A stretch of 64,000 nucleotides of DNA from NCBI GenBank assembly GCA_903901425.1, contig CAIURC010000133.1, positions 1 through 64,000 of the forward strand, written 5' to 3'. Under the pieces are notes generated by a model. That model made no database searches. It was not told the DNA's origin and saw only the letters and a program-made list of their open reading frames with translations. Position numbers and translations under genes: made by a program. Shown piece by piece: positions 1 through 64,000 of the stretch. Source of the stretch: an uncultured Spartobacteria bacterium. GTDB taxonomy: Bacteria > Verrucomicrobiota > Verrucomicrobiia > Chthoniobacterales > Chthoniobacteraceae. Within the stretch, counting starts at the first letter, position 1, and every line of letters starts with the position of its first letter.

Positions 1-83
1 GAATCGCTCCGGTGATAGCGCTCGAGCAGTTCCCGAATCTCGACCTCGCTCCGCCGCTTCCTCCGACTGGAATGGAATTTCAT
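1..83 (-). CDS. IS66-type TnpA/orf1 transposase protein, N-terminal fragment
   Basis: Only the first 27 codons are in the window (ATG at 83-81, reading off the left edge). The peptide starts MKFHSSRRKRRSEVEIRELL, with a basic N-terminus followed by an amphipathic helix of the kind that opens the helix-turn-helix of IS66 TnpA/orf1 proteins (R-S-x-x-E-I-R-x-L-L-x-x-Y/F). The start is supported by its position just inside a GTAA-type IS end. Too little is visible to exclude another small HTH protein. Confidence 0.4.
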   Translation of the reverse strand, partial: MKFHSSRRKRRSEVEIRELLERYHRSD

Positions 84-141
84 CCCCGCACTCTCTAACC
101 CTCCCAGACCGACCGCCAGATGGGGTTGCCCATATGGTTAC
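1..141 (-). mobile_element. End of an IS66-like insertion sequence (cut by window edge)
   Basis: Read on the minus strand, the element appears to begin at position 141 with GTAAC, followed by an AT-rich/GC-rich terminal stretch and, 58 bases inside, the start of a short transposase-type ORF. IS66-family elements characteristically begin with GTAA and carry a small first ORF close to that end. The boundary lies 10 bases past the R' box of an attC site, so the element has landed in or next to the following gene cassette. The other end and the target-site duplication are outside the window, so family and boundary are inference. Confidence 0.45.
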
Positions 142-151
142 GATCAACGGG

Positions 152-266
152 GCCGAACGCCCCCAATCTCAGCGACGGCGGAGGCTGGCGCGCTGGCTGC
201 GCGGGCGAAGGCGGCAGAGCAGCCAGCGTGACAACCGGAGCCGTTCGCTGTAGCGCCTGGTTCGGC
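152..266 (-). other. attC recombination site (integron cassette), site 1
   Basis: On the minus strand the R'' box GCCGAAC (266-260) and the R' box GTTCGGC (158-152) are exact inverse complements 115 bases apart. Inside them, L'' (CTaCAGCGA) pairs with L' (TCGCTGAG) apart from one unpaired A, which matches the extrahelical base of folded attC sites. Between lies a long GC-rich imperfect palindrome. The site follows the stop of the 322-831 ORF by 55 bases, as expected for a gene cassette. This is the best formed of the four sites here. Confidence 0.75.
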
Positions 267-321
267 TCAGTAGGTTTGGTTCTGATTCCAGAGACTTTCG
301 TTCGCAAATAAGGCTGCTATT

Positions 322-831
322 TTAATTTTTTAATCCCGGAAAAACATAATGAGGAAGATCACTACTTGGCACAAAAAACCTCCAAGACTCATCATGATCA
401 TGCCTACTAGATTCAGTCGGCATAACACTGAGCATCAAATTATGGTTAAAAACTAAATCAAATGCGCCAGCCTGATTACATCGCACAACAGATACCAAAA
501 ACTTTTCAGAATCCAGTAATTCATTTAGGTGCTTTGAATTCCGATGGAAGACACTTTCAGATTTAGAATCCCAATCGTATTGCTCACCGGTGACCGCATC
601 GTAATAAAAATCTGAACCTCCAAGAACGACAATGCCTGAACGAACAAATCTCCACGAACACTGCAAATGTAGCGCCCATTCGCCCACTTGCTTTTCCACG
701 CCCCGTCGATCAACAACCGAACGCATTTCACCAAAATGCAACCATAGCATGTCAGCTACGGCTCCGCATACAGCCAAACGTAAGCCTGACAAAACCTGAA
801 GCACCTCTTGATATTGTCGATTTAGATTCAT
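322..831 (-). CDS. Hypothetical cassette-encoded protein (169 aa)
   Basis: An ORF of 169 residues, visibly more AT-rich than the rest of the window. It starts at MNLNRQYQEV, 7 bases after the R' box of attC site 2, and ends 55 bases before attC site 1, so it fills one cassette exactly. No signal peptide or membrane segment is evident. The sequence alternates short hydrophobic stretches with polar residues (W-A-L-H-L-Q-C-S-W-R near residue 55, then an aspartate- and histidine-rich second half), suggesting a soluble alpha/beta protein. I do not recognise the family. Cassette genes are usually expressed from an upstream cassette promoter, and none is seen here. Confidence 0.65.
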   Translation of the reverse strand: MNLNRQYQEVLQVLSGLRLAVCGAVADMLWLHFGEMRSVVDRRGVEKQVGEWALHLQCSWRFVRSGIVVLGGSDFYYDAVTGEQYDWDSKSESVFHRNSKHLNELLDSEKFLVSVVRCNQAGAFDLVFNHNLMLSVMPTESSRHDHDESWRFFVPSSDLPHYVFPGLKN

Positions 832-837
832 ATTTTT

Positions 838-887
838 GCCGAACGTACAAGATGAGCCATTAGATTGGCTCCAGCGCCTGGTTAGGC
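838..887 (-). other. attC-like site 2 (short)
   Basis: The minus strand shows R'' GCCTAAC (887-881) and R' GTTCGGC (844-838), 50 bases apart, with an internal GAGCCA/TGGCTC hairpin. The stop codon of the 888-1250 ORF abuts R'' and the next ORF starts 7 bases beyond R', giving typical cassette geometry. The L boxes are poorly paired and the span is shorter than usual attC sites (about 57 or more bases), so the site may be degenerate or internally deleted. Confidence 0.5.
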
Positions 888-1250
888 TCAGGTTTCATTT
901 TCTTCCGGAACAACAAGAAGATCAAAAGCTAGCCGAAGTCTGATATTCTTCAACTGCCCCTCGAGAGTCGCAAAAGCTTCAGGGCTAACTACCGCCCGCT
1001 CGACCCACCCCCTTCTCCACCGACTCCAATTGGCCTGAATACCGACCACAGCATCTTTTGATGCAAGCGGCGAGTCGTCATACCCGAACTCAAATCCGCA
1101 GTGGCACATCTCAAACGAAGGACGCCCCTCGGAATCATACGGAGGGATTGAAAACTCTAGAGCACCGCATACCGGGCAGCAGTAGCTTCCGTCCTCGGAC
1201 TGATAAATGGTAAACGCCTCACCTGAGGCTTCGCATCGAATGGGTTTCAT
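888..1250 (-). CDS. Cassette-encoded small CPCC-type zinc-ribbon protein (120 aa)
   Basis: Start chosen at the ATG at 1250, 28 bases after the R' box of attC site 3; a longer reading frame would run through the attC. The protein has a cysteine cluster near residues 24-51: CCPVCG at 24-29 and CHCGFEFGYDD from 49. This pattern resembles the small Cys-rich CPCC family (two CxxC-like knuckles separated by a Pro-rich loop, then an acidic motif), which probably binds one zinc ion. The C-terminal half is a tryptophan-rich helix and a Leu-rich tail. Function unknown; a soluble cytoplasmic protein is expected. Its stop touches attC site 2. Confidence 0.65.
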   Translation of the reverse strand: MKPIRCEASGEAFTIYQSEDGSYCCPVCGALEFSIPPYDSEGRPSFEMCHCGFEFGYDDSPLASKDAVVGIQANWSRWRRGWVERAVVSPEAFATLEGQLKNIRLRLAFDLLVVPEENET

Positions 1251-1277
1251 TGCGCCCGTGCAGAATTTCGCAGCGTG

Positions 1278-1370
1278 GCCTAGCGAAACAAGCTCAGCAA
1301 CCCGGCTCGCGGGCCGCAACGATTGCAAACAAAGACGCCATGCCAGGTTAGCTGCAGCGCATTGTTTGTC
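1278..1370 (-). other. attC-like site 3
   Basis: On the minus strand the region opens with an R''-like GACAAAC (1370-1364) and closes with GCTAGGC (1284-1278). GCTgCAGCtAAC near the R'' side pairs with GTTGCTGAGC near the R' side with unpaired bases, and ACAA pairs with TTGT. The simple sites have one mismatch each to the RYYYAAC/GTTRRRY consensus. It lies 11 bases after the stop of the 1381-1623 ORF and 28 bases before the next cassette ORF. It resembles site 4 closely at its R' side. Confidence 0.6.
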
Positions 1371-1380
1371 CACGGTGTCG

Positions 1381-1623
1381 TCATAGTGCCTGCGGTCTCT
1401 GATGTCCGCACACAAGCTCCTGGCCGTCGCAGTATACTGAAATGTAACACCTGCCGAAAAACACCTGCAAGCTCTCGCCATCGTCCAAAAGCTCGAAACG
1501 GTCCTCTGCGGAATTCGCCTCGACGCGAAGCTCAAACGTCTGCTCGGGAAGCATCCAAAAGTCCGCACCCTCCGGCTCGATGTAAACAGCGCGAGGCTTC
1601 TTGCTTCGGTTTGTGATGGACAT
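1381..1623 (-). CDS. Hypothetical cassette-encoded protein (80 aa)
   Basis: ATG at 1623 chosen; a GTG four codons upstream is possible. The ORF sits between attC site 4 (27 bases upstream) and attC site 3 (11 bases downstream). The 80-residue product is acidic (EPEGADFWML, AEDRFELLDD) with alternating hydrophobic residues, suggesting a small beta-rich fold. It resembles short uncharacterised proteins that occur widely as single-domain orphans (aromatic/Pro turn, then DDGESLQVFF, then VYCDG), but I can assign no function. Confidence 0.6.
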   Translation of the reverse strand: MSITNRSKKPRAVYIEPEGADFWMLPEQTFELRVEANSAEDRFELLDDGESLQVFFGRCYISVYCDGQELVCGHQRPQAL

Positions 1624-1649
1624 GGCGTGAATCACAAGATGGTCGAGTG

Positions 1650-1751
1650 GCCTAGCGCAACAAGCTCAGCGACGGTGGAGGGACGGCGCGGCGGCTGCGA
1701 AAGCAGTAACTGTGACGCATGTAGACTGTTAGCTGCAGTGACTTGTTAGGT
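1650..1751 (-). other. attC-like site 4
   Basis: Minus-strand R'' ACCTAAC (1751-1745) followed by AAG and CACTGCAGCTAAC, and at the other end CGCTGAGCTTGTT followed by R' GCTAGGC (1656-1650), 102 bases in all. GCAGC/GCTG and AACAAG/CTTGTT supply the inverted pairing of the two half-sites. The middle is a GC-rich imperfect palindrome, like site 1. A reading frame through it gives the peptide NKSLQLT, the counterpart of NQALQRT in site 1, a signature of translated attC sites. Confidence 0.65.
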
Positions 1752-1905
1752 TTCGGTGGGAGCAGAATAAGCGCATGTAAGGAGTGGTGATCCTTTTTGG
1801 TTCTCATCAATATTCTGTTGGATTCTGGTTTCCTATTAAATGGTGCGGGTGGTTCTGTTTCTGATATGAATCGACTGCTGTTAGCTCCTCTATTTATCGA
1901 TTCAG

Positions 1906-2181
1906 TTACAGCCAAGTTTTCCATGCTCTCAAGGTAAACTCGAGGAATGAGGCTAAAGCTATAATGAAAGCGCATCCTGAAATCCATTTGGTCCAGTGGT
2001 GTATTCGGAATGAGTAAAGGAGAGCAATCAGGAAATGAAAGAGTGCAAGCGGCAGGACGCTCCAATAGAGATCTCTATAATTTGGCGCGGATGCCTGCGA
2101 AGTGAAAATCACAATATACGAAGAGAAGAGGATAAATGCCAATGCGAGTAAGCGAAGGATGGAGATGGTCCTTAAATTCAT
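1906..2181 (-). CDS. Small integral membrane protein, probably cassette-encoded (91 aa)
   Basis: The 91-residue ORF is AT-rich and highly hydrophobic, with three predicted membrane spans: about residues 7-27, 38-57 and 66-82. Charged residues fall in the short N-terminus and the RIHHWTK loop. It is the first ORF of the cluster on the minus strand; attC site 4 lies 155 bases beyond its stop, a longer gap than in the other cassettes. No attC or attI is seen upstream. Function not recognised. Confidence 0.55.
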   Translation of the reverse strand: MNLRTISILRLLALAFILFSSYIVIFTSQASAPNYRDLYWSVLPLALFHFLIALLYSFRIHHWTKWISGCAFIIALASFLEFTLRAWKTWL

Positions 2182-2756
2182 TGCTTATTTTAAATCACTC
2201 AGAATGTGGTTTCGTGAATCGTTATGCTCTGGAATTTGAAGCTGATCGTTGCCTTTAGGAATTGAAAATTGTAAGGCACGCGGATCGGACGTGTTCAGAA
2301 AACGATGGCGGATAAAAACCTAACATGTATTCGGCAGCTGCTGCAGAATTTTGCGGCTGCTGCACTTTTGGAAACATTTTTATTCCCCTACCCGATTGAG
2401 CACTGGGGCAGCAAGGGCGAAGCGCTTGGATCTCAAGGCCCGAATCGGCTTTGGGAGAAACCATCCCTCGCGGCTCCCTATCGGATCCGCAGGGGGCGAT
2501 CGTACTGCCCGCGAACTCCAGTGGCACAGCTCCCCCTGTGAACTGGACGGGTGACTTGGCCAGAAGCCCGCGTGGCTCCACTAAAAGCAGCCCGCCCATG
2601 CCGGATCAGGGCGGCGCACCTCCACACCCCTCCACACCCCTCCACACCCCTCCACACTCCCTGCCCGGGATCGCGCGGGATGAACCCTTTCTTCATCTCC
2701 GTGGCATCCCTCATGCTCTTAAAGGAACCAGCAGGTGCATCAAACCCTGGTGTCCT
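2182..2756. other. Intergenic spacer between cassette cluster and GH16 gene
   Basis: No convincing gene. The left part (to about 2300) has the low GC of the cassettes; the right part has the GC content of the chromosome, so the boundary of the accessory block lies near 2300-2400. Several open frames cross it in both directions but have repetitive, Pro-rich, unconserved-looking translations. A four-copy 10-base tandem repeat lies at 2621-2660. No integrase, attI or tRNA is visible. Confidence 0.5.
2621..2660. repeat. Tandem repeat, 10-bp unit x4
   Basis: Three exact copies of TCCACACCCC followed by TCCACACTCC. The repeat lies about 100 bases upstream of the GH16 start codon, in a G/C-skewed strand. 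The unit length is one helical turn. It could be replication-slippage noise or a protein-binding array. Confidence 0.85.
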
Positions 2757-3665
2757 ATGCAAACAATACACTCCTCCGGTAGCGGTTCCACCTCAGGTGC
2801 CCCCTCCGGATCCCCTGCCCCCCTGCGGGGCCTGCTCAAAAAGACCAGCCTCAGGCTGGCCATCCTTGCGACCGTGGTCGCAGGATCTGTCACGGCGCTT
2901 CTCCCGCAACCCGTCCATGCCACGGTCCCTTCCGGTTACCGGCTGGCATGGCAGGATGACTTCGAGCACTGCCAACTCGACGCCGCCAAGTGGAAACACT
3001 GGCTCCCTGGAGTGCGCCGGGACGCCGTGAACACCCCGGACGCTGTCTCGGTCGAGGACGGCATTCTGGTGATCACCACCTACACGGAAAACGGCACCCA
3101 TTACACGGGGATGATCAGCACCGAGGGGCTCTTCGAGTCCGCATACGGGTACTGGGAGGCGTCCATGAGTTTTCAAGACTCCAGCGGGACGTTCTCCGAT
3201 TTCTGGCTGCATTCTCCGACCATTGGGCGGCCCCATGACGATCCGGCACGGGCGGGCGTGGAAATCGACGTGATCGAACACCGCTCCCAAGACAACGAGG
3301 GCCGGGACCTGAACGGGCGTTCCTCCATCAACCTCCACTGGGGCGGCTACGAGGAGCACCATGACGGAGACGGATTTGTCACCGAAGACCTCCAACTCGG
3401 CACCGGGTTCCATGTGTACGGCGTGGAATGGACCGAGGACGCCTACCGGTTCTACATCGACGGGAAACTGGTCTGGACCCACCGCAAAACCATCTCCAAA
3501 CGCCCGCAGTTTGCCGTGCTCAGCACGGAGGTGGAGCACATGCTCTGGTCCGGGCCGATCCCAGAAAACGGCTACGGGTCCCGCATGGAAAGCCGGACCA
3601 AGGTGTTCGTGGATTACGTCCGCTACTACGTGAAGAACCCCGTCCTGCCGGATCCCAAGGATTGA
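2757..3665 (+). CDS. Secreted GH16-family glycoside hydrolase
   Basis: 302 residues from ATG 2757. Start chosen because it gives a signal peptide (basic RGLLKKTSLR, then a hydrophobic core to about residue 55, cleavage near VHA); longer in-frame starts only add Pro-rich non-coding-like sequence. The mature part is a GH16 beta-jelly-roll domain: W-x-D-D-F-E at residues 65-70 and the catalytic E169-I-D-V-I-E174 (nucleophile and acid/base of the ExDxxE motif). GH16 enzymes cleave beta-1,3 or beta-1,4 glucans and galactans (laminarin, agar, carrageenan); the exact substrate cannot be read here. No carbohydrate-binding module is attached. It stands alone, followed by the unrelated ychF. Confidence 0.88.
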   Translation: MQTIHSSGSGSTSGAPSGSPAPLRGLLKKTSLRLAILATVVAGSVTALLPQPVHATVPSGYRLAWQDDFEHCQLDAAKWKHWLPGVRRDAVNTPDAVSVEDGILVITTYTENGTHYTGMISTEGLFESAYGYWEASMSFQDSSGTFSDFWLHSPTIGRPHDDPARAGVEIDVIEHRSQDNEGRDLNGRSSINLHWGGYEEHHDGDGFVTEDLQLGTGFHVYGVEWTEDAYRFYIDGKLVWTHRKTISKRPQFAVLSTEVEHMLWSGPIPENGYGSRMESRTKVFVDYVRYYVKNPVLPDPKD

Positions 3666-3812
3666 GCGGGCACGGGTCGGGAGGCCGCCTTTTCCAGCGT
3701 ATCCGGAGAGAGGCCGTTGGGCCGCTGCGTTTTGGATTGATGCCGGGGCCGCAATCCAGTGAAGTCACGCGCCCGGGTTCCCTGGTGGGAAACCGCAACC
3801 CATCTTTTTCTT

Positions 3813-4952
3813 ATGCTTTCCGCTGGTATCGTCGGTCTCCCCAATGTCGGCAAATCCACTCTGTTCAATGCCGTCACCAAAACCCAGAAGGCGCAGGCCG
3901 CGAACTATCCGTTCTGCACGATCGACCCGAACGTCGGTGTGGTGACGGTTCCGGACCACCGTCTGGCCGCGCTCTCGGCCTTTTCTCATTCAAAGAAAAT
4001 CGTGCCGGCCGCGATTGAGTTTGTGGACATCGCGGGTCTGGTGAGCGGAGCCAGCGCCGGGGAAGGCCTTGGCAACAAATTCCTGAGCCACATCCGCGAG
4101 GTCCATGCCATTGTCCAGGTGGTCCGCTGCTTTGAGGACTCGGACATCCACCATGTCTCCGGTTCGGTGGATCCCGTGCGCGACATTGAGGTGATCAACA
4201 CGGAACTGATTCTCTCCGACCTTGCGGCCGTCCAGAAACGGGCGGATCGCGTCCAGAAACTGGCTCGCAGCGGCGATAAAGCCGCGAAGGCTGAACTTGC
4301 GCTCTGCGAAAAACTGGTCCCCCACCTGGATGCAGGCAAGCCGGCCATCACCCTTGCCCTCTCGGACGAGGAACAGAAACTGGTGCGCGAGTTTTTCCTG
4401 CTCAGCCAGAAACCGACGATTTTCGCGTGCAACGTGGCGGAATCGGATCTTGGGGACGTTTCGGGGATGCTTTTGGAAGGCAAGCCCGGGACGAGCAAAG
4501 CGGCGCAGTACGTGCAGAAGGTGCAGGAATACGCCCGGAACCATTTTGCGACGCAGGCGGTGGTGATTTCCGCGCAGATCGAAAGCGAACTGGCCACGCT
4601 CTCGGAAACCGAGGCAGCCGAGTACCTGGAAGGGCTTGGGGTGAAGAGCAGCGGCGTGGGTTCCCTGATCCGGGCGGTCTACCATCTGCTGGGACTCCGG
4701 ACCTACCTAACCACGGGCGAACAGGAAACGCGGGCCTGGACGATCCGAGCCGGCGACAAGGCCCCTGCCGCGGCAGGCGTGATCCACAGCGACTTTGAGC
4801 GCGGGTTCATCGCCGCCGAAACAATCGCGTTCGAGGATCTGATTGCACTGGGTTCCTACGCCAAAGCCCGCGAAGCCGGCAAACTCCGGATCGAAGGCAA
4901 GGAATACGTGGTGCAGGACGGGGATGTGGTGGAGTTCCGGTTCAACGTCTGA
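3813..4952 (+). CDS. ychF: Redox/ribosome-associated GTPase-ATPase YchF
   Basis: 379 residues, near the family length of about 363. ATG at 3813 puts the G1 loop GLPNVGKST at residues 8-16, as in all YchF proteins; an in-frame upstream start would add 18 unconserved residues. The G3 motif DIAGLVSGA and an NVAE-type G4 motif are present; YchF proteins have a non-canonical G4 and prefer ATP. A coiled-coil middle and a C-terminal TGS domain (from about residue 295, ending EYVVQDGDVVEFRFNV) complete the architecture. Cytoplasmic, ribosome-binding Obg-family protein involved in stress responses. Convergent with the DUF1501 gene 31 bases downstream. Confidence 0.95.
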   Translation: MLSAGIVGLPNVGKSTLFNAVTKTQKAQAANYPFCTIDPNVGVVTVPDHRLAALSAFSHSKKIVPAAIEFVDIAGLVSGASAGEGLGNKFLSHIREVHAIVQVVRCFEDSDIHHVSGSVDPVRDIEVINTELILSDLAAVQKRADRVQKLARSGDKAAKAELALCEKLVPHLDAGKPAITLALSDEEQKLVREFFLLSQKPTIFACNVAESDLGDVSGMLLEGKPGTSKAAQYVQKVQEYARNHFATQAVVISAQIESELATLSETEAAEYLEGLGVKSSGVGSLIRAVYHLLGLRTYLTTGEQETRAWTIRAGDKAPAAAGVIHSDFERGFIAAETIAFEDLIALGSYAKAREAGKLRIEGKEYVVQDGDVVEFRFNV

Positions 4953-4983
4953 CCCGGGAACCGCGGAGGCCTGGAGTTTCCGC

Positions 4984-6414
4984 TCAGGACGCCCTGATTT
5001 TTTCGAAGACGTGACCCTCGTTGAGGTCGATCCGTTCGGGACGGCCTTTGTGCGGGTAGATGAGCTGGGTGTGATCGACGCCGAGCAGATGGAGAATGGT
5101 GGCGTGCAGGTCATGGACGTGCACCCGGTCTTCCACGGCGTACAGGCCGAGGTCGTCCGTGGCACCGAACGCGTGACCGCCCTTCACACCGCCGCCAGCC
5201 ATCCAGAGAGTGAACCCGGTGGGGTTATGGTCGCGGCCATCGCCCTTCTCGCTCATGGGTGTACGGCCGAACTCGCCCCCCCAGATGACGAGGGTTTCGC
5301 CCAGAAGTCCGCGCGCCTTGAGGTCGGACAGCAGCCCCGCGATCGGCTGGTCCACCGAATGGGTGAGGCGTCCGTGGTTTTCCTCCATCTTGGAATGGCT
5401 GTCCCATTTGCTGCCTGCCCCGCTGTAGAGCTGGATAAAGCGCACCCCGCGCTCGATCAGGCGCCGGGCCAGGAGACAGTTCCTGCCGAATACGGCGGTC
5501 TCTTTGCGGTTGAGTCCGTACAATTCGCGGGTTGCCTCCGACTCTTTTGAAAGGTCAACGGCCTCGGGCGCTTCCGCCTGCATCTGACAGGCCAGTTCGT
5601 ATCCGCGGATCCGGGCCTCGAGCTCGGTGTTGTCGGGCCGGGCAGCGTTGTACTCCCGGTTCAGCTCACGGAGGAGTTCAAGTTTCTCGCTCTGGCGCTG
5701 AGCGGTGACGCCCTTGGGGTTTTCCAAATGCTGGATCGGGGCGCCTGTGGGTTGGAACTCCACCCCTTGATGGACCGCCGGCATGAATCCGTTGCCCCAG
5801 TTCCGGGCTCCGTTGACCACGGTGCTCTCGCTGTCTTTGATCACCACAAACCCCGGCAGGTTCCGGTTCCGGGTTCCGAGCCCGTACGAGACCCAGGCCC
5901 CGAGCGAGGGCCGGCCGCCAAAAACGGCGCCGGTATTCATCTGACAGACGCCGCCTGCATGGTTGATTCCGTCCGAAACGCAGGACCGGATCACGGCGAG
6001 GTCATCGGCGTGCTCCGCCACGCGCTCAAACCAGTCGGAGATCCAGAGACCGCTCTGGCCCCTTTGTTTCCAGGTGCGTTGGGACGCCAGCAGGGGCGCC
6101 TTGGTTTCGCCCATGGCGGTCAGGGGCGGCCTGAAACTGGGGGGCAGAGGTTGCCCGGCCAACTTGTTCAAAAGCGGTTTGTGATCAAACGTGTCCAAGT
6201 GGCTGGGGCCGCCTTCCATGAAAAGAAAAATCACATTCTTGGCGCGCCCCTTCCCATTTGTGATCTTGGAAAGGTCTGGCATGGATGGCCGCGCTTCCGC
6301 TCCATGGACGCCCTCGCCGAACAGGGCGCTCAATGCCACGGAACCAAAACCCAGTCCGGCCCGGTGAAGGAAGTGGCGCCGGGACACCACAGGATCAATG
6401 CGGTTGCAGCTCAT
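4984..6414 (-). CDS. DUF1501 protein (Tat-exported sulfatase-like)
   Basis: 476 residues. The N-terminus has a twin-arginine signal (S-R-R-H-F-L at 11-16, then a hydrophobic stretch to about 32), so export of a folded, probably metal-bearing protein is expected. The body matches the DUF1501 family of the alkaline phosphatase/sulfatase superfold (FLFMEGGPSHLDTFDHKP near residue 65; GEFGRTP and RDHNP near 380-400). It is the last gene of the minus-strand operon headed by an ECF sigma factor, 37 bases after the PSCyt1/DUF1553 gene; the two are habitual partners in planctomycetes and verrucomicrobia. A role in degrading sulfated or complex polysaccharide is proposed for such pairs but unproven. 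Confidence 0.9.
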   Translation of the reverse strand: MSCNRIDPVVSRRHFLHRAGLGFGSVALSALFGEGVHGAEARPSMPDLSKITNGKGRAKNVIFLFMEGGPSHLDTFDHKPLLNKLAGQPLPPSFRPPLTAMGETKAPLLASQRTWKQRGQSGLWISDWFERVAEHADDLAVIRSCVSDGINHAGGVCQMNTGAVFGGRPSLGAWVSYGLGTRNRNLPGFVVIKDSESTVVNGARNWGNGFMPAVHQGVEFQPTGAPIQHLENPKGVTAQRQSEKLELLRELNREYNAARPDNTELEARIRGYELACQMQAEAPEAVDLSKESEATRELYGLNRKETAVFGRNCLLARRLIERGVRFIQLYSGAGSKWDSHSKMEENHGRLTHSVDQPIAGLLSDLKARGLLGETLVIWGGEFGRTPMSEKGDGRDHNPTGFTLWMAGGGVKGGHAFGATDDLGLYAVEDRVHVHDLHATILHLLGVDHTQLIYPHKGRPERIDLNEGHVFEKIRAS

Positions 6415-6451
6415 AATGCGGGAGATGAAACAGGGGGGAGATTCAACTGGC

Positions 6452-9400
6452 TCAGTGCAGGTAGAAAAATTCGTTCGCGTTCATGAGGATCTGGCAGAGG
6501 TCCTCCATGGGGGCTGGCTTTGCAGCCTGTGCATTTGGGGCACCGGCTCCCAGCACCACAAAGGCCGGATCGTTCAGGCCGGGAAGCCATTTCAGCCCGT
6601 CCTTTTTCAACGGGGTTTCTAGTGGCGCCAAATCGGCCTCCACTTCCGCCAAACGGATCGCCTCGATCTTGCCGTCCCACTGGTGGCCGGGCGCCCGCTG
6701 TGCAAGGCCGCCGATCACCAGAGGGGAAGCGCCCTCCGAGATCCGCTGCCGGACCGCATGAGGCACCACCGCCTCCCGCACCGGCGTTTCCGGAACGGAA
6801 AGATCCCAGACCCGGAACCGGACCACGCGTTGAGCACAAGACACCGTCACCGCAACGCCGTACCGGTGTCCGAGTTGGATCGGGATTTTGGAGGGGACCA
6901 CTTCATAGGCGATGTTGGAGTTTTCGTCCTCGCCGACGAGTTGGACGATGAGCGTCTGAGCAACGTACCGGGATTTGACGCCGGTCACTCCGATGCTCCA
7001 TCCGAATCCCTCCACGCTTTCTTTTCCCTGATTCCAGCGGGAGATCAACGTTCTCACGGACGCGTTTCTGTCAATGCTTTCCAAGCTGAACACCGCCTGG
7101 ACCGTGAACGCGTCTCCCTCCCGCTCTGGTGTGTTCCATTCCAGACGTTCAAGTCCGGTATTTTCGCGAAAAACGCCCTCAATCGCGGAATAGCCAGACA
7201 AAGGGCGGCCCGGGGTCTGGGTGTGTCCGGGCCGTTTCTGGAGAAACCCGGTGGCAATCTGATTTTCGTGCCCGGTGGGGCGCCTTCCAAGCACATGGAG
7301 CCATGCCTCCTCCACGGACCGCGCCCGCCGTGCCAGGGCGCGCGCCCGTTCCAGGGGCCATTCGCCATTGAGGAAAAGCAGGGCCTGGATGGGGGTGGTG
7401 GTGCTCTGGCGTTCGGCGGTGCTGGTAAACCCAGCCGGTGCATCCAGACGCTGGAGGAGCTCAGTCTGGGTGTTGCGCTTCTTACGGGTGTAGATCGAAC
7501 GCCGCATCGAGGTCCCCTCCTCCGGCGGTCCACCCGCCTTCAAGTTCAATTCCCCGCTCGCCGCCAGCAACGCATCGCGGACCTGTTCCGCATCCAACCG
7601 GCGCGGGTTGAACCTCCAGAGGTACTTGTTGGATGGATCCACTTTGGCGGTTGCCGCGTCGGGCGTCCGCCGCGCCGTCTGACGGTAGGTGGCCGACAGC
7701 AAAATCCGGCGATGCAGCTTTTTCAAACTCCAGCCATCCTGGACAAACGTCCGGGCCAGCCAGTCCAGGAGTTCGGGATGCGAAGGCGGCTCCCCCAGCC
7801 TCCCGAAGTCGCTGGCCGAAGCGACGATCCCACGTCCAAAATGGTACTGCCAGACCCGGTTCACAATCACCCGGGTCGACAGCGGGTTGTCCGGACGCGT
7901 GATCCAATTCGCCAGCGCCAGCCGGCGTCCCGTGCTCCGCTCCAGCGGTGGGATCACCGGTTCGCTCGGATCCAAGATACTCAAAAAACCCGGTGCAACC
8001 TCCGTGCGCCCCTTCCGGGTCTTGTAACTGACGGCCACCGCCTCGCGGCCGGTGTCGGTGGCAACAAAAGCTTCCGGGAGCGGCGCGGGCTTCATCGGGT
8101 CAAACGCCTTGAGCTCCTCCGCGAGTGCCTTGTAAGCGTCGCGCGCCACAGGATCTTTGAGGTTCTTGAGCGGATCGTAGCCCCGGCGGAACCGTTCGAT
8201 CTGGCGCTGGCAAAGCCCGGCCAGCTGGGTTTCAAGCGAATTCCGGGATGCAGGGTCTTTGCGGACCATCCCTTGAAGCTCCTCGCTGAACGCCTCGAGC
8301 GCCTTTCTTCCCGCAGCTTCCACGGGCTTGCCCGTGATGGTCTCCATCTTCTCCCGGACCCCCCGGGTCGCGGCCTCCCATGCAGCCTGTTTTTCGGCAT
8401 GCACCCGTTTTTCCTCCGGGGTGGCAAGCACCATGTCGTCCCGCCAGTGGACGGCGGAGAAGAAGGCGCGGAGCCGGTGATAGTCCTTTTGGAGGATGGG
8501 ATCGAACTTGTGGTTGTGACAGCGGGCACAGCCGAAACTCAGGCCAAGGAACACTTCGCCGGTAGTGTCGGTGATGTCGGTGAGAATGATGTCCCACTGG
8601 CCCCGGGCATCCCGCTGGTTCCATTCATAGACAGGCTGGCGCAGGAATGCGGTCCCCGCCAACACAGCGGGATTCTCCGGGTCGATCTCGTCCCCGGCAA
8701 TTTGTTCGCGGACAAACTGGTCGTAGGGTTTGTCCGTGTTGAGGCTCTGGATCACCCAATCCCGGTACGGCCATGCTGCGGGCCGATAGGCGTCCTCGTT
8801 GTAGCCGTCGCTTTCCGCATACCGCACCAGGTCCAGCCAGTGCTGGGCCCAGCGTTCCCCGTACCGCGGACTGGCCAGAAGCCGGTCCACCAAGCGTTCG
8901 TGCGCATCGGGACGCGTGTCCTGTTCGAACTCCCAGATCTCCTCAAGGCTCGGAGGCAGACCGTGAAGATCAAAGTACACGCGGCGCACCCATTCCGCCC
9001 GGTCGGCCTCGGCAGAGGGCTGCAACCCATTCCCGGCGTGACCCGCCGCAATAAAGCGGTCAATTTCGTTGCGGGCCCATCCACCGCCCGTGGCCGGCGG
9101 TTCACCGGGGTTCAGCGGCTGAAAACACCAGTATTTGCGCTGTTCCTCGGTGAAGCCGCCTTCCATCACCACGGCCGTCTTTCCTGCCGTTTCAGGCCAC
9201 GGGGCGCCCATTTTCACCCACTGCTCGAGCACGGCGATCTCGGCGGCGGGCAGCTTTTCTTTGGGCGGCATCTTGAAGTCGTCGTTCCCATAACGGACAG
9301 CCTCGACGATCGGGGACTTTTCCGGGTCACCCGGGACCAGTGCAGGCCCGGTGTCTCCCCCGGATTTGAGGTGGGCCAGGCTGTCGGTCCGGAGACCGCC

Positions 9401-9556
9401 CTTCTGCTTCTTCTCGCCGTGGCATTCCTGACAGCGCTGAACGAGGATGGGGCGGACCTGTTTTTCAAAAAACTGATCCCCCTCAGCATCGGCCATTGAG
9501 AGAACGGGATGCAGAAGACCTGCCAGAGCGATGGTTTTAAAAAGCGCCTGTTTCAT
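6452..9556 (-). CDS. PSCyt1-DUF1549-DUF1553 protein with C-terminal LamG-like domain
   Basis: 1034 residues. A signal peptide (1-22) precedes a planctomycete cytochrome c-type domain with a CQECH haem motif at 42-46. Then comes DUF1549 (about 160-370), which carries a second CxxCH (C343-A-R-C346-H) in SFGCARCHNHKFDP. A charged linker follows, then DUF1553 (about 535-790), ending in a concanavalin/LamG-like segment (about 800-990). Expected in the periplasm; family members are thought to be large c-type-cytochrome-linked enzymes of polysaccharide breakdown, without a proven reaction. It follows the FecR gene by only 9 bases, so co-transcription is likely. The LamG-like part may bind glycan. 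Confidence 0.9.
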   Translation of the reverse strand: MKQALFKTIALAGLLHPVLSMADAEGDQFFEKQVRPILVQRCQECHGEKKQKGGLRTDSLAHLKSGGDTGPALVPGDPEKSPIVEAVRYGNDDFKMPPKEKLPAAEIAVLEQWVKMGAPWPETAGKTAVVMEGGFTEEQRKYWCFQPLNPGEPPATGGGWARNEIDRFIAAGHAGNGLQPSAEADRAEWVRRVYFDLHGLPPSLEEIWEFEQDTRPDAHERLVDRLLASPRYGERWAQHWLDLVRYAESDGYNEDAYRPAAWPYRDWVIQSLNTDKPYDQFVREQIAGDEIDPENPAVLAGTAFLRQPVYEWNQRDARGQWDIILTDITDTTGEVFLGLSFGCARCHNHKFDPILQKDYHRLRAFFSAVHWRDDMVLATPEEKRVHAEKQAAWEAATRGVREKMETITGKPVEAAGRKALEAFSEELQGMVRKDPASRNSLETQLAGLCQRQIERFRRGYDPLKNLKDPVARDAYKALAEELKAFDPMKPAPLPEAFVATDTGREAVAVSYKTRKGRTEVAPGFLSILDPSEPVIPPLERSTGRRLALANWITRPDNPLSTRVIVNRVWQYHFGRGIVASASDFGRLGEPPSHPELLDWLARTFVQDGWSLKKLHRRILLSATYRQTARRTPDAATAKVDPSNKYLWRFNPRRLDAEQVRDALLAASGELNLKAGGPPEEGTSMRRSIYTRKKRNTQTELLQRLDAPAGFTSTAERQSTTTPIQALLFLNGEWPLERARALARRARSVEEAWLHVLGRRPTGHENQIATGFLQKRPGHTQTPGRPLSGYSAIEGVFRENTGLERLEWNTPEREGDAFTVQAVFSLESIDRNASVRTLISRWNQGKESVEGFGWSIGVTGVKSRYVAQTLIVQLVGEDENSNIAYEVVPSKIPIQLGHRYGVAVTVSCAQRVVRFRVWDLSVPETPVREAVVPHAVRQRISEGASPLVIGGLAQRAPGHQWDGKIEAIRLAEVEADLAPLETPLKKDGLKWLPGLNDPAFVVLGAGAPNAQAAKPAPMEDLCQILMNANEFFYLH

Positions 9557-9565
9557 CTGGGGGAA

Positions 9566-10969
9566 TTACTTCAACTGGAGGGTGGGCGGGGTGGCGCCCG
9601 GATGTTCCCGGGAGGCAAACGCATGGACCAATCCCGACGGATCGCTTTCGCCCGTGTCCCGCAGGATCAGAAAAGTCGCCAGCCCGTTTTTTTTGCTGCG
9701 AAGAAACTCCGCGAGCTTCTGACCGCTGATGGTAACGGTGCCAGAAGCGCCCCGCGCCATCCCAAACTCGCCCACTTTTCTCCATGCCTGCATGTCCGGG
9801 CCGGAATCGGAAGTCGCAGGAAGATTTTCCCAAACCATCCCCCGCTCATCCCAGTCGTCCCGGGACTCGTCCATCAAACCGTACACAGAAAAATGCGAGT
9901 CCGGCACCAGGGAGGGAAACCCGAATCCGCTGGGCTTGGGTTCGAGCAGGATCCTTGCCTCGGTCACGGGAGCGAGGTCGACGGACGCCAAATCGAACGT
10001 GATCAAGGCCCTGCGCTCGTTGTTTTTGGACGCTTCAAGCTCGGAATGTTTCACCATCAAAAGCGGGGCGCCGCCGGTTTTGACCGCGGAATAGCCGCGC
10101 CGGACATAGGCATCGCGACCCCGGCCGAAGGAAGTTGGGATGCTGGTCCAACCACCGGACTCCTCGACGGTCTGGACCCGGAGAGGTTCCTGGTCGCCCG
10201 GGCCGGTCCCGGTACTGAGGTTGAATCCCTGCCCTTTGTTGAGCCGACGCCCGGCTGCATGCGGGGTTCCGGCCACTTCCACTTCGCCTTCAAAAACCCG
10301 GACCTGGGAGTCGCCCAGAGCGCTGGCGGAGACTCCGAACTTGGTGCCCCAGTCGATGACCTTCATGTCCTGGGTTTCCACGGTGAACCCGTGCGCGGAC
10401 TCCGGCACCTCGGCGGTGACCGAGCCTTCCACGAGCCGGCAGTGCATCCGGTCGAGCACACGCAGGGTGGTAGGCGCCTCGAGCGAAAGCGTTGCCCCGT
10501 TTTTGAAACGCACCGTGGCAATTCCCTCCACCAGACTGAGAGTGCCGGGCCCGAGCCGGGATCCGACGGCGGTGGGGAGCTCGCTCCCAGCCCATTTGCA
10601 GTGATCGGCCTGAACCAGGACCGCCACCGATCCGTCCAAGAGCTGGCTTTTCCCGAGGCCAAAAGCCAGCCCTGCAATGCCTGCCACAGCGGCTGCCCAG
10701 CGCAGGCCCCAGCCCAAACCGCGGCGTTCAGGGAATTGAACGGCTTCGTCATGCCGAGCGGCCGGCAACGGCCGGGGGAGGTCCTGTTCCAAGATGGACG
10801 GCAACCGACTGCGATCCGCCCGCAGTTGCGCGTCCAGCCAGAGCGCACGGACGTAATCGGCGCGCAACTCGGGATCTGAGCAGACATCGCGCTTGAACTG
10901 CTCCCCCTCCTCGGCGGAGAGCAGGCCCTCAAGCGCCCGCTGGATTCTGTCTTGATCAGAAAGACTCAC
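9566..10969 (-). CDS. FecR-like membrane regulator with C-terminal DNRLRE-like domain
   Basis: 467 residues from GTG 10969. This start is chosen because its GTGA overlaps the stop of the sigma factor gene and AGGAG lies just upstream; a longer frame has no support. The N-terminal 80 residues (DQDRIQRALEGLLSAEEGEQ) are anti-sigma-like and cytoplasmic. One membrane span lies at about 88-106, followed by a FecR domain (about 118-250) with typical repeats (VEGIATVRF, LVEGSVTAEV, VRVFEGEVEV). The C-terminal part from about 300 resembles DNRLRE-type carbohydrate-associated domains (ALITFDLASVD, DDWDERGMVWENLPA). It probably senses a periplasmic or surface signal and controls the sigma factor encoded just upstream. 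Confidence 0.85.
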   Translation of the reverse strand: MSLSDQDRIQRALEGLLSAEEGEQFKRDVCSDPELRADYVRALWLDAQLRADRSRLPSILEQDLPRPLPAARHDEAVQFPERRGLGWGLRWAAAVAGIAGLAFGLGKSQLLDGSVAVLVQADHCKWAGSELPTAVGSRLGPGTLSLVEGIATVRFKNGATLSLEAPTTLRVLDRMHCRLVEGSVTAEVPESAHGFTVETQDMKVIDWGTKFGVSASALGDSQVRVFEGEVEVAGTPHAAGRRLNKGQGFNLSTGTGPGDQEPLRVQTVEESGGWTSIPTSFGRGRDAYVRRGYSAVKTGGAPLLMVKHSELEASKNNERRALITFDLASVDLAPVTEARILLEPKPSGFGFPSLVPDSHFSVYGLMDESRDDWDERGMVWENLPATSDSGPDMQAWRKVGEFGMARGASGTVTISGQKLAEFLRSKKNGLATFLILRDTGESDPSGLVHAFASREHPGATPPTLQLK

Positions 10970-11508
10970 GCTCCTGGGGCCGCCTCCCTCGGTTTTTCCA
11001 TGCACTCCTGCAAAACCACGCGGACCCGACTCACCAAACGGTACACGGCTTCCACCGTCCGTTCGGTTTTTTGGGCGATTTCGTCCACCCCGCATTCGTC
11101 AAAATACCGCAACAGGATCAGTTTTCGGTGCGCATCGGGCAGTTTCCTCAGGCACTCGTGCAAACGGTCCGCTCTCGAATCCAGATCCCGGGACTGCCTC
11201 TCAATTTCTCCTGCCACGGCTTCGAGGAACTCCGGGTCCGCCGAGAACGCGGACCGCCTTTTTTCCGAGCGCCGGTAATTCAGGATCCGGTGAAGGGCAA
11301 TGCGCCGGGCCCAGGCCATGGGATTTGTCCCGGGCTCGAACGTGGCGAAGTTTTTCCAGAGGGTGATCCGGACCTCTTGGAGGAGGTCGTGGGCATCAGA
11401 GTTGGAGGAAACCAGACTGTGGACGTAAAGGTTGAGTCCGCGCTCCACTTGGTTGAGGAACTGCAGAAACGCCTCGGTGGGGTCGACCGCCTGGGGGGAA
11501 AAGGACAT
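10966..11508 (-). CDS. ECF sigma factor, Rhodopirellula/Verrucomicrobium type
   Basis: 180 residues. ATG at 11508 with GAGAGG six bases upstream; an in-frame start 23 codons earlier is less likely. Region 2 is seen at about 20-90 (DAHDLLQEVRITLWKNF, then NPMAWARRIALHRILNYRR) and region 4 at about 120-175 (LPDAHRKLILLRYFDE, then the HTH VDEIAQKTERTVEAVYRLVSR). The sequence fits the sigma-70 subgroup named for Rhodopirellula and Verrucomicrobium. It overlaps the fecR-like gene by four bases (GTGA), implying translational coupling and a sigma/anti-sigma pair, with the PSCyt and DUF1501 genes as probable targets of their own operon. Confidence 0.92.
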   Translation of the reverse strand: MSFSPQAVDPTEAFLQFLNQVERGLNLYVHSLVSSNSDAHDLLQEVRITLWKNFATFEPGTNPMAWARRIALHRILNYRRSEKRRSAFSADPEFLEAVAGEIERQSRDLDSRADRLHECLRKLPDAHRKLILLRYFDECGVDEIAQKTERTVEAVYRLVSRVRVVLQECMEKPREAAPGA

Positions 11509-11664
11509 GTTTGCCCTCTCAAGGTCTGGCACCCTGAGCTTTTGGACATTATTTTTTGGAAACCCGATGAGCGCCATCCAAAAAACGCCCCGGGCCTACA
11601 GCCGCGCACCTTCCTGGGGATTACACGGTGAGAACCTTCAGGGGGGTCACCGAAGGAGCCGTAA

Positions 11665-11865
11665 ATCCGGCGCTGCGAACGATCACCAGACCGTCTGGCG
11701 GTCCAGAAACAGGAGCAGGAGTTTTACAACCAACTCTGCCGGGAACTCAATGCGCAGGGCATCCGTTCCGGGGAGTTTCTGGATGCGCTCTCCGATGCTT
11801 ATGCCCGGCGGTTCCGGCACGCCTCTGCGTTCCCGCCCTCCAAGGACGGCGAGACCAGACTCTAA
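11665..11865 (+). pseudogene. Start-less coding remnant or unusual small gene
   Basis: From about 11695 to the TAA at 11863-11865 this frame reads like real protein: G/C-rich third positions, balanced composition, and the peptide LAVQKQEQEFYNQLCRELNA followed by an amphipathic helix ending SKDGETRL. The frame is open back to a TAA at 11662 but contains no ATG, GTG or TTG; CTG at 11695 is the only near-start. It may be the 3' end of a gene truncated by rearrangement, or a gene with a sequencing frameshift or non-canonical start. I do not recognise the family. The surrounding 11509-12101 holds nothing else convincing. Confidence 0.35.
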
Positions 11866-12101
11866 GCCGGCAGCCATCGCCCACGGGCGGATGTAGAAAA
11901 ACTCCAGTGCCTCCGATCGTCGGACCGGGCAGGCTCGTGCCCCATTCCGGGCCTGATTGATACCCCAAAATGACGCCTTGAAGGCGACCCGGAAACAATT
12001 CCGTTTCGGGCACGCACAGTCCTTGAAGGCCGCGCCCATCCCCCCTACCGGAACGAGTTCGCCCGGTAAGCCTGTCTCCGATTTCCCGCAAACGTCTCTC
12101 C

Positions 12102-14477
12102 ATGAAAGCGGACCTTCACCTTCACTCCAAATTTAGCCAGCGCCCGCCGGAATGGTTCTTGCGAAAACTCGGCGTACCGGACTGCGCCTCCGATCCGGTG
12201 AGGCTCTACGAACTGCTGCGCCAGCGCGGAATGGACCTGGTCACCCTCACCGACCATGACACCCTGGAAGGCTGCCTTTGGATCGCAGATCGGCCCGGCG
12301 TTTTTCTGAGCGAACAGGTTACCGCCACCTTCCCCGAGGACCGGCACTCGGTACAAATCCTGGTCTGGGGACTGAACGAGGCACAGCACAGGGATATCCA
12401 ACGACTTCGCGCCAACATTTACGAACTCCAGAGCTACTTGGCTTCCCAACACCTCGCCCATGGGGTCGCTCACCCCCTGTACCCCACCGACACCCCCTCA
12501 TGCATTATTGAAAAACTGCTGCTCCTTTTTCCCCTCTTCGAATCCCTCAACGGATACCGAGACGCTCTCTGGAGCAGTACGCTCGACTTTCTTTTGGAGA
12601 ACCTCACCCGGAGAAAAATCGAGGACCTTGCCAATCGCCATGGCATCACCCCCACCCATGCCGAGCCCTGGAAAAAGTTCCGGTTTGGTGGCTCCGACGA
12701 TCACGGCGGCGTTTTTCCCGGGCGAGCCTTCACCGAGGTTCCGGGGGCGGAAGACGCGACCGGATTTCTCCACCAACTCCAGAAAGGCAGGGGCACACCC
12801 CGGGGCGAACCCGGGACGCCCATCGCATTTTCGCACGGTCTCTACAACACGCTCAGGATTTCCCTGACCGCAAAACTCCCGTCACTCGGGTCACCAAGTC
12901 CTGTGGCAGCGGCATGGGATCGGTTCATCGAAGGGCGCAACCCAACGGATTTTTCGTGGGCTGAAAAAATTGGTTTCCTCGCTCACGGAGTGGCTTCGGG
13001 CCAGTTGCTGGAATGGATCCAGCATCGGGACCTTTATGCCTCGCTTGCCGGAGACTTCCGTGGCGAAACGCTTCGGCGCCAGCTCGCCACAAGGATTCAA
13101 GCCGAACCGACTCCGGAACGCCGGGCCTTTCAGTCGGCCACCTTTCTGGCCAGTCAGTTTGCGTTCCGATGCTTTGAGCGGATTCTCGCCCGAATCCACG
13201 AGGGTAATCTGCTGGAAGCGCTCCGAGAAGCCAGCCTGCTCCTCCCAGCCGGCCTCGCACTGGCCCCTTACTTTTACGGGTTCACCAGCCAGACACCCCA
13301 CCGCGCCCGGCTTCGAAACCTCTGCCGGAACTTGTGCAACTCCGTCCCGGAAAATCTCCGGAAACGGCGCAGGGCATGGTTTACGGACACTCTGGACGAC
13401 GTCAACGGCGTTGCCACCACCATCCGGAAACTCACCGGTGCCTGCACGGCCCAAGAGATGGATCTCCTGGTTGTCACCTCGAATTCCCACCCCGCACCTG
13501 CCGAAATCCCGGTCCAGAACTTCATGCCGGTGGGTGAATTTGCGCTCCCCGAGTACGAGCTCCAAAAGCTGAGTTTCCCGCCAGTGCTTGAAATCCTGGA
13601 CTTTATTCAGCGCGAACAGTTCACGGAAATCCTGATCAGCACCCCCGGACCGGTGGGACTCACCGCGCTCCTTGCAGCCAAGGTTCTGGGCATTCCCTCG
13701 GCGGGCATTTACCATACGGATTTCCCTCAGTACGTCCGGATCCTCACTGAAGACGCCTCCCTTGAGACCCTCACTTGGTCTTATATGCGCTGGTTCTACG
13801 GCGAACTCGACGTCCTGTACGTCAATTCCGAAGGCTACCGCAGCGCCTGGATCCAACGCGGAATCGTTCCGTCCAAAATCCGGATTCTCCCCAGGGGGCT
13901 GGACACCGATCTTTTTCATCCCTCGAAAAGAGACCTCGGCTTCTGGCCGCGCCGGGGAGCCAGACAGGGTCTGCCCGTTCTTCTCTACGTGGGAAGGGTT
14001 TCCCGAGAGAAAAATCTGGAGGTTCTTCTGGCCGCGTGGCGCATGCTGGAACCCGGCTCGGCCGTTCTGGCGGTTGTCGGGGACGGCCCGCACCTTGCCG
14101 AGTTGCGGCAGGCGGCTCCTGAAGCTCTTTGCATGGGTTACCTTGTGGGAGACGAACTGGCCACGGCCTACGCCTCTGCGGATCTCTTCGTGTTTCCGAG
14201 CATCACGGACACCTACGGGAACGTGGTGGTGGAGGCCCTAGCCAGCGGCCTCCCCTGCGTGGTCAGCGACCATGGCGGCCCCAAAGACCTCGTCGTGGAT
14301 GGTCAAACCGGACGCGTCACACCGGCCCTTGATCCCGGCGCTTTTTCAAAGGCCATCCGGCAACTCCTTGCAGACCGGGAACTGCGCGCAACGATGGCGG
14401 CGGCCGCCAGGGTCTCCGTTCAGGACAGGTCCTGGCAGAACGCCGCACGGACCTTCTGGGAGTGTGCTTGGGAGTAA
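12102..14477 (+). CDS. PHP-domain / GT4 glycosyltransferase fusion
   Basis: 791 residues. The N-terminus is a PHP phosphoesterase domain (about 1-215): DLHLHSKFSQ at residues 4-13 supplies the first metal-binding His pair, LTDHDTLEG at 48-56 the second, and FGGSDDHGG near 195-203 the last Asp/His. A helical middle of about 220 residues is unassigned. From about 440 to the end lies a GT-B glycosyltransferase of family GT4: VGRVSREKNLEVLLAAWR, then FVFPSITDTYGNVVVEALAS and PCVVSDHGGPKDLV (the nucleotide-sugar E-x7-E region). A cytoplasmic or membrane-peripheral enzyme coupling phosphate hydrolysis with glycosyl transfer is plausible. dnaG starts 89 bases later. Confidence 0.85.
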   Translation: MKADLHLHSKFSQRPPEWFLRKLGVPDCASDPVRLYELLRQRGMDLVTLTDHDTLEGCLWIADRPGVFLSEQVTATFPEDRHSVQILVWGLNEAQHRDIQRLRANIYELQSYLASQHLAHGVAHPLYPTDTPSCIIEKLLLLFPLFESLNGYRDALWSSTLDFLLENLTRRKIEDLANRHGITPTHAEPWKKFRFGGSDDHGGVFPGRAFTEVPGAEDATGFLHQLQKGRGTPRGEPGTPIAFSHGLYNTLRISLTAKLPSLGSPSPVAAAWDRFIEGRNPTDFSWAEKIGFLAHGVASGQLLEWIQHRDLYASLAGDFRGETLRRQLATRIQAEPTPERRAFQSATFLASQFAFRCFERILARIHEGNLLEALREASLLLPAGLALAPYFYGFTSQTPHRARLRNLCRNLCNSVPENLRKRRRAWFTDTLDDVNGVATTIRKLTGACTAQEMDLLVVTSNSHPAPAEIPVQNFMPVGEFALPEYELQKLSFPPVLEILDFIQREQFTEILISTPGPVGLTALLAAKVLGIPSAGIYHTDFPQYVRILTEDASLETLTWSYMRWFYGELDVLYVNSEGYRSAWIQRGIVPSKIRILPRGLDTDLFHPSKRDLGFWPRRGARQGLPVLLYVGRVSREKNLEVLLAAWRMLEPGSAVLAVVGDGPHLAELRQAAPEALCMGYLVGDELATAYASADLFVFPSITDTYGNVVVEALASGLPCVVSDHGGPKDLVVDGQTGRVTPALDPGAFSKAIRQLLADRELRATMAAAARVSVQDRSWQNAARTFWECAWE

Positions 14478-14566
14478 ATTCCGCCTCGGTCTCTTGAAAA
14501 GTCTCAGAACCGAGAATTTTAGGCTCCCCGCTTGCGCAGCCCCCTCACCGCCTGTAGTGGGGGGAC

Positions 14567-16384
14567 GTGCCGCTGATTCCACCCGAGACGATCGAACAGA
14601 TCCAGAGCGCCAACGACATCGTGGAGGTCGTCGGCGCCTATTTCCCCCTCAAACGGAACGGCCCCGTCTTCAAGGCGCTCTGCCCTTTTCACCAAGAGCG
14701 CACCCCGTCTTTCTCCGTCAACCCGCAACGCCAGATCTTCAAGTGCTTCGGCTGCGGAGCGGGCGGATCGGTGATCCGGTTCGTGATGCTGTACGAAAAC
14801 CTGGATTTCATCGCAGCCGCCCGGAAACTGGCTGAACGCGCCCGGATCCCCTTGGATTTGGACGAGCTTTCCCCGGAATACTCGGCTCAGATTGAACTGC
14901 GGCGGCGGCTGATCTCGCTCCATGCGCTTGCTGCGGACTTTTTTCACCGTCAACTTCTTCGCAGCCCGGCCGCCCAGCCTGCCCGGGACTATCTCCGCAG
15001 CCGGGGTGTCTCTGTGGAGGTCGCTAAGCGGTGGAAACTGGGGTATGCCCCCGGTGGGGGCAGCACCATGGCGGCTCTGGCGCGCTCCGAGGGATTCAGC
15101 CACACCGAGCTTTTGGAAGGCGGGCTGGTCAAACCCCGGTTCGATGACCGTCCCGATGGCCCCACCTACGACCGGTTCCGGGAACGGGTCATGTTCCCGA
15201 TCAACAAAGATACCGGCGAAACCATCGCATTCAGCGGCCGGGTCCTCGACCCGGAGGCGAAGACCGCCAAGTACCTCAACTCCCCTGAAACCCCGCTTTT
15301 CACCAAGGGTGCCGTACTGTTTGGACTGGACCGGAGCAAACGCGCTTTGATCCAGGCCAAGTCCGCGATTGTCTGCGAAGGTCAGCTCGACCTGATCACC
15401 GCATTTGAGGCCGGCATTGAAAACGTCATCGCGCCGCAGGGAACCGCGTTCACCGAGAAACAGGCCCATATCCTCAAACGGTACGTGGACGAGGTTGTCC
15501 TCTGCTTCGACTCGGATATCGCCGGGGAAAAGGCCTCGGAACGCTCTCTCCCCTCGCTTCTGGCTCAAAACCTTTCAGTCCGCGTTGCCCAGATGCCAGC
15601 CGGCCACGACCCGGACTCCCTGATCCGGACCGAGGGAGCCGCCGCGTTTTCCGCTCAAATCTCTGGGGCCAAAGACTTTTTCGAGTTCCAACTCGACCGC
15701 CTCACCCAGCAACCCAGCTTTGCCACCCCAAAGGGCCGAACCAGTGCGGCACACAAGGTCGCGGCTTTCCTGAGCCTGCTTTCCGACCCGATCCGCCGGG
15801 AAACCGAGCTCCAACGGGCCTCCCACCGGCTCTCACTGCCGCCCCAGGAATTTGCGCGCCTGATCAAACCCGTGCGCACCGGCGCCGCCGCATCGTCCGG
15901 TGAATCCCCTGTCGCACCTGCCCCCGAGGACACCCCGCCCCCTCTCCAAGACCCCACGGTCCGCCTCCTGGCCACCGTGGCACTCCTAGACGAAAATGCC
16001 CGCTCATGGCTCAGGGAGGAAAACTGGGAGGATCTTCTGGCCCGCGAAACCGAGGGGCCGCTCCTTGCCAAAATCCTAGGATCCGATCTGGTCCCGGGCG
16101 ATCTGGCATCCGTAAACCGGTTCCTCGCGTCCCTGGATCCGCGCGAGGAATCCGCCGTATCCGGAATTCTCTCCGCCACGCCCCCGAAACTGGCGCTGTT
16201 GATCGCGCAGGACTGCTGGCGCGCCTTGGAGAAGCGCCAGATCCGGGACCGGATGACCGCCTTGGAAATCCAGATCCGGAACCGGATCCTCCCCGAGGAG
16301 GACGTCCTCCAACTGCAGAAACAAATCCTTGCATTAAAAAACCGGCTCTCGGATATTGTTGGGCTCCTCAAACCACCCCTTTAG
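14567..16384 (+). CDS. dnaG: DNA primase
   Basis: 605 residues from GTG 14567; this gives the usual short lead to the zinc finger. The CHC2 zinc-binding domain is at about 40-65 ([13 protein letters not shown], then [10 protein letters not shown]). The catalytic RNA-polymerase core with the TOPRIM fold follows ([26 protein letters not shown]). The C-terminal DnaB-helicase-interaction part is divergent, rich in Ala/Pro around 450. Synthesises RNA primers at the replication fork. It lies 92 bases ahead of rpoD, reproducing the dnaG-rpoD part of the classical macromolecular synthesis operon; rpsU is not adjacent. Confidence 0.95.
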
Positions 16385-16476
16385 GCCCGGTTCACCCCGG
16401 TTTCCGTGGCGGAGGCCCGGGCCGCAGGGGGTTGGTTCACGGGAGCCGCTCCCGACTCAACTTTAACCACCTGGGT

Positions 16477-18798
16477 ATGCCCAAAGCCAAACCGAACGCT
16501 GCAAAAAGCGGAAAAAATCCGCGCTTGGCCGCCGCCCCTTCAACCCACCGAAAACCGACCCCTTCTGTGAGCCCGGCTCCCAAACAGAAAAACGGCTCTC
16601 AGCCCTCCGGATCGAAGTCTGGATCGCCGAAATCCGAGAAAAACCCCAAGGAAAAGCCCACCGGCTCAATTTCAGCAAAGAAAGCGGCTTCTGGCGGAAA
16701 AAGCTCCGTGGCTCCCGGTGGAGCCAAATCGGCACAGGGTTCCACCAAAGGCACCGGGCGCGTTTCATCGGAGAACTCTCTGAAAAATACGCAACCCGGG
16801 TCAAAATCCGCTAAACCCTCAAAACCGTCCCCTTCAAAACCGTCCCCTTCAAAACCGTCCCCCCCGACGTCATCCACCAAGTCCAAGGCCACCCCCCAGC
16901 CTCCGGCGACAAAATCCAAAACCGTCCATCCCGAGCCGAAGGCAATGCCCGCATCCAAGACACCCAAAACCGCCCCTGTCAAAAAGACCGCTCCGGAACC
17001 GAAGAGCGGCTCCGGATCCTCCGCCAAACGGAAGCCGGAACAGAAAAACTCCAACGCGGCAATCCCGGTGGAGCCGGCTAAAAAAGAGGTTTCAGAGAAA
17101 AAAGATTCCGCAAAGAAAGAGGCTCAGACCGCTCCCACCAAGGCGCCTCAGGGAGGCAGCACCTCAACGGTTCTGGCAGAACAACCGGATACCCAGGAAA
17201 AAATCCGGGAACTGATCAAACTCCACAAAGAACAGGGCTACCTGACTTGGGACGACTTGAACGAAGCATTTCCTGGGGAGACAGACGGGAACGAACTCGA
17301 CGCGATCATTGTTCGGCTGGGAAGCTTGGACATCCAGATCATTGAGCCGTCCGAGGTGGACAGCGTCAAAGACATCAAAAAGGACCAGGAAGAAGAGGAA
17401 GAAGAGGAAAAGCCTGAGGCGAAACTCGATATCTTGGACGACCCGGTCCGGATGTACCTCAAGCAGATGGGCCAAGTGCCGCTGCTGACCCGGGAACAGG
17501 AGGTGGAGATCTCCAAGAGGATCGAGGACGCCGAACTCAACGTCCAAAAGTCGGTCAACCGCTTCGGGTTCATCTCCCGGGCTTACCTCGATCTCGCCCA
17601 GAAACTGCTCGAAGGCCGCGAACGCTTTGACCGGATCATCCTCGACAAAAAGATCGAGAGCCGGGATCGCTACATGAAGGTCCTGCCGCGGATCTGCCAG
17701 AATCTGGAGTCCGCCGCGCAGACCTGTTCCGACGGGTACCGCACCTACGTGACGCATGGCGGCAAAAACCACGAAACCAAGTCGTACGCCGAGTTCTCCA
17801 AAGCCCACGGGGCCATCCAGCGGATTTACCCGAAGTTCTTCTTCAAACAGAAGGTAACCGAGGAGTTTGTGCATCTGGCCGACGAAACCCACCGGATGAT
17901 CGAGCATCACCTCGAGGAACTCCGCAAGACGGGCGCCTCCGGCCCCGAACCGGGCAAGGTCGATCACGCGGCTAAACTCCGCGAAATCCAGATGCGCACC
18001 TGGCTCAGCCCGGAAGAGTTTCTCAAAGAATACTCTGAACTGAAGCTCTGGCTTCGGAAAGCGCTCAAGGCCAAGACGGAAATGGTGGAGGCCAACCTCC
18101 GTTTGGTGATCTCTATTGCCAAGAAATACACCAACCGCGGCCTCTCCTTCCTCGACCTGATCCAGGAAGGCAACATGGGGTTGATGAAAGCCGTTGAAAA
18201 GTTCGAGTACCGCCGCGGCTACAAATTCTCCACCTACGCAACCTGGTGGATCCGGCAGGCCATCACCCGATCCATCGCCGACCAGGCCCGGACCATCCGG
18301 ATCCCGGTCCACATGATCGAGACCATCAACAAGCTGATGCGGGTCCAGAAACAGCTCGTCCAAGACTACGGACGGGAACCCACGCCAGAGGAGGTGGCGG
18401 ACGAAATCCAATTGCCCGTCGAACGCGTCCGCGCCGTGCTCAAGATGGCCCAGCAACCCATCTCGCTCCAGAGCCCGGTCGGCGAAAGCGACGACACCAG
18501 CTTCGGAGACTTCATCGAGGACAAGAGCGCTGAAAACCCCAGCGACATGACCGCAATCGTCCTCTTGAAGGAAAAAATCAAGGACGTCCTTGAATCCCTC
18601 ACCGAACGCGAACGCCAGGTCCTTGAGCAGCGCTTTGGCCTCGTGGACGGCTACAGCCGCACCCTTGAGGAGGTTGGCCGCCAGTTCAAGGTCACCCGGG
18701 AGCGGATCCGTCAGATCGAGGCCAAAGCTCTCCGGAAAATGCGTCATCCCACCAGAATTCGCCAACTTGAAGGGTTCCTGGACGCAGAGCAGGTTTGA
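16477..18798 (+). CDS. rpoD: Primary sigma factor RpoD with long basic N-terminal extension
   Basis: 773 residues from ATG 16477. The first 235 or so residues are low-complexity, rich in Lys, Ser, Pro and Ala ([14 protein letters not shown] and many KK/EK patches). Region 1.1 follows ([18 protein letters not shown]), an acidic EEEEEE patch, region 1.2 ([20 protein letters not shown]), then regions 2 ([18 protein letters not shown] through [17 protein letters not shown]), 3 and 4 ([20 protein letters not shown]). Conserved regions are intact, so this is the housekeeping sigma factor. The extension is much longer than in E. coli and is of the kind seen in sigma factors of some GC-rich phyla. 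Its role is unknown. Confidence 0.96.
16821..16863 (+). repeat. 15-bp in-frame tandem repeat inside rpoD
   Basis: The unit AAAACCGTCCCCTTC occurs twice in full and then as a partial third copy, encoding KPSPS repeats. Being a multiple of three, slippage would lengthen or shorten the RpoD extension without a frameshift, so length variation between strains is expected. Confidence 0.8.
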
Positions 18799-18934
18799 TC
18801 CCTACCCGGTCTCAACGTAGTTCCCCTCAGAACCGTGCCTTGAATCCACCGGATCTGAAGACCACGGACTTGGGAAACCAATCTTACGTTTTTTTTGCAA
18901 CTTCGGAGGCCCACCCCGGTTTCAATAAGAAACC

Positions 18935-19321
18935 ATGAATCCCAACGAAGACCCCGAACTCTGGAATCTCCTCGGAAAAGCGCGGGAACCCAAGGTTTCG
19001 CCGTACTTTTCACGGAACGTCCTGCGTGCCCTGAGGTCCGAACTTGAATACCCGGCCCCCCAGTCTCTCTGGAAACGGATTCAGTTCTGGGTTTCCCTGC
19101 CGAACCGCCGGGTTTCCTTGGGGGTGGCAGGACTGATGGCCGCCCTCTGCGTGAGCAGCGTTCTCCTCCTGCCATCGACTCGCGAAACGCGCCGTCAGGA
19201 CAACATCAATCAGATCGCTCAGGTCATTGCAGCCAGCCCGGATTACGGGGTCATCTCTCAACTGGACGAACTGCTGGCATCAGAGGAAGGGAACCTATGG
19301 ATCGAAGGAAGCCCGCTCTGA
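18935..19321 (+). CDS. Single-span membrane protein, anti-sigma-like, unknown function
   Basis: 128 residues. The first 60 are cytoplasmic and polar (NPNEDPELWNLLGKAREPK, with SPYFSRNVLRALR), resembling the N-terminal heads of small membrane proteins encoded beside sigma factors in this phylum. One membrane span lies at about 61-79 (VSLGVAGLMAALCVSSVLLL), with a short acidic periplasmic tail. The stop overlaps the next gene by 25 bases, so the two are co-expressed. It starts 136 bases after rpoD. The usual partner, an ECF sigma gene, is absent here; a partner encoded elsewhere is possible. Confidence 0.65.
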   Translation: MNPNEDPELWNLLGKAREPKVSPYFSRNVLRALRSELEYPAPQSLWKRIQFWVSLPNRRVSLGVAGLMAALCVSSVLLLPSTRETRRQDNINQIAQVIAASPDYGVISQLDELLASEEGNLWIEGSPL

Positions 19322-19818
19322 TTTTTTTCTTCCTCATCAGCGGCATTGCGGCCTGGGCGGCAGACCCCCAGCCCCAGCAGCACCCCTCGGGGACTCCTGT
19401 CACAGACACCCCCAAACCGCCCTCCAACGGTCCGCTTCCAACAAAAACCCCGGCTGACCCTGAATTTGAGCATGTCCGAAAGGCCCTGAACGCACTCACC
19501 CCGGAACAGTTTCAGCGATTCCAGCAAAACTTTCTCCGCTGGTCGAATCTTTCGCCGGAGGAGAAAAAGATGCTGAGGGACCGCGAAACCATGCAGCGCC
19601 AGAAGATGCTTGCGGAAGCCCAAAACGCGCTTGCCAAAACAGCACTCCAGCTTGCCGAGGAGCAGAAGGCTCTTTTTTTCAAGCGGTACGGAGAGGAACG
19701 CCGAAAGATTGAGGAATCGCTGCGGGCCGAGATGGATCGCCAGCGCAAACCACGGGTGGAGACCTTGATTCTTGACCTGAAGAACGAGTTCTCATCGCCG
19801 GGGGCTGCAATACCCTGA
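19297..19818 (+). CDS. Secreted DUF3106-like coiled-coil protein
   Basis: 173 residues with a signal peptide (about 1-21, FFFLISGIAAWA), a Pro/Thr-rich linker (22-55), then a long charged helix. The segment NALTPEQFQRFQQNFLRWSN followed by LSPEEKKMLRDRE resembles the DUF3106 repeat (L-x-P-E-x-R-x-x-L-x-x-x-x-x-x-W). Expected in the periplasm. It overlaps the upstream membrane protein gene by 25 bases, which suggests a two-component envelope module. A GC palindrome (19819-19834) follows directly after the stop. Confidence 0.65.
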   Translation: MDRRKPALIFFFLISGIAAWAADPQPQQHPSGTPVTDTPKPPSNGPLPTKTPADPEFEHVRKALNALTPEQFQRFQQNFLRWSNLSPEEKKMLRDRETMQRQKMLAEAQNALAKTALQLAEEQKALFFKRYGEERRKIEESLRAEMDRQRKPRVETLILDLKNEFSSPGAAIP

Positions 19819-20162
19819 GGCCCCGGCCGGGGCCCCCTCGCCCGGCCCGCAGCACCCGCCCCTTCGATTCCAAAGTGAGGGGCGGCATTTTCCATCTAGT
19901 CCGTACCGGGGCTGGGTCGATGGCCGTTTAACCTCTTTTGGCCTCTGTTGCGCCGGGACTCTGAAATCAGGGACCTGGGGATAACGGGGCCGGGCGTCCG
20001 TGCTTGCGCCCCCGTCCCAGCAAATCGACCAAATCGACCAAATCCCAGCAAATCCCAGCAAATCCCAGCAAATCCCCTTGCCCTCTCCGCCGAAACCCCT
20101 TAAAACGCTGCCCCATTTTCCACGATAGTCCCCGGAACCGTCCTTTTAAATTTCCAGTCTCC
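19819..20162. other. Intergenic region with palindrome and tandem repeat
   Basis: No convincing gene in 344 bases. It begins with a perfect 16-base palindrome GGCCCCGGCCGGGGCC at 19819-19834 that could end transcription of the upstream pair, although no T run follows. A 10-base-type tandem repeat lies at 20021-20078. A long open frame reading into the DksA-like gene runs through the repeat but has no supported start. Confidence 0.5.
20021..20078. repeat. Composite tandem repeat (9- and 10-bp units)
   Basis: CAAATCGAC twice, then CAAATCCCAG three times, then a partial CAAATCCCC. It ends about 85 bases before the ATG of the DksA-like gene. Like the 2621-2660 repeat, the main unit is 10 bases long and lies upstream of a gene start. 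Confidence 0.85.
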
Positions 20163-20819
20163 ATGCCCAACTCCAAGCCATCCAAGCCCTCTGCCAAGGC
20201 GACAAAACCGGCCAAAACGCAGGCTGCAGGCGCCAGTGCGGAAAGCCCCCAGCCCGAAGCTGCCCATGCCAAGGAACCCGGCAAGGCGCACCCGAAGGTT
20301 CATGAGTCGGGTCTGCATTTGGGACTGGAGGAGCCCAAGGTCAGCCTGACGCCGTTCCTGAGGAAGCAGCGGGAACGCCTGCTCCAACTCCGGGACAACA
20401 TGCTGGATTCGATGTCGGGCGTGGCCAAGGACACGCTGCGCAGCCGCGCGGAAGGGAGCGAAGCGAGCGCGTTTGGGATGCACCAGGCGGACGCCGGGAG
20501 CGATGCCTACGACCGGGATTTTGCCCTGAGCCTGCTTTCGCAGGAACAGGACGCGCTGTACGAGATCGAACAGGCGCTCAAGCGAATTGAACTTGGGACC
20601 TACGGCGTCTGCGAGATCAGCGGGAAACCCATCAGCCATGCGCGTTTGGAAGCAGCCCCGTTCACCCGGTACACCGTGGAATGTCAGGCTCAGCTTGAAA
20701 AACAGAACCGCGCCAGCCGGAGCCGGGTGCCGGTCACCTCGCTCTTCGGTCTGACGGACACTGGCGAGGAGCCATCGGAGTCTGACGAGGAAGAAACCCA
20801 ACCGGACAGCAAAGACTAA
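20163..20819 (+). CDS. DksA/TraR-family protein with incomplete zinc finger
   Basis: 218 residues. A Lys/Pro/Ala-rich N-terminal tail (1-50) precedes the coiled-coil domain (about 60-145; LTPFLRKQRERLLQLRD, with an acidic tip-like AGSDAYDRDFA at 111-121). The C-terminal finger YGVCEISGKPISHARLEA keeps only C150 and C174; the partners expected at 153 and 177 are Ser and Gln, so a four-Cys zinc site cannot form. DksA-type proteins bind the secondary channel of RNA polymerase and modulate promoters with or without ppGpp. Cys-poor variants that work without zinc are known. It precedes rpmG-rpsR, fitting a link to ribosome synthesis. A 200-residue upstream extension of the frame is not supported. 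Confidence 0.85.
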   Translation: MPNSKPSKPSAKATKPAKTQAAGASAESPQPEAAHAKEPGKAHPKVHESGLHLGLEEPKVSLTPFLRKQRERLLQLRDNMLDSMSGVAKDTLRSRAEGSEASAFGMHQADAGSDAYDRDFALSLLSQEQDALYEIEQALKRIELGTYGVCEISGKPISHARLEAAPFTRYTVECQAQLEKQNRASRSRVPVTSLFGLTDTGEEPSESDEEETQPDSKD

Positions 20820-20905
20820 AAAAAGAGTCCCCGGAGTGCCGCAAACCGACATTCTTTCTGGGAACCACCGACCACTTTAATTAGAAAACACCACCCTACC
20901 CGATT

Positions 20906-21079
20906 ATGGCCCGCGATTTCATCATCCTCGAGTGCACCGAAGCCAAGGCAGAAGGCAAACCGGCGTCACGCTACATCTCCACGCGCAACAAGAAGAGCCC
21001 CAACACCCCCAGCCGACTCGAGAAAAAGAAGTACAACTGGTTCCTTCGCCGGCATACCTTGCACCGCGAAACCAAGTAA
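20906..21079 (+). CDS. rpmG: 50S ribosomal protein L33
   Basis: 57 residues, starting [20 protein letters not shown] and ending [10 protein letters not shown]. The L33 features are the YISTRNKK stretch, the R-L-E-x-K-K-Y pattern and the LHRETK C-terminus. The zinc-binding cysteine pairs are absent (one Cys only), so this is a Cys-minus type. It lies 30 bases before rpsR and both end at the same strong terminator, so it is probably a two-gene operon. Confidence 0.93.
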
Positions 21080-21109
21080 TCCCGATCAATCCCACCGTAT
21101 TCTCCTTTT

Positions 21110-21349
21110 ATGCAGCCCAAAACCGCTCAGCGCCGCACCAATTTCCGCCGCCACAACCGTCCGATGCCCAAGCGCCGGATCGACGTCGCGTTGGAAGCCA
21201 TTGACTACAAAAACCCCGAAATCCTTCGCCGCTTCGTGACTGAGGCCGGGAAAATCCTGCCCCGGCGCGTGACCGGTCTTCCGGCTCATTATCACCGGAA
21301 GGTCAACCGCGAGATCAAGCGCGCCCGTGCGGTGCTCCTCATGGCCTGA
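21110..21349 (+). CDS. rpsR: 30S ribosomal protein S18
   Basis: 79 residues. The S18 core is clear: [20 protein letters not shown] followed by [20 protein letters not shown] and RARAVLLMA. Binds S6 and 16S rRNA in the platform of the small subunit. In many bacteria rpsR lies with rpsF and rplI; here it pairs with rpmG, and S6 and L9 are not in the window. Confidence 0.96.
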
Positions 21350-21375
21350 TCCGCACGCAGAGCCCCAGTTTTCCC

Positions 21376-21406
21376 GAAAGCCGCACCTCGGTGCGGCTTT
21401 CTTTTT
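21376..21406 (+). terminator. Rho-independent terminator after rpmG-rpsR
   Basis: A perfect 12-base stem GAAAGCCGCACC/GGTGCGGCTTTC with a TC loop, followed by TTTTT. It is 27 bases after the rpsR stop. Confidence 0.93.
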
Positions 21407-21492
21407 GCCCGCTCCCAAACAGGGAATGCAGCTGTCCCCCTGCAAAATCCCCTTTCACAACCCTCCTGCACATTCGATAGTGCTTATCTCGC

Positions 21493-22701
21493 ATGCCACA
21501 AAACCCAGCTTTTGACCCCATCGAAGAAGTCCTCGAGGAGATCCGCGCCGGCCGCATGATTGTGGTTACCGACGATGCCGACCGGGAGAACGAGGGCGAC
21601 TTGGTGATGGCGGCGGAAAAAATCACCCCTGCAGCCGTTAATTTCATGGCAATGCATGGGCGCGGCCTTATCTGTACCCCGATCACCGAGGAACGCGCCA
21701 AACAACTGGCCCTGCAGCGCATGGTGATCGAGAACCGGGAAAGTCACCGCACCGACTTCACCGTGTCGGTGGATGCCGCCCAGGGCGTCACCACGGGAAT
21801 CAGCGCGCATGACCGCGCCGAAACCATCCGGATCCTCGCAGACCCGAAATCCCGCTCGGAAGATCTGGTGCAGCCTGGCCATGTTTTTCCGCTCCGTGCA
21901 AAACCCGGGGGCGTGCTCCAACGGACCGGCCACACGGAAGCGAGCGTGGATCTCGCGCGTCTGGCTGGGCTGCAACCTGCCGGTGTGCTCTGCGAGATTT
22001 TGAATCCGGATGGCACCATGGCACGGCTGCCCGAACTTCAAAAGTTCAGGAGGAAGCACAAACTCAAGATGTGCAGCATTGAGGATCTGGTGGCTTTCCG
22101 CCGGACCCGGGAGCGGCTGGTGGAGAAGGAGCAGGAAATTCAGTTCCCCACGGCATTTGGCCAGTTCCAGCTCAACCTCTATCGCTCCCTGGTTGATGGC
22201 TGTCACCATTTGGCTCTGGTCAAGGGCAACATTTCCAAAACCAAGACCACTCTCGTCCGGGTCCACAGCGAGTGTCTGACGGGTGACATCTTTGGATCCA
22301 TGCGCTGCGACTGCGGCACCCAACTTCACAACGCCCTTGCCCAGATCGAGGCCGCCGGCTCCGGAGTTCTGCTCTACATGCGCCAGCACGAAGGACGAGG
22401 CATCGGCCTCCCAGCCAAGATCCACGCTTACAAACTCCAGGAACAAGGCTTGGACACCGTCGAAGCCAACGAAAAACTCGGGTTCCCTGCCGAACTCCGT
22501 GACTATGGAATCGGCGCCCAAATCTTGTTTGACCTCGGTGTTCGAAAAATGCGTTTCCTTACCAACAACCCGAAAAAGGTGATTGGGCTGGAGGGGCACG
22601 GTCTGAAGATCACCGAGGTGGTTCCGCTCCGTGCCGCGCCGAACCCGCACAATGCCCGGTACTTGGAGACCAAGCGGACCAAGATGGGACACACCCTCTA
22701 A
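21493..22701 (+). CDS. ribBA: Bifunctional DHBP synthase / GTP cyclohydrolase II (riboflavin)
   Basis: 402 residues, the normal length of the fusion. The N-terminal half is 3,4-dihydroxy-2-butanone-4-phosphate synthase ([16 protein letters not shown] near residue 27; [18 protein letters not shown] near 152). The C-terminal half is GTP cyclohydrolase II with its zinc cysteines ([16 protein letters not shown]) and [10 protein letters not shown]. It makes the two precursors of lumazine from ribulose-5-phosphate and GTP. ribH follows 89 bases later. No FMN riboswitch-like conserved core is recognisable in the short 5' region. Confidence 0.96.
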
Positions 22702-22790
22702 TTCCAGACTGCGTCGCGCCCGGCGAGCGGCTGACGTGCAAGCGGGGTTGCGTCGCCCGCATACTGCGCTACCATCCGCCACCCGATTCC

Positions 22791-23267
22791 ATGGCACACG
22801 AGCTTCCATCCCGACCCTGTCCACTTTTCGCCCCGCGCAAGTTTGCGATTGTTGCCAGCCAATACAACCCGCGGTACGTCCAAGGCTTGGTGGACTCTGC
22901 GCTGAGCGAGCTGTCCATCATCGCGCCTGGTTCCCCGGCCGCGGTCTGGCACGTGCCCGGCGCGTTTGAAATACCCTTGGTTGTGCAGGAAATCGCCTCC
23001 CGTGGCTTGGCCGACGCCATCTTTGCTTTCGGCGTCATTCTGCAGGGAGCAACCCAGCATGCCGCACTGATTGCCGGCTCAATCACGGACCGCCTCCACC
23101 AGACTTCCCTCCAATTCAGGATTCCCGTGCTCCACGAAGTGCTTCTGGTCCAGGACGAGGAGCAGGCTCGGGCCCGCTGCCTTGAACCCGAACTCAACCG
23201 GGGCGTCGAGGCCGCGCGCGCCGCCGTGCGAATCCTTTCCACCCTCGACTCACTCCGGAACGCCTAA
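22791..23267 (+). CDS. ribH: 6,7-dimethyl-8-ribityllumazine synthase
   Basis: 158 residues. Lumazine synthase motifs in order: VASQYNPRYVQGLVDSA (substrate-binding loop), WHVPGAFEIPLVVQEIA, FGVILQGATQHAALIAG with the catalytic His, and LHEVLLVQDEEQARAR. It condenses 5-amino-6-ribitylaminouracil with the product of RibB. The common GxTxHy version of the third motif is GATQH here. It follows ribBA and sits 11 bases ahead of nusB, the widespread rib-nusB arrangement. Confidence 0.95.
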   Translation: MAHELPSRPCPLFAPRKFAIVASQYNPRYVQGLVDSALSELSIIAPGSPAAVWHVPGAFEIPLVVQEIASRGLADAIFAFGVILQGATQHAALIAGSITDRLHQTSLQFRIPVLHEVLLVQDEEQARARCLEPELNRGVEAARAAVRILSTLDSLRNA

Positions 23268-23278
23268 CTTTTTTCACC

Positions 23279-23767
23279 ATGGGCAAACGTCGCGAAGGCC
23301 GTGAAGCGGCCATCCAATTCCTCTACCAACTCGATCTCAACCCGGAACCGCTCGAATCCCTCAGAACCCGCTTCTGGGAACTCCGTACCGGCCAGGGACA
23401 GAACCCCGTCCCGGAACGCACCCGCCGCTTCGCAGAACAGCTGGTGGAAGGCGTGACCGGTCAGGCAACCGCGATCAACGAACGCATCTCCAAGTGCGTT
23501 GAAAACTACGACCTCAACCGGATCGCCCCTGTGGACCGGAACATCCTGCGCCTCGCAATCTACGAGATGCTCTTCTGCGAAGACATCCCGCCCGTCGTCT
23601 CGATCAACGAGGCCATCGAGATTGCCAAACGATTTGGCGGCGAGGAATCCTCACGCTTCGTCAACGGCGTCCTCGACAAAATCCGGTCTCAGTTGACGCG
23701 CCCTGCCAGAACGGCGGCTCCTCCCCCCTCCCTGCCCCTGCCTCCACACGCCCCTTCGGACTCCTAA
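23279..23767 (+). CDS. nusB: Transcription antitermination factor NusB
   Basis: 162 residues. The all-helical NusB fold is seen from REGREAAIQFLYQLDL through ENYDLNRIAPVDRNILRLAI and SINEAIEIAKRFGGEESSRF to FVNGVLDKI. A Pro-rich C-terminal tail of about 25 residues (TAAPPPSLPLPPHAPSDS) is unusual. Binds boxA RNA with S10 in rRNA antitermination. Between ribH (11 bases) and ftsY (4 bases), so clearly in one operon. Confidence 0.95.
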   Translation: MGKRREGREAAIQFLYQLDLNPEPLESLRTRFWELRTGQGQNPVPERTRRFAEQLVEGVTGQATAINERISKCVENYDLNRIAPVDRNILRLAIYEMLFCEDIPPVVSINEAIEIAKRFGGEESSRFVNGVLDKIRSQLTRPARTAAPPPSLPLPPHAPSDS

Positions 23768-23771
23768 ATCC

Positions 23772-24626
23772 ATGGCCTTCGGCTTCTTCAAATCCATCCT
23801 TCAGAAATTCACGGGAAAGCCGGTCGACTGGGACGACCTCGAGGAGTCTCTGATCCGGGCGGACCTGGGAGTCTCAATGTCCCTGCGGATCCTCAAGACG
23901 CTCCAAGCCCGTCCGGATGCCCAGAAACTGACTGCTGAAACCATTGTGGAGGTGGCGCGCGAGGAGGTCCTCAAAGTCCTGCCCCGCGACAATTTCATGC
24001 TGCGTCCACTGCCTTCCAAACCGAAGGTCCTTCTCGTGGTGGGCGTCAACGGGACCGGCAAAACCACATCCACCGCCAAGCTCGCCCACCTGTTGAAAAA
24101 GCGCGGCCACAGCGTTCTCCTGGCCGCCGCAGACACCTTCCGTGCGGCCGCCATTGAACAACTCGACGTCTGGGCGCAGCGGATTGGCTGTGACATCGTC
24201 AAAGGCCAGTACAACGGTGATCCGGCAGCCATCTGCCACGACGCCTATCAGGCCGCTGACAGCCGGAACGTGGAGTTTCTCCTGTGCGACACCGCAGGCC
24301 GGCTCCACACAAAAACCAACCTCATGAGCGAGCTGTCCAAGGTCCAGCGGATCCTTTCCAAGTGCGCACCCGACGCCCCCCATGAAACCCTTCTCGTGGT
24401 CGATGCCACCACAGGAGGAAACGCCCTTCACCAAGCCCGCGAATTTCACCAGGCCGTTCCCCTCACCGGTCTGATTGTCACAAAACTGGACGGCAGCGGA
24501 AAAGGCGGCTGCGTGGTTGCCATCCAGAATGAACTCGGCGTTCCCACACGTTTCATCGGGACGGGAGAGAAAGTGGATGACTTCGCGTTTTTTGAGAGCC
24601 GCCCGTTTGTGGAGCAAATGCTCTGA
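23772..24626 (+). CDS. ftsY: Signal recognition particle receptor FtsY
   Basis: 284 residues, a minimal FtsY: the N-terminal acidic A domain of E. coli is absent and the NG domain starts almost at once (FGFFKSILQKFTGKPVDWDD). GTPase motifs: GVNGTGKTTSTAKLA, DTFRAAAIEQL, DTAGRLHTKTNLM and TKLDGSGKGG. Recruits SRP-ribosome complexes to the membrane. An N-terminal amphipathic helix probably provides membrane binding. Four bases after nusB. Confidence 0.95.
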   Translation: MAFGFFKSILQKFTGKPVDWDDLEESLIRADLGVSMSLRILKTLQARPDAQKLTAETIVEVAREEVLKVLPRDNFMLRPLPSKPKVLLVVGVNGTGKTTSTAKLAHLLKKRGHSVLLAAADTFRAAAIEQLDVWAQRIGCDIVKGQYNGDPAAICHDAYQAADSRNVEFLLCDTAGRLHTKTNLMSELSKVQRILSKCAPDAPHETLLVVDATTGGNALHQAREFHQAVPLTGLIVTKLDGSGKGGCVVAIQNELGVPTRFIGTGEKVDDFAFFESRPFVEQML

Positions 24627-24662
24627 CCCACCCCTCGCCCGCCAAACACAGGGAGAGCCGTT

Positions 24663-25277
24663 CTACTGTGCAGGGGGCTCTTTGGGGGACACCGCGCCCG
24701 CCGAAACGAACTGCAAAACCTCCCTCCGTTGCTCCGCCGTAAACGGCTTGTCCTGAATCTCCACCCCGGCCCCCACGCCGACCCGGTCATACAGCGCCAC
24801 CACATCCCGCGAACGCATCCGGATACAGCCGTAACTCGAAGGCGCCCCAATCTTTGCCTCCTCCGGAGTCCCGTGGATGTAAATCATCCGCCCAAACGAG
24901 TGCCGGTTTCCATACTCAAGCCCGCGCAGCCACAGGATCCGGGTGACAATCGGATCCCTGCCCGGCGCGTTGACCGCCACCACCTCCCCGGTGGGCTCCC
25001 GGCTTTTAAACTTCATTCCCAGCGGCTGGCCGCCCCCAATCTTCCGCGCCACCCGCAGCCGGCCCAACGGCGTGGCGTTGCTCCCCGGTATGTCTCCGAG
25101 TCCAAACTTGGAGGTCGATACTGGGTACTGCGCCACCAGACGGCCCTTCTCGTATACGAGCATCCGTTGCTCCGGCACGCTGATCCGGAGGAAGTGTTCC
25201 CTGTCCCCCGCACAACCCGCCAGAAAAAGCAGGAGGCACAGCGGAAGACTCATGGCCATGGTTCTCAGACTCCTCAC
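24663..25277 (-). CDS. L,D-transpeptidase (YkuD) lipoprotein
   Basis: 204 residues. A lipoprotein signal ends at L-A-G-C22, so the protein should be anchored by lipid to a membrane. The YkuD domain (about 29-165) ends in the catalytic motif with H135 (IHGT) and C151 in SYGCIRM; the usual SHGC His is Tyr here. YkuD enzymes form 3-3 peptidoglycan cross-links or attach proteins to peptidoglycan. It is a single gene, convergent with ftsY and divergent from rpsT. Confidence 0.88.
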   Translation of the reverse strand: MRSLRTMAMSLPLCLLLFLAGCAGDREHFLRISVPEQRMLVYEKGRLVAQYPVSTSKFGLGDIPGSNATPLGRLRVARKIGGGQPLGMKFKSREPTGEVVAVNAPGRDPIVTRILWLRGLEYGNRHSFGRMIYIHGTPEEAKIGAPSSYGCIRMRSRDVVALYDRVGVGAGVEIQDKPFTAEQRREVLQFVSAGAVSPKEPPAQ

Positions 25278-25358
25278 GCCCCCCTCCTTAGCCCGGCCTC
25301 CTCAATTCCTCCAGTCCATTCCGGCACAACCTCGCCCAGAGATCGCCTCACTGCCTAA

Positions 25359-25386
25359 TTGACAACCAGCGTCTGCACGCTACCCT
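25359..25386 (+). promoter_or_regulatory. Candidate sigma-70 promoter of rpsT
   Basis: TTGACA at 25359-25364, 16-base spacer, TACCCT at 25381-25386, 50 bases before the rpsT ATG. The -35 is perfect; the -10 matches TATAAT at three of six positions including TA and final T. The rpmE upstream region shows the same spacing. Confidence 0.4.
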
Positions 25387-25435
25387 CACACCCCTTTTCA
25401 CGTCCTTTCAGCAAACAAAAGTCCACCGAATTTTT

Positions 25436-25699
25436 ATGGCCAACACCAAATCCGCAGCGAAACGCGCCCGCCAGACTGTTACCCGTACCCTTGCAAACCG
25501 CAGGACTGCGACGACGGTGAAAAACAACCTGAAGAAAGTGCGCGCGGCAATCGCCTCCGGCAACAAAGCAGCAGCCACCGCGGCCGCTCAGACCTTCATC
25601 TCTTCCATCGATAAGGCCGTCAAAACGGGCCGGGTCCATCGGAACTCGGCCTCCCGGCACAAGAGCACCATCGACAAGGCGCTCTCCAAGCTCGCTTAA
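25436..25699 (+). CDS. rpsT: 30S ribosomal protein S20
   Basis: 87 residues of the three-helix S20 fold, starting MANTKSAAKRARQTVTRT and with NRRTATTVKNNLKKV and KGRVHRNSASRHKSTI-like sequence (KTGRVHRNSASRHKS) near the end. Ala- and Lys-rich. Primary binder of 16S rRNA. Transcribed alone from its own promoter, with two hairpins downstream. Confidence 0.96.
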   Translation: MANTKSAAKRARQTVTRTLANRRTATTVKNNLKKVRAAIASGNKAAATAAAQTFISSIDKAVKTGRVHRNSASRHKSTIDKALSKLA

Positions 25700-25736
25700 T
25701 CGGCTCGATCGCCTGACCGACTCCTAATTTCTCCAT

Positions 25737-25766
25737 GCACCGTGTCCGAAACAAAGGACACGGTGC
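25737..25766. repeat. Perfect 11-bp inverted repeat after rpsT
   Basis: GCACCGTGTCC, eight-base spacer, GGACACGGTGC. It has no T run, so it is not a classical terminator; it may protect the 3' end or work with the terminator 60 bases further on. Confidence 0.6.
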
Positions 25767-25827
25767 CATTGCATTACCGGGAGCCACTCTCCGAGAAATT
25801 CAGCGCTCAGGGGCAGGTTCAATTTTC

Positions 25828-25858
25828 CAGCCGGGGACATTGTCCCCGGCTGTTTTTT
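25828..25858 (+). terminator. Rho-independent terminator after rpsT
   Basis: A GC-rich stem CAGCCGGGGAC/GTCCCCGGCTG with a minimal loop, followed by GTTTTTTATT. Lies about 130 bases after rpsT, beyond a first hairpin, and 54 bases before the convergent HtrA-like gene. Confidence 0.88.
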
Positions 25859-25911
25859 ATTGAAAGGCCAAAGGGCAGAAGCCGCCGGCCCCAACGGAAA
25901 TGCCAATCCGC

Positions 25912-27444
25912 TTACTCGATCCGGTTCAATACCCGAATCCCGTAGTTTCTGCGGAGTTCCTCATCCCCGGCCGCCACCGCTGCGGCATCCATGTAGATGG
26001 TCCCGGGGTCACTATCAAAGTCGATCCGGTGCATACCGTCCTTGGATTGAGCCAGCGCCGCCGGGATGTCTGAAACCCGCCGAATGGGCTTCCCGTTGAT
26101 CTTCTCGAGGACAATCTGGGCCAGCGATTCGTACCCAATGGTGGACTCGGAGGGTAACACCCCGGTGAGCACCACCACCTTCCTGTCTCCCTCTGGATAC
26201 AACTCCGCTTGGTGGCGGTCGATGTACAGAAACTCTTCGGGCGCCTTCTTGGTCCATTCGGGCCCCCACTCCTTGAGGTACTGCCTTGAGAGTTCTTGGA
26301 AAAGCAGCCCGCCCAGCAGGTAAAACGCGGGAGCCCGGTCCACCACGTAGGGCTCAACCACCTGCTGCCGCGCAGACCTCGGCTTTACCTCGATCGGAAT
26401 TTCCATCCGCTCCCGGTTCCGCAACACCGTAAACACGAGGCGTTCTCCGGAAAAATGCCGCCCAATCAAGTGCGTGATCGAGAGTCTGCCAAACACAGGG
26501 TCGGCATAGTTGCCGTCATGATCCACTGGATGCCCGGCCACCTGGAGCACCACGTCCCCCGCCTTGAGGCCCGCCAACTCCGCTGGCCCACCCCGGAGCA
26601 CGTCAGTCACATACACCCCGCCCTGTACACCCTCTGGAATCCCCGCATACCGACGGAACTGCGGGTCCCGCATGTTGGAATAGGACATCCCAACTCGCGG
26701 AAACCCTTCGTACCGCCCATCCGAGGCATCCTTCAAAAAGTGCTCAATCACCGGAGCCGGCACCAACTCAGCGCTCTTGGTTCCGTTGTCGTAGCGCATC
26801 ACCATTCCAGCCAGTGCGCCGTCCTTGAACACGGGCAGGGTAAAACCGCTGTCACGGAACTGGAGCGGCACCGTGGTCCGGTAGAGCAGCAGGGGCGCGT
26901 CATCGAACGGATAACGGCCAACCTCCACCGTGCTCAGCACGCAACGCGTCGAGAGCACCGTCCCCGTGTTTTCGAGCTGGAAAACCGAGAGCCCATCCCC
27001 GGCCACAGCTTTTTCCACAGACGCAGGAGCGAACCCTTTCAGGAAGCCGCCGTCTTCAGCCTTCAACAGGGCAAGGTTCGACTCGTAATCCACTGCCTCA
27101 ATGGAAGCCGGCACTTTGACTGCGCCATCCGGAGTCTCCAACTCGACGTAGTTCGCGTTTGCCACCAATTCGCCTGTCACCAAAACCCGCTGCCCTTTGA
27201 GAACGACCCCCACGGCTCGCTTGGAGAGCGGCGGCCGTTTGCCCCAGGGCCGCACAAAGTCCCACGCCTGACTGGTCACATTCACCCGAACCACGGACGG
27301 CTTGCCCGCGGTTTTCACCAGAGCCGCCGCTGAACCAGCCGGTTCCGCGTCTGGAGACGGGCTCTGCCCCCGGAGGCCAACCGCGCCCGGCCCCATCCAT
27401 GCGACCACCGCAAGAGCCATTCCAATTTGAACTGCTTTTTTCAT
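25912..27444 (-). CDS. HtrA-like pseudoprotease with PDZ domain
   Basis: 510 residues from ATG 27444, chosen because AAGGAG lies five bases upstream and a signal peptide follows (MKKAVQIGMALAVVAWMG). It is a paralogue of the protease encoded 18 bases upstream: same length and layout (trypsin-like domain about 45-235, PDZ about 255-365, C-terminal domain). Aligned by eye, the catalytic His is Leu93 (VTGELVA versus TNAHVV) and the Asp is Asn123 (SNLALLK versus CDLALLK); the Ser region is RDSGFTLPV instead of NPGNSGGPV. It should therefore be proteolytically inactive. Likely a periplasmic partner, regulator or chaperone of its active twin. Confidence 0.82.
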   Translation of the reverse strand: MKKAVQIGMALAVVAWMGPGAVGLRGQSPSPDAEPAGSAAALVKTAGKPSVVRVNVTSQAWDFVRPWGKRPPLSKRAVGVVLKGQRVLVTGELVANANYVELETPDGAVKVPASIEAVDYESNLALLKAEDGGFLKGFAPASVEKAVAGDGLSVFQLENTGTVLSTRCVLSTVEVGRYPFDDAPLLLYRTTVPLQFRDSGFTLPVFKDGALAGMVMRYDNGTKSAELVPAPVIEHFLKDASDGRYEGFPRVGMSYSNMRDPQFRRYAGIPEGVQGGVYVTDVLRGGPAELAGLKAGDVVLQVAGHPVDHDGNYADPVFGRLSITHLIGRHFSGERLVFTVLRNRERMEIPIEVKPRSARQQVVEPYVVDRAPAFYLLGGLLFQELSRQYLKEWGPEWTKKAPEEFLYIDRHQAELYPEGDRKVVVLTGVLPSESTIGYESLAQIVLEKINGKPIRRVSDIPAALAQSKDGMHRIDFDSDPGTIYMDAAAVAAGDEELRRNYGIRVLNRIE

Positions 27445-27462
27445 GTGAACTCCTTGCTCCAA

Positions 27463-28956
27463 TCAGTCCGCTTTGCCGACACGCACTTTCTCCGCCCCAG
27501 GCAACGCCTGTTCCTCCCCCACATTATACCGGCTCCGGATCCGGTCTCGCGCCGCGAGAACCGCCGACCGCTCCAGAACCAGCGGCCTCCCGATTCCCAC
27601 AAACTTCACCACGTAAAACTCCGACTCCTGTGCAAACCCGTCCGCCACGTCCTTCAAGGTCTCCACCTTGCGTCCATTGATTTCGTCCACAATCCCCTCC
27701 CGGAACTCGCCAAGGAACGTGTTGATGGGATCAGGCAGGATCCCACTGAGCAAAACTACCTCCGGATGACGCTTGTACACCTCTCGGGACACGAAACTGT
27801 CGAAATAATAGCTGATCCGCGGGCTGTGAAACTGGTAGGCCCCCATCAGGTTCCGCGTCAACGGCTGGAACAGGAGCCCCCCAAACAGCACATAACTGGG
27901 CTGCGCCTCGTACGAGGTCGCCTGCATCCCGTACGGCCATGCCCGGTTAAACACCACACGCACTTCCTGCGGCTTTCCACCCCGCAAAATCCCAATCCGC
28001 ACGGCGTCCCCGAGAAACTTCCGCTCCACAATCTCCGCCATCTGGACGCGTTCCCCGTCCAGTTCCACCATGCCATCGCTGGCCACCGCACGGCCGTCCA
28101 CCGACAAAATCACATCCCCCGGCTCCAGAATGCCCGCGCAAACCCCGGCGGATTGTACGCTGGAGACCACTACCCCGCGGTCATCGTCTGGCAAACCCAA
28201 CGCCCGGCGGTGCGCAGGATTTAAGAGCGGAAACGTTCCGATCGACAGATCCATGTACCGGTCGTACCGACCGTCCTCAACGTCCTTCAAAAAGTGCCGG
28301 ATCACCGGGGTCGGAATCATGTACCCCACATTCTGGGCCACATCGCCGCTGTACCCTTGGAATGCCACCCCCACCACGCTGGACTCCTGCAAAACCGGCC
28401 CCCCGCTGTTTCCGGGATTGATTGCCGCGTCAATCTGGATGCAGAGATGCGAATCCACCACCGAATGCGAGTAGGTCTGGAAATCCACCCGGGACACCAC
28501 CCCGCGCGTCACTGAAAGTCGTTCCCCCCCAATCGGATAGCCAAAAACCGACACCGTAGACTCGACCTCCGGGATCCCGCCCAAGGGCAGCGGCGCCGAT
28601 CCCTTGAAAAAGCTTGGGTCATCCACCTTCAGCAACGCCAGATCACAGTCGTGCGCGATGTGTTCCACCCGGGCCACGTACTTTTTCGGGTCGTTCTCCT
28701 TTTCCACCGTCAAAAACCGCGCGTTGCTCACCACATGCGCGTTGGTGAGCAACCGGTCTTTGGATACCACCCAACCCGTACCCGTACCGCCCCCAGTCTG
28801 ACCGGGCACCCAAGGCGATCGATAGTTCGGCTCCTGCGCGGAGTTCACGATCCGCGCCAGGCTTTTGCGGATCTCAGCCGGTTGCGCCTCCGCCCCCCTC
28901 GGCGTCCCCCACGCAAACAGGCCCCCAAGGATGAGAATCGGTACGGTGCGCTTCAT
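27463..28956 (-). CDS. HtrA/DegP-type periplasmic serine protease with PDZ domain
   Basis: About 497 residues. ATG 28956 is chosen for a clean signal peptide (MKRTVPILILGGLFAWG, cleavage near AEA); ATG 28968 and GTG 28965 are alternatives because GGAGG lies just before them. The catalytic triad is complete: H74 in TNAHVV, D105 in DLALLK and S184 in NPGNSGGP. A PDZ domain follows (GVVVSSVQSAGVCAGILEPG, about 240-330), then a C-terminal domain of about 150 residues shared with the downstream paralogue. It probably degrades or refolds envelope proteins. The pseudoprotease gene follows after 18 bases, so the two are co-translated. Confidence 0.9.
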   Translation of the reverse strand: MKRTVPILILGGLFAWGTPRGAEAQPAEIRKSLARIVNSAQEPNYRSPWVPGQTGGGTGTGWVVSKDRLLTNAHVVSNARFLTVEKENDPKKYVARVEHIAHDCDLALLKVDDPSFFKGSAPLPLGGIPEVESTVSVFGYPIGGERLSVTRGVVSRVDFQTYSHSVVDSHLCIQIDAAINPGNSGGPVLQESSVVGVAFQGYSGDVAQNVGYMIPTPVIRHFLKDVEDGRYDRYMDLSIGTFPLLNPAHRRALGLPDDDRGVVVSSVQSAGVCAGILEPGDVILSVDGRAVASDGMVELDGERVQMAEIVERKFLGDAVRIGILRGGKPQEVRVVFNRAWPYGMQATSYEAQPSYVLFGGLLFQPLTRNLMGAYQFHSPRISYYFDSFVSREVYKRHPEVVLLSGILPDPINTFLGEFREGIVDEINGRKVETLKDVADGFAQESEFYVVKFVGIGRPLVLERSAVLAARDRIRSRYNVGEEQALPGAEKVRVGKAD

Positions 28957-29017
28957 GCGCAGCACCATGCCTCCATCTTCACACCCTGTAAATCCTTTCC
29001 CCGTCACTCACAGGCTC

Positions 29018-29620
29018 TCATTCCGACTCCGAACTCCGGAGCGATTCCAAGTCTTCGGGCCGGTTCAGATTCAGGAACAAGGACCGGTCCGAATCCACCA
29101 CAGGCATTTCCACACACCGCCCCAACCCGGAAAGCGTTTGCCAAAGCGTTTGAAGCGAAAAACAACCCACCACCATCTGCGCCCTAAGGATCTCAAGCGC
29201 CTCAACCGGGTACACCGCCGCCAGAGGCTCCCTGCAGCCATCGAGCACCCCCACTGCCCCTGAACTTACCCCGCGCAGTTCCATCAACCGCCGCAAAAAC
29301 CCGGGCTGCATCAACGGAAGATCCACGGCAAGGACCACCAAATGTCCCATCCCCGCCCAGCTCAACCCACCACCAATACCTGCAATCGGCCCCTTCCCCG
29401 GATCCATGTCATCCACCACCACCCTGCCCGTCTTGGACCATGGCCCAGCCCGACTTCCGGCGACTGCCACCTCTCCGCCCACCGCCTCCTCAAGAACCCG
29501 GATCTGGCGACTCCAAAGCACCTCGCCCCCAACTTCAAGCGTTGCCTTGTCCCTCCCCATCCGGGTCGAACGCCCGCCGCACAGCAACAACCCCTTGACC
29601 TGCGTCGCCTCCAGTTTCAT
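29018..29620 (-). CDS. mobA: Molybdenum cofactor guanylyltransferase-type protein
   Basis: 200 residues from ATG 29620; a TTG 14 codons upstream is possible. The nucleotidyltransferase signature is LLLCGGRSTRMGRDKATLE near residue 10, followed by VDDMDPGKGPIAGIGGGLS and the metal-binding AVDLPLM. It matches MobA, which adds GMP to molybdopterin, although family members that act on other nucleotides look similar. The stop lies 61 bases from the HtrA start. It is divergent from a MOSC-domain gene, a family also tied to molybdenum cofactor chemistry. Confidence 0.82.
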   Translation of the reverse strand: MKLEATQVKGLLLCGGRSTRMGRDKATLEVGGEVLWSRQIRVLEEAVGGEVAVAGSRAGPWSKTGRVVVDDMDPGKGPIAGIGGGLSWAGMGHLVVLAVDLPLMQPGFLRRLMELRGVSSGAVGVLDGCREPLAAVYPVEALEILRAQMVVGCFSLQTLWQTLSGLGRCVEMPVVDSDRSLFLNLNRPEDLESLRSSESE

Positions 29621-29707
29621 CCCAGAGCGTTCTCCACAGGCGTCCCCCTGCCCGCAATGCAAAAACTCGGTTCCATCCCTGGCCCGTCCCCGCTAACGTT
29701 CGCTCCC

Positions 29708-30181
29708 ATGACCTCCCCACAGCCCAAGGTGCTTGGGCTTTTCATCTCCGCTGACCACAATTTTTTTGGCCACCACGACCTCCCCCCAGGAACCAGCCCC
29801 GTCGAGGAACGCTCCTCCGTTCTCTGCCTGGCCGGCCGCGGGATCGAAGGCGACAGGTTCCTCGACTTCAAACCCGATTACAAAGGCCAGATCACCTTTT
29901 TCGCCTCCGAAGTTTTCACCGAACTTACCCAGACTCTCGGCCTCAAAAACGTCCACCCGTCTGCCCTCCGCAGAAACGTGCTCACCGAGGGCGTCGATCT
30001 CGCCCACTGGTTCAACGCAGAATTCGAAATCCAAGGCGTCCGCTTCGCCGGTGCCGGCGAATGCAGCCCCTGTTACTGGATGGACCGCGCCCTCGGACCA
30101 GGTGCCGAAAAATTCCTGAAAGGCCGCGGTGGCCTCCGGGCGCGGATCTTGTCCACCGGCACTCTCCACGTTACCCCCTGA
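29708..30181 (+). CDS. MOSC-domain protein
   Basis: 157 residues from ATG 29708. The MOSC features are LAGRGIEGDRF near residue 43, KGQITFFASE, ALRRNVLTEGVDL, and the conserved cysteine in GECSPCYWMD. MOSC domains bind sulfur or molybdenum cofactor (MoaB-sulfurase C-terminal family). Stand-alone members like this (YiiM-type) are less well understood. Divergent from mobA with 87 bases between, which suggests a shared control region. Nine bases separate it from xylF, so it may be co-transcribed with the sugar transporter. Confidence 0.8.
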   Translation: MTSPQPKVLGLFISADHNFFGHHDLPPGTSPVEERSSVLCLAGRGIEGDRFLDFKPDYKGQITFFASEVFTELTQTLGLKNVHPSALRRNVLTEGVDLAHWFNAEFEIQGVRFAGAGECSPCYWMDRALGPGAEKFLKGRGGLRARILSTGTLHVTP

Positions 30182-30190
30182 ACCACCCCC

Positions 30191-31234
30191 ATGCGGAACC
30201 TCCTCGTTGTCATCAGTTGCGTGCTGAGCCTTCTCACCGGCTGGGTTGTTTCCCAGAACGGCAAGTCTACAGCCGCCTCCCCACAAAAACGCGCCCCGCT
30301 CATCGGCCTTTCCTTGGACACCCTCAAAGAGGAACGCTGGCAGGCCGACCGCGATCTCTTCGAAAAATCCGTGCGCGCACTCGGCGCAGATCTGCTGGTC
30401 CAATCCGCCAACAGCGACGACACCCGCCAGATCAGCGATGTCCAGGCCCTGATCAGCCGCGGCGTCGACGCCTTGGTCATCGTCCCCCACAACGGCGCAG
30501 CCATGGCCCGGGCTGTCGCCCTTGCCCACGAAGCCAACATCCCCGTTCTCTCCTACGACCGCCTCATCACCGGCTGCGATGTAGACCTCTACACCACCTT
30601 CGACAACGTCAAGGTCGGCAAACTCCAGGCCCAGTTCCTCGTCGACTCTCAAAAAAACCGGCCTCTTCGCCTGGTCCGGATTTACGGTTCCAAGACCGAC
30701 AACAACGCCGTCCTCTTTAAACAGGGCCAGGACGAGGTGCTCGCGCCTCTCATTGCGTCCGGACAAGTTCAAGTCGTCCACGAAGACTGGGCGCAGGACT
30801 GGAAACCCGAGAACGCAAAAAAAATCGCGAATGCCGCGCTGACCAAGGCCCCTTCCGGATTCGACGCCATCCTTGCCTCCAATGACGGCACTGCGGGAGG
30901 CGCGGTCCAAGCCTTGGCCGAGGAAGGCCTCGCCGGCAAGATCCTTGTCACCGGCCAGGACGCCGAACTGGCGGCCTGCCAGCGGATTGTTGCCGGCACC
31001 CAGTCCATGACCATCTACAAACCGCTTGCACAGCTAGCCTCCCAAGCCGCTCAGGCTGCCGTGCAGATGGCCCGCCGCAAACCACTCTTTGCTCCCGCCG
31101 CCACCGACAACGGATCGGTCCGCGTCCCCTCCCTCCTTGTGGACGTCACCGTGGTCACTCGCGACAATCTCGAGCAGACCGTCATCCGGGACGGGTTTCA
31201 TCCCGCAGAACGCATCTTCAGCTCCGCAAAATAA
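30191..31234 (+). CDS. xylF: Sugar ABC transporter substrate-binding protein (XylF type)
   Basis: 347 residues. Signal peptide or anchor at the N-terminus (NLLVVISCVLSLLTGWVV). The periplasmic binding fold of family 4 (PBP1) is visible: IGLSLDTLKEERWQADRD, ALVIVPHNGAAMARAVALA, IPVLSYDRLI, and ILASNDGTAGGAVQALAEEG. These features match D-xylose-binding XylF best. It opens a three-gene transporter operon. Xylose is the likely ligand, but the specificity residues were not verified. Confidence 0.85.
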   Translation: MRNLLVVISCVLSLLTGWVVSQNGKSTAASPQKRAPLIGLSLDTLKEERWQADRDLFEKSVRALGADLLVQSANSDDTRQISDVQALISRGVDALVIVPHNGAAMARAVALAHEANIPVLSYDRLITGCDVDLYTTFDNVKVGKLQAQFLVDSQKNRPLRLVRIYGSKTDNNAVLFKQGQDEVLAPLIASGQVQVVHEDWAQDWKPENAKKIANAALTKAPSGFDAILASNDGTAGGAVQALAEEGLAGKILVTGQDAELAACQRIVAGTQSMTIYKPLAQLASQAAQAAVQMARRKPLFAPAATDNGSVRVPSLLVDVTVVTRDNLEQTVIRDGFHPAERIFSSAK

Positions 31235-31239
31235 CCCGA

Positions 31240-32763
31240 ATGTCCGCTCCGGTCCTTGAGGCCTGTTCCGTGGTCAAACGTTTCCCGGGTGTCATTGCGC
31301 TCCGGGGTGTGAGCTTTTCCCTGCTCCCTGGAGAAATCCATGCGCTCTGCGGCGAGAACGGGGCTGGGAAATCCACGCTCATCAAATTGCTTTCCGGCGT
31401 TCATCCGGCCGGTTCCTACGAAGGCGAACTCCGCGTTGACGGAAAAACGGCGCAGTTCAATTCCCTCGCCGATGCGCAGAGAGCAGGCATCGCGGTCATC
31501 CACCAGGAACTCGCGCTCTTCGAGGAACTGAGCGTTGCCGAAAACCTGTTTCTCGGCAACGAACCCCGCACACCGCTCGGCTTTGTTGATTGGAACGCAA
31601 TCCATGCCCGGACCCGGGAACTCCTCAAACGGTTCAAGGTCGACTTGGATCCGGGAACGCCGGTCCGCCTCCTTGGAGTCGGGCAAAAACAGCTCGTTGA
31701 AATCCTCAAAGCCCTTTCCAAGCAGTCCAGGATCCTGATTCTGGACGAACCTACTGCCGCGCTCGCTGAACACGAGGTCCGCATTCTGATCGACATCCTC
31801 CGCGACCTGCGCCGCGCATCGATCGCCTGCATCTACATCTCCCACCGACTCGACGAGGTGTTTGCACTGTCCGACCGTGTCACCGTTCTCCGCGACGGCG
31901 CATCGGTCCACACCTGTCCCACCCCGCAACTCCAACGCCAAGATCTGATCCGCCACATGGTGGGACGCCAGATCGACACTCTTTTTCCCCGCAGAAAATC
32001 CACCCCGGGCCAGCTCCTGCTCTCCGTGGAAAACCTCAGCGTGTCGCACCCGGCCACCTCGGCGCCGTTCCTCAGGGGGATCCAGCTTCAGTTGCATGCC
32101 GGCGAGGTGCTGGGCATCGGCGGCCTTATGGGAGCGGGACGCAGCGAACTGCTGCTCCATCTCTTTGGCCTGTGGGGAAGGCGCACGGCCGGCTCTGTTC
32201 GACTCGGGGAGCACTCCCTTGAGAACCAGTCTCCGGAGGAAATCCTGCAACTGGGCATGGGGTTGGTCAGCGAAGACCGCCGCCGGTATGGCCTGGTCCT
32301 TCAGGAATCCGTCCAGTTCAACCTCACTCTTTCTTCACTCCGGAACCGCACCCGACTCGGCCTGATCGATGCCGGAGCCGATACCACTGCGGCCCGGGAA
32401 TCGGTGGAATCGCTCCGAATCAAGGCTGCATCGCTCGAGGTGAGTGCCGGGAATCTCTCTGGAGGCAACCAGCAGAAGATCGTTCTGGGAAAAGTGCTCC
32501 TCACTGGCCCACGCGTGGTCCTTCTGGACGAGCCAACCCGGGGGATCGATGTTGGCGCCAAACTCGAGATCTACGAACTCATCAACCGCCTCACAGCCGA
32601 GGGCAGGGCCGTGATCCTTGTCTCCAGCGAGTTGCCAGAGCTCATGGGAATGAGCGACCGGATTCTGATTCTCCGGGAAGGCTGCATCGGTGGCCAGTTC
32701 ACCGGCTCCGGCACAACCCAGGAGGAACTCCTCGCCGCAGCGCTCCCCCAACCCGCCACCTGA
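31240..32763 (+). CDS. xylG: Sugar ABC transporter ATPase (XylG type)
   Basis: 507 residues with two fused ATPase domains. The first has Walker A GENGAGKSTLIKLLSG, a signature GVGQKQLVEIL and Walker B ILDEPTAAL; the second has a degenerate Walker A (GLMGAGRSELLLHLFG), signature LSGGNQQKIVLGK and Walker B LLDEPTRGID. This is the layout of the RbsA/XylG/MglA family for pentose and hexose uptake. Six bases after xylF and three bases before xylH. Confidence 0.92.
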   Translation: MSAPVLEACSVVKRFPGVIALRGVSFSLLPGEIHALCGENGAGKSTLIKLLSGVHPAGSYEGELRVDGKTAQFNSLADAQRAGIAVIHQELALFEELSVAENLFLGNEPRTPLGFVDWNAIHARTRELLKRFKVDLDPGTPVRLLGVGQKQLVEILKALSKQSRILILDEPTAALAEHEVRILIDILRDLRRASIACIYISHRLDEVFALSDRVTVLRDGASVHTCPTPQLQRQDLIRHMVGRQIDTLFPRRKSTPGQLLLSVENLSVSHPATSAPFLRGIQLQLHAGEVLGIGGLMGAGRSELLLHLFGLWGRRTAGSVRLGEHSLENQSPEEILQLGMGLVSEDRRRYGLVLQESVQFNLTLSSLRNRTRLGLIDAGADTTAARESVESLRIKAASLEVSAGNLSGGNQQKIVLGKVLLTGPRVVLLDEPTRGIDVGAKLEIYELINRLTAEGRAVILVSSELPELMGMSDRILILREGCIGGQFTGSGTTQEELLAAALPQPAT

Positions 32764-32765
32764 CC

Positions 32766-33887
32766 ATGTCCTCTCGAATCCCCATCCGGCTCCTCACCAT
32801 GGGCCTCATTCTTGCCGGGCTCTGCCTCTTTTTTGCCGCGGCTTCCCCGCAGTTCCTGAGCCCGCGCAACCTTTCCCTTCTGGCCACCGAACTGGCCATC
32901 ACCGCGTCGCTGGCTCTGGGCATGCTTCTGGTCATCCTCCCCGGACACATTGACCTCGCCGCAGGAAGTGGCGTGGGCCTTCTGGGGGGTATCGCCTCCG
33001 TGCTCGTCTTTGAACACCGCCTTCCGGCCCCGCTTGCTCTCCTGGCCGCGCTTGCCACCGGTCTCCTGCTCTGGCGCGGCATGGGCGCACTGATCATCCG
33101 CGAAAAAATACCGGCATTCATCATCACGCTGGGCGGGCTGCTGGTCTTTAAGGGCCTCTTCTGGCTGGTGATCCACAACGCCACCATCCCGGTCGTCACC
33201 GGGGGCGGCACCAACCTTTATTCCCTGCTCACCACGTTCTACATTCCACCCACAGCGGGCCTCGTGAGTGCCCTGCTGCTGATCGGCACTGCACTGCTGC
33301 TGCGCTTCCTCCAGGCCCGTTCCTCTGTGGACAGACCCGCTGAGGACACCGGATTTCTTCGGCTTTTCACCGGCTGCCAGTGTCTGCTGCTGTTTGTCCT
33401 GATCGCCAACCAGTACCGCGGAATTCCGCTGCCCGCCGTGCTCTGCGGCGGCATCGCCGCCTGCCTCTGGGTGCTCACGCGCCACACCCCCTTTGGGCGC
33501 CACCTTTACGCGATTGGCGGAAACGAAGAAGCTGCGGTGGTTTCCGGCATCCCTGTCCGGCGGGTGGTGACCATGGCTTACACAATCATGGGCGGGATTG
33601 TGGCACTGACCGGCTTCATGCAGACCGCCTACGCCGGTGCCTCCACCACCACCGTGGGCGAACTCATGGAATTAGACGCCGTGGCCGCCTGCGTGATCGG
33701 CGGCGTCAGTCTCAAAGGCGGCCGAGGCTCCGTACCCGGAGTCCTCTTCGGCGCGGCCCTCATGGCGGCGCTGCTCAATGGAATGACCCTCCTCGCATTT
33801 CCCCCGGAACTGAAGTTCATCGCGCGCGGCACCGTGCTCGCACTTGCCGTCTGGCTGGACGTCCGCACCGGCCGAACCTCGGGCTAA
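32766..33887 (+). CDS. xylH: Sugar ABC transporter permease (XylH type)
   Basis: 373 residues, mostly hydrophobic, with about ten predicted membrane spans. The conserved permease signatures of the ribose/xylose family are present: LVILPGHIDLAAGSGVGL near residue 55 and GNEEAAVVSGIPVRRVV near 250, then LDAVAACVIGGVSLKGGRGS. Inner-membrane channel of the transporter with XylF and XylG. Its stop is 72 bases before an uncharacterised gene. Confidence 0.92.
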   Translation: MSSRIPIRLLTMGLILAGLCLFFAAASPQFLSPRNLSLLATELAITASLALGMLLVILPGHIDLAAGSGVGLLGGIASVLVFEHRLPAPLALLAALATGLLLWRGMGALIIREKIPAFIITLGGLLVFKGLFWLVIHNATIPVVTGGGTNLYSLLTTFYIPPTAGLVSALLLIGTALLLRFLQARSSVDRPAEDTGFLRLFTGCQCLLLFVLIANQYRGIPLPAVLCGGIAACLWVLTRHTPFGRHLYAIGGNEEAAVVSGIPVRRVVTMAYTIMGGIVALTGFMQTAYAGASTTTVGELMELDAVAACVIGGVSLKGGRGSVPGVLFGAALMAALLNGMTLLAFPPELKFIARGTVLALAVWLDVRTGRTSG

Positions 33888-33958
33888 CGCCAACCCGCCG
33901 TTTCGAGGAACAGCGGTTCCAATCAGACAAATACCGGCATCTGTCCCGTCTTGAGCAA

Positions 33959-35095
33959 ATGAAAACCCGCCTCTTTCTCTTGATCGCATTGCTCGTATGC
34001 GTCGCAGCCGGGCTTTGGTTTTTCCTTCCGTCCGAACCGGCATTTCAAATCGGAGCACTGCCCACGCGCACGGAATCCACCGCCCCTCAGACTGGTCCAC
34101 GGATCGAACCAGAGTTGCCTGAACCGGCAACTACGGTCCGGAGCGTCTCGCCTTCCGAATGGGACCACCTGCTCTCACTTATTGGCCAAAATGGGCAACC
34201 CCCATCTCCCCCACAGCCAGCAACCCCGCAGGAGGCCGCACGTTTTCTCTCCCGGCATGGTGAGACTGCGGCGAACTTGGTGGCCGCATTCCACTGCACG
34301 CAGGAACGCACTTTTCTGGACCGGGCCCTAAAACTTTTTCCTGAAAGCCCCGTGGTTCTTTTTGCCGCATTCGGCGCGATGCCCCATACGATCCGAACGG
34401 GGGAACAACCGGGTCCTGAACCGGAGCGGTTGGCGATGATTGAGAGGCTCAAGGCGGCGGCTCCGAACAACCCCCTGCCTTGGATTTATTCCGCAGCAGA
34501 GCTCTTGAAATCGGGTCCGAGTGAGGAGGCACTGGCCGAACTCCGCGAGGGTCTGGAGCGGCCTGCTTTTTACACCTACACCTCCGAACAGATGGATGCC
34601 GTAAAACTGCTCTGGGAGGAGAAAGGTTTCCATCCCGACATTGCCGGGATACTCGGGGCCGGATGGATTCCGATCTACCATGCGAACCCGGTCCAACAGA
34701 CGGCGCGCATGCTGATGGATCTGCAGAAGACAGCCTCCGATTCGGGCGACACGCAAAGAGCCAATGCAGCGCTCCAATCCGCGTATGAAATGGGACGCCT
34801 TTTCAGTTCGCCCGAATCCTCCCGGCTTCTGGTCGGGCAGCTCATCGGTTTCGCCTTTGAATCGAAGGCTCTCAAAGCGCTTCCCGAAGGCGCGAAACCG
34901 GACTGGCTCGCGATAGATCCCGCTGTGAGGCTTGCGGAAATCGAGCAGCGCAAAAAAATCATGACTGAGGCTCCCGGAATGATCGCCACCCTGATTCAGC
35001 GCCGGGACAGTTCCTCTTTTTCCGAATATGTCCGCAGACTCCGTTTTGAAAGCGAGTGGGAAGCGCTGCAGTGGTTGCGGGCACAAAACCGGTAG
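33959..35095 (+). CDS. Membrane-anchored helical-repeat protein, unknown function
   Basis: 378 residues. A short basic start and one hydrophobic segment (RLFLLIALLVCVAAGLWFFL, about 4-23) give a signal anchor. A Pro-rich linker (50-80) leads to a helical domain with TPR-like spacing (FPESPVVLFAAFGA, NNPLPWIYSAAELLKSGPSE, EALAELREGLERP). No catalytic motif is seen. The start at 33959 is supported by the hydrophobic anchor; a long in-frame extension overlapping xylH is spurious. It follows xylH by 72 bases but nothing connects it to sugar uptake. Confidence 0.65.
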   Translation: MKTRLFLLIALLVCVAAGLWFFLPSEPAFQIGALPTRTESTAPQTGPRIEPELPEPATTVRSVSPSEWDHLLSLIGQNGQPPSPPQPATPQEAARFLSRHGETAANLVAAFHCTQERTFLDRALKLFPESPVVLFAAFGAMPHTIRTGEQPGPEPERLAMIERLKAAAPNNPLPWIYSAAELLKSGPSEEALAELREGLERPAFYTYTSEQMDAVKLLWEEKGFHPDIAGILGAGWIPIYHANPVQQTARMLMDLQKTASDSGDTQRANAALQSAYEMGRLFSSPESSRLLVGQLIGFAFESKALKALPEGAKPDWLAIDPAVRLAEIEQRKKIMTEAPGMIATLIQRRDSSSFSEYVRRLRFESEWEALQWLRAQNR

Positions 35096-35185
35096 GAACA
35101 CCGGAGGCGGCAGGACCGGTTGACGCGCTTGAGCGGAATCGTCGTTCCGGGAGACGGCTTGGAAGGCGTCTCCAAGCTGAAGAAG

Positions 35186-35257
35186 TGCCAGGGGGGAGGA
35201 TTGAACTCCCGACCTAGGGCTTATGAGTCCCCCGCTCTGCCACTGAGCTACCCTGGC
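35186..35257 (-). tRNA. tRNA-Met(CAT), elongator type (or Ile2)
   Basis: Minus-strand cloverleaf: acceptor GCCAGGG/CCCTGGC, D arm GCTC...GAGC, T arm GGGAG-TTCAATC-CTCCC. The anticodon loop is CTCATAA with anticodon CAT. The first pair is G-C, so it is not the initiator, which has C-A at 1-72. An A-G mismatch closes the anticodon stem. With CAT it could be lysidine-modified tRNA-Ile2 instead of Met. No CCA is encoded. Confidence 0.9.
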
Positions 35258-35519
35258 CCGAAAGGGGGGGTACACTACCCAAGCCCTCCCAAAACGCGCA
35301 AGAGGAGATTTTCAAGACCCGAGCTGGCGCGGGGACACGGCAAAACATTTGCAGCCCCCACCGCACCGGGCTAGGGTGCGCGGTCTCCGGCACCTCCGCA
35401 GATGCGCGGTTCCTGGCGACTCTCTGGCTCGTGGGCCACTGGAGCCGCCGGCGTCCGTTGCCTGCATCCGACGCCGGGAAACCGATTTTCTTCAAGCATT
35501 TCTGAGTTCCAGCCATCCG

Positions 35520-35894
35520 ATGAACCTCAAATACAATTCCGACGGCCTGATTCCTGCCATTGTCCAGTGCGCGCGTTCGCGCCGCGTTTTAATGATGGCA
35601 TGGATGAATGAAACCTCGCTCCAGTCCACGCTCCAGACCGGTCTGATGCATTACTGGAGCCGGTCCCGAAAGAAGTTCTGGCTGAAGGGGGAAACCAGCG
35701 GACACACGCAGAAGGTGGTGCGCTGGGCTGTGGACTGCGACGCCGACACGCTCCTTTTCGAGGTGGATCAAATTGGCGGCGCGTGCCACACCGGTTTTGA
35801 GAGCTGCTTCTTTCAAACCTACTCCCCGGAGGGCGCCGAGATCGCCGTAAGCGAGTCCCGGGTGTTCGACCCTGCCTCCACGTATTCCGCCTGA
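35520..35894 (+). CDS. hisI: Phosphoribosyl-AMP cyclohydrolase
   Basis: 124 residues from ATG 35520. The complete PR-AMP cyclohydrolase sequence is visible: MMAWMNETSLQSTLQTGLMH, YWSRSRKKFWLKGETSGHTQ, VDCDADTLLFEVDQ (metal-binding DCDxD) and GGACHTGFESCFFQ with the zinc cysteines. Third step of histidine synthesis. There is no PR-ATP pyrophosphohydrolase (HisE) domain. Three bases upstream of trpE, an uncommon his-trp junction. Confidence 0.95.
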   Translation: MNLKYNSDGLIPAIVQCARSRRVLMMAWMNETSLQSTLQTGLMHYWSRSRKKFWLKGETSGHTQKVVRWAVDCDADTLLFEVDQIGGACHTGFESCFFQTYSPEGAEIAVSESRVFDPASTYSA

Positions 35895-35897
35895 GCC

Positions 35898-37433
35898 ATG
35901 CCCATGTCCCAGCCCCCTCTGCACCCTTCACCCGAGGAGTTCCGGCTCCTGGCCCAGCAGGGCAACGTCATCCCTGTCTGGACCGAACTGGTTGCAGACG
36001 CGGAAAACCCAGTCTCGGCGTTTCAAAAGCTCGACGACGGCGGGCCGAGTTTCCTGCTTGAATCGGTGGAAAAGAACGAACAAGCCGGGAGGTACTCCTT
36101 CGTGGGGAACCAACCGCGGCTCGTGTTTGAAAGCCGCGGACGCTCCTGCCTGATCGTTGAAAACGGGATTGAACGCCGTTTCGAAACCACCACCGACCCG
36201 CTCACCGAACTCGAGGCGCTCATGCAAACCTACCGGCCCGTGGCTGTGCCCGGCGCTGACAATACCCGGTTTTCCGGCGGGGCCGTCGGTTACCTCGGGT
36301 ACGACATGGTCCGGTTTTTCGAGCCGAGCATCCCGGTGCCGCCCAAGGACGAACTCGGCCTGCCCGAGATGTGTTTTCTGGTCACCAAAACCGTGCTGAT
36401 CTTTGACCACCGCACGCGCCGCCTCAAAATCCTGTGCAACGCGCTGGTGGACTCGAATGCCGGGGCCGATCCGGTGTCAGCTGCCTACGAGGACGCCGTG
36501 GCCAGCATCCAGCGGATCTTGGATCAGTTGGCCAAGCCCGCGGAAATGGCCAGGCTGTTCACAGAATGCGCCGCTCCGCCGGTTCAACCGTCGGCAAACA
36601 CCTCCCGTGAGGAATACGAAAAGGCGGTTCTGGACGGCCAGGAGTTCATCCGTGCCGGCGATGTATTCCAGTTCGTGCCCTCCCAGCGCTTTGAAACCCC
36701 GTACACCGGCGACCCGCTGACCCTGTACCGGTCCCTGCGCTTTGTGAACCCATCGCCGTACATGTTCTGCCTCCGCCTCGGCGGGACGCCATCCACGCCG
36801 CGATTTGCGTTGGTGGGAAGCTCCCCGGAGGTTCATGTCCGCGCCATGCACGGCCGGGTGGAGATTCGGCCAATTGCGGGGACCAAACGGCGTGGAGCGA
36901 CCGAGCAGGAGGATGAACAGAATGCCGCCGCCCTGCTGGCCGACCCCAAGGAACGGGCCGAGCATCTCATGCTGGTGGATCTGGCCAGGAACGACGTCGG
37001 CCGGATCGCCAAATACGGGTCGGTGCGGGTGACAGACTTTTTTACGATCGAGAAATACTCGCACGTGATGCACATCGTCTCCAACGTGGTAGGCGACCTC
37101 CGCGAGGATAGGACCGCGTACGACGTGATGCGGGCCACTTTCCCTGCCGGAACGGTCAGCGGTTCGCCGAAGGTGCGCGCGATGCAGATCATCAATGACC
37201 TCGAGAAGAGCAAGCGGGGCGTTTACGCCGGGGCCGTGGGCTACTTTGGATTCGATGGCAACCATGACTCCTGCATCGCACTCCGCACCGTGGTGCTGAA
37301 GGACAGCAAGGCCTACGTCCAGGCGGGTGCCGGCGTGGTTGCCGACTCCTCCCCAGCTGCCGAACATCAGGAGTGCGTCAACAAGGCCATGGGCATGATG
37401 GCGGCCATTGCCCGGGCCCAATCCCCCCGCTGA
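35898..37433 (+). CDS. trpE: Anthranilate synthase component I
   Basis: 511 residues. Chorismate-binding enzyme: the N-terminal domain includes [20 protein letters not shown] (the ESxxxxxxxGRYS feedback site for tryptophan); the C-terminal core has [58 protein letters not shown] and [14 protein letters not shown]. The feedback motif and lengths favour TrpE over PabB. ATG at 35898 or 35904. Five bases ahead of trpG. Makes anthranilate from chorismate. Confidence 0.94.
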
Positions 37434-37438
37434 TCCCC

Positions 37439-38002
37439 ATGCTCTTCGTCCTCGATAACTACGATTCGTTCACCTACAATTTGGTCCAGTACTTTGGTGA
37501 ACTGGGAGCTGAACCGCTGGTTCGCCGCAACGACGAGGTGACACTGGAGGAGGTCGCCGCACTTCGCCCTGAGCGGATTGTGATCTCTCCGGGCCCGTGC
37601 ACCCCCAACGAGGCCGGCATCAGCAACGCGCTCATCCAGACACTCGGCCCCAAAATCCCGCTGCTCGGCGTCTGCCTCGGCCACCAGTGCATCGGCCATG
37701 TGTTCGGCGGTGAGGTCGTTCGCGCAGGCCGGCTCATGCACGGAAAAACATCCCCGATCCTCCACGACGGCACCGGCGTTTTTTCGGGACTTTCCAACCC
37801 ATTCGATGCCACACGCTACCATTCGCTTCTGGTCCGGCGGGAATCGCTGCCGGCGGCTCTGCGGATCACCGCTGAAACTGCGGAAGGCGAAATCATGGGC
37901 CTGCGCCACCGCGAGTTCCCAATCCACGGCGTCCAGTTTCATCCGGAATCGATCCTGACGCTCGAGGGAAAACAACTGCTCAAAAACTTCCTCGAACTCT
38001 GA
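37439..38002 (+). CDS. trpG: Anthranilate synthase component II (glutamine amidotransferase)
   Basis: 187 residues. Class I glutamine amidotransferase: the N-terminus [20 protein letters not shown], oxyanion [11 protein letters not shown], nucleophile Cys in [16 protein letters not shown], and the His-Glu pair in VQFHPESI. Supplies ammonia to TrpE; the same subunit may also serve PabB. Directly after trpE. No other trp genes are in the window. Confidence 0.94.
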
Positions 38003-38074
38003 GTCCGGTCCGGGCGCGAATCCGGGCGCCGCGCAGCCGTTTTTTTGATTCTCGGGGTTTTTCGAGGTTTTTTG

Positions 38075-38102
38075 TTGCACAAGCCTCTGGTGCGGTTAAC
38101 CT
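38075..38102 (+). promoter_or_regulatory. Candidate sigma-70 promoter of rpmE
   Basis: TTGCAC at 38075-38080, 16-base spacer, TAACCT at 38097-38102, 24 bases before the rpmE ATG. The spacing equals that of the candidate rpsT promoter, and both -10 boxes have the form TAnCCT. Confidence 0.4.
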
Positions 38103-38125
38103 GCGCGACTCAATTTTTCCCGCCA

Positions 38126-38353
38126 ATGAAAGCAGATATTCATCCCAACTATTCCGAGACGACCATCTCGTGCGCCTGCGGAGCCGTCTACCACACCCGC
38201 TCCACGCGCCGCGAACTCAAGATTGGTATCTGCGCCGCATGCCACCCGTTCTTCACCGGAGAACAGAAGTTCGTCGACACGGCTGGCCGGATTGAGAAAT
38301 TCTCGCGCCGCTACTCCGGGGTTCAGACCCGCGCGACCCGCAAGAAGGCGTAG
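38126..38353 (+). CDS. rpmE: 50S ribosomal protein L31
   Basis: 75 residues from ATG 38126. Zinc-binding type L31: [20 protein letters not shown] with C-x-C, then [20 protein letters not shown] with C-x-x-C and the conserved HPFFTG. The basic tail ([16 protein letters not shown]) is typical. Has its own promoter-like element and terminator. Confidence 0.95.
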
Positions 38354-38374
38354 CCGTCAGTCCAGTTTCCATCG

Positions 38375-38415
38375 AACGGTGAAGACGAGGAAATCGTCTT
38401 CACCGTTTTGTTTTG
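38375..38415 (+). terminator. Rho-independent terminator after rpmE
   Basis: A 14-base perfect stem AACGGTGAAGACGA/TCGTCTTCACCGTT with GGAAA loop followed by TTGTTTT. It separates rpmE from prfA, whose ATG is 27 bases beyond. Confidence 0.92.
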
Positions 38416-38441
38416 CCACGTAAGACACCGTCTCCCGAGCC

Positions 38442-39530
38442 ATGGATTTCGCACCACTTGTTGCCCGAAAATCGGAACGCTTTCGCGAACTGGAAGCCCG
38501 GATCTCTGCTGGCAACCTGTACGACGATCCCCAACAGGCGCGGGAGGTTCTCCGGGAACACACGCGGATCAAGGACCTCCTCGCAACTTGGGACGCCCTC
38601 CAGAAATCCGAACGCGAACTGCTCGAGAACCGCGAACTCGCTTCCGGCACGGACCGTGAACTGGCGGAGATGGCTGGCGCGGAAATCCCGGTCCTTGAAC
38701 AGCGGATTGCCCAACTCCAGTTGCAGACCCAGTTCGCCCTGCTTCCCCCGGACCCGAATGAAGACCGCGATGCCATCGTTGAAATCCGGGCTGGCACCGG
38801 AGGCGACGAGGCGGCCCTGTTCGCGGCCGATCTGTACCGGATGTACACCCGGTTTGCAGAAACCCAGGCGCTGAAGATCGAAATGCTCGAATCCAGTCCC
38901 TCCGAACTGGGCGGTTTCCGCGAGATCATCTTCAAAGTCTCGGGCGAATCGGTTTTCCGCAAGTTGCGCTACGAGAGCGGTGTGCACCGGGTCCAGCGGG
39001 TGCCAGCCACCGAAGCCCAAGGCCGAATCCACACCTCCACAGCCACGGTGGCGGTTCTGCCCGAAGCTCAGGAGGTCGACCTTGAACTCAAGCCCGAGGA
39101 ACTCCGGATCGATGTCTGTCGCTCCGGCGGTCCCGGCGGTCAGGGCGTCAACACCACCGATTCTGCCGTCCAAGTGCTTCACATCCCCACCGGCACGATT
39201 GTGCGGTGCCAAGACGGACGCAGCCAGCAGAAGAACAAGGCCAAGGCACTCCAGATCCTCAGGTCCCGCCTCCTGGAACGCAAACAGGCCGAGGAAAACG
39301 AGAAATACGCAGCCACGCGCAAGAGCCAGATCGGCTCCGGAACGCGGAGCGAAAAAGGGCGCACTTACAACTACCCGCAGAACCGGGTAACCGACCACAG
39401 GATCAACCTGACCCTGTACAACCTGGACAGTTTCATGGAAGGCAACATCGGCGAAATGCTGCAGGGCCTCCAGACAGCCGACATGGAGGAACGCCTCGCT
39501 GAGGCCAATCTCGCTTCCCAGACCGCCTGA
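38442..39530 (+). CDS. prfA: Peptide chain release factor 1
   Basis: 362 residues, the full length of RF1. The conserved core is IRAGTGGDEAALFAADLYRM, VHRVQRVPATEAQGRIHTST (PAT at the codon-recognition site identifies RF1, not RF2, which has SPF) and SGGPGGQGVNTTDSAVQ with the catalytic GGQ. Most bacterial RF1 proteins have GAGGQHVN, so the local context is a lineage variant. Releases peptides at UAA and UAG. Operon with prmC (7 bases) and murA. Confidence 0.95.
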   Translation: MDFAPLVARKSERFRELEARISAGNLYDDPQQAREVLREHTRIKDLLATWDALQKSERELLENRELASGTDRELAEMAGAEIPVLEQRIAQLQLQTQFALLPPDPNEDRDAIVEIRAGTGGDEAALFAADLYRMYTRFAETQALKIEMLESSPSELGGFREIIFKVSGESVFRKLRYESGVHRVQRVPATEAQGRIHTSTATVAVLPEAQEVDLELKPEELRIDVCRSGGPGGQGVNTTDSAVQVLHIPTGTIVRCQDGRSQQKNKAKALQILRSRLLERKQAEENEKYAATRKSQIGSGTRSEKGRTYNYPQNRVTDHRINLTLYNLDSFMEGNIGEMLQGLQTADMEERLAEANLASQTA

Positions 39531-39537
39531 CCTGCAC

Positions 39538-40386
39538 GTGGCATCTACCGGCCCGATGAAATCTGTTCTCGAAGTTCTCAAGGCCACCACGGTCTATTTC
39601 CAGAAGCACGAGATCGAGAGCCCGCGCCTGAACATCGAGCACCTCCTCGCCCATGTCCTCCAGCGGCGCCGGATGGATCTGTACCTCGAATTCGACCGCC
39701 CCCTGAGCGACAAGGAACTTGAACCCCTGCGCGACCTGGTCAAACGCCGCGCCTCGGGGGAACCGCTCCAGCATCTTCTCGGTTCCGTGGACTTTCTGGG
39801 GAGAAAGTTTCTCTGCGACAAACGCGCCCTGATTCCGCGTCCTGAAACCGAGCAGCTTGCTGAAATGCTGCTTCAGGAATGCCAGTCGGCACAGCGGATT
39901 GTTGACGTGGGCACGGGAAGCGGCGTGCTTGCCCTCTCCCTGGCTGCCGGGCTCCCCGGGGCGCAGGTCGAAGCCGTGGACTTCAGCGCCGAAGCGCTTT
40001 CTTTGGCGCGTGAAAATGCGGCTCAACTCGGGCTCGCCGACCGGGTTCTTTTTCACCAAGGCGACCTGCTGGATCCGGTCTCTGGCGTTTTCGATTTGGT
40101 GGTGGCCAACCTGCCCTACATTCCCCGCTCGGAAATCCCCGGGCTCTCGAGGGAAGTCCAGCACGATCCGACAGCCGCTCTGGACGGCGGCCCGGTGGGC
40201 ACGGAACTCATCCTGCGCCTTCTTGAGCAGTGCCCTGAAAAGCTCGCCGGCCTGCTGGCACTTGAAATCGGGCTCGACCAAGGCCCGGAGCTGCAGGCCC
40301 GTCTGGAGGCACTTGGCTTCCGGAACATTCGCCTTCTGCCCGACTACCAGGGACACTCCCGGTTTCTCCTCGCTTCCTATGGATAA
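39538..40386 (+). CDS. prmC: Release factor glutamine methyltransferase
   Basis: 282 residues from GTG 39538 (an in-frame ATG at 39556 is the alternative). The N-terminal helical domain (ESPRLNIEHLLAHVLQRRRM) and the SAM-binding site VDVGTGSGVLALSLA are typical. The active-site motif, usually NPPY, is N191-L-P-Y194. Methylates the GGQ glutamine of RF1 and RF2; its place immediately after prfA supports this. The end overlaps murA by eight bases. Confidence 0.93.
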   Translation: MASTGPMKSVLEVLKATTVYFQKHEIESPRLNIEHLLAHVLQRRRMDLYLEFDRPLSDKELEPLRDLVKRRASGEPLQHLLGSVDFLGRKFLCDKRALIPRPETEQLAEMLLQECQSAQRIVDVGTGSGVLALSLAAGLPGAQVEAVDFSAEALSLARENAAQLGLADRVLFHQGDLLDPVSGVFDLVVANLPYIPRSEIPGLSREVQHDPTAALDGGPVGTELILRLLEQCPEKLAGLLALEIGLDQGPELQARLEALGFRNIRLLPDYQGHSRFLLASYG

Positions 40387-41638
40387 GATCCTCGTTCACG
40401 GAGGGCATCGCCTCAGCGGCTCCGTCAAAATCAGCGGCTCAAAAAACTCGGCCCTGCCAATTCTTGCGGCCACCCTGCTCACCAAGGAACCGTGCGTGGT
40501 ACGCCATGTGCCAGACCTGAGCGACATCCATTACATGCTCCAGATCTTGTCCCATCTGGGAGCCCATGTGGAGAGGGCCAGCGGAACTGTCCGCGTTCAG
40601 GCGGAAAAAATCCGGTCCGTTGCCCCGTACGACATTGTCCGCAAAATGCGGGCGTCGGTCTGCATTCTTGGGCCGCTTCTGGGCCGGATGAGGAAAGCCA
40701 CGGTGTCGCTTCCGGGCGGCTGCGTGATCGGCGACCGCCCGATTGACCTGCACCTGAAGGGGTTTGAAGCCCTCCACGCCACGCACCGCGTCGAACAGGG
40801 CAACGTGCACGTGCACGCCACCAAACTCCGCGGAGGCACCGCACATCTCCGGGGAAAACTTGGCCCCACGGTTCTGGGGACCGACAACGTCATGATGGCC
40901 GCCGTGCTTGCCGAGGGAACTACCGTCATCGAGGGCGCTGCCGAGGAACCCGAAGTCGTCGACCTCGCAAATTTCCTGAACAAAATGGGCGCGAAAATCC
41001 ATGGCGCCGGCACCTCCCAGATCACAATCGAGGGGGTCCGCAAACTGCATGGGGCCGAACACGACGTGATTCCGGACCGGATTGAAGCCGGGACATTTTT
41101 GGTGGCAGCGGCGATTGCCGGACGCGAGGTGACCCTCAAGCGGGTCAACCCGCACCATCTCGACTCGGTGATCCAGACGCTCCAACAGGCCGGGTTTCCC
41201 GTTTCGAGCACCAAGACGACCGTGACCCTTCAGGGCAAGGCCAGGCCGCTGGCTCTCCACATCACCACCGAGCCCTACCCGGGTTTCCCCACCGACATGC
41301 AGGCTCAGATGTGTGCCCTGCTCACCCGGGCCAAGGGACAGAGCAGCGTGACCGAAACCGTTTTTCCCCAGCGTTTCATGCATGTCTCCGAACTCAAACG
41401 GATGGGTGCCCGGATCGATCTGCTGGATCACTCGGCTTTTATCCACGGCACCCCCCGACTGAGCGGGGCGCCGGTCATGGCCAGCGACCTGCGCGCCTCC
41501 GCCGCCCTTGTCCTTGCAGGCCTGAAAGCCGATGGCATCACAGAAATCAACCGGGTCTACCACATTGACCGCGGCTACGAGTCCATTGACGAAAAACTCA
41601 ACAACCTCGGCGCCCAAATCGAACGGGTCAAAGTCTAG
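40379..41638 (+). CDS. murA: UDP-N-acetylglucosamine 1-carboxyvinyltransferase
   Basis: 419 residues. All MurA landmarks: start ILVHGGHRLSGSVKISGSKN, the loop with catalytic Cys exactly at residue 115 (LPGGCVIGDRPIDLHLKG), and AAIAGREVTLKRVNPHHLDS near residue 240. The Cys variant is the fosfomycin-sensitive form. First committed step of peptidoglycan synthesis. Starts inside the prmC 3' end; its TAG shares bases with the stop of the opposing cutA gene. Confidence 0.95.
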   Translation: MDKILVHGGHRLSGSVKISGSKNSALPILAATLLTKEPCVVRHVPDLSDIHYMLQILSHLGAHVERASGTVRVQAEKIRSVAPYDIVRKMRASVCILGPLLGRMRKATVSLPGGCVIGDRPIDLHLKGFEALHATHRVEQGNVHVHATKLRGGTAHLRGKLGPTVLGTDNVMMAAVLAEGTTVIEGAAEEPEVVDLANFLNKMGAKIHGAGTSQITIEGVRKLHGAEHDVIPDRIEAGTFLVAAAIAGREVTLKRVNPHHLDSVIQTLQQAGFPVSSTKTTVTLQGKARPLALHITTEPYPGFPTDMQAQMCALLTRAKGQSSVTETVFPQRFMHVSELKRMGARIDLLDHSAFIHGTPRLSGAPVMASDLRASAALVLAGLKADGITEINRVYHIDRGYESIDEKLNNLGAQIERVKV

Positions 41639-41967
41639 CTCTTGCTGCCCAAGACGGAGTCCCAGACCCATTCCAGATACGGGGGCCATCCAGCATCCAC
41701 GCCGAGCCTCAGGATTTCAGGAACCTCGTAGGGATGGAGTGTTCGAAGCCGTGCCTCCAAGTCCGGGTACCTGACCACCGGGGTTTTGAGAACCAGCAAA
41801 GCCTCGTGCCCGGTTGTGACCCGGCCCTCCCACCAATACACCGATTCAACGCCTGGCAGGACGCTGCCGCAGGCCGCCAGCTGTTCCCCGACCAAAATCC
41901 CGGCCACGCGACGGGCTTCGTCCGGGCTGGGCAGGGTTGTCAGAACCACGCAAATCGCCTCGTTCAT
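41635..41967 (-). CDS. cutA: Divalent-cation tolerance protein CutA
   Basis: 110 residues from ATG 41967 with GGAGG eight bases upstream. CutA1 fold: [40 protein letters not shown] and the helix [20 protein letters not shown]. Trimeric cytoplasmic protein of uncertain function, linked to copper tolerance. Convergent with murA; the stops overlap within the palindrome CTAG. Confidence 0.93.
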
Positions 41968-42116
41968 ACCTGGTTTCCTCCGCCAAAACGCCTGGCAATG
42001 CGACCCCAAAAAAGAACGCTGCGCGGTTTTTCCAGGCCCCCTGCCCCCTGCTGAGGGTATCCGGACCGCGTTTTGCCTTTCCTTCACTCCTTTCTTTCGT
42101 GTTGATTCTGGCCCCA

Positions 42117-42869
42117 ATGCCGAAAGCCAAACCGAGAGCCAAGCCCCGTAAAAAGCCGCAGTTCAAACGCATCGTGTTGAAGGTCAGCGGAGAGGCGCTG
42201 CGCGAACATGGGAGCAAGGACAACATTTCCCCGCAGATCGTCCAGAAGATTGCTGAGCAGATTCAGGAAGTGCACGGACTGGGAGTGCAAATCGCCGTGG
42301 TGATTGGCGGGGGCAACATCTGGCGCGGCCTTTCGGCCAGCCACCGGGGCATGGAACGCACCACGGCCGACTACATGGGGATGCTGGCCACGGTCATCAA
42401 CGGGCTCGCGCTCCAGAGCCAACTGGAACAACTCGGCGTTCCCACCCGGGTCCAGACGGCCATCCCCATCCAGAGCGTCGCCGAACCGTTCATCCGCCGC
42501 CGGGCCACACGCCACCTCGAACTCGGACGCGTGGTCATCTTTGTGGCGGGCACCGGCAACCCATTCTTTTCTACAGACACAGCCGCCGCGCTCCGGGCGA
42601 GCGAAATCGGGGCAGAGGTCATCCTGAAGGCCACGAAAGTGGACGGAATCTATACGGCGGACCCCTTCAAGGATCCTACCGCCAAAAAGTATTCCCGGAT
42701 CACCTACTCCGAGGCACTGTCCAAACGGCTCTCCGTGATGGACTCAACCGCATTCACCCTGTGCATGGACAACCGGATTCCGATCGTGGTTTTTGATCTG
42801 ATGGCCAAGGACACCATCCGGAAAGCGGTCTTGGGTGAACCTGTGGGCACCTTGGTGACAGACATCTGA
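42117..42869 (+). CDS. pyrH: UMP kinase
   Basis: 250 residues from ATG 42117. Amino acid kinase fold: a basic tail [18 protein letters not shown], then [68 protein letters not shown] and [17 protein letters not shown]. The N-terminal 15 basic residues are an extension relative to E. coli. Phosphorylates UMP. frr follows after 19 bases, the common pyrH-frr pairing; tsf and rpsB are not adjacent. Confidence 0.95.
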
Positions 42870-42888
42870 ACTCCCGACCCCCTTTTTT

Positions 42889-43449
42889 ATGGATCCCGAT
42901 GAAATTTTGCTCGAAACCGAGGCCGCAATGGAAAAGGGCTTCGATTACCTGACTCACGAGTTTGCTGCCGTCCGAACCGGGAAAGCATCTCCTGCCCTCG
43001 TCGAAAACATCGATGTGGAGGCCTACGGCGCCACCATGAAACTCAAGCAACTAGCTCTGATCACCACGCCCGAGCCTCGCCTGGTCGTCATCCAACCCTT
43101 CGACGGATCCACCACCAAGGACATCGAACGCGCCATCAAAGAATCCAAGATCGGCATCAATCCCACCGTGGACGGCAAGATCATCCGCCTCCCGATCCCC
43201 CAACTCTCCGAGGAGCGCCGCAAAGACCTTGTCAAATCGGTCCGCCAGATGGCCGAGGAATCCAAGGTCCGGATCCGGTCGGCGCGCCGGGACGGAATTG
43301 ATACCTTCAAGAAAATCCAGAAGGACGGCAAGATCACCGAGGACGACCTGGATGGGTTTGAAAAAGAAATCCAGAAGCTCACCGATTCGTTCACCAAAAA
43401 AATCGAGGATTCTGTCGTGGTGAAAGAAGCCGAGATCATGAAGGTTTGA
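42889..43449 (+). CDS. frr: Ribosome recycling factor
   Basis: 186 residues, full length. RRF landmarks: helix ETEAAMEKGFDYLTHEFAAV, RTGKASPALVENI, YGATMKLKQLALITTPEPR, RLPIPQLSEERRKDLVKSV, and the C-terminal helices ending KEAEIMKV. Splits post-termination ribosomes with EF-G. Four bases upstream of a secreted-protein gene. Confidence 0.96.
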   Translation: MDPDEILLETEAAMEKGFDYLTHEFAAVRTGKASPALVENIDVEAYGATMKLKQLALITTPEPRLVVIQPFDGSTTKDIERAIKESKIGINPTVDGKIIRLPIPQLSEERRKDLVKSVRQMAEESKVRIRSARRDGIDTFKKIQKDGKITEDDLDGFEKEIQKLTDSFTKKIEDSVVVKEAEIMKV

Positions 43450-43453
43450 TCCC

Positions 43454-43945
43454 ATGAAACGTCTGGCCCCGCTCCTCTGCCTATTCTGCCTCCTGGGTTT
43501 TCCGGCCCTTTCCGAGGTGGTTCGTCCCGCTCCGGACTTCAGCTTTCCGGCGCCGGAAAAAAAGCCGGGCTCGCTCAAGGCGCTCCGGGGCCAGGCGGTG
43601 GTCCTTCTGATTGCCGACTCGGCCAAGCGCTCTGACCTTGTCAAACAACTCCGGTATCTGGAGGAGATTTACCAGCAGTTCGCCGGCCGGCATGTGGTGT
43701 TTGCGGCGGCACTGACTGGAGGCGGCACGGGCGTCCCCTCGACCATCCCATTTGCGATGGTGGACAATCCTGGACAGGTGTCAGCGGCATATGGGGGCAG
43801 CCCGAAGTTCCAACTGGTGATCATCGGCAAGGACGGGAACGTCGACTACCAGACCTCCAAGGTATGCACGGGGGAGCGGATCCGGGACGTGATCCAGAAC
43901 TCGTTTGCGGTCCAGACGGCGGGCCGGGCGGCGGACCGGTTCTGA
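43454..43945 (+). CDS. Secreted thioredoxin-fold protein without CxxC
   Basis: 163 residues. A signal peptide (MKRLAPLLCLFCLLGFPAL) precedes a thioredoxin/peroxiredoxin-like core: PAPDFSFPAPEKKPGSLKAL, GQAVVLLIADSAKRSDL, and LVIIGKDGNVDYQTSK. No redox-active Cys pair is present, so a redox role is not supported. It resembles DUF4174-like proteins. Follows frr by four bases, so probably co-transcribed. Confidence 0.7.
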   Translation: MKRLAPLLCLFCLLGFPALSEVVRPAPDFSFPAPEKKPGSLKALRGQAVVLLIADSAKRSDLVKQLRYLEEIYQQFAGRHVVFAAALTGGGTGVPSTIPFAMVDNPGQVSAAYGGSPKFQLVIIGKDGNVDYQTSKVCTGERIRDVIQNSFAVQTAGRAADRF

Positions 43946-44147
43946 TCGATCGCGAACGGGCTCACACGCCCCCAGCCGACACCTCCTCAACATCCTGCTG
44001 GCATGGGCGAAACAGCCGTCTGCTCGGCTTGGAAGGCGGATCCGGCGGGTTTTGGCGTACTACAATAGAAACTTGCACAATCCGCCTTCCTGCGAGAACG
44101 TGTCGGGGTCATTTCCGGATCCTCATTTGCCCCCGACTCCCTTGTTT

Positions 44148-44891
44148 ATGCCTACCCGACGCAAAGCCTTGCAAACCCTCGCGTGGACCTCTGGCGGACT
44201 TCTGGCCACCAGGCTTCCCCTGCTTGGGCAGCAGGCCCCACCTCCCGCAGGAGCGGCACCCGCTCCTGAGGCCGAAGGCGTGTTCAAGCTTCCCCCGCTG
44301 GGCTACGACTACGACTCGCTTGAACCGTTCATCGATGCGGAGACGATGAAGATCCATCATGACAAGCATCACGCCGCCTACGTGAGCAAACTCAATCAAG
44401 CCGTTGCAAAGGCCCAAATTTCAGGCCAGACCATCGAGGAACTTCTGGGCTCGCTTTCCAAACTGCCCGAGGCGGTCCAATCTGACATCCGCAACCAAGG
44501 GGGGGGCCATGCCAATCACACCCTGTTCTGGCAGATCCTCCGAAAAAACGAGAACGGCAAGCCCCTCGGCGAACTCGCCTCAGCCATCGACAAGTCCTTC
44601 GGCGGGTTCCAGAAATTCCAGGAGCAGTTTGCGGAAGCGTCCATGAAACTGTTCGGAAGCGGTTGGGTCTGGTTGGTGGTCCGGGGCAACCGGGCAAGCA
44701 AACTTGAAATCCTTTCCACGCCCAATCAGGACTCCCCGCTGAGTCAGGGCGCGATTCCCGTTCTCGGCATCGACCTTTGGGAACACGCCTACTACCTGAA
44801 GCATCAGAACCGCCGCGCGGACTACGTCCAGTCTTTCTCCAAGGTCCTGAACTGGGATTTCATCAGCGACCGTTTCGCCAAACTCTCCTGA
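44148..44891 (+). CDS. Exported Mn/Fe superoxide dismutase
   Basis: 247 residues. A twin-arginine-like leader (TRRKALQTLAWTSGGLLATR) and a Pro/Ala linker (29-45) precede the SOD domain. Metal ligands are all seen: H70 (KIHHDKHHAAYV), H124 (GHANHTLFW), D209 and H213 (DLWEHAYYL). Mn versus Fe cannot be decided by eye. Tat export would place a folded, metal-loaded dismutase outside the cytoplasm, where it would deal with superoxide from the surroundings or respiratory chain. Its 5' region (44020-44147) holds no gene. Confidence 0.9.
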   Translation: MPTRRKALQTLAWTSGGLLATRLPLLGQQAPPPAGAAPAPEAEGVFKLPPLGYDYDSLEPFIDAETMKIHHDKHHAAYVSKLNQAVAKAQISGQTIEELLGSLSKLPEAVQSDIRNQGGGHANHTLFWQILRKNENGKPLGELASAIDKSFGGFQKFQEQFAEASMKLFGSGWVWLVVRGNRASKLEILSTPNQDSPLSQGAIPVLGIDLWEHAYYLKHQNRRADYVQSFSKVLNWDFISDRFAKLS

Positions 44892-44962
44892 TCATTCCGG
44901 CGCCTCCCCCCAAGGCCCCGTCAGATTCGGACTTCGCATTTTCAAGTCCCCTGCCCTGTTAG

Positions 44963-47329
44963 ATGGCTGCCACCCAATCCACCGAAACCTGCACCGACTG
45001 CGGAACTCTGATTGACGTCTCCCGGGAGGAACCCTTGGCGCTCCTGCATTGCCCGACCTGCGGAGCCGGTCTCCGTGTCCGGAAACGGTTTGACCATTTC
45101 GAGATTCAAGAAACTTTGGGTGCGGGAGGCATGGGCTCCGTCTACCGGGCCAAGGACACGACGCTGGGCCGGATGGTCGCGCTGAAAGTGCTCCGGAGCG
45201 AGTACGGCAAAAGCCCGGATTTTCTGCGGCAGTTCAAGACGGAGGCGGCAGCCACCGCCTCGATCAACCATCCCCATGTGGTCAAGGTGTACTCCAGTGG
45301 CGAGTCCAGCGGCCTCCTTTACATTGCGATGGAACTGGTGGACCAAGGCTCCCTCGAAGGGCAGATGGGGCCCTCCCGGAAAATCGAAGAACTCCGGGTG
45401 CTGGAAGTCGGGATCCAAGTGGCGCAGGGACTCGAGGCTGCGCTCAAGAACAACCTCATCCACAGGGACATCAAGCCGGGTAACATCCTTTTTGACTCCA
45501 AGAAACAGGCCAAGATCGTCGACTTCGGACTCGCTGGCCTCGCGGACTCCTGCCAGAAGATGGGCAATGAAATCTGGGGCACTCCGTACTACGTGCCGCC
45601 GGAAACACTCGACCACGCCAAAGAGGATTGCCGGAGCGATATCTACGCCCTCGGTTCCACCCTCTACCATGCGCTTGCCGGCCGCCCTCCGTTCACCGGC
45701 GAGACCGTGTCGATTCCTGAACTGCGCGAACTCAAACGCAAATTTGATCCGATTGAGAAAGTCTGTCCGGGCGTTTCCAGTGCCACAGCGGTTGCCATCA
45801 ACAAGGCCATCGCATTCTCCCCCGGCGACCGGCACCAGAACTATGACCAGTTGATCCAGAGCCTTGAGTTTGCCCGGAAAGAACTCGCGGGCAAAGCCAA
45901 GGCCCGCACGGACAATCAGCCGGTTTCCTACCAGTGGCTTTCCCTTCTCACTGCCGCTGGCATTGTGCTCGGAGGCTTTGTTGCCCCTAAACTGCTGTTC
46001 AACCGCAGCAAAAAACCGGCTGCCTCCGCACCCGCGCCCAAACCCGTCACGGACCCGCTTAAACCCTCTGTGGAGTCCCGTTTCAAAACGGCTCTGGAGA
46101 CCCTCCTCAAGAACCAACCCAAGGAGGCCGCCCTCGCATTCAAGGAACTCCAGACGGAAGCCGACCTGCCGGTGCCCACCGAACAGTGGCTGATCCTTCA
46201 CCAGGCACTCGCCCATCTTCTGGCCCAAGACAACGCAGGAGCGGAAACCGCACTCGGTCTTCTGGCGGAACGCGGCAAGTTTTCACAGCACCCCGACGAC
46301 GCTCCTCTGGCGAGCTTTTTTGTCCAAATCGGCCGGACCGTGGGCGCTCAGGGCCCTCTGACGCCGTCCCAGACCCGCTCATTCCAGTACCCGGACTACC
46401 GGTGCTTTGGCCTGCTCCTCGCTGGAATCAAAGACTGGAATCAACATAAGTTTGAGGACGCCGCAAAAATCCTCGAAAACTTCCATCCCACGTCGGTGAC
46501 GACGCGGCCGGAATGGATCACGTCGAAGGAAACAGCCGAAACCTTCTCCAAAATCGCCCGAGCCAAGGTCAGCGAGTTTGCTGCATACCGGGAGGCTGCC
46601 CTGCTGCTTGAACGCGCCGGAGATACCGATACCCGCCGGACTGCAGCAGCAAAAGCACGGGAGGCTCTGGCAGCACTCAAATCTGCGCCGCCCCTCGCAG
46701 AGGCCTTGGTTGCCTCCGCCGAGTCCGCAGAAGCTCTGGTCAAGAGCGCCGAGGAGCAGGAGTCTGCCCGGCAGGCTTCCATGGAAGCTGCCGACCTCAA
46801 GGAATTGACTGAGGCGAAAAAACAGCGGCTCCTTGCCCTCAACAAAATCCAGTTTCAAGAGGCGCTTGAGGCGGTCCGGCAAACGTATCTGCGCACCGAA
46901 AAATACCGGGCGGAGAGGGCCGCGATCCTTGCGAAAACGGAATACCTGATCCGGTTCAAACGGCTGCTGATTCAAGACATCTCCATCGCGGGATCGCAGC
47001 GGCCCATCGCCCGGAGAAACGGGAGTCCAATTCCCGGCACACCGGCGAAGGCAGACGAACAGTCGATCCACAGCAAGACCGAGTACGGAACGGTCCCGGT
47101 GGCATGGGCGGACATCCACCTTGAAAGCCTCTACCAAGTTGCGCAGTCCCTGCTGAAACCTGGGATGCCACCCGAATCCGAGGCCGAACGGCGGGCAGCA
47201 CTGGCTGCCTTCGCATCCATGATCGGCAAACCGGCCGAGTGCAAGGCGCTCCTCGCGGAGGCAGTCAAACTGCGGCCTGAAATCGCAAAGAGCGTTGATC
47301 CGCTTCTGAACTTTGCCGACCAACCCTAA
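44963..47329 (+). CDS. Transmembrane Ser/Thr protein kinase with N-terminal zinc ribbon
   Basis: 788 residues. N-terminal zinc ribbon (C10-T-D-C13 and C30-P-T-C33). The kinase domain (about 45-310) is complete: LGAGGMGSVYRA, Lys75 in ALKVL, HRDIKPGNILF, DFGLAGLAD and GTPYYVPPE. One membrane span near 327-346 (WLSLLTAAGIVLGGFVA) is followed by about 430 extracytoplasmic residues rich in Ala/Glu/Lys helices with a coiled-coil look (700 region: ALEAVRQTYLRTEKYRAERA). A PknB-like receptor kinase; the sensor part is unlike PASTA domains. Targets and signal unknown. Stands alone. Confidence 0.9.
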   Translation: MAATQSTETCTDCGTLIDVSREEPLALLHCPTCGAGLRVRKRFDHFEIQETLGAGGMGSVYRAKDTTLGRMVALKVLRSEYGKSPDFLRQFKTEAAATASINHPHVVKVYSSGESSGLLYIAMELVDQGSLEGQMGPSRKIEELRVLEVGIQVAQGLEAALKNNLIHRDIKPGNILFDSKKQAKIVDFGLAGLADSCQKMGNEIWGTPYYVPPETLDHAKEDCRSDIYALGSTLYHALAGRPPFTGETVSIPELRELKRKFDPIEKVCPGVSSATAVAINKAIAFSPGDRHQNYDQLIQSLEFARKELAGKAKARTDNQPVSYQWLSLLTAAGIVLGGFVAPKLLFNRSKKPAASAPAPKPVTDPLKPSVESRFKTALETLLKNQPKEAALAFKELQTEADLPVPTEQWLILHQALAHLLAQDNAGAETALGLLAERGKFSQHPDDAPLASFFVQIGRTVGAQGPLTPSQTRSFQYPDYRCFGLLLAGIKDWNQHKFEDAAKILENFHPTSVTTRPEWITSKETAETFSKIARAKVSEFAAYREAALLLERAGDTDTRRTAAAKAREALAALKSAPPLAEALVASAESAEALVKSAEEQESARQASMEAADLKELTEAKKQRLLALNKIQFQEALEAVRQTYLRTEKYRAERAAILAKTEYLIRFKRLLIQDISIAGSQRPIARRNGSPIPGTPAKADEQSIHSKTEYGTVPVAWADIHLESLYQVAQSLLKPGMPPESEAERRAALAAFASMIGKPAECKALLAEAVKLRPEIAKSVDPLLNFADQP

Positions 47330-47531
47330 TCCTGCCCTCCCCGGCACCCACCTCTCCACTGCACCCGTTTCGTGGGCCAGAACAGGTCCCAAACGGCTCA
47401 ATCGGCGAATAGGCCTAAAACGCAGCTTGGAGTTCAGGAAAAAAGTGGTGCGTCTTGCGATCTGATGCTTGCGGTTTCTTTTCTGCCGCCCATACTGTGC
47501 AACTCGCGAATGCCTCTGGCGTTCCGGATTT

Positions 47532-47605
47532 GCGCCCGTAGCTCAATTGGATAGAGTGTCGGTCTCCGAAGCCGAAGGTTGTGGGTTCGACCCCCGCCGG
47601 GCGCA
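47532..47605 (+). tRNA. tRNA-Arg(CCG)
   Basis: Cloverleaf with acceptor GCGCCCG/CGGGCGC, D arm GCTC...GAGT and T arm TGGG-TTCGACC-CCCG type pairing. Anticodon loop CTCCGAA, anticodon CCG. No CCA is encoded. Confidence 0.93.
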
Positions 47606-47729
47606 CTCCTGAGTTTTTCTTAAACTCGGCTGAACACGGTGGTCAATTTCCTGACGGATCAGCACCGACTCCCCTTCTCCAGAGCGACGCCTCCAGAAGC
47701 CTGCCATTTCCGGCCACTTTTGAATGAAT

Positions 47730-48941
47730 TCAACGGACCCGGTTTCCAACCGGCACAGTGGGCGTCTCGTTCCACAGGATTCTCAGGTTCCGGGTCTGTC
47801 TTCCGGCTAAAACCAAGTCCGGCCTTCCGTCTCCATTGAGGTCTCCGGCCTTGATATCTTCCACCGCAACCTCCTCCCCCGACACCGGGCTGCTCCGCCA
47901 CTGGTTTCCGTCTGGATCGACGGGCGCAAACATGCGGGCCCCCGGCGTTCCCTTGGGGTTCATACCGCGCCAACCTGCCACGATCTGGTCGCTGCCCACC
48001 CCCAGGAAATCAGCCACCACCACGGCATGCCCATCCTTGAGCGTTTCATCGAGCACACGCCGGTCCCATTGGCCTTCGCCGGACGCTGTACCCGAGTAAA
48101 CGGACACGGTCCCCCCGTGCATCGGTTCTATGGCGCCGAGGAACCGGTTTCCATTGGGCAACCGTCCGTCCCGGATTTCGCCGGTCCAGATCTCAGAGAT
48201 CTGGCGGTGCTCCCACCCGTCGCCCTTGCTTCGGAACCAGAAAACCCCCTCCTTGGCGGCCGTGAGAATCTCGCCGGCCCCCTTCCAGCGCACGGGATGA
48301 AAATTGTGGCTGGCATGCGTGAAGTCGCTGACCAAGGTCCGCTTCCACGGGGTTCGCGGATCGGACGGTTTGCGGTAGGCGTACACGAGGCTGCCCTGGC
48401 CCGCGTTGTTCCGGTTGCCGCGCCCGTGCAGCGGTTTGACCACCAACTCCCAATCCCCTCCGGGAGACTGCACCCAATGCATCCGATGGACGGTGGGCTC
48501 GTGAGGCAGGCGGACCGACTCCCATCTCTGCGTTCTGTCTGCCGGCGGAATCAGGTAAAAAACGCCGCCGCTTTTTTCCAAGTCGTCGGTCTCGCCGGGA
48601 TTCCACTGGGCCCCCACGGCCACCTCCGCCTTGCCATCCCCGTCGATGTCCTGTGCGGCGATGCAGACATTGTCGCGTTCGGTCAGGTTCTCGCAGAACA
48701 CATGCTTCTCCCAACCAGGGTTCCGGTACCATTGCACGGACCGTTGGTCGGCAAGAAGCACGTCTGGCTTTCCATCCCCATCCACATCGGCAATCGCAAT
48801 TCCGTACCCGATCTGGATCGCCGCATCGATCTCCTGGACCCGGAAAACGGGTTCAGGAGGAAGAGCCGACTCTGCTCCAGAACAGATCGGAACAATCAGG
48901 CAGCTGCAGACAAAAGTCGGAAAAAAACGAGGGGTACGCAT
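47730..48941 (-). CDS. Secreted FG-GAP/VCBS-repeat protein
   Basis: 403 residues with an N-terminal signal peptide (FFPTFVCSCLIVPICSG). FG-GAP/VCBS-type repeats carry calcium-binding D-x-D-G-D-G loops: IADVDGDGKPDVLLAD (about 50), AQDIDGDGKAEVAVGA (about 95) and GDLNGDGRPDLVLAG near the C-terminus. A beta-propeller is likely. Such proteins are common in planctomycetes and verrucomicrobia and are thought to bind surfaces or glycans. No enzymatic motif is seen. Single gene between tRNAs. Confidence 0.82.
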   Translation of the reverse strand: MRTPRFFPTFVCSCLIVPICSGAESALPPEPVFRVQEIDAAIQIGYGIAIADVDGDGKPDVLLADQRSVQWYRNPGWEKHVFCENLTERDNVCIAAQDIDGDGKAEVAVGAQWNPGETDDLEKSGGVFYLIPPADRTQRWESVRLPHEPTVHRMHWVQSPGGDWELVVKPLHGRGNRNNAGQGSLVYAYRKPSDPRTPWKRTLVSDFTHASHNFHPVRWKGAGEILTAAKEGVFWFRSKGDGWEHRQISEIWTGEIRDGRLPNGNRFLGAIEPMHGGTVSVYSGTASGEGQWDRRVLDETLKDGHAVVVADFLGVGSDQIVAGWRGMNPKGTPGARMFAPVDPDGNQWRSSPVSGEEVAVEDIKAGDLNGDGRPDLVLAGRQTRNLRILWNETPTVPVGNRVR

Positions 48942-49067
48942 GAGAACCAGTGGGGGAGCTTGGGGGCTTTTTGTGCGGGGAAGCCACAGGAATGCCCGGG
49001 CTGCCCAAGAGGGGTATCGAGGGGGGGCTTTTGGACGGAGGTCGGACTTCTGGAAACCTCCGAAGCA

Positions 49068-49139
49068 TGGGCAGTGAGGGAATCGAACCCCCGACCAACT
49101 CGGTGTAAACGAGCCGCTCTACCGCTGAGCTAACTGCCC
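49068..49139 (-). tRNA. tRNA-Val(TAC)
   Basis: Minus-strand cloverleaf with acceptor GGGCAGT/ACTGCCC, D arm GCTC...GAGC, anticodon stem GCTCG/CGAGT and loop TTTACAC, anticodon TAC. T arm GGGGG-TTCGATT-CCCTC. No CCA is encoded. Confidence 0.93.
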
Positions 49140-49371
49140 TTCCAGCTTCTTCAAATCCAAGATCTGTCCGCCGGCGACGCCACCGCTCATAGGCCAGCTC
49201 TGCGGAATCGACAAGGAGATTCGCCTTCCCCATGCGTTCCCTGAAGGCCCGGCGCTGGATGCCGCCCCCGGGATGCGGACGGGCGGAGCCGTTGCGGCTG
49301 GAAATGAAAGGATTACTCAAAAACCGATTTACAAACCCTCCGGCGCGACTAGTCTTTGTGGCCCCCTTCAT

Positions 49372-49445
49372 TGCCTCATGGTGTAATGGTAGCACAAGTG
49401 ACTCTGAATCACTTTGTCTAGGTTCGAATCCTGGTGAGGCAGCCA
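49372..49445 (+). tRNA. tRNA-Gln(CTG)
   Basis: Acceptor TGCCTCA/TGAGGCA, anticodon stem AGTGA/TCACT with loop CTCTGAA, anticodon CTG; T loop TTCGAAT. The discriminator is G, as is typical for Gln tRNAs, and it is followed by CCA in the DNA. Confidence 0.93.
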
Positions 49446-49581
49446 TCCCGCTTTCTTCGCGCTTTGGAACGTGGCTTTTTTCTGAACAGTCTCCGTTTCC
49501 AGCGGGACAGCCCCTGACACCTCGCACCTTTCTGCACTCCTGAAACCTGACTCCACAGAACCGCCCGGTCCGCAGCGTCTG

Positions 49582-51369
49582 GTGTTCCGGCTGCTCTGGA
49601 TGGTCTGGCGCTACCGCTGGAGTTGCCTGCGGGTGTTGTCCTCCCAGTTTCTACTGCTGCTGCTGGGGATGGGCATTATCGCTCTAACCGGGTTCGGGAT
49701 TGATGCGCTGCGCCATGCCGTGGATCCGAGCATCCCGCCGCCGGGCTGGATGCCCCCAAAGCTGGCTGCATTGCCCCCCAAGGAATTGCTTCTGTTCACG
49801 GCACTGGCGCTTCTGGCCATCGCACTGGCTCGGGCGGTTCTAGCGGCCCTGAACGGCATCTGGACCGGCGACCTGCTCCAAGGCCGCCTGGTTCGGGACC
49901 TGCGCACGGAAAGTTACGCCCGGCTCCAGCGGCTCTCATTCCGTTTTTTTGACGGACAAACCAGCGGCTCGCTCATCAACCGGATTGCCGGGGACATCCA
50001 ATCCACCCGGCTCTTTCTCGACGGCGTGCTCTTCCAGATTGTGACCCTGCTGGTGACGGTAACCACGTCCATTGGATACATGGTGGCCCTCAACCCGGGG
50101 CTGACAGCCGCGTGTCTGGCCACATCCCCCGCGGTCTGGATCGCCACAGCCCTCTTTTCCAGAAGGGTCAAACCCGCCTACGAAGAGGCCGGAAAGCTCA
50201 ACGATCAACTCTCCCAGAAGATCACTGAAAGCCTCCGCGGCATTCATGTCATCAAGGCCTTTGGACGCGAACCGGATGCGCTCCAGCGCTTTCACTCCGC
50301 AAACGACTCGCTCCGGGACAAACAACGGCAGATTTTCCGCACCGTCTCCACGTTTGTGCCGTCCATTCTGTTTCTGAGCCAGGCGAACCTGCTGGTCCTT
50401 CTTGCGTATGGCGGACTGCTCTCCGCCAGAGGCGAGTTTCCAGTGGGAACCGGTCTGGTGGCCTTTGCCGCACTGCTACAGCAGGTTTCCGGGCAAGTCG
50501 CCGGCATCGGGAACATCGCCAACACCGCCCAGCAGTGTCTCCGTGCAGCCAGCCGCGTTTTTGAAATCCTGGATGCGCCAGCCTCGATCCGTTCTCCCTC
50601 GGATGCAAAGCCACCGCGTCCGGGAGCGCTCCGGTTCGACTCCGTCTGGTTCGGGTACGGCGACAAACCAGTGCTTGAGGATGTGAGCTTTGAAGCGCAG
50701 CCCGGGGCGTGCATTGCATTTTTCGGGCCGACAGGCGGTGGAAAAAGCACGCTCCTGAGTCTGGTTTCACGCTTCTACGACCCGACCTCGGGTCGGATCA
50801 CGCTTGCCGGCGACGACCTCCGCGAACTCGATCTGGAGGCGCTCCGCCGCCGGGTGGGCGTGGTGTTTCAGGACAGCTTTCTCTTCAGCACCTCGGTTGC
50901 CGCAAACATCGCTTTCGGATGCCCCGAGGCCTCTCAAGCTGAAATCGAACGGGCAGCCCGGGTGGCCTGCGCCCATGAGTTCATTCTCCGCCTGCCTGCA
51001 GGCTACGACACCGTCCTTGGCGAAGCCGGGATCGGTCTTTCAGGCGGCCAGCGCCAGCGACTCGCCATCGCACGGGCCGTGCTCCGCAACCCGGACATCC
51101 TCCTGCTGGACGACCCGACAGCCGCCGTGGATCCGGGAACCGAGGCGGAGATTCTGGCGGCCCTTGAGACGGCCATGGCAGGTCGCACCACCTTTCTGGT
51201 CTCGCACCGACCAGCCATGCTTCGCAAAGCCACGCGGATTCTGGTCCTGGACCATGGCCGGGTTGTGCAGACGGGCACTCACGCGGAATTGCTGGACCAG
51301 CCGGGCTGTTACCGGGAGTGCATGCGGCACCACTTGGAGGAACAGGGGGAGGACCACGCAACGGCATGA
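49582..51369 (+). CDS. ABC exporter half-transporter, subunit with degenerate ATPase site
   Basis: 595 residues from GTG 49582. N-terminal membrane domain of six spans (about 15-300), C-terminal ATPase with Walker A GPTGGGKSTLL, signature LSGGQRQRLA and Walker B ILLLDDPTAAVDPGTE. The catalytic Glu after Walker B is Asp, the mark of the degenerate subunit in heterodimeric exporters. The downstream gene overlaps by ATGA and has a canonical site, so they form a heterodimer. Exported substrate unknown (lipid, drug or peptide). Confidence 0.9.
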   Translation: MFRLLWMVWRYRWSCLRVLSSQFLLLLLGMGIIALTGFGIDALRHAVDPSIPPPGWMPPKLAALPPKELLLFTALALLAIALARAVLAALNGIWTGDLLQGRLVRDLRTESYARLQRLSFRFFDGQTSGSLINRIAGDIQSTRLFLDGVLFQIVTLLVTVTTSIGYMVALNPGLTAACLATSPAVWIATALFSRRVKPAYEEAGKLNDQLSQKITESLRGIHVIKAFGREPDALQRFHSANDSLRDKQRQIFRTVSTFVPSILFLSQANLLVLLAYGGLLSARGEFPVGTGLVAFAALLQQVSGQVAGIGNIANTAQQCLRAASRVFEILDAPASIRSPSDAKPPRPGALRFDSVWFGYGDKPVLEDVSFEAQPGACIAFFGPTGGGKSTLLSLVSRFYDPTSGRITLAGDDLRELDLEALRRRVGVVFQDSFLFSTSVAANIAFGCPEASQAEIERAARVACAHEFILRLPAGYDTVLGEAGIGLSGGQRQRLAIARAVLRNPDILLLDDPTAAVDPGTEAEILAALETAMAGRTTFLVSHRPAMLRKATRILVLDHGRVVQTGTHAELLDQPGCYRECMRHHLEEQGEDHATA

Positions 51370-53186
51370 AAACCGCCCCGCGCCTCACCGTGGTGTCCAG
51401 CGACCCGGAAAAAACCCAGATCCGTCCGGAGCTGGGAGTGGTCAGCCTGTTGCGCCGGCTTTTTGAGTTCACCCGCCCGCATGCCGGAATCCGGAACTGG
51501 CTTTTTTTCCATGTGATTCTGAGGGCGGGCCTGCTGCCGCTGGGAACATGGACCCTTGGCCTTGTGCTCAGCGGGCCGATTGAACACCGGAACCCATCCG
51601 GGATTTTGCTGGGAGCACTGGGCTACGGGCTTCTTGCTCTGCTTACAAACTTCACGTTTCACTACCGCTACCGGTACGCCCTAGAACTCGGGGAGGCGGT
51701 CATCCACGACCTGCGCGGGGCGGTCTTTGGACATCTGATCCGAATGCCAGCCGCATTTTTTGACACCCAGAAACTGGGCCGGATCTTGGGCCGGGCGACC
51801 TCCGACATCGACAGTATCCGGACCGGCGTTCAGGACGTGGTTTTCGTCGGGGTCGTTCAGATTGGACAAATGCTGGTTTCCGGGGCGCTCATGTGCTTCT
51901 ACGACGCTCTGCTTTTCGGCCTGGTCCTGCTTCTGGCGCCGGTGGTCTGGTTCCTCCACCACGGCTTCACCCGCCGCGCCACCGAAGCCCAGCGGCGCGC
52001 CACGGAGAGTTTCAGCCGGATCACTGGCACGCTGGCAGAGACGGTGAATGGGATCCGGGTCACACAGGGTTTTGTGCGGGAGGAGGTCAATGCCGCCTCG
52101 TTTGCAGAATTGGTCCAGGAACAGTCCGGCTACAACGTAGCATCTGCCCGGACATCGGCAGTGTTTCTGCCGCTGCTGGAGTTCACCACGCACCTTTTTA
52201 CAGCGCTGCTGCTCTTGCTGGGAGGCTGGCGGGTGCTCGCCGTTTCCTCCCAGACTCCCGTGTCCGACATCGTCCAGTTCCTCTTTCTCTCCGGCCTGTT
52301 TTTTGAGCCCATCAAGGCCTTGGGGAACCTCTACTCTTCGGCTCTGTCGGCAATGGTTGGCGCAGAACGCGTGTTCCGGCTGCTGGACACCCCGCCCGCA
52401 TGGCAGGATCCCCCGGATGCACTGCCCCTGCCCGGCCCGATTTCAAGGGGGGTCCACGTGGAAGCGCGCGACCTGTGCTTTGAGTACGAACCGGGCTGCC
52501 CTGTGCTCAGGAACATCGGATTCAGCGCGGAACCGGGCACCACCACGGCGTTGGTGGGACACACCGGCAGCGGAAAAACCACGTTCACTGCGCTCCTGGG
52601 CAAGATGTACCTCCCCTCCTCCGGACAACTGCTGCTCGACGGACTCGACATCCGCCAGATCCAGTCCGACTCCCTGCACCACCATCTGGGTGTGGTCCAC
52701 CAGAACAGCTTTCTGTTTGAAGGCACCATTGTCGACAACCTGCGCTTTGCCAAACCCGAGACCACCGTGGAGGAAGTCCGCGCCGTGGTGGAGCGCCTTG
52801 GATTCTTGGACCTTCTGGACGCATTGCCACAGGGGCTGGAGACGCAGGTCGGCGAAGGCGGCTCCAACCTTTCCTCGGGGCAGCGGCAATTGGTCAGTTT
52901 CGCCCGGGCGCTCCTGGCCAATCCGAGACTGCTCATTCTAGACGAAGCCACCAGTGCGGTGGATACGCGCACAGAAGCCAGAATCCAGACCGCCTTGACC
53001 ACGCTTCTAAAAGGACGCACCAGTTTTGTCGTCGCCCACCGCCTGAGCACCATCCGGGCTGCCGATCAGATTCTGGTGCTCGAAAACGGCTCCCTCCGCG
53101 AACGCGGGAGACATGCGGATTTGCTGGCCTCCGGCACCATTTATCCGGGGCTGCACCGCCATTTCACCGAGGGAACCAGCCTCTGA
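51366..53186 (+). CDS. ABC exporter half-transporter, catalytic subunit
   Basis: 606 residues from ATG 51366, overlapping the previous stop in ATGA. Membrane domain (about 25-330) and ATPase with Walker A GHTGSGKTTF, signature LSSGQRQLVS (Gly changed to Ser at the third position) and Walker B LILDEATSAVDTRTE with the catalytic Glu. With the upstream subunit it forms a BmrCD/TM287-288-like exporter of one canonical and one degenerate ATP site. Confidence 0.9.
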   Translation: MKTAPRLTVVSSDPEKTQIRPELGVVSLLRRLFEFTRPHAGIRNWLFFHVILRAGLLPLGTWTLGLVLSGPIEHRNPSGILLGALGYGLLALLTNFTFHYRYRYALELGEAVIHDLRGAVFGHLIRMPAAFFDTQKLGRILGRATSDIDSIRTGVQDVVFVGVVQIGQMLVSGALMCFYDALLFGLVLLLAPVVWFLHHGFTRRATEAQRRATESFSRITGTLAETVNGIRVTQGFVREEVNAASFAELVQEQSGYNVASARTSAVFLPLLEFTTHLFTALLLLLGGWRVLAVSSQTPVSDIVQFLFLSGLFFEPIKALGNLYSSALSAMVGAERVFRLLDTPPAWQDPPDALPLPGPISRGVHVEARDLCFEYEPGCPVLRNIGFSAEPGTTTALVGHTGSGKTTFTALLGKMYLPSSGQLLLDGLDIRQIQSDSLHHHLGVVHQNSFLFEGTIVDNLRFAKPETTVEEVRAVVERLGFLDLLDALPQGLETQVGEGGSNLSSGQRQLVSFARALLANPRLLILDEATSAVDTRTEARIQTALTTLLKGRTSFVVAHRLSTIRAADQILVLENGSLRERGRHADLLASGTIYPGLHRHFTEGTSL

Positions 53187-53306
53187 AGCGGTCGTATCCG
53201 GGAGAAATCCCGACCTCCCCCGCCCTGCTACTGGACCGCTTTTTTTTCGCGACTTCCGCATCCGCGAGGGGTTGCATCTATCATCCTTTTTTATCCCTCC
53301 CACTGC

Positions 53307-54824
53307 ATGCTCAAGCCCCTGCTCTCCGTTGTTTTTCTCTGTTCCTTTGTCGCCGTTGAGACCCGCGCCGACGCCCTTTCAGGAAAACGCCCAAACATTC
53401 TCTTCCTGCTCACCGACGACCAGGGGTACGGCGACATTTCCGCCCATGGAAATCCCGTCCTGAAGACTCCCCATCTGGACAAACTGCGGTCTGAAGCCCT
53501 GCGGTTTACGGACTTCCATGTGAGCCCCACCTGCGCCCCGACCCGGAGCGCCTTGTTGACGGGAAGGCACGAATTCAAGAATGGCATCACACACACCATT
53601 CTGGAACGGGAACGCCTTACGTTGGACGCCGTCACTCTGGCTGAGGTGTTGCGTTCTTCCGGCTATTCCACCGGCATTTTTGGCAAGTGGCACCTCGGCG
53701 ACGAACCCGCGTACCAGCCCAACCGCCGCGGCTTTGACGAGACCTTCATCCACGGCGGCGGCGGGATCGGCCAGATTTTTCCGGGGTCCTGCGGGGACGC
53801 GCCCGACAACTCGTATTTTGACCCGGCCATCCTTCACAACGGGACATTTGAGAAAACCAAGGGGTATTGCACCGACGTCTTTTATGCCGAGGCGACCCGC
53901 TGGATGGAAGCACAGCACAAGGCGGGCAAACCCTTCTTTGCCTACATCCCCACCAACGCCCCACACGGCCCCTACATTGCGCGCCCGGAAGACAAGGCGC
54001 TTTACGCCGGCAAGGGCCTTCCCGAGGACACGGAGAGCTTTTTTGGGATGCTCCACAACATCGATGAGAACGTCGGAAAACTGGTGGGGAAACTGGATGC
54101 GTGGGGCATCGGCCAGAACACGCTCGTCGTCTTCATGAATGACAACGGCGGCACCGCAGGTGTCCGCGTGTTCAACGCAGAAATGCACGGGTCCAAGGGA
54201 AGCGCATGGATCGGAGGGACACGGGCCAACTCATTCTGGCGCTGGCCGGGTTCCATCGCCCCCGCCGACTGCAAGGCGCTCACCGCCCACATCGACTTCT
54301 TTCCCACCCTCGCCCAGATCTGCGGCGCGCCGCTTCCCGAAAAGGCCAAAACCCAGATCGAAGGCCGCAGCTTGGTGCCTCTTTTGGAAAACCCGACAGC
54401 CCCCTGGGCAGACCGTGTCCTGTTCACCCACGTGGGCCGCTGGCCAAAACTGGCGGATCCCAACACCCAGAAGTTTCAGACCACCTCCGTCCGCAACACG
54501 CGCTGGACCCTCGTGAGCGAGAAAGGGGCACAGGAACCCCAATGGCAGCTCTTTGATGTCTCCACCGATTACGCCCAGAAAAACGACGTCGCTGCGCAGA
54601 ACCCCGCGGTTGTGGCCGAACTGAGTCAGGCATTTGAACAGTGGTGGAAGGCATGCCTGCCCATGATGGTCAACGAAAAGGCTGTGGGCCCGGACATCAA
54701 TCCCTTCCAGGAAATCTATTACCGGCAGTTTGGTGGATCCCCGTCGGCCGAGGATCTCGCAAAGATGAAGTCCGAGAACGCGTTGCGCTTCGGCTCCAAG
54801 CCCGGAAAAAAGAAGACCGAGTAG
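53307..54824 (+). CDS. Type I sulfatase (Cys-type), secreted
   Basis: 505 residues with a signal peptide (LLSVVFLCSFVAVETRADA). Alkaline-phosphatase-fold sulfatase: PNILFLLTDDQGYGDISAHG carries the metal aspartates; C76-A-P-T-R80 is the C-x-P-x-R motif whose Cys becomes formylglycine, and KWHLGD follows near residue 130. Activity requires a formylglycine-generating enzyme, not in this window. Hydrolyses sulfate esters, perhaps of sulfated polysaccharides. Lies alone between the ABC exporter and a convergent DUF1080 gene. Confidence 0.93.
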   Translation: MLKPLLSVVFLCSFVAVETRADALSGKRPNILFLLTDDQGYGDISAHGNPVLKTPHLDKLRSEALRFTDFHVSPTCAPTRSALLTGRHEFKNGITHTILERERLTLDAVTLAEVLRSSGYSTGIFGKWHLGDEPAYQPNRRGFDETFIHGGGGIGQIFPGSCGDAPDNSYFDPAILHNGTFEKTKGYCTDVFYAEATRWMEAQHKAGKPFFAYIPTNAPHGPYIARPEDKALYAGKGLPEDTESFFGMLHNIDENVGKLVGKLDAWGIGQNTLVVFMNDNGGTAGVRVFNAEMHGSKGSAWIGGTRANSFWRWPGSIAPADCKALTAHIDFFPTLAQICGAPLPEKAKTQIEGRSLVPLLENPTAPWADRVLFTHVGRWPKLADPNTQKFQTTSVRNTRWTLVSEKGAQEPQWQLFDVSTDYAQKNDVAAQNPAVVAELSQAFEQWWKACLPMMVNEKAVGPDINPFQEIYYRQFGGSPSAEDLAKMKSENALRFGSKPGKKKTE

Positions 54825-54918
54825 ATCCGCAGGTCCATCAGGACCTCACATGCGCCAACCCCCGGGCACTCTGCCGCTTCACTTCAGTGGAATGGCTGAA
54901 AACCGTCCGGCATCACAT

Positions 54919-54972
54919 GGCCCAGAGGGCATCGCATGGCCCAGAAGGCATTACTTTGCGCAGAAGGCATGG
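54919..54972. repeat. Three imperfect copies of a GGCCCAGAAGGCAT-like motif
   Basis: GGCCCAGAGGGCAT, GGCCCAGAAGGCAT and GCGCAGAAGGCAT follow each other at roughly 19-20 base spacing in the convergent intergenic region between sulfatase and DUF1080 genes. The motif contains GCC/GGC inverted elements. Short, possibly chance or a protein-binding repeat. Confidence 0.45.
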
Positions 54973-55005
54973 TTTTCACCACGCCTACTGGGCATGAGCC
55001 GGTCC

Positions 55006-55845
55006 TTACTTTGCTCCTGAGGCGCTCCCCATGGGGAGAAACCAAATGTTCCGGAACCGCATCGGGTTTCCATGATCCTGCAACTCCAGCGCTCCCTCCT
55101 GCTGCTTGCCATCCAACTCCACCCCGTCCTGAACCAGGACACCGTTGTGCCAGACACTGATCCGCTGACGGTGTTCCACCTTTCCGTCCCGTTCTTTGGC
55201 GCGTTCGATGACGATATCGTAAGCCTGCCATTCCCCGGGTTTGCGGGAGGCGTTCACGCGCGGCGGGTACATCCCGTACAACGCCGCAGCTTGGCCGTCG
55301 GGATAAGTGTCGTTTTCAAAGGAATCCAGCACCTGCACCTCGGGATACCCGCCGATGAACACCCCGCTGTTCCCCCTTCCCTGCCCCTTGCCGACTACCT
55401 CCGAGGGAGTTGCCCACTCGATGTGAAGATGGCCGTCCCCCACGATCACGCCGCGGGTCTGAATCGGCCCGGTCTTCGGAACCACTTCAAAATATCCCTC
55501 CTCCCCGGCCACCACCGTCCAACCGGCCGCATCCGAGTTTTTGGACGGATCTAGCTTCCGGGATTTCCAGTTCTCCAAACTTTTCCCGTCGAAAAGCAAT
55601 TCAGCCCCCTTGGGCACCGGCACGCGGCGCCCATCGTACTGGGGCGGCACCCCCTCGGGACGCGGCCTTTCCATGCTATGCACCGGCCATTTTCCGTCCG
55701 GGGTCATGCGGACCTCCTTTTTAGACGGCTGCGCTGGCGCGGCCGGCGCCTGCGCCCCGGCGGTGGGGCAGGCCAAAAAGTAAGCTCCCATGCCAACCGC
55801 AAGAGGACAGACAATAGAAAGCGTGCTTTTGAGTGCGTTTTTCAT
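55006..55845 (-). CDS. DUF1080 (3-keto-disaccharide hydrolase-type) secreted protein
   Basis: 279 residues from ATG 55845 with a signal peptide (STLSIVCPLAVGMGAYFLA). The DUF1080 jelly roll is recognised by ELLFDGKSLENWKSRK near residue 78, HIEWATPSEVVGKGQGRGNS, GVFIGGYPEVQVLDSFENDT and GEWQAYDIVI. This family, abundant in planctomycetes and verrucomicrobia, includes enzymes acting on 3-keto-glycosides, and many members have no tested activity. Single gene, convergent with the sulfatase. Confidence 0.88.
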   Translation of the reverse strand: MKNALKSTLSIVCPLAVGMGAYFLACPTAGAQAPAAPAQPSKKEVRMTPDGKWPVHSMERPRPEGVPPQYDGRRVPVPKGAELLFDGKSLENWKSRKLDPSKNSDAAGWTVVAGEEGYFEVVPKTGPIQTRGVIVGDGHLHIEWATPSEVVGKGQGRGNSGVFIGGYPEVQVLDSFENDTYPDGQAAALYGMYPPRVNASRKPGEWQAYDIVIERAKERDGKVEHRQRISVWHNGVLVQDGVELDGKQQEGALELQDHGNPMRFRNIWFLPMGSASGAK

Positions 55846-55946
55846 TGGGGGATTCGGTTGAAAAAAGAAGGTGTGACTGCGATGGGACAACCCGCGGCCC
55901 GCGAATGGGATTAGACCGATTCGCTGTCTTTGCAGCAAAAAGTCGT

Positions 55947-58265
55947 TCAGGCCGCGGTCACTTGGAATCCGGCGGCCATCGCGGACGAGCCCTCCGAGGC
56001 AGGCTCCAGAAATGTCGCCCGCCCGGTCTGCAGATCATAGAAAGCACCGACCAGGGCTATTTTACCCTCTGATTCCAAACGGCGGAGCAGGGCACTGCGC
56101 TCCCGCAGAACCCCCAGGGTTCGCTGAACATTCCGACGCGAAACCACGTTGGCATACTCCGCTGAACGACCGATCGTGGAGTGCACCATTCCTGTTGAAT
56201 CCGGGCCCACCAAATCCACGGAGCACTGGATCTCACCCAAAAGGTTTTGCAAGTTCCCGCATCCGGTGGCCTCCTCGACTGAGGTCGCACTGCCTGCAAG
56301 ATCAATCGCAGCCAGTACCGCTCCGCACATGGAGTGCCCCATCACCACCACGAGTTTTGCACCGGCGCATCCGCATGCATACTCGACACTCCCGACCACC
56401 TTGTCCTTGGCCACGTTTCCGGCCACGCGCACGCTGAAGATGTCGCCCAGGCCAACGTCAAAAACAAGCTCTGCGGGCGCCCGGGAATCGATGCAGCTCA
56501 GCACGACTGCAATTGGGAACTGACCCGCGGAAGTCTCCAACATTTGGCGTCCCAGATCCCGGTTCAAACGCTGTCCCTGCCGAAACCGTTCATTTCCGGT
56601 CTTCAAAATCTCCAGCACCATCTGGGGTGTGAGCGCTCCCTGCACCTCACGGCTCGCGTAATCCACATACTCAATCCTGTCCTCCAAAGCCGGATACATT
56701 TCCCGAAATCCCAAGGTGCTCACTTGGACCCCGTGGGCGACCGCCACAGTCTTTTGAAAGTCGTGGAGGAAATCCAAGATATCAGGATCGATGTGGTCCG
56801 TGTTCCGCGCGTCCAAGAGCACATGACTGCCGCGAGGGATTTCCCTGAGCGTCCTTTCTACCACGGCCTTGCTCAGAAAACTGACTTGGTTGGCAAACTC
56901 CACCCGCAACACCTCCCCGGAAACATGACGTTCCACAATCCGCCGCAGGGGGCGGCGGAGGTTGCTGTGTAAGAGAAACCCCACGCTGGTTGCAGTCCCT
57001 AGGGCGATGCCCACCAAGAGGTCGGTGAACAGAATCCCAACCACCGTCACAGCAAACGGCACGAACTGGGAACGCCCCGCATCCCACATCTGCCGGAAGA
57101 TTGCCGGGCTGGCCAGTTTGATGCCCGTGACAAGCAAAATGGCCCCGAGGGCCGCCAGCGGAATCCGGTTGAGCAGGTCCGGCATCAACAGGACGCTTCC
57201 CGCCATCAAAACCCCGTGTACCACAGTGCTGAGCTTGGTTTTCCCGCCGGAATTCACATTCACACTGCTGCGCACGATCACACTGGTCATCGGCAGCGCA
57301 CCCACCAAACCTCCCAGAAGATTTCCAACCCCCTGAGCCACCAACTCCCTGTTCGGCGGCGAAACTCGCTGCTCCGGATCGAGTTTGTCCACCGCTTCAA
57401 GATTGAGCAGTGTCTCCAACGAAGCCACCAGAGCAATTGTCACGCCTGCCGCATAGACCGCCGGATTCAGAAACGCCTCCCATCTCGGAGCGGTCAGCAA
57501 ATCGAGCACAGAACCGCCAGTTGCCACCTTGGGCACCTGCACCAGATGCGAAGATTCAATGGCCCACAACCCGCCGCATTTCGCGAGCGCGGCCTGGGCC
57601 GCGATCCCAAACACCACCACCACCAAGGGGGCCGGCACTGAGGATTTTTTCAAAAAACTCACCCGCCCCCACAGGACCAACAAACCCAAGGAGGCCAACC
57701 CCACCACCAGAGCTCCCTCCTGAAAGTCAAAAAAGGTGTCCAGAATTTCAGAAAGTGTGTTCCGTCCGTCTGGCTGCTCGAATGCCATCTCCCCTTCCGG
57801 ATCTCTGTCATGCCCAAGCACATGCGGGATCTGTTTCAAAACCAGAATGAGACCGATGGCCGCCAGCAACCCTTTGATCACACTGGAGGGAAAAAACGCG
57901 GCAATGAAACCAGACCTCGTGACTCCAAGCACAATCTGGATCGCTCCCGCCACAACCACTGCCGCCAAAAACGCCTCAAACGCCCCCAGTTTTGAAATTT
58001 GGGCCGCCACAATCGCGGTCAACCCCGCGGCGGGCCCGCTGACGCTCAACGCGGAGCCGCTGAGCAGTCCCACCACCACTCCCCCAATGACCCCAGCCAA
58101 AATCCCAGAAAAAAGCGGGGCATTCGACGCCAACGCAACCCCCAGACAGAGAGGAAGCGCCACAAGAAAAACCACCATCCCCGCCACCAGATCCCCTCGG
58201 ACTGCGTTCCCCCAAACACCCTTCCCATTCCCTGAAACCGATTCCGAACGCGACGAGGTACTCAT
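55947..58265 (-). CDS. SulP-family anion transporter fused to beta-carbonic anhydrase
   Basis: 772 residues from ATG 58265 (TTG 58286 is an alternative). The first 420 or so residues are a SulP/SLC26 transporter with about 12 spans (NAVRGDLVAGMVVFLVALPL; SALSVSGPAAGLTAIVAAQI). A STAS-like segment follows (EVLRVEFANQVSFLSKAVVE to DFLHDFQKTVA, about 450-540). The C-terminal 230 residues are a beta-carbonic anhydrase: LSCIDSRAPAELVFDVGLGD (zinc Cys and Asp-Arg dyad) and VVVMGHSMCGAVLAA (zinc His and Cys). Such fusions probably import bicarbonate and interconvert it with CO2 at the membrane. Confidence 0.93.
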   Translation of the reverse strand: MSTSSRSESVSGNGKGVWGNAVRGDLVAGMVVFLVALPLCLGVALASNAPLFSGILAGVIGGVVVGLLSGSALSVSGPAAGLTAIVAAQISKLGAFEAFLAAVVVAGAIQIVLGVTRSGFIAAFFPSSVIKGLLAAIGLILVLKQIPHVLGHDRDPEGEMAFEQPDGRNTLSEILDTFFDFQEGALVVGLASLGLLVLWGRVSFLKKSSVPAPLVVVVFGIAAQAALAKCGGLWAIESSHLVQVPKVATGGSVLDLLTAPRWEAFLNPAVYAAGVTIALVASLETLLNLEAVDKLDPEQRVSPPNRELVAQGVGNLLGGLVGALPMTSVIVRSSVNVNSGGKTKLSTVVHGVLMAGSVLLMPDLLNRIPLAALGAILLVTGIKLASPAIFRQMWDAGRSQFVPFAVTVVGILFTDLLVGIALGTATSVGFLLHSNLRRPLRRIVERHVSGEVLRVEFANQVSFLSKAVVERTLREIPRGSHVLLDARNTDHIDPDILDFLHDFQKTVAVAHGVQVSTLGFREMYPALEDRIEYVDYASREVQGALTPQMVLEILKTGNERFRQGQRLNRDLGRQMLETSAGQFPIAVVLSCIDSRAPAELVFDVGLGDIFSVRVAGNVAKDKVVGSVEYACGCAGAKLVVVMGHSMCGAVLAAIDLAGSATSVEEATGCGNLQNLLGEIQCSVDLVGPDSTGMVHSTIGRSAEYANVVSRRNVQRTLGVLRERSALLRRLESEGKIALVGAFYDLQTGRATFLEPASEGSSAMAAGFQVTAA

Positions 58266-58408
58266 AAGTTTGGAGGCAAGATTCAAGGCCCGAAAACGTC
58301 AGCGTTTCTGTGCACGCCTGAAGATTTTTGGAATATTATCTGAACCCCCTCCACATTCAAGCACGCTTCCCATCCCTGCACTTTGGGCCATTGCGCGCGC
58401 CCGAGTGT

Positions 58409-58445
58409 AAAAAAAAAGCCCGGCGGATTTCTCCGCCGGGCTTTT
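58409..58445 (-). terminator. Rho-independent terminator of the 58461-58730 gene
   Basis: On the minus strand, AAAAGCCCGGCGGA-gaaa-TCCGCCGGGCTTTT with a run of nine T. It begins 16 bases after the small secreted protein stop. The plus-strand copy also has TTTT, so it could stop transcription in both directions. Confidence 0.93.
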
Positions 58446-58460
58446 GGTTGGAAGATTGTC

Positions 58461-58730
58461 TTAGGACTTGGCAGCGATGCTTTCAGCCTTGTTGTGCTCG
58501 CTAACCACCGTCACGGGCTTGCCGACCAAGGAAGCGGCTTTGTCCGCGCCAGCAGTGGAGGGCGTCAGGGTGATGGTCGCGGCTTTGCCACCGGCCTTCT
58601 CGATGACCACGGTCTTCTTTTCAGCGTCGTAGGACTTCAGGGTGCCTTCGTCGGTCACTTTCTTTCCGCAACCAGCTTGGGCGCTGACGGCGAGGGAGGT
58701 GAGGGCGAGAAGGGCAAGGAGGGTTTTCAT
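58461..58730 (-). CDS. Small secreted protein, unknown function
   Basis: 89 residues from ATG 58730 with a signal peptide MKTLLALLALTSLAVSAQA, then a single Cys in AGCGKK and a Thr/Lys-rich beta-strand region (TVVIEKAGGKAATITL). The pattern suggests a small single-domain beta protein in the periplasm or outside. No known motif. Strong terminator downstream; divergent from the HupE-like gene with 65 bases between. Confidence 0.7.
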   Translation of the reverse strand: MKTLLALLALTSLAVSAQAGCGKKVTDEGTLKSYDAEKKTVVIEKAGGKAATITLTPSTAGADKAASLVGKPVTVVSEHNKAESIAAKS

Positions 58731-58795
58731 GGGGCTTGCTGTTTTTGTTGGTTGTGGCAGGGAAACCAATTCCCCACACTGTCCCTCATTCCCCC

Positions 58796-59968
58796 ATGAA
58801 AATCCGTTTTTCGCAAGCCTGTTTTGCGGCCCTCCTCCTTCTGATTCCCGCCGCTCTTCAGGCGCATCCCACCCCGGACATTCCGGTGCGCACCCATTTC
58901 CAAGGGAACGGAGCGGCCACCGTGAGCGTGGAAGTGGACCCGCGCTGTCTGGACGCCGACCCGAACTTGGCGCCCTCCCTGAAAGCAGCCGGCTTCCAGT
59001 CGCTCACGGATGCCGAGCGTTCCAAACTGCGGGAGGAAGCGGCTGCGTTGGTCAGCCGCTGCGTGGAGTTTTTTCTAGAGCCGGTGGGCCGGATCCAACC
59101 GGAGCTGGCGTTTGAATTCACCGCCAAGGGCGGCACGCCCATCAGTCCCGAGGAGGAGGCGGTGGTTCTCACCGGAAAATGGAACACCACGCTTGCATCC
59201 GGACTGACGGGTTGGCGCATCCGGTCCACGCCGGCGTCCAAACTCAGCGTGGTGTTCCAGAACGTGATCCGCGGCGAATCGCACCCCCGCATGGCGGTGC
59301 TTTTCCCGGGCGAATCCAGCTTTGTCCTGAGTCTGGAGGGGTTGACCTCCGGCAGCTCCACCGGCATCCCGGAAAATGCGGTGTCTCCGGTCCCCACTGC
59401 AGGGGATGGCTGGAGCGCTTTCCTGAGCTTTCTGCGGCAGGGATTTGTTCACGTCCTGCCGGAGGGCGCTGATCATATCCTGTTTGTGCTCGGGCTCTTT
59501 CTGCTGAGCCGGAACTGGCGTCCCTTGGTGGCCCAGGTCACGATGTTCACGCTGGCCCATTCGGTCACTCTGGCCTGCGCGACACTCGGTTGGATTCACG
59601 CGCCTGCAGCGGTGATTGAACCCATCATCGCGGCCAGCATTGTGGCCATCGCGGTTGAAAACATTTTTCACCCCAAGTACACCCCTTGGCGGCTGGTGCT
59701 CGTGTTTGGTTTCGGGCTGGTCCATGGCCTGGGATTTGCCTCGGCGCTCGGCAACTATCACCTCACCCAGGGGGCGCTCGCCGCCGGACTGCTCGGGTTC
59801 AATGCGGGAGTGGAGTCTGCACAGCTTGCAGTGATTGGACTCGCCCTGCTGGCCACTGTGTGGCTGCGCAAACCCGAACTGTACCGGCGCTGGATCGTGA
59901 TCCCCGGCTCACTGGCCATCGCGGCAGCCGGCGGTTGGTGGACCTTTGAACGCCTTTTCCTCGCCTGA
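58796..59968 (+). CDS. HupE/UreJ_2-family membrane protein
   Basis: 390 residues from ATG 58796. Signal peptide MKIRFSQACFAALLLLIPAALQA, an extracytoplasmic domain (about 25-215), then six or seven membrane spans. The span region has the HupE/UreJ_2 pattern: FVHVLPEGADHILFVLGLFL, VTMFTLAHSVTLACATLG and VFGFGLVHGLGFASAL with conserved His/Asp residues. Related proteins are implicated in nickel or cobalt handling, but many are orphans like this one. No nickel enzyme is adjacent. Confidence 0.75.
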   Translation: MKIRFSQACFAALLLLIPAALQAHPTPDIPVRTHFQGNGAATVSVEVDPRCLDADPNLAPSLKAAGFQSLTDAERSKLREEAAALVSRCVEFFLEPVGRIQPELAFEFTAKGGTPISPEEEAVVLTGKWNTTLASGLTGWRIRSTPASKLSVVFQNVIRGESHPRMAVLFPGESSFVLSLEGLTSGSSTGIPENAVSPVPTAGDGWSAFLSFLRQGFVHVLPEGADHILFVLGLFLLSRNWRPLVAQVTMFTLAHSVTLACATLGWIHAPAAVIEPIIAASIVAIAVENIFHPKYTPWRLVLVFGFGLVHGLGFASALGNYHLTQGALAAGLLGFNAGVESAQLAVIGLALLATVWLRKPELYRRWIVIPGSLAIAAAGGWWTFERLFLA

Positions 59969-60040
59969 GGATCACCCCTGCCGTTTTTGCACCTTTCTAT
60001 TGACCCCGTGCGGCAGCCTGCTACGTTCTCCACTCCACTT

Positions 60041-60117
60041 CGGGCTGTGGCTCAGCTTGGTAGAGCGCTTCGTTCGGGACGAAGAGGCCGCGGGTTCGAA
60101 TCCCGCCAGCCCGACCA
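60041..60117 (+). tRNA. tRNA-Pro(CGG)
   Basis: Acceptor CGGGCTG/CAGCCCG, D arm GCTC...GAGC, anticodon stem CTTCG/CGAAG, loop TTCGGGA with anticodon CGG, T loop TTCGAAT. The discriminator A is followed by CCA. Confidence 0.94.
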
Positions 60118-60163
60118 CTCTCCGCAGGATTCCCTGCGGCGGTCCTCACAAAACGCCGGGCTC

Positions 60164-61000
60164 TTAAACTCTCGGGTCTGAAATATTGGCCCCGGTTCTG
60201 ACTCGGATGGCATCCCCAATCGCGTCCCAGAGTTGCAGTCGGGCCTCCAGTGCGCCGGTCGCAGCATCGCCCACCTCTTTCCAACGCTGGGGGACGGATC
60301 CGCACAGGCTTGAAACCATGCGGAACCCCATCTCGCCATGTTCCTCGCCATCCAACTGGATGTGACGCTCGAGATAAAACCGGTACCAACCCGTCCTCTG
60401 GGGATCCACGGAATTCAACCGGTCGACCAGAGCTTTAAAGACCCCTGGCAAAAGGTCCTCCCGTCCAAACGTGAATGCGGCTGCAATCTCATGCGCCCGC
60501 CCCCGGTCCAAAATTGCAAATGTTTTGCGGACAAACCGGCGGGCTGGCTCCGGCACACCAGCCACCTCGAAAGCTTCCTCCAGCGGTTTCCCTGCCTGAA
60601 CAGCTGCCACCAAGGTCTCAATTCCAGCAGTACACGCCCCCAACCGTCTCATGGCCGCCACATAGAGTTCGAAGTGGCTGCAGCGTGCGCCATCGGGATC
60701 CCGGTCGCTCTCCTCGCCCGCCACAATGTCATTCACCAGGCCGCAAATCGCGGGCTCCGGCACGGGCACCCATGGCACGGCGATGCAGGTTAGCCGCTGC
60801 TGCAGCGCCTTCAACAGGGACATGAAATCCCAAACAGCGTAGACATGGTATTCGGAGAATCGGCAAAGATCCTCAGGCCCGGCGAGATTGCGGTACACGC
60901 GATGATCCAGAAGGCGCTGCCGCAGAGGTTCGATCTGCTCCAGCACCGCCCGCAACTCGCATGGAACCGCGTCCACAAGACTGCCCGAAGGGAGTGTCAT
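60164..61000 (-). CDS. DUF3050 (haem-oxygenase-like fold) protein
   Basis: 278 residues. The DUF3050 signatures are LLDHRVYRNLAGPEDLCRFS and EYHVYAVWDFMSLLKALQQR near residue 50, EESDRDPDGARCSHFELYVA near 100, and FYLERHIQLDGEEHGEM near 205, with conserved His/Glu pairs suited to a dimetal site. The family falls in the haem-oxygenase-like/diiron oxidase superfold; function unproven. Start ATG 61000 overlaps the previous stop in ATGA. Last of a three-gene operon. Confidence 0.85.
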   Translation of the reverse strand: MTLPSGSLVDAVPCELRAVLEQIEPLRQRLLDHRVYRNLAGPEDLCRFSEYHVYAVWDFMSLLKALQQRLTCIAVPWVPVPEPAICGLVNDIVAGEESDRDPDGARCSHFELYVAAMRRLGACTAGIETLVAAVQAGKPLEEAFEVAGVPEPARRFVRKTFAILDRGRAHEIAAAFTFGREDLLPGVFKALVDRLNSVDPQRTGWYRFYLERHIQLDGEEHGEMGFRMVSSLCGSVPQRWKEVGDAATGALEARLQLWDAIGDAIRVRTGANISDPRV

Positions 61001-61359
61001 TTGCCCGACTCCGGCCGCAAAAAGGTGACGGTGTCACCCACTTTTTTTGCCTGATAAAGGCCACGATCCACGGGCACCTCCATCACCTCGTTGCCTGGAG
61101 GCACGCGCACTTTGAAGAGGTATTCCCCGTCACTTTCCTGGGTCTTGAGTCCTTTGCGGCCGTAGGTGATGAGCTGTTCCCTGTCCGGCGTGAACCGCTT
61201 TTCGAGGATGACTCCCTTCAGGGTGTTGGAATACGCACTCGGAGAGTTGCTCGCATATTTCCAGAAGCCGAATCCCAGCGCGGCAGCGAGCCCAATCACC
61301 CAGAGGATGGAGACCATCACATCTCGCCTAGATTGGTCCTGGAGGACGACGCGGCTCAT
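60997..61359 (-). CDS. Small single-span membrane protein
   Basis: 120 residues. One membrane span at about 14-33 (MVSILWVIGLAAALGFGFWK), then an extracytoplasmic beta-rich domain (GVILEKRFTPDREQLITYGR, YLFKVRVPPGNEVMEVPVDR). No recognised family. Four-base overlaps with both neighbours (ATGA) mean it is translationally coupled between the AI-2E-type transporter and the DUF3050 gene, but the shared task of the three is unclear. Confidence 0.75.
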   Translation of the reverse strand: MSRVVLQDQSRRDVMVSILWVIGLAAALGFGFWKYASNSPSAYSNTLKGVILEKRFTPDREQLITYGRKGLKTQESDGEYLFKVRVPPGNEVMEVPVDRGLYQAKKVGDTVTFLRPESGK

Positions 61360-62693
61360 GCCCTTTCTCCCTCCATCGACTGCCCCTCCGGGCCTTCCCC
61401 GGAATCGGGCCGCAGAAAAAAGCGCTTCTGCCAGACATACCGCTTGAGCAGAACCTTCAAGGTGGCGGTCATGGGCACGGCCAGAATCGCGCCCAGCAAG
61501 CCGCCCATGAGCAGGCTCCAGACAAACACTGAGACAATCACGGTCATGGGGTGCAATCCCACCGATTCACCGACAATTTTCGGGGTCACAAAAAGACCGT
61601 CGATCTGCTGGACCAGCGTGAAAATTCCGGTGACTACCAAGGGAAAGAGCCACCAGGGATGCGCGGGCAGAATCCAGCTTCCGCCGTGCACTACAGAGAT
61701 GAGAACCGCCGGCACCCAGCACATCATGATCCCCAGATAGGGAATCAGCCCCAGCACGCAGAGCATGCATCCAATCAGGAGCCCGAAATCCAGTCCCACC
61801 ACCAGAAGTCCCAGCCCGGTGGCCGCCCCGTTGATCAGGCTCACCAGAAGCTGGCCCCGGAAAAAGGCCATCAAATATCCGTTGATCTCCTCGAGAGTTT
61901 CGACCACCTCGTCCTTGAACCGGGACGAACGCAGGGGGAGATAATCGCCCCAAGATTCCGAGATGTGCCGGCTCTCGATCAGCAGGTAGTACAGGTAGAT
62001 CGGCACGATCACCAAGCTGAGAAGAAACCCGGATACCCCCAGAAACCCACCCACGCTGGCTCCAACAAAATTCCAGATGTTTCGGATCACCACGGGCACG
62101 GCCCGTTTCAGCCAGTCTCCTGAGAGAAACTGTTGGAGATCCAGAAGCGCCTCCGGGGATTCCACCGCCAAATCGAGCTTTTGCACCCCGGAATCGGCCG
62201 TTTTCGAGTCCGCCGGGAGAGAGGGCACCTGGCGCGCTCCGGTATCCGACGCACCGTGTTCGGCCTGAGGAAACTCGGGCAGGATCTGGATGTTGTACTT
62301 CTGGCGGACCTCCCGAGCCAGATTCTCGACGAGGCGCCGGGCGTCGGAGGTCAGCTTGGGCAGTTTTCCTGCAAGTTGGACCGCCTCTCTGGAGACGCTG
62401 GGCACCACCCAGAACAGGAATCCCGCGAGAGCCAGAGTGACGGCGGCAAACACCCCCAGCACGGCACGCTGCCGGGACAACCCCCAGGACACGAGTCTTT
62501 CGACCACCGGATCCAGGAGATAGGCCATGACACCGGCCACGGCGAAGGGAACCAAAATGGGCTGGAGGAATGCCAGAACCCGACTGGTTAACCAAACCAG
62601 AGACACCGACAGAGATCCGATCACCGCCAGAGAAAGCAGCGCCAGAGCCGCCCAGTAGGTCTTCAACTGCCATGGCGTTGGTCCCGGTCTCAT
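61356..62693 (-). CDS. AI-2E transporter (PerM/YdiK) family protein
   Basis: 445 residues with eight predicted membrane spans. Family hallmarks: QPILVPFAVAGVMAYLLDPV near residue 43, the re-entrant and central spans (ISLGSLVIVPIYLYYLLI-like sequence near 230), INGAATGLGLLVVGLDFGLL, IPYLGIMMCWVPAVLISVV, and the end LMGGLLGAILAVPMTATLKV. Named for AI-2 export, but members also act in sodium-proton antiport; this one is unassigned. An 80-residue insert near 130-200 contains the unusual KTADSGVQKLDLAVESPE linker. Heads an operon of three overlapping genes. Confidence 0.87.
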   Translation of the reverse strand: MRPGPTPWQLKTYWAALALLSLAVIGSLSVSLVWLTSRVLAFLQPILVPFAVAGVMAYLLDPVVERLVSWGLSRQRAVLGVFAAVTLALAGFLFWVVPSVSREAVQLAGKLPKLTSDARRLVENLAREVRQKYNIQILPEFPQAEHGASDTGARQVPSLPADSKTADSGVQKLDLAVESPEALLDLQQFLSGDWLKRAVPVVIRNIWNFVGASVGGFLGVSGFLLSLVIVPIYLYYLLIESRHISESWGDYLPLRSSRFKDEVVETLEEINGYLMAFFRGQLLVSLINGAATGLGLLVVGLDFGLLIGCMLCVLGLIPYLGIMMCWVPAVLISVVHGGSWILPAHPWWLFPLVVTGIFTLVQQIDGLFVTPKIVGESVGLHPMTVIVSVFVWSLLMGGLLGAILAVPMTATLKVLLKRYVWQKRFFLRPDSGEGPEGQSMEGERA

Positions 62694-62822
62694 AAGCCCA
62701 TTGTTCTGTGCCTGTTCTCCCCGAACCTACCGCCCGCAGCTCTGGCCGTCCACCCCCAATCCACCGCCCCCACGGCCCCCACCGGGAATCGAGCCCGGAA
62801 CGGAGCGGTGGCCGGCCTGTTC

Positions 62823-64000
62823 TCAGGGGAGGAACCTTTTGACCCCCAAGACCCGGAACTTGTAGGCGGACTCCAGACTGGTTCCGGTGATGTCGTCCAC
62901 GTCGATGTAATCTCTTCTGGCGACCGTGTCGGGATCGTTCCGGTCAAACCGCCGGTCCTGAGGATTGATGTAACGCTCGATCAGTACCGAGCCCCGGTAC
63001 TCGGAGAGCACCTGATCCTTTCCTTCCACCCACTCCTCATAGAACGTGCTGGCGTTTTTGCCCCCGGCAAACGGCCTCTTCTTCAGAGTCTGCACCTTAA
63101 GATGGACGGTGAACGTGTTCGATTTGGTGGTCAGCCGCGGATAGAGGTCCGAGTAGGGTTTTTCCCGCATGTTGTCCCCAGTCAACTGACCGTACTGGTT
63201 CCAGAACTGCCGGATCGCAGCCTCTCGCGATTCCCGGCCCGCATTTGGGTTGGTGCTGGCCTTGGGCGCAGTCAAACCGTTCGGCAGCGATTGCTGGGAG
63301 GGATACAAGAACTGCTCGCAAATCTGGCTCGCGGACTTGAAGAACCCACGTTCCGGGGCACTGGGGGAATACTGGCCAAACTTCAGGTCCAGATCTTGCA
63401 CCGTCTGGTTCCGGTCCAGGAGCAGGCGGTAGTTTTCAAAAGTGCGGCCACTCTCCCCGCGCCTTGCAGGACGCCCCCCAATATCGGCCTTGTAGGTATG
63501 CACATCGGAAGCCGGAACGGCGGTGATCCGGACCGACTGGAGCGCGGCACGGATGGGCGTGCTCCGCTTGATCCATCCAAAGGGGGCGATCTGGTAGTTC
63601 AGGTTGATCCTGCCCCCGGTGGAAAACGGTTCACTGATGGCATAGGGCTCCACAATGGGCATGTTGAAGAGGTCCAGCAGGAGGTGGTCCGGGGGATTCA
63701 ATTCGCCCGGGTGCGGCGCTTTGACCCGGTTTGAAACCGAGGCAGCCGAGTTCGGGGAAAAACAGAGGGTCTGCCAACCCGCCCCTCGCCCTGCGGGCAG
63801 GGAGCCCATCCCAACTGCCGAAGCGATCTGCCGGTTTGGGCTGAAGAAACTCTCAAAGGGATCCGCGTACGCCCAGTCGTAGTAATTATACACGTAGTCC
63901 CACCTCTTGTAGAGTGGGTTCCAGCGCCGGTACGACTGATTGCCTTCGTCGGGTTTCCCGGCAAAGGCGCCATCGGCAAGGCTCCCAAGCCCGTTGTCGA
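62823..64000 (-). CDS. Verru_Chthon cassette protein A-like (5' end outside window)
   Basis: 392 residues are visible, open to the right edge, so the start lies beyond 64000. The sequence NPPDHLLLDLFNMPIVEPYA followed by ISEPFSTGGRINLNYQIAPF matches the C-terminal part of Verru_Chthon cassette protein A, a large surface protein known from Verrucomicrobium spinosum and Chthoniobacter flavus that is encoded with prepilin-like proteins (B-D). The rest is polar, with several aromatic clusters. No membrane span lies in the visible part. The partner genes would be further right. Confidence 0.75.
   Translation of the reverse strand, partial: DNGLGSLADGAFAGKPDEGNQSYRRWNPLYKRWDYVYNYYDWAYADPFESFFSPNRQIASAVGMGSLPAGRGAGWQTLCFSPNSAASVSNRVKAPHPGELNPPDHLLLDLFNMPIVEPYAISEPFSTGGRINLNYQIAPFGWIKRSTPIRAALQSVRITAVPASDVHTYKADIGGRPARRGESGRTFENYRLLLDRNQTVQDLDLKFGQYSPSAPERGFFKSASQICEQFLYPSQQSLPNGLTAPKASTNPNAGRESREAAIRQFWNQYGQLTGDNMREKPYSDLYPRLTTKSNTFTVHLKVQTLKKRPFAGGKNASTFYEEWVEGKDQVLSEYRGSVLIERYINPQDRRFDRNDPDTVARRDYIDVDDITGTSLESAYKFRVLGVKRFLP

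Follow-up and report, generated by a model that had tools for sequence, protein, structure and literature searches.

An attI-headed gene-cassette array with its integrase gene missing, from an uncultured Spartobacteria bacterium

The first 2.4 kb of contig C133 of an uncultured Spartobacteria bacterium are very probably the remains of an integron, in which four small cassettes, their recombination sites and an attI site are present and the recombinase gene is gone. The window analysed here comprises bases 1–64,000 of this contig (69,257 bp), base 1 being the contig end, and the source is a draft, metagenome-type assembly of 5.1 Mb in 224 contigs. We consider it highly probable that a reverse integron, with intI transcribed toward attI, gained cassettes at this attI and then lost intI, and that what remains is frozen, or served in trans at most. 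The features are listed in Table 1.

Table 1. Features of the array and its borders, in window coordinates.
Feature	Position	Strand	Details
Insertion-sequence end	1–141	−	terminus GTAACCATATGGG, then short ORF reading MKFHSSRRKRRSEVEIRELL
Start of fifth cassette	142–157	−	first 16 bp, between site-1 crossover and insertion-sequence end
attC site 1	152–266	−	R'' GCCGAAC, R' GTTCGGC; R1 88.2 bits, E 4e-21
Cassette 4	158–843	−	ORF 322–831 (169 aa, orphan) + attC site 1
attC site 2	838–887	−	short, 50 bp; R'' GCCTAAC, R' GTTCGGC; R1 34.6 bits, E 5e-7
Cassette 3	844–1283	−	ORF 888–1250 (120 aa, zinc-ribbon-like cysteine pairs) + attC site 2
attC site 3	1278–1370	−	R'' GACAAAC, R' GCTAGGC (degenerate core); R1 33.7 bits, E 9e-7
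Cassette 2	1284–1655	−	ORF 1381–1635 (84 aa) + attC site 3
attC site 4	1650–1751	−	R'' ACCTAAC, R' GCTAGGC (GTT core mutated); R1 57.5 bits, E 5e-13
Cassette 1	1656–2323	−	ORF 1906–2181 (91 aa, hydrophobic) + attC site 4; bounds from attI/attC cores
attI	2318–2384	−	direct repeats GCAGCAGCCGC (2363–2353) and GCAGCAGCTGC (2344–2334); core CCGAATACATG^TTAGGT
Right flank, expected intI place	2385–2756		no intI sequence detected

The attC sites were identified with a covariance model, R1, built from 19 sites beside full-length intI genes of other genera within the family and order, with nothing taken from the studied genome. The structure in the model covaries (score 0.278 vs 0.070 in shuffles), and as a positive control R1 detects the canonical aadA1 attC of a class 1 integron. 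R1 was also run on 80 contigs with integrases, drawn from many phyla, and 56 of its 57 matches there lie on one strand, 5' of intI. Over both strands of all 64 kb the model gives exactly four matches, all on the minus strand (E 4e-21 to 9e-7), and these coincide to the base with four attC-like sites proposed in a sequence-only reading of the window; the four are attC sites. An Rfam search of the region returned no attC family match, and a home-made scan for R and L boxes found sites 1 and 3 but put site 2 in the wrong frame and did not detect site 4. Single-site folding is weak for sites 3 and 4, where the covariance model is needed. At site 1 the plus strand, which is the bottom strand of the cassettes, folds better than the minus strand (−39.9 vs −33.6 kcal/mol; bottom-strand z −3.66). 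The R boxes of this site are perfectly complementary, as had been read, but in place of the single extrahelical base ascribed to it the L'' arm carries two extra bases. Site 1 is intact and site 2 keeps both cores despite its length, and in both site 3 and site 4 the R' core is GCTAGGC instead of GTTAGGC. A GTT triplet is a general requirement for crossover, and with its loss sites 3 and 4 would probably be poor recombination substrates.

Small ORFs had also been seen between the sites. Four short ORFs indeed alternate with the four attC, all on the minus strand and each stopping just short of its own attC. The AT-richness described for this DNA is true relative to context, the cassettes having 42–56% GC vs 60.5% for the window. 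No defence (PADLOC) family and no Pfam or NCBIfam family was assigned to the cassette proteins, and no family was found for the ORF of cassette 2. The product of the cassette 3 ORF has weak similarity to Zn_ribbon_8, with homologues in nine other genomes of the order (32–50% identity) and on plasmids too, and the cassette 4 ORF has a homologue in none of 196 other genomes of the order. A scan for a cassette promoter (Pc) gave only weak sigma-70-like matches on the minus strand, at 2297–2268 and 2142–2113, with five found in the region vs 2.1 expected.

The head of the array is an attI site, which the earlier reading had missed together with the insertion-sequence end at the left edge. An attI HMM whose only training sequences were the three attI sites linked to intI in this genome detects it with E 1.3e-14; its own echo on the opposite strand is weaker (0.12), and the next match in 64 kb scores 0.69. 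The site is 88% identical over 65 bp to the attI on contig C25 (E 7e-17 in 5.1 Mb), and in a comparison of cassette loci positions 2314–2383 resemble the DNA that directly follows the 3' end of intI on other contigs. It carries two direct copies of a repeat of the GCAGCAGC type, and crossover is predicted between 2324 and 2323. The plan is that of attI1 of class 1 integrons, which has a pair of direct repeats of the GCAGCA type and the core CCTAA..ACA..GTTAGGC (the attI1 sequence used as query was confirmed by a search that found it in at least 5000 plasmid records), but the window attI is otherwise diverged in sequence, and attI of this type sits 3' of intI, not 5'. The array therefore begins at its own attI and extends leftward, and the region is an attI-headed array with the integrase gene missing.

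That no integrase is visible, as noted earlier from the letters, is borne out by a genome scan with TIGR02249 and by permissive tblastn with three intI proteins (E up to 10), neither of which found intI in the window or beside attI. The sequence-only reading had left a choice between a CALIN (a cluster of attC sites lacking an integrase) and an integron whose integrase lies left of the window. By the IntegronFinder definition of at least two attC sites with the integrase absent nearby, the array is a CALIN, but the description is incomplete, since the attI is still in place; a bare CALIN, or an integron running off the left edge, was rejected because attI heads the array on the right. An integrase to the left was likewise rejected, as the contig starts at base 1, the assembly has no DNA left of it, and cassette polarity places the attI and integrase side on the right.

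At its left edge the array is cut by the insertion sequence, which interrupts the fifth cassette 16 bp past the cassette start. Four other copies, 98–100% identical and with unrelated flanks, lie on contigs C128, C94, C220 and C39, and C133 stops at this end because of the multicopy element, which may be IS66-like. To the right of attI the sequence is normal chromosome, with a GH16 gene followed by a YchF-type GTPase gene. Neither an empty site nor synteny with an intact integrase was found, and the GH16 and YchF genes lie apart in the sister genome G002. A 10-bp tandem repeat, CCTCCACACC (4.3 copies, 97% match), is present at 2619–2662, upstream of the GH16 gene.

The window array is one of several in this genome. 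With R1 at E ≤ 0.01, 25 attC sites were counted genome-wide, all within six loci: C133, C25, C41 and C196, which are on different long chromosomal contigs, and C60 and C135, which are short contigs. Eight attI sites were found in the same six loci, each of which has at least one, and one more weak match occurs on C16. Three intI copies are recognisable (C60, ∼230 codons; C196, ∼180; C135, ∼165), and all three are truncated at the 5' end; the C60 copy has two in-frame stops, and those of C60 and C135 have a two-codon deletion in common. Shorter remnants comprise the last 14 codons at C25 and ∼6 codons at the second head of C60, and neither of the two C41 heads nor the window has any. Each step of this graded series is followed by attI and cassettes, and no intact integrase was found anywhere in the genome. 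The C196 array (L039), headed by its truncated intI, includes several toxin-antitoxin-like ORF pairs between attC sites in 12700–17300, e.g. 16605–17119, 14152–14939 and 13619–14121.

Where intI is still present, at C196, C60 and C135 and on contig C45 of the genome G030, it points toward attI, and in the intI-bearing loci of the studied genome the cassettes read in the same direction as intI. Integrases from this genus group with those of G030 in a single clade supported at 100/100. The clade is nested within classical integrases from the same family and order, and in its members with enough context attI is 3' of intI. Other genera of the family have the classical layout, as do 29 of the 30 loci that could be scored around the nearest named integrases. 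The one reverse-layout candidate among these, L163 (attC at 12052–12117 on the plus strand, intI from 10001), comes from a deltaproteobacterial genome and is placed apart from the studied reverse clade. The same attI family has five copies in G030 and two in G006, with short intI 3' remnants upstream. One intact integrase appears to be present in G030, split between contigs C3 and C45. Three contigs of that genome, C3, C8 and C45 (L270, L271 and L268), end at the same point within intI (around residue 270), which would be expected had the assembly been confused by two or more near-identical copies of the gene.

In our preferred scenario, an integron with intI reading toward attI would once have stood here, with intI on the right-hand side. 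Cassettes would have been inserted at attI (G^TT, 2324/2323) by attC x attI recombination, and the minus-strand array would have grown to at least four cassettes. Later intI would have been lost while attI stayed as array head, and the insertion sequence would have cut the fifth cassette. We thus infer that IntI once inserted cassettes here, that intI was lost and not absent on arrival, and that the array is now inactive. The main argument for integrase loss is the graded series of intI remnants; as the window locus has no intI codon, the loss is read from the paralogous loci. With no intact integrase in the genome, the array is probably frozen, and the cassettes ending in sites 1 and 2, which have an intact GTT core, could in principle be moved by an integrase acting in trans.

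The chief alternative is that the head, be it attI alone or attI preceded by a 3' remnant of intI, never had its own integrase here and was attached to cassettes and carried in by an integrase in trans, like the attI-type cassettes of class 1 and 2 integrons. At C60, C41, G030 C28 and G006 C87 a single contig carries two attI heads in tandem on the same strand, so that segments flanked by two attI, or by an attC and an attI, do exist, and attI-ORF-delta-attI cassettes are known and mobile elsewhere (PMC12901181). However, 14 heads are broken at differing 5' points where neither a common junction motif nor G^TT is seen, a pattern suggestive of ordinary truncation and not of site-specific excision, and we judge this origin to be decidedly unlikely. 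A very improbable alternative is an assembly artefact, the array being part of a complete integron whose integrase is on another contig. The draft state of the assembly and the repeated insertion sequence cutting the left end would suit it, as would the inflation of CALIN counts in draft genomes (PMC9024848), but the integrase side is the right, where C133 continues for 67 kb, all intI copies of the genome are broken, each with its own attI, and C196 has its whole locus on one contig with a dead intI. That the sites are ordinary dispersed palindromic repeats, a doubt raised beforehand and suggested by the recurrence of one-family sites across the genome, is scarcely credible, as 25 of 25 genome matches are in attI-headed cassette loci, the structure covaries, and R1 picks up canonical attC from other phyla, with the strand as expected.

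CALINs in general are viewed as degraded integrons (PMC9024848), and the window CALIN is very probably an integron relic. All components are known: attC, attI, CALINs, reverse integrons, decayed intI and attI inside arrays. The chromosomal integrons of Treponema are reverse, with intI transcribed toward attI and in the cassette direction (PMC3607928), which is the layout of the intI-bearing loci here; the present clade differs in belonging, by inference, to another phylum, in nesting among classical integrases and in having many heads per genome. Similarly, attI inside arrays (C41, C60, G030 C28, G006 C87) recalls the delta-attI-type cassettes of class 1 and 2 integrons (PMC12901181), but attI here is complete and often follows a spacer and an intI 3' remnant. 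An intI survey found about one third of intI to be pseudogenes, and one fifth of integron-bearing bacteria to have more than one intI, some from duplication within the genome (PMC2426708). That survey searched for intI, whereas here attI heads were counted even where no intI remains, giving eight in one genome.

What is unusual is this number of attI sites in one genome and that a second genus shows the pattern again; of all the findings, the repeated heads hold the most interest. The head copies of G030 are 81–91% alike over attI plus spacer, and between genomes of different genera mostly only ∼40–70 bp around attI align, from which the heads seem to have been multiplied within lineages. Duplication and decay, as for intI pseudogenes generally (PMC2426708), would be the ordinary account of this multiplication. 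We suggest only tentatively, and with considerable doubt, that the integron head of this family (an intI 3' piece, spacer and attI, down to attI alone) may be a dispersible unit, multiplied separately in different lineages, that seeds new arrays at several chromosomal places, lies in tandem inside arrays and is served in trans by one integrase where that is intact, as in G030. The repeated heads make the spread of integron platforms within a genome testable, and the eight related attI, with further ones from sister genomes, establish what attI looks like in an uncharacterised clade of reverse integrons. To our knowledge attI is poorly described outside class 1 integrons, and the standard tool, IntegronFinder, does not search for or detect it there; the label CALIN therefore hides how such clusters arose.

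Two further observations concern C41 and the remainder of the window. In the C41 locus (L203, 5695–7274) one ORF follows each attI of the tandem pair, with an attC additionally after the second; the ∼260 bp upstream of each attI are 81% alike and unlike the intI-attI spacer elsewhere. At 21602–21701 on the minus strand the window matches the Rfam family V_AS9, a Vibrio antisense RNA, at 50.5 (threshold 50). Since the match overlaps, in antisense, the first part of a ribBA-like gene (21493–22701, plus strand), conserved coding sequence is its likelier cause.
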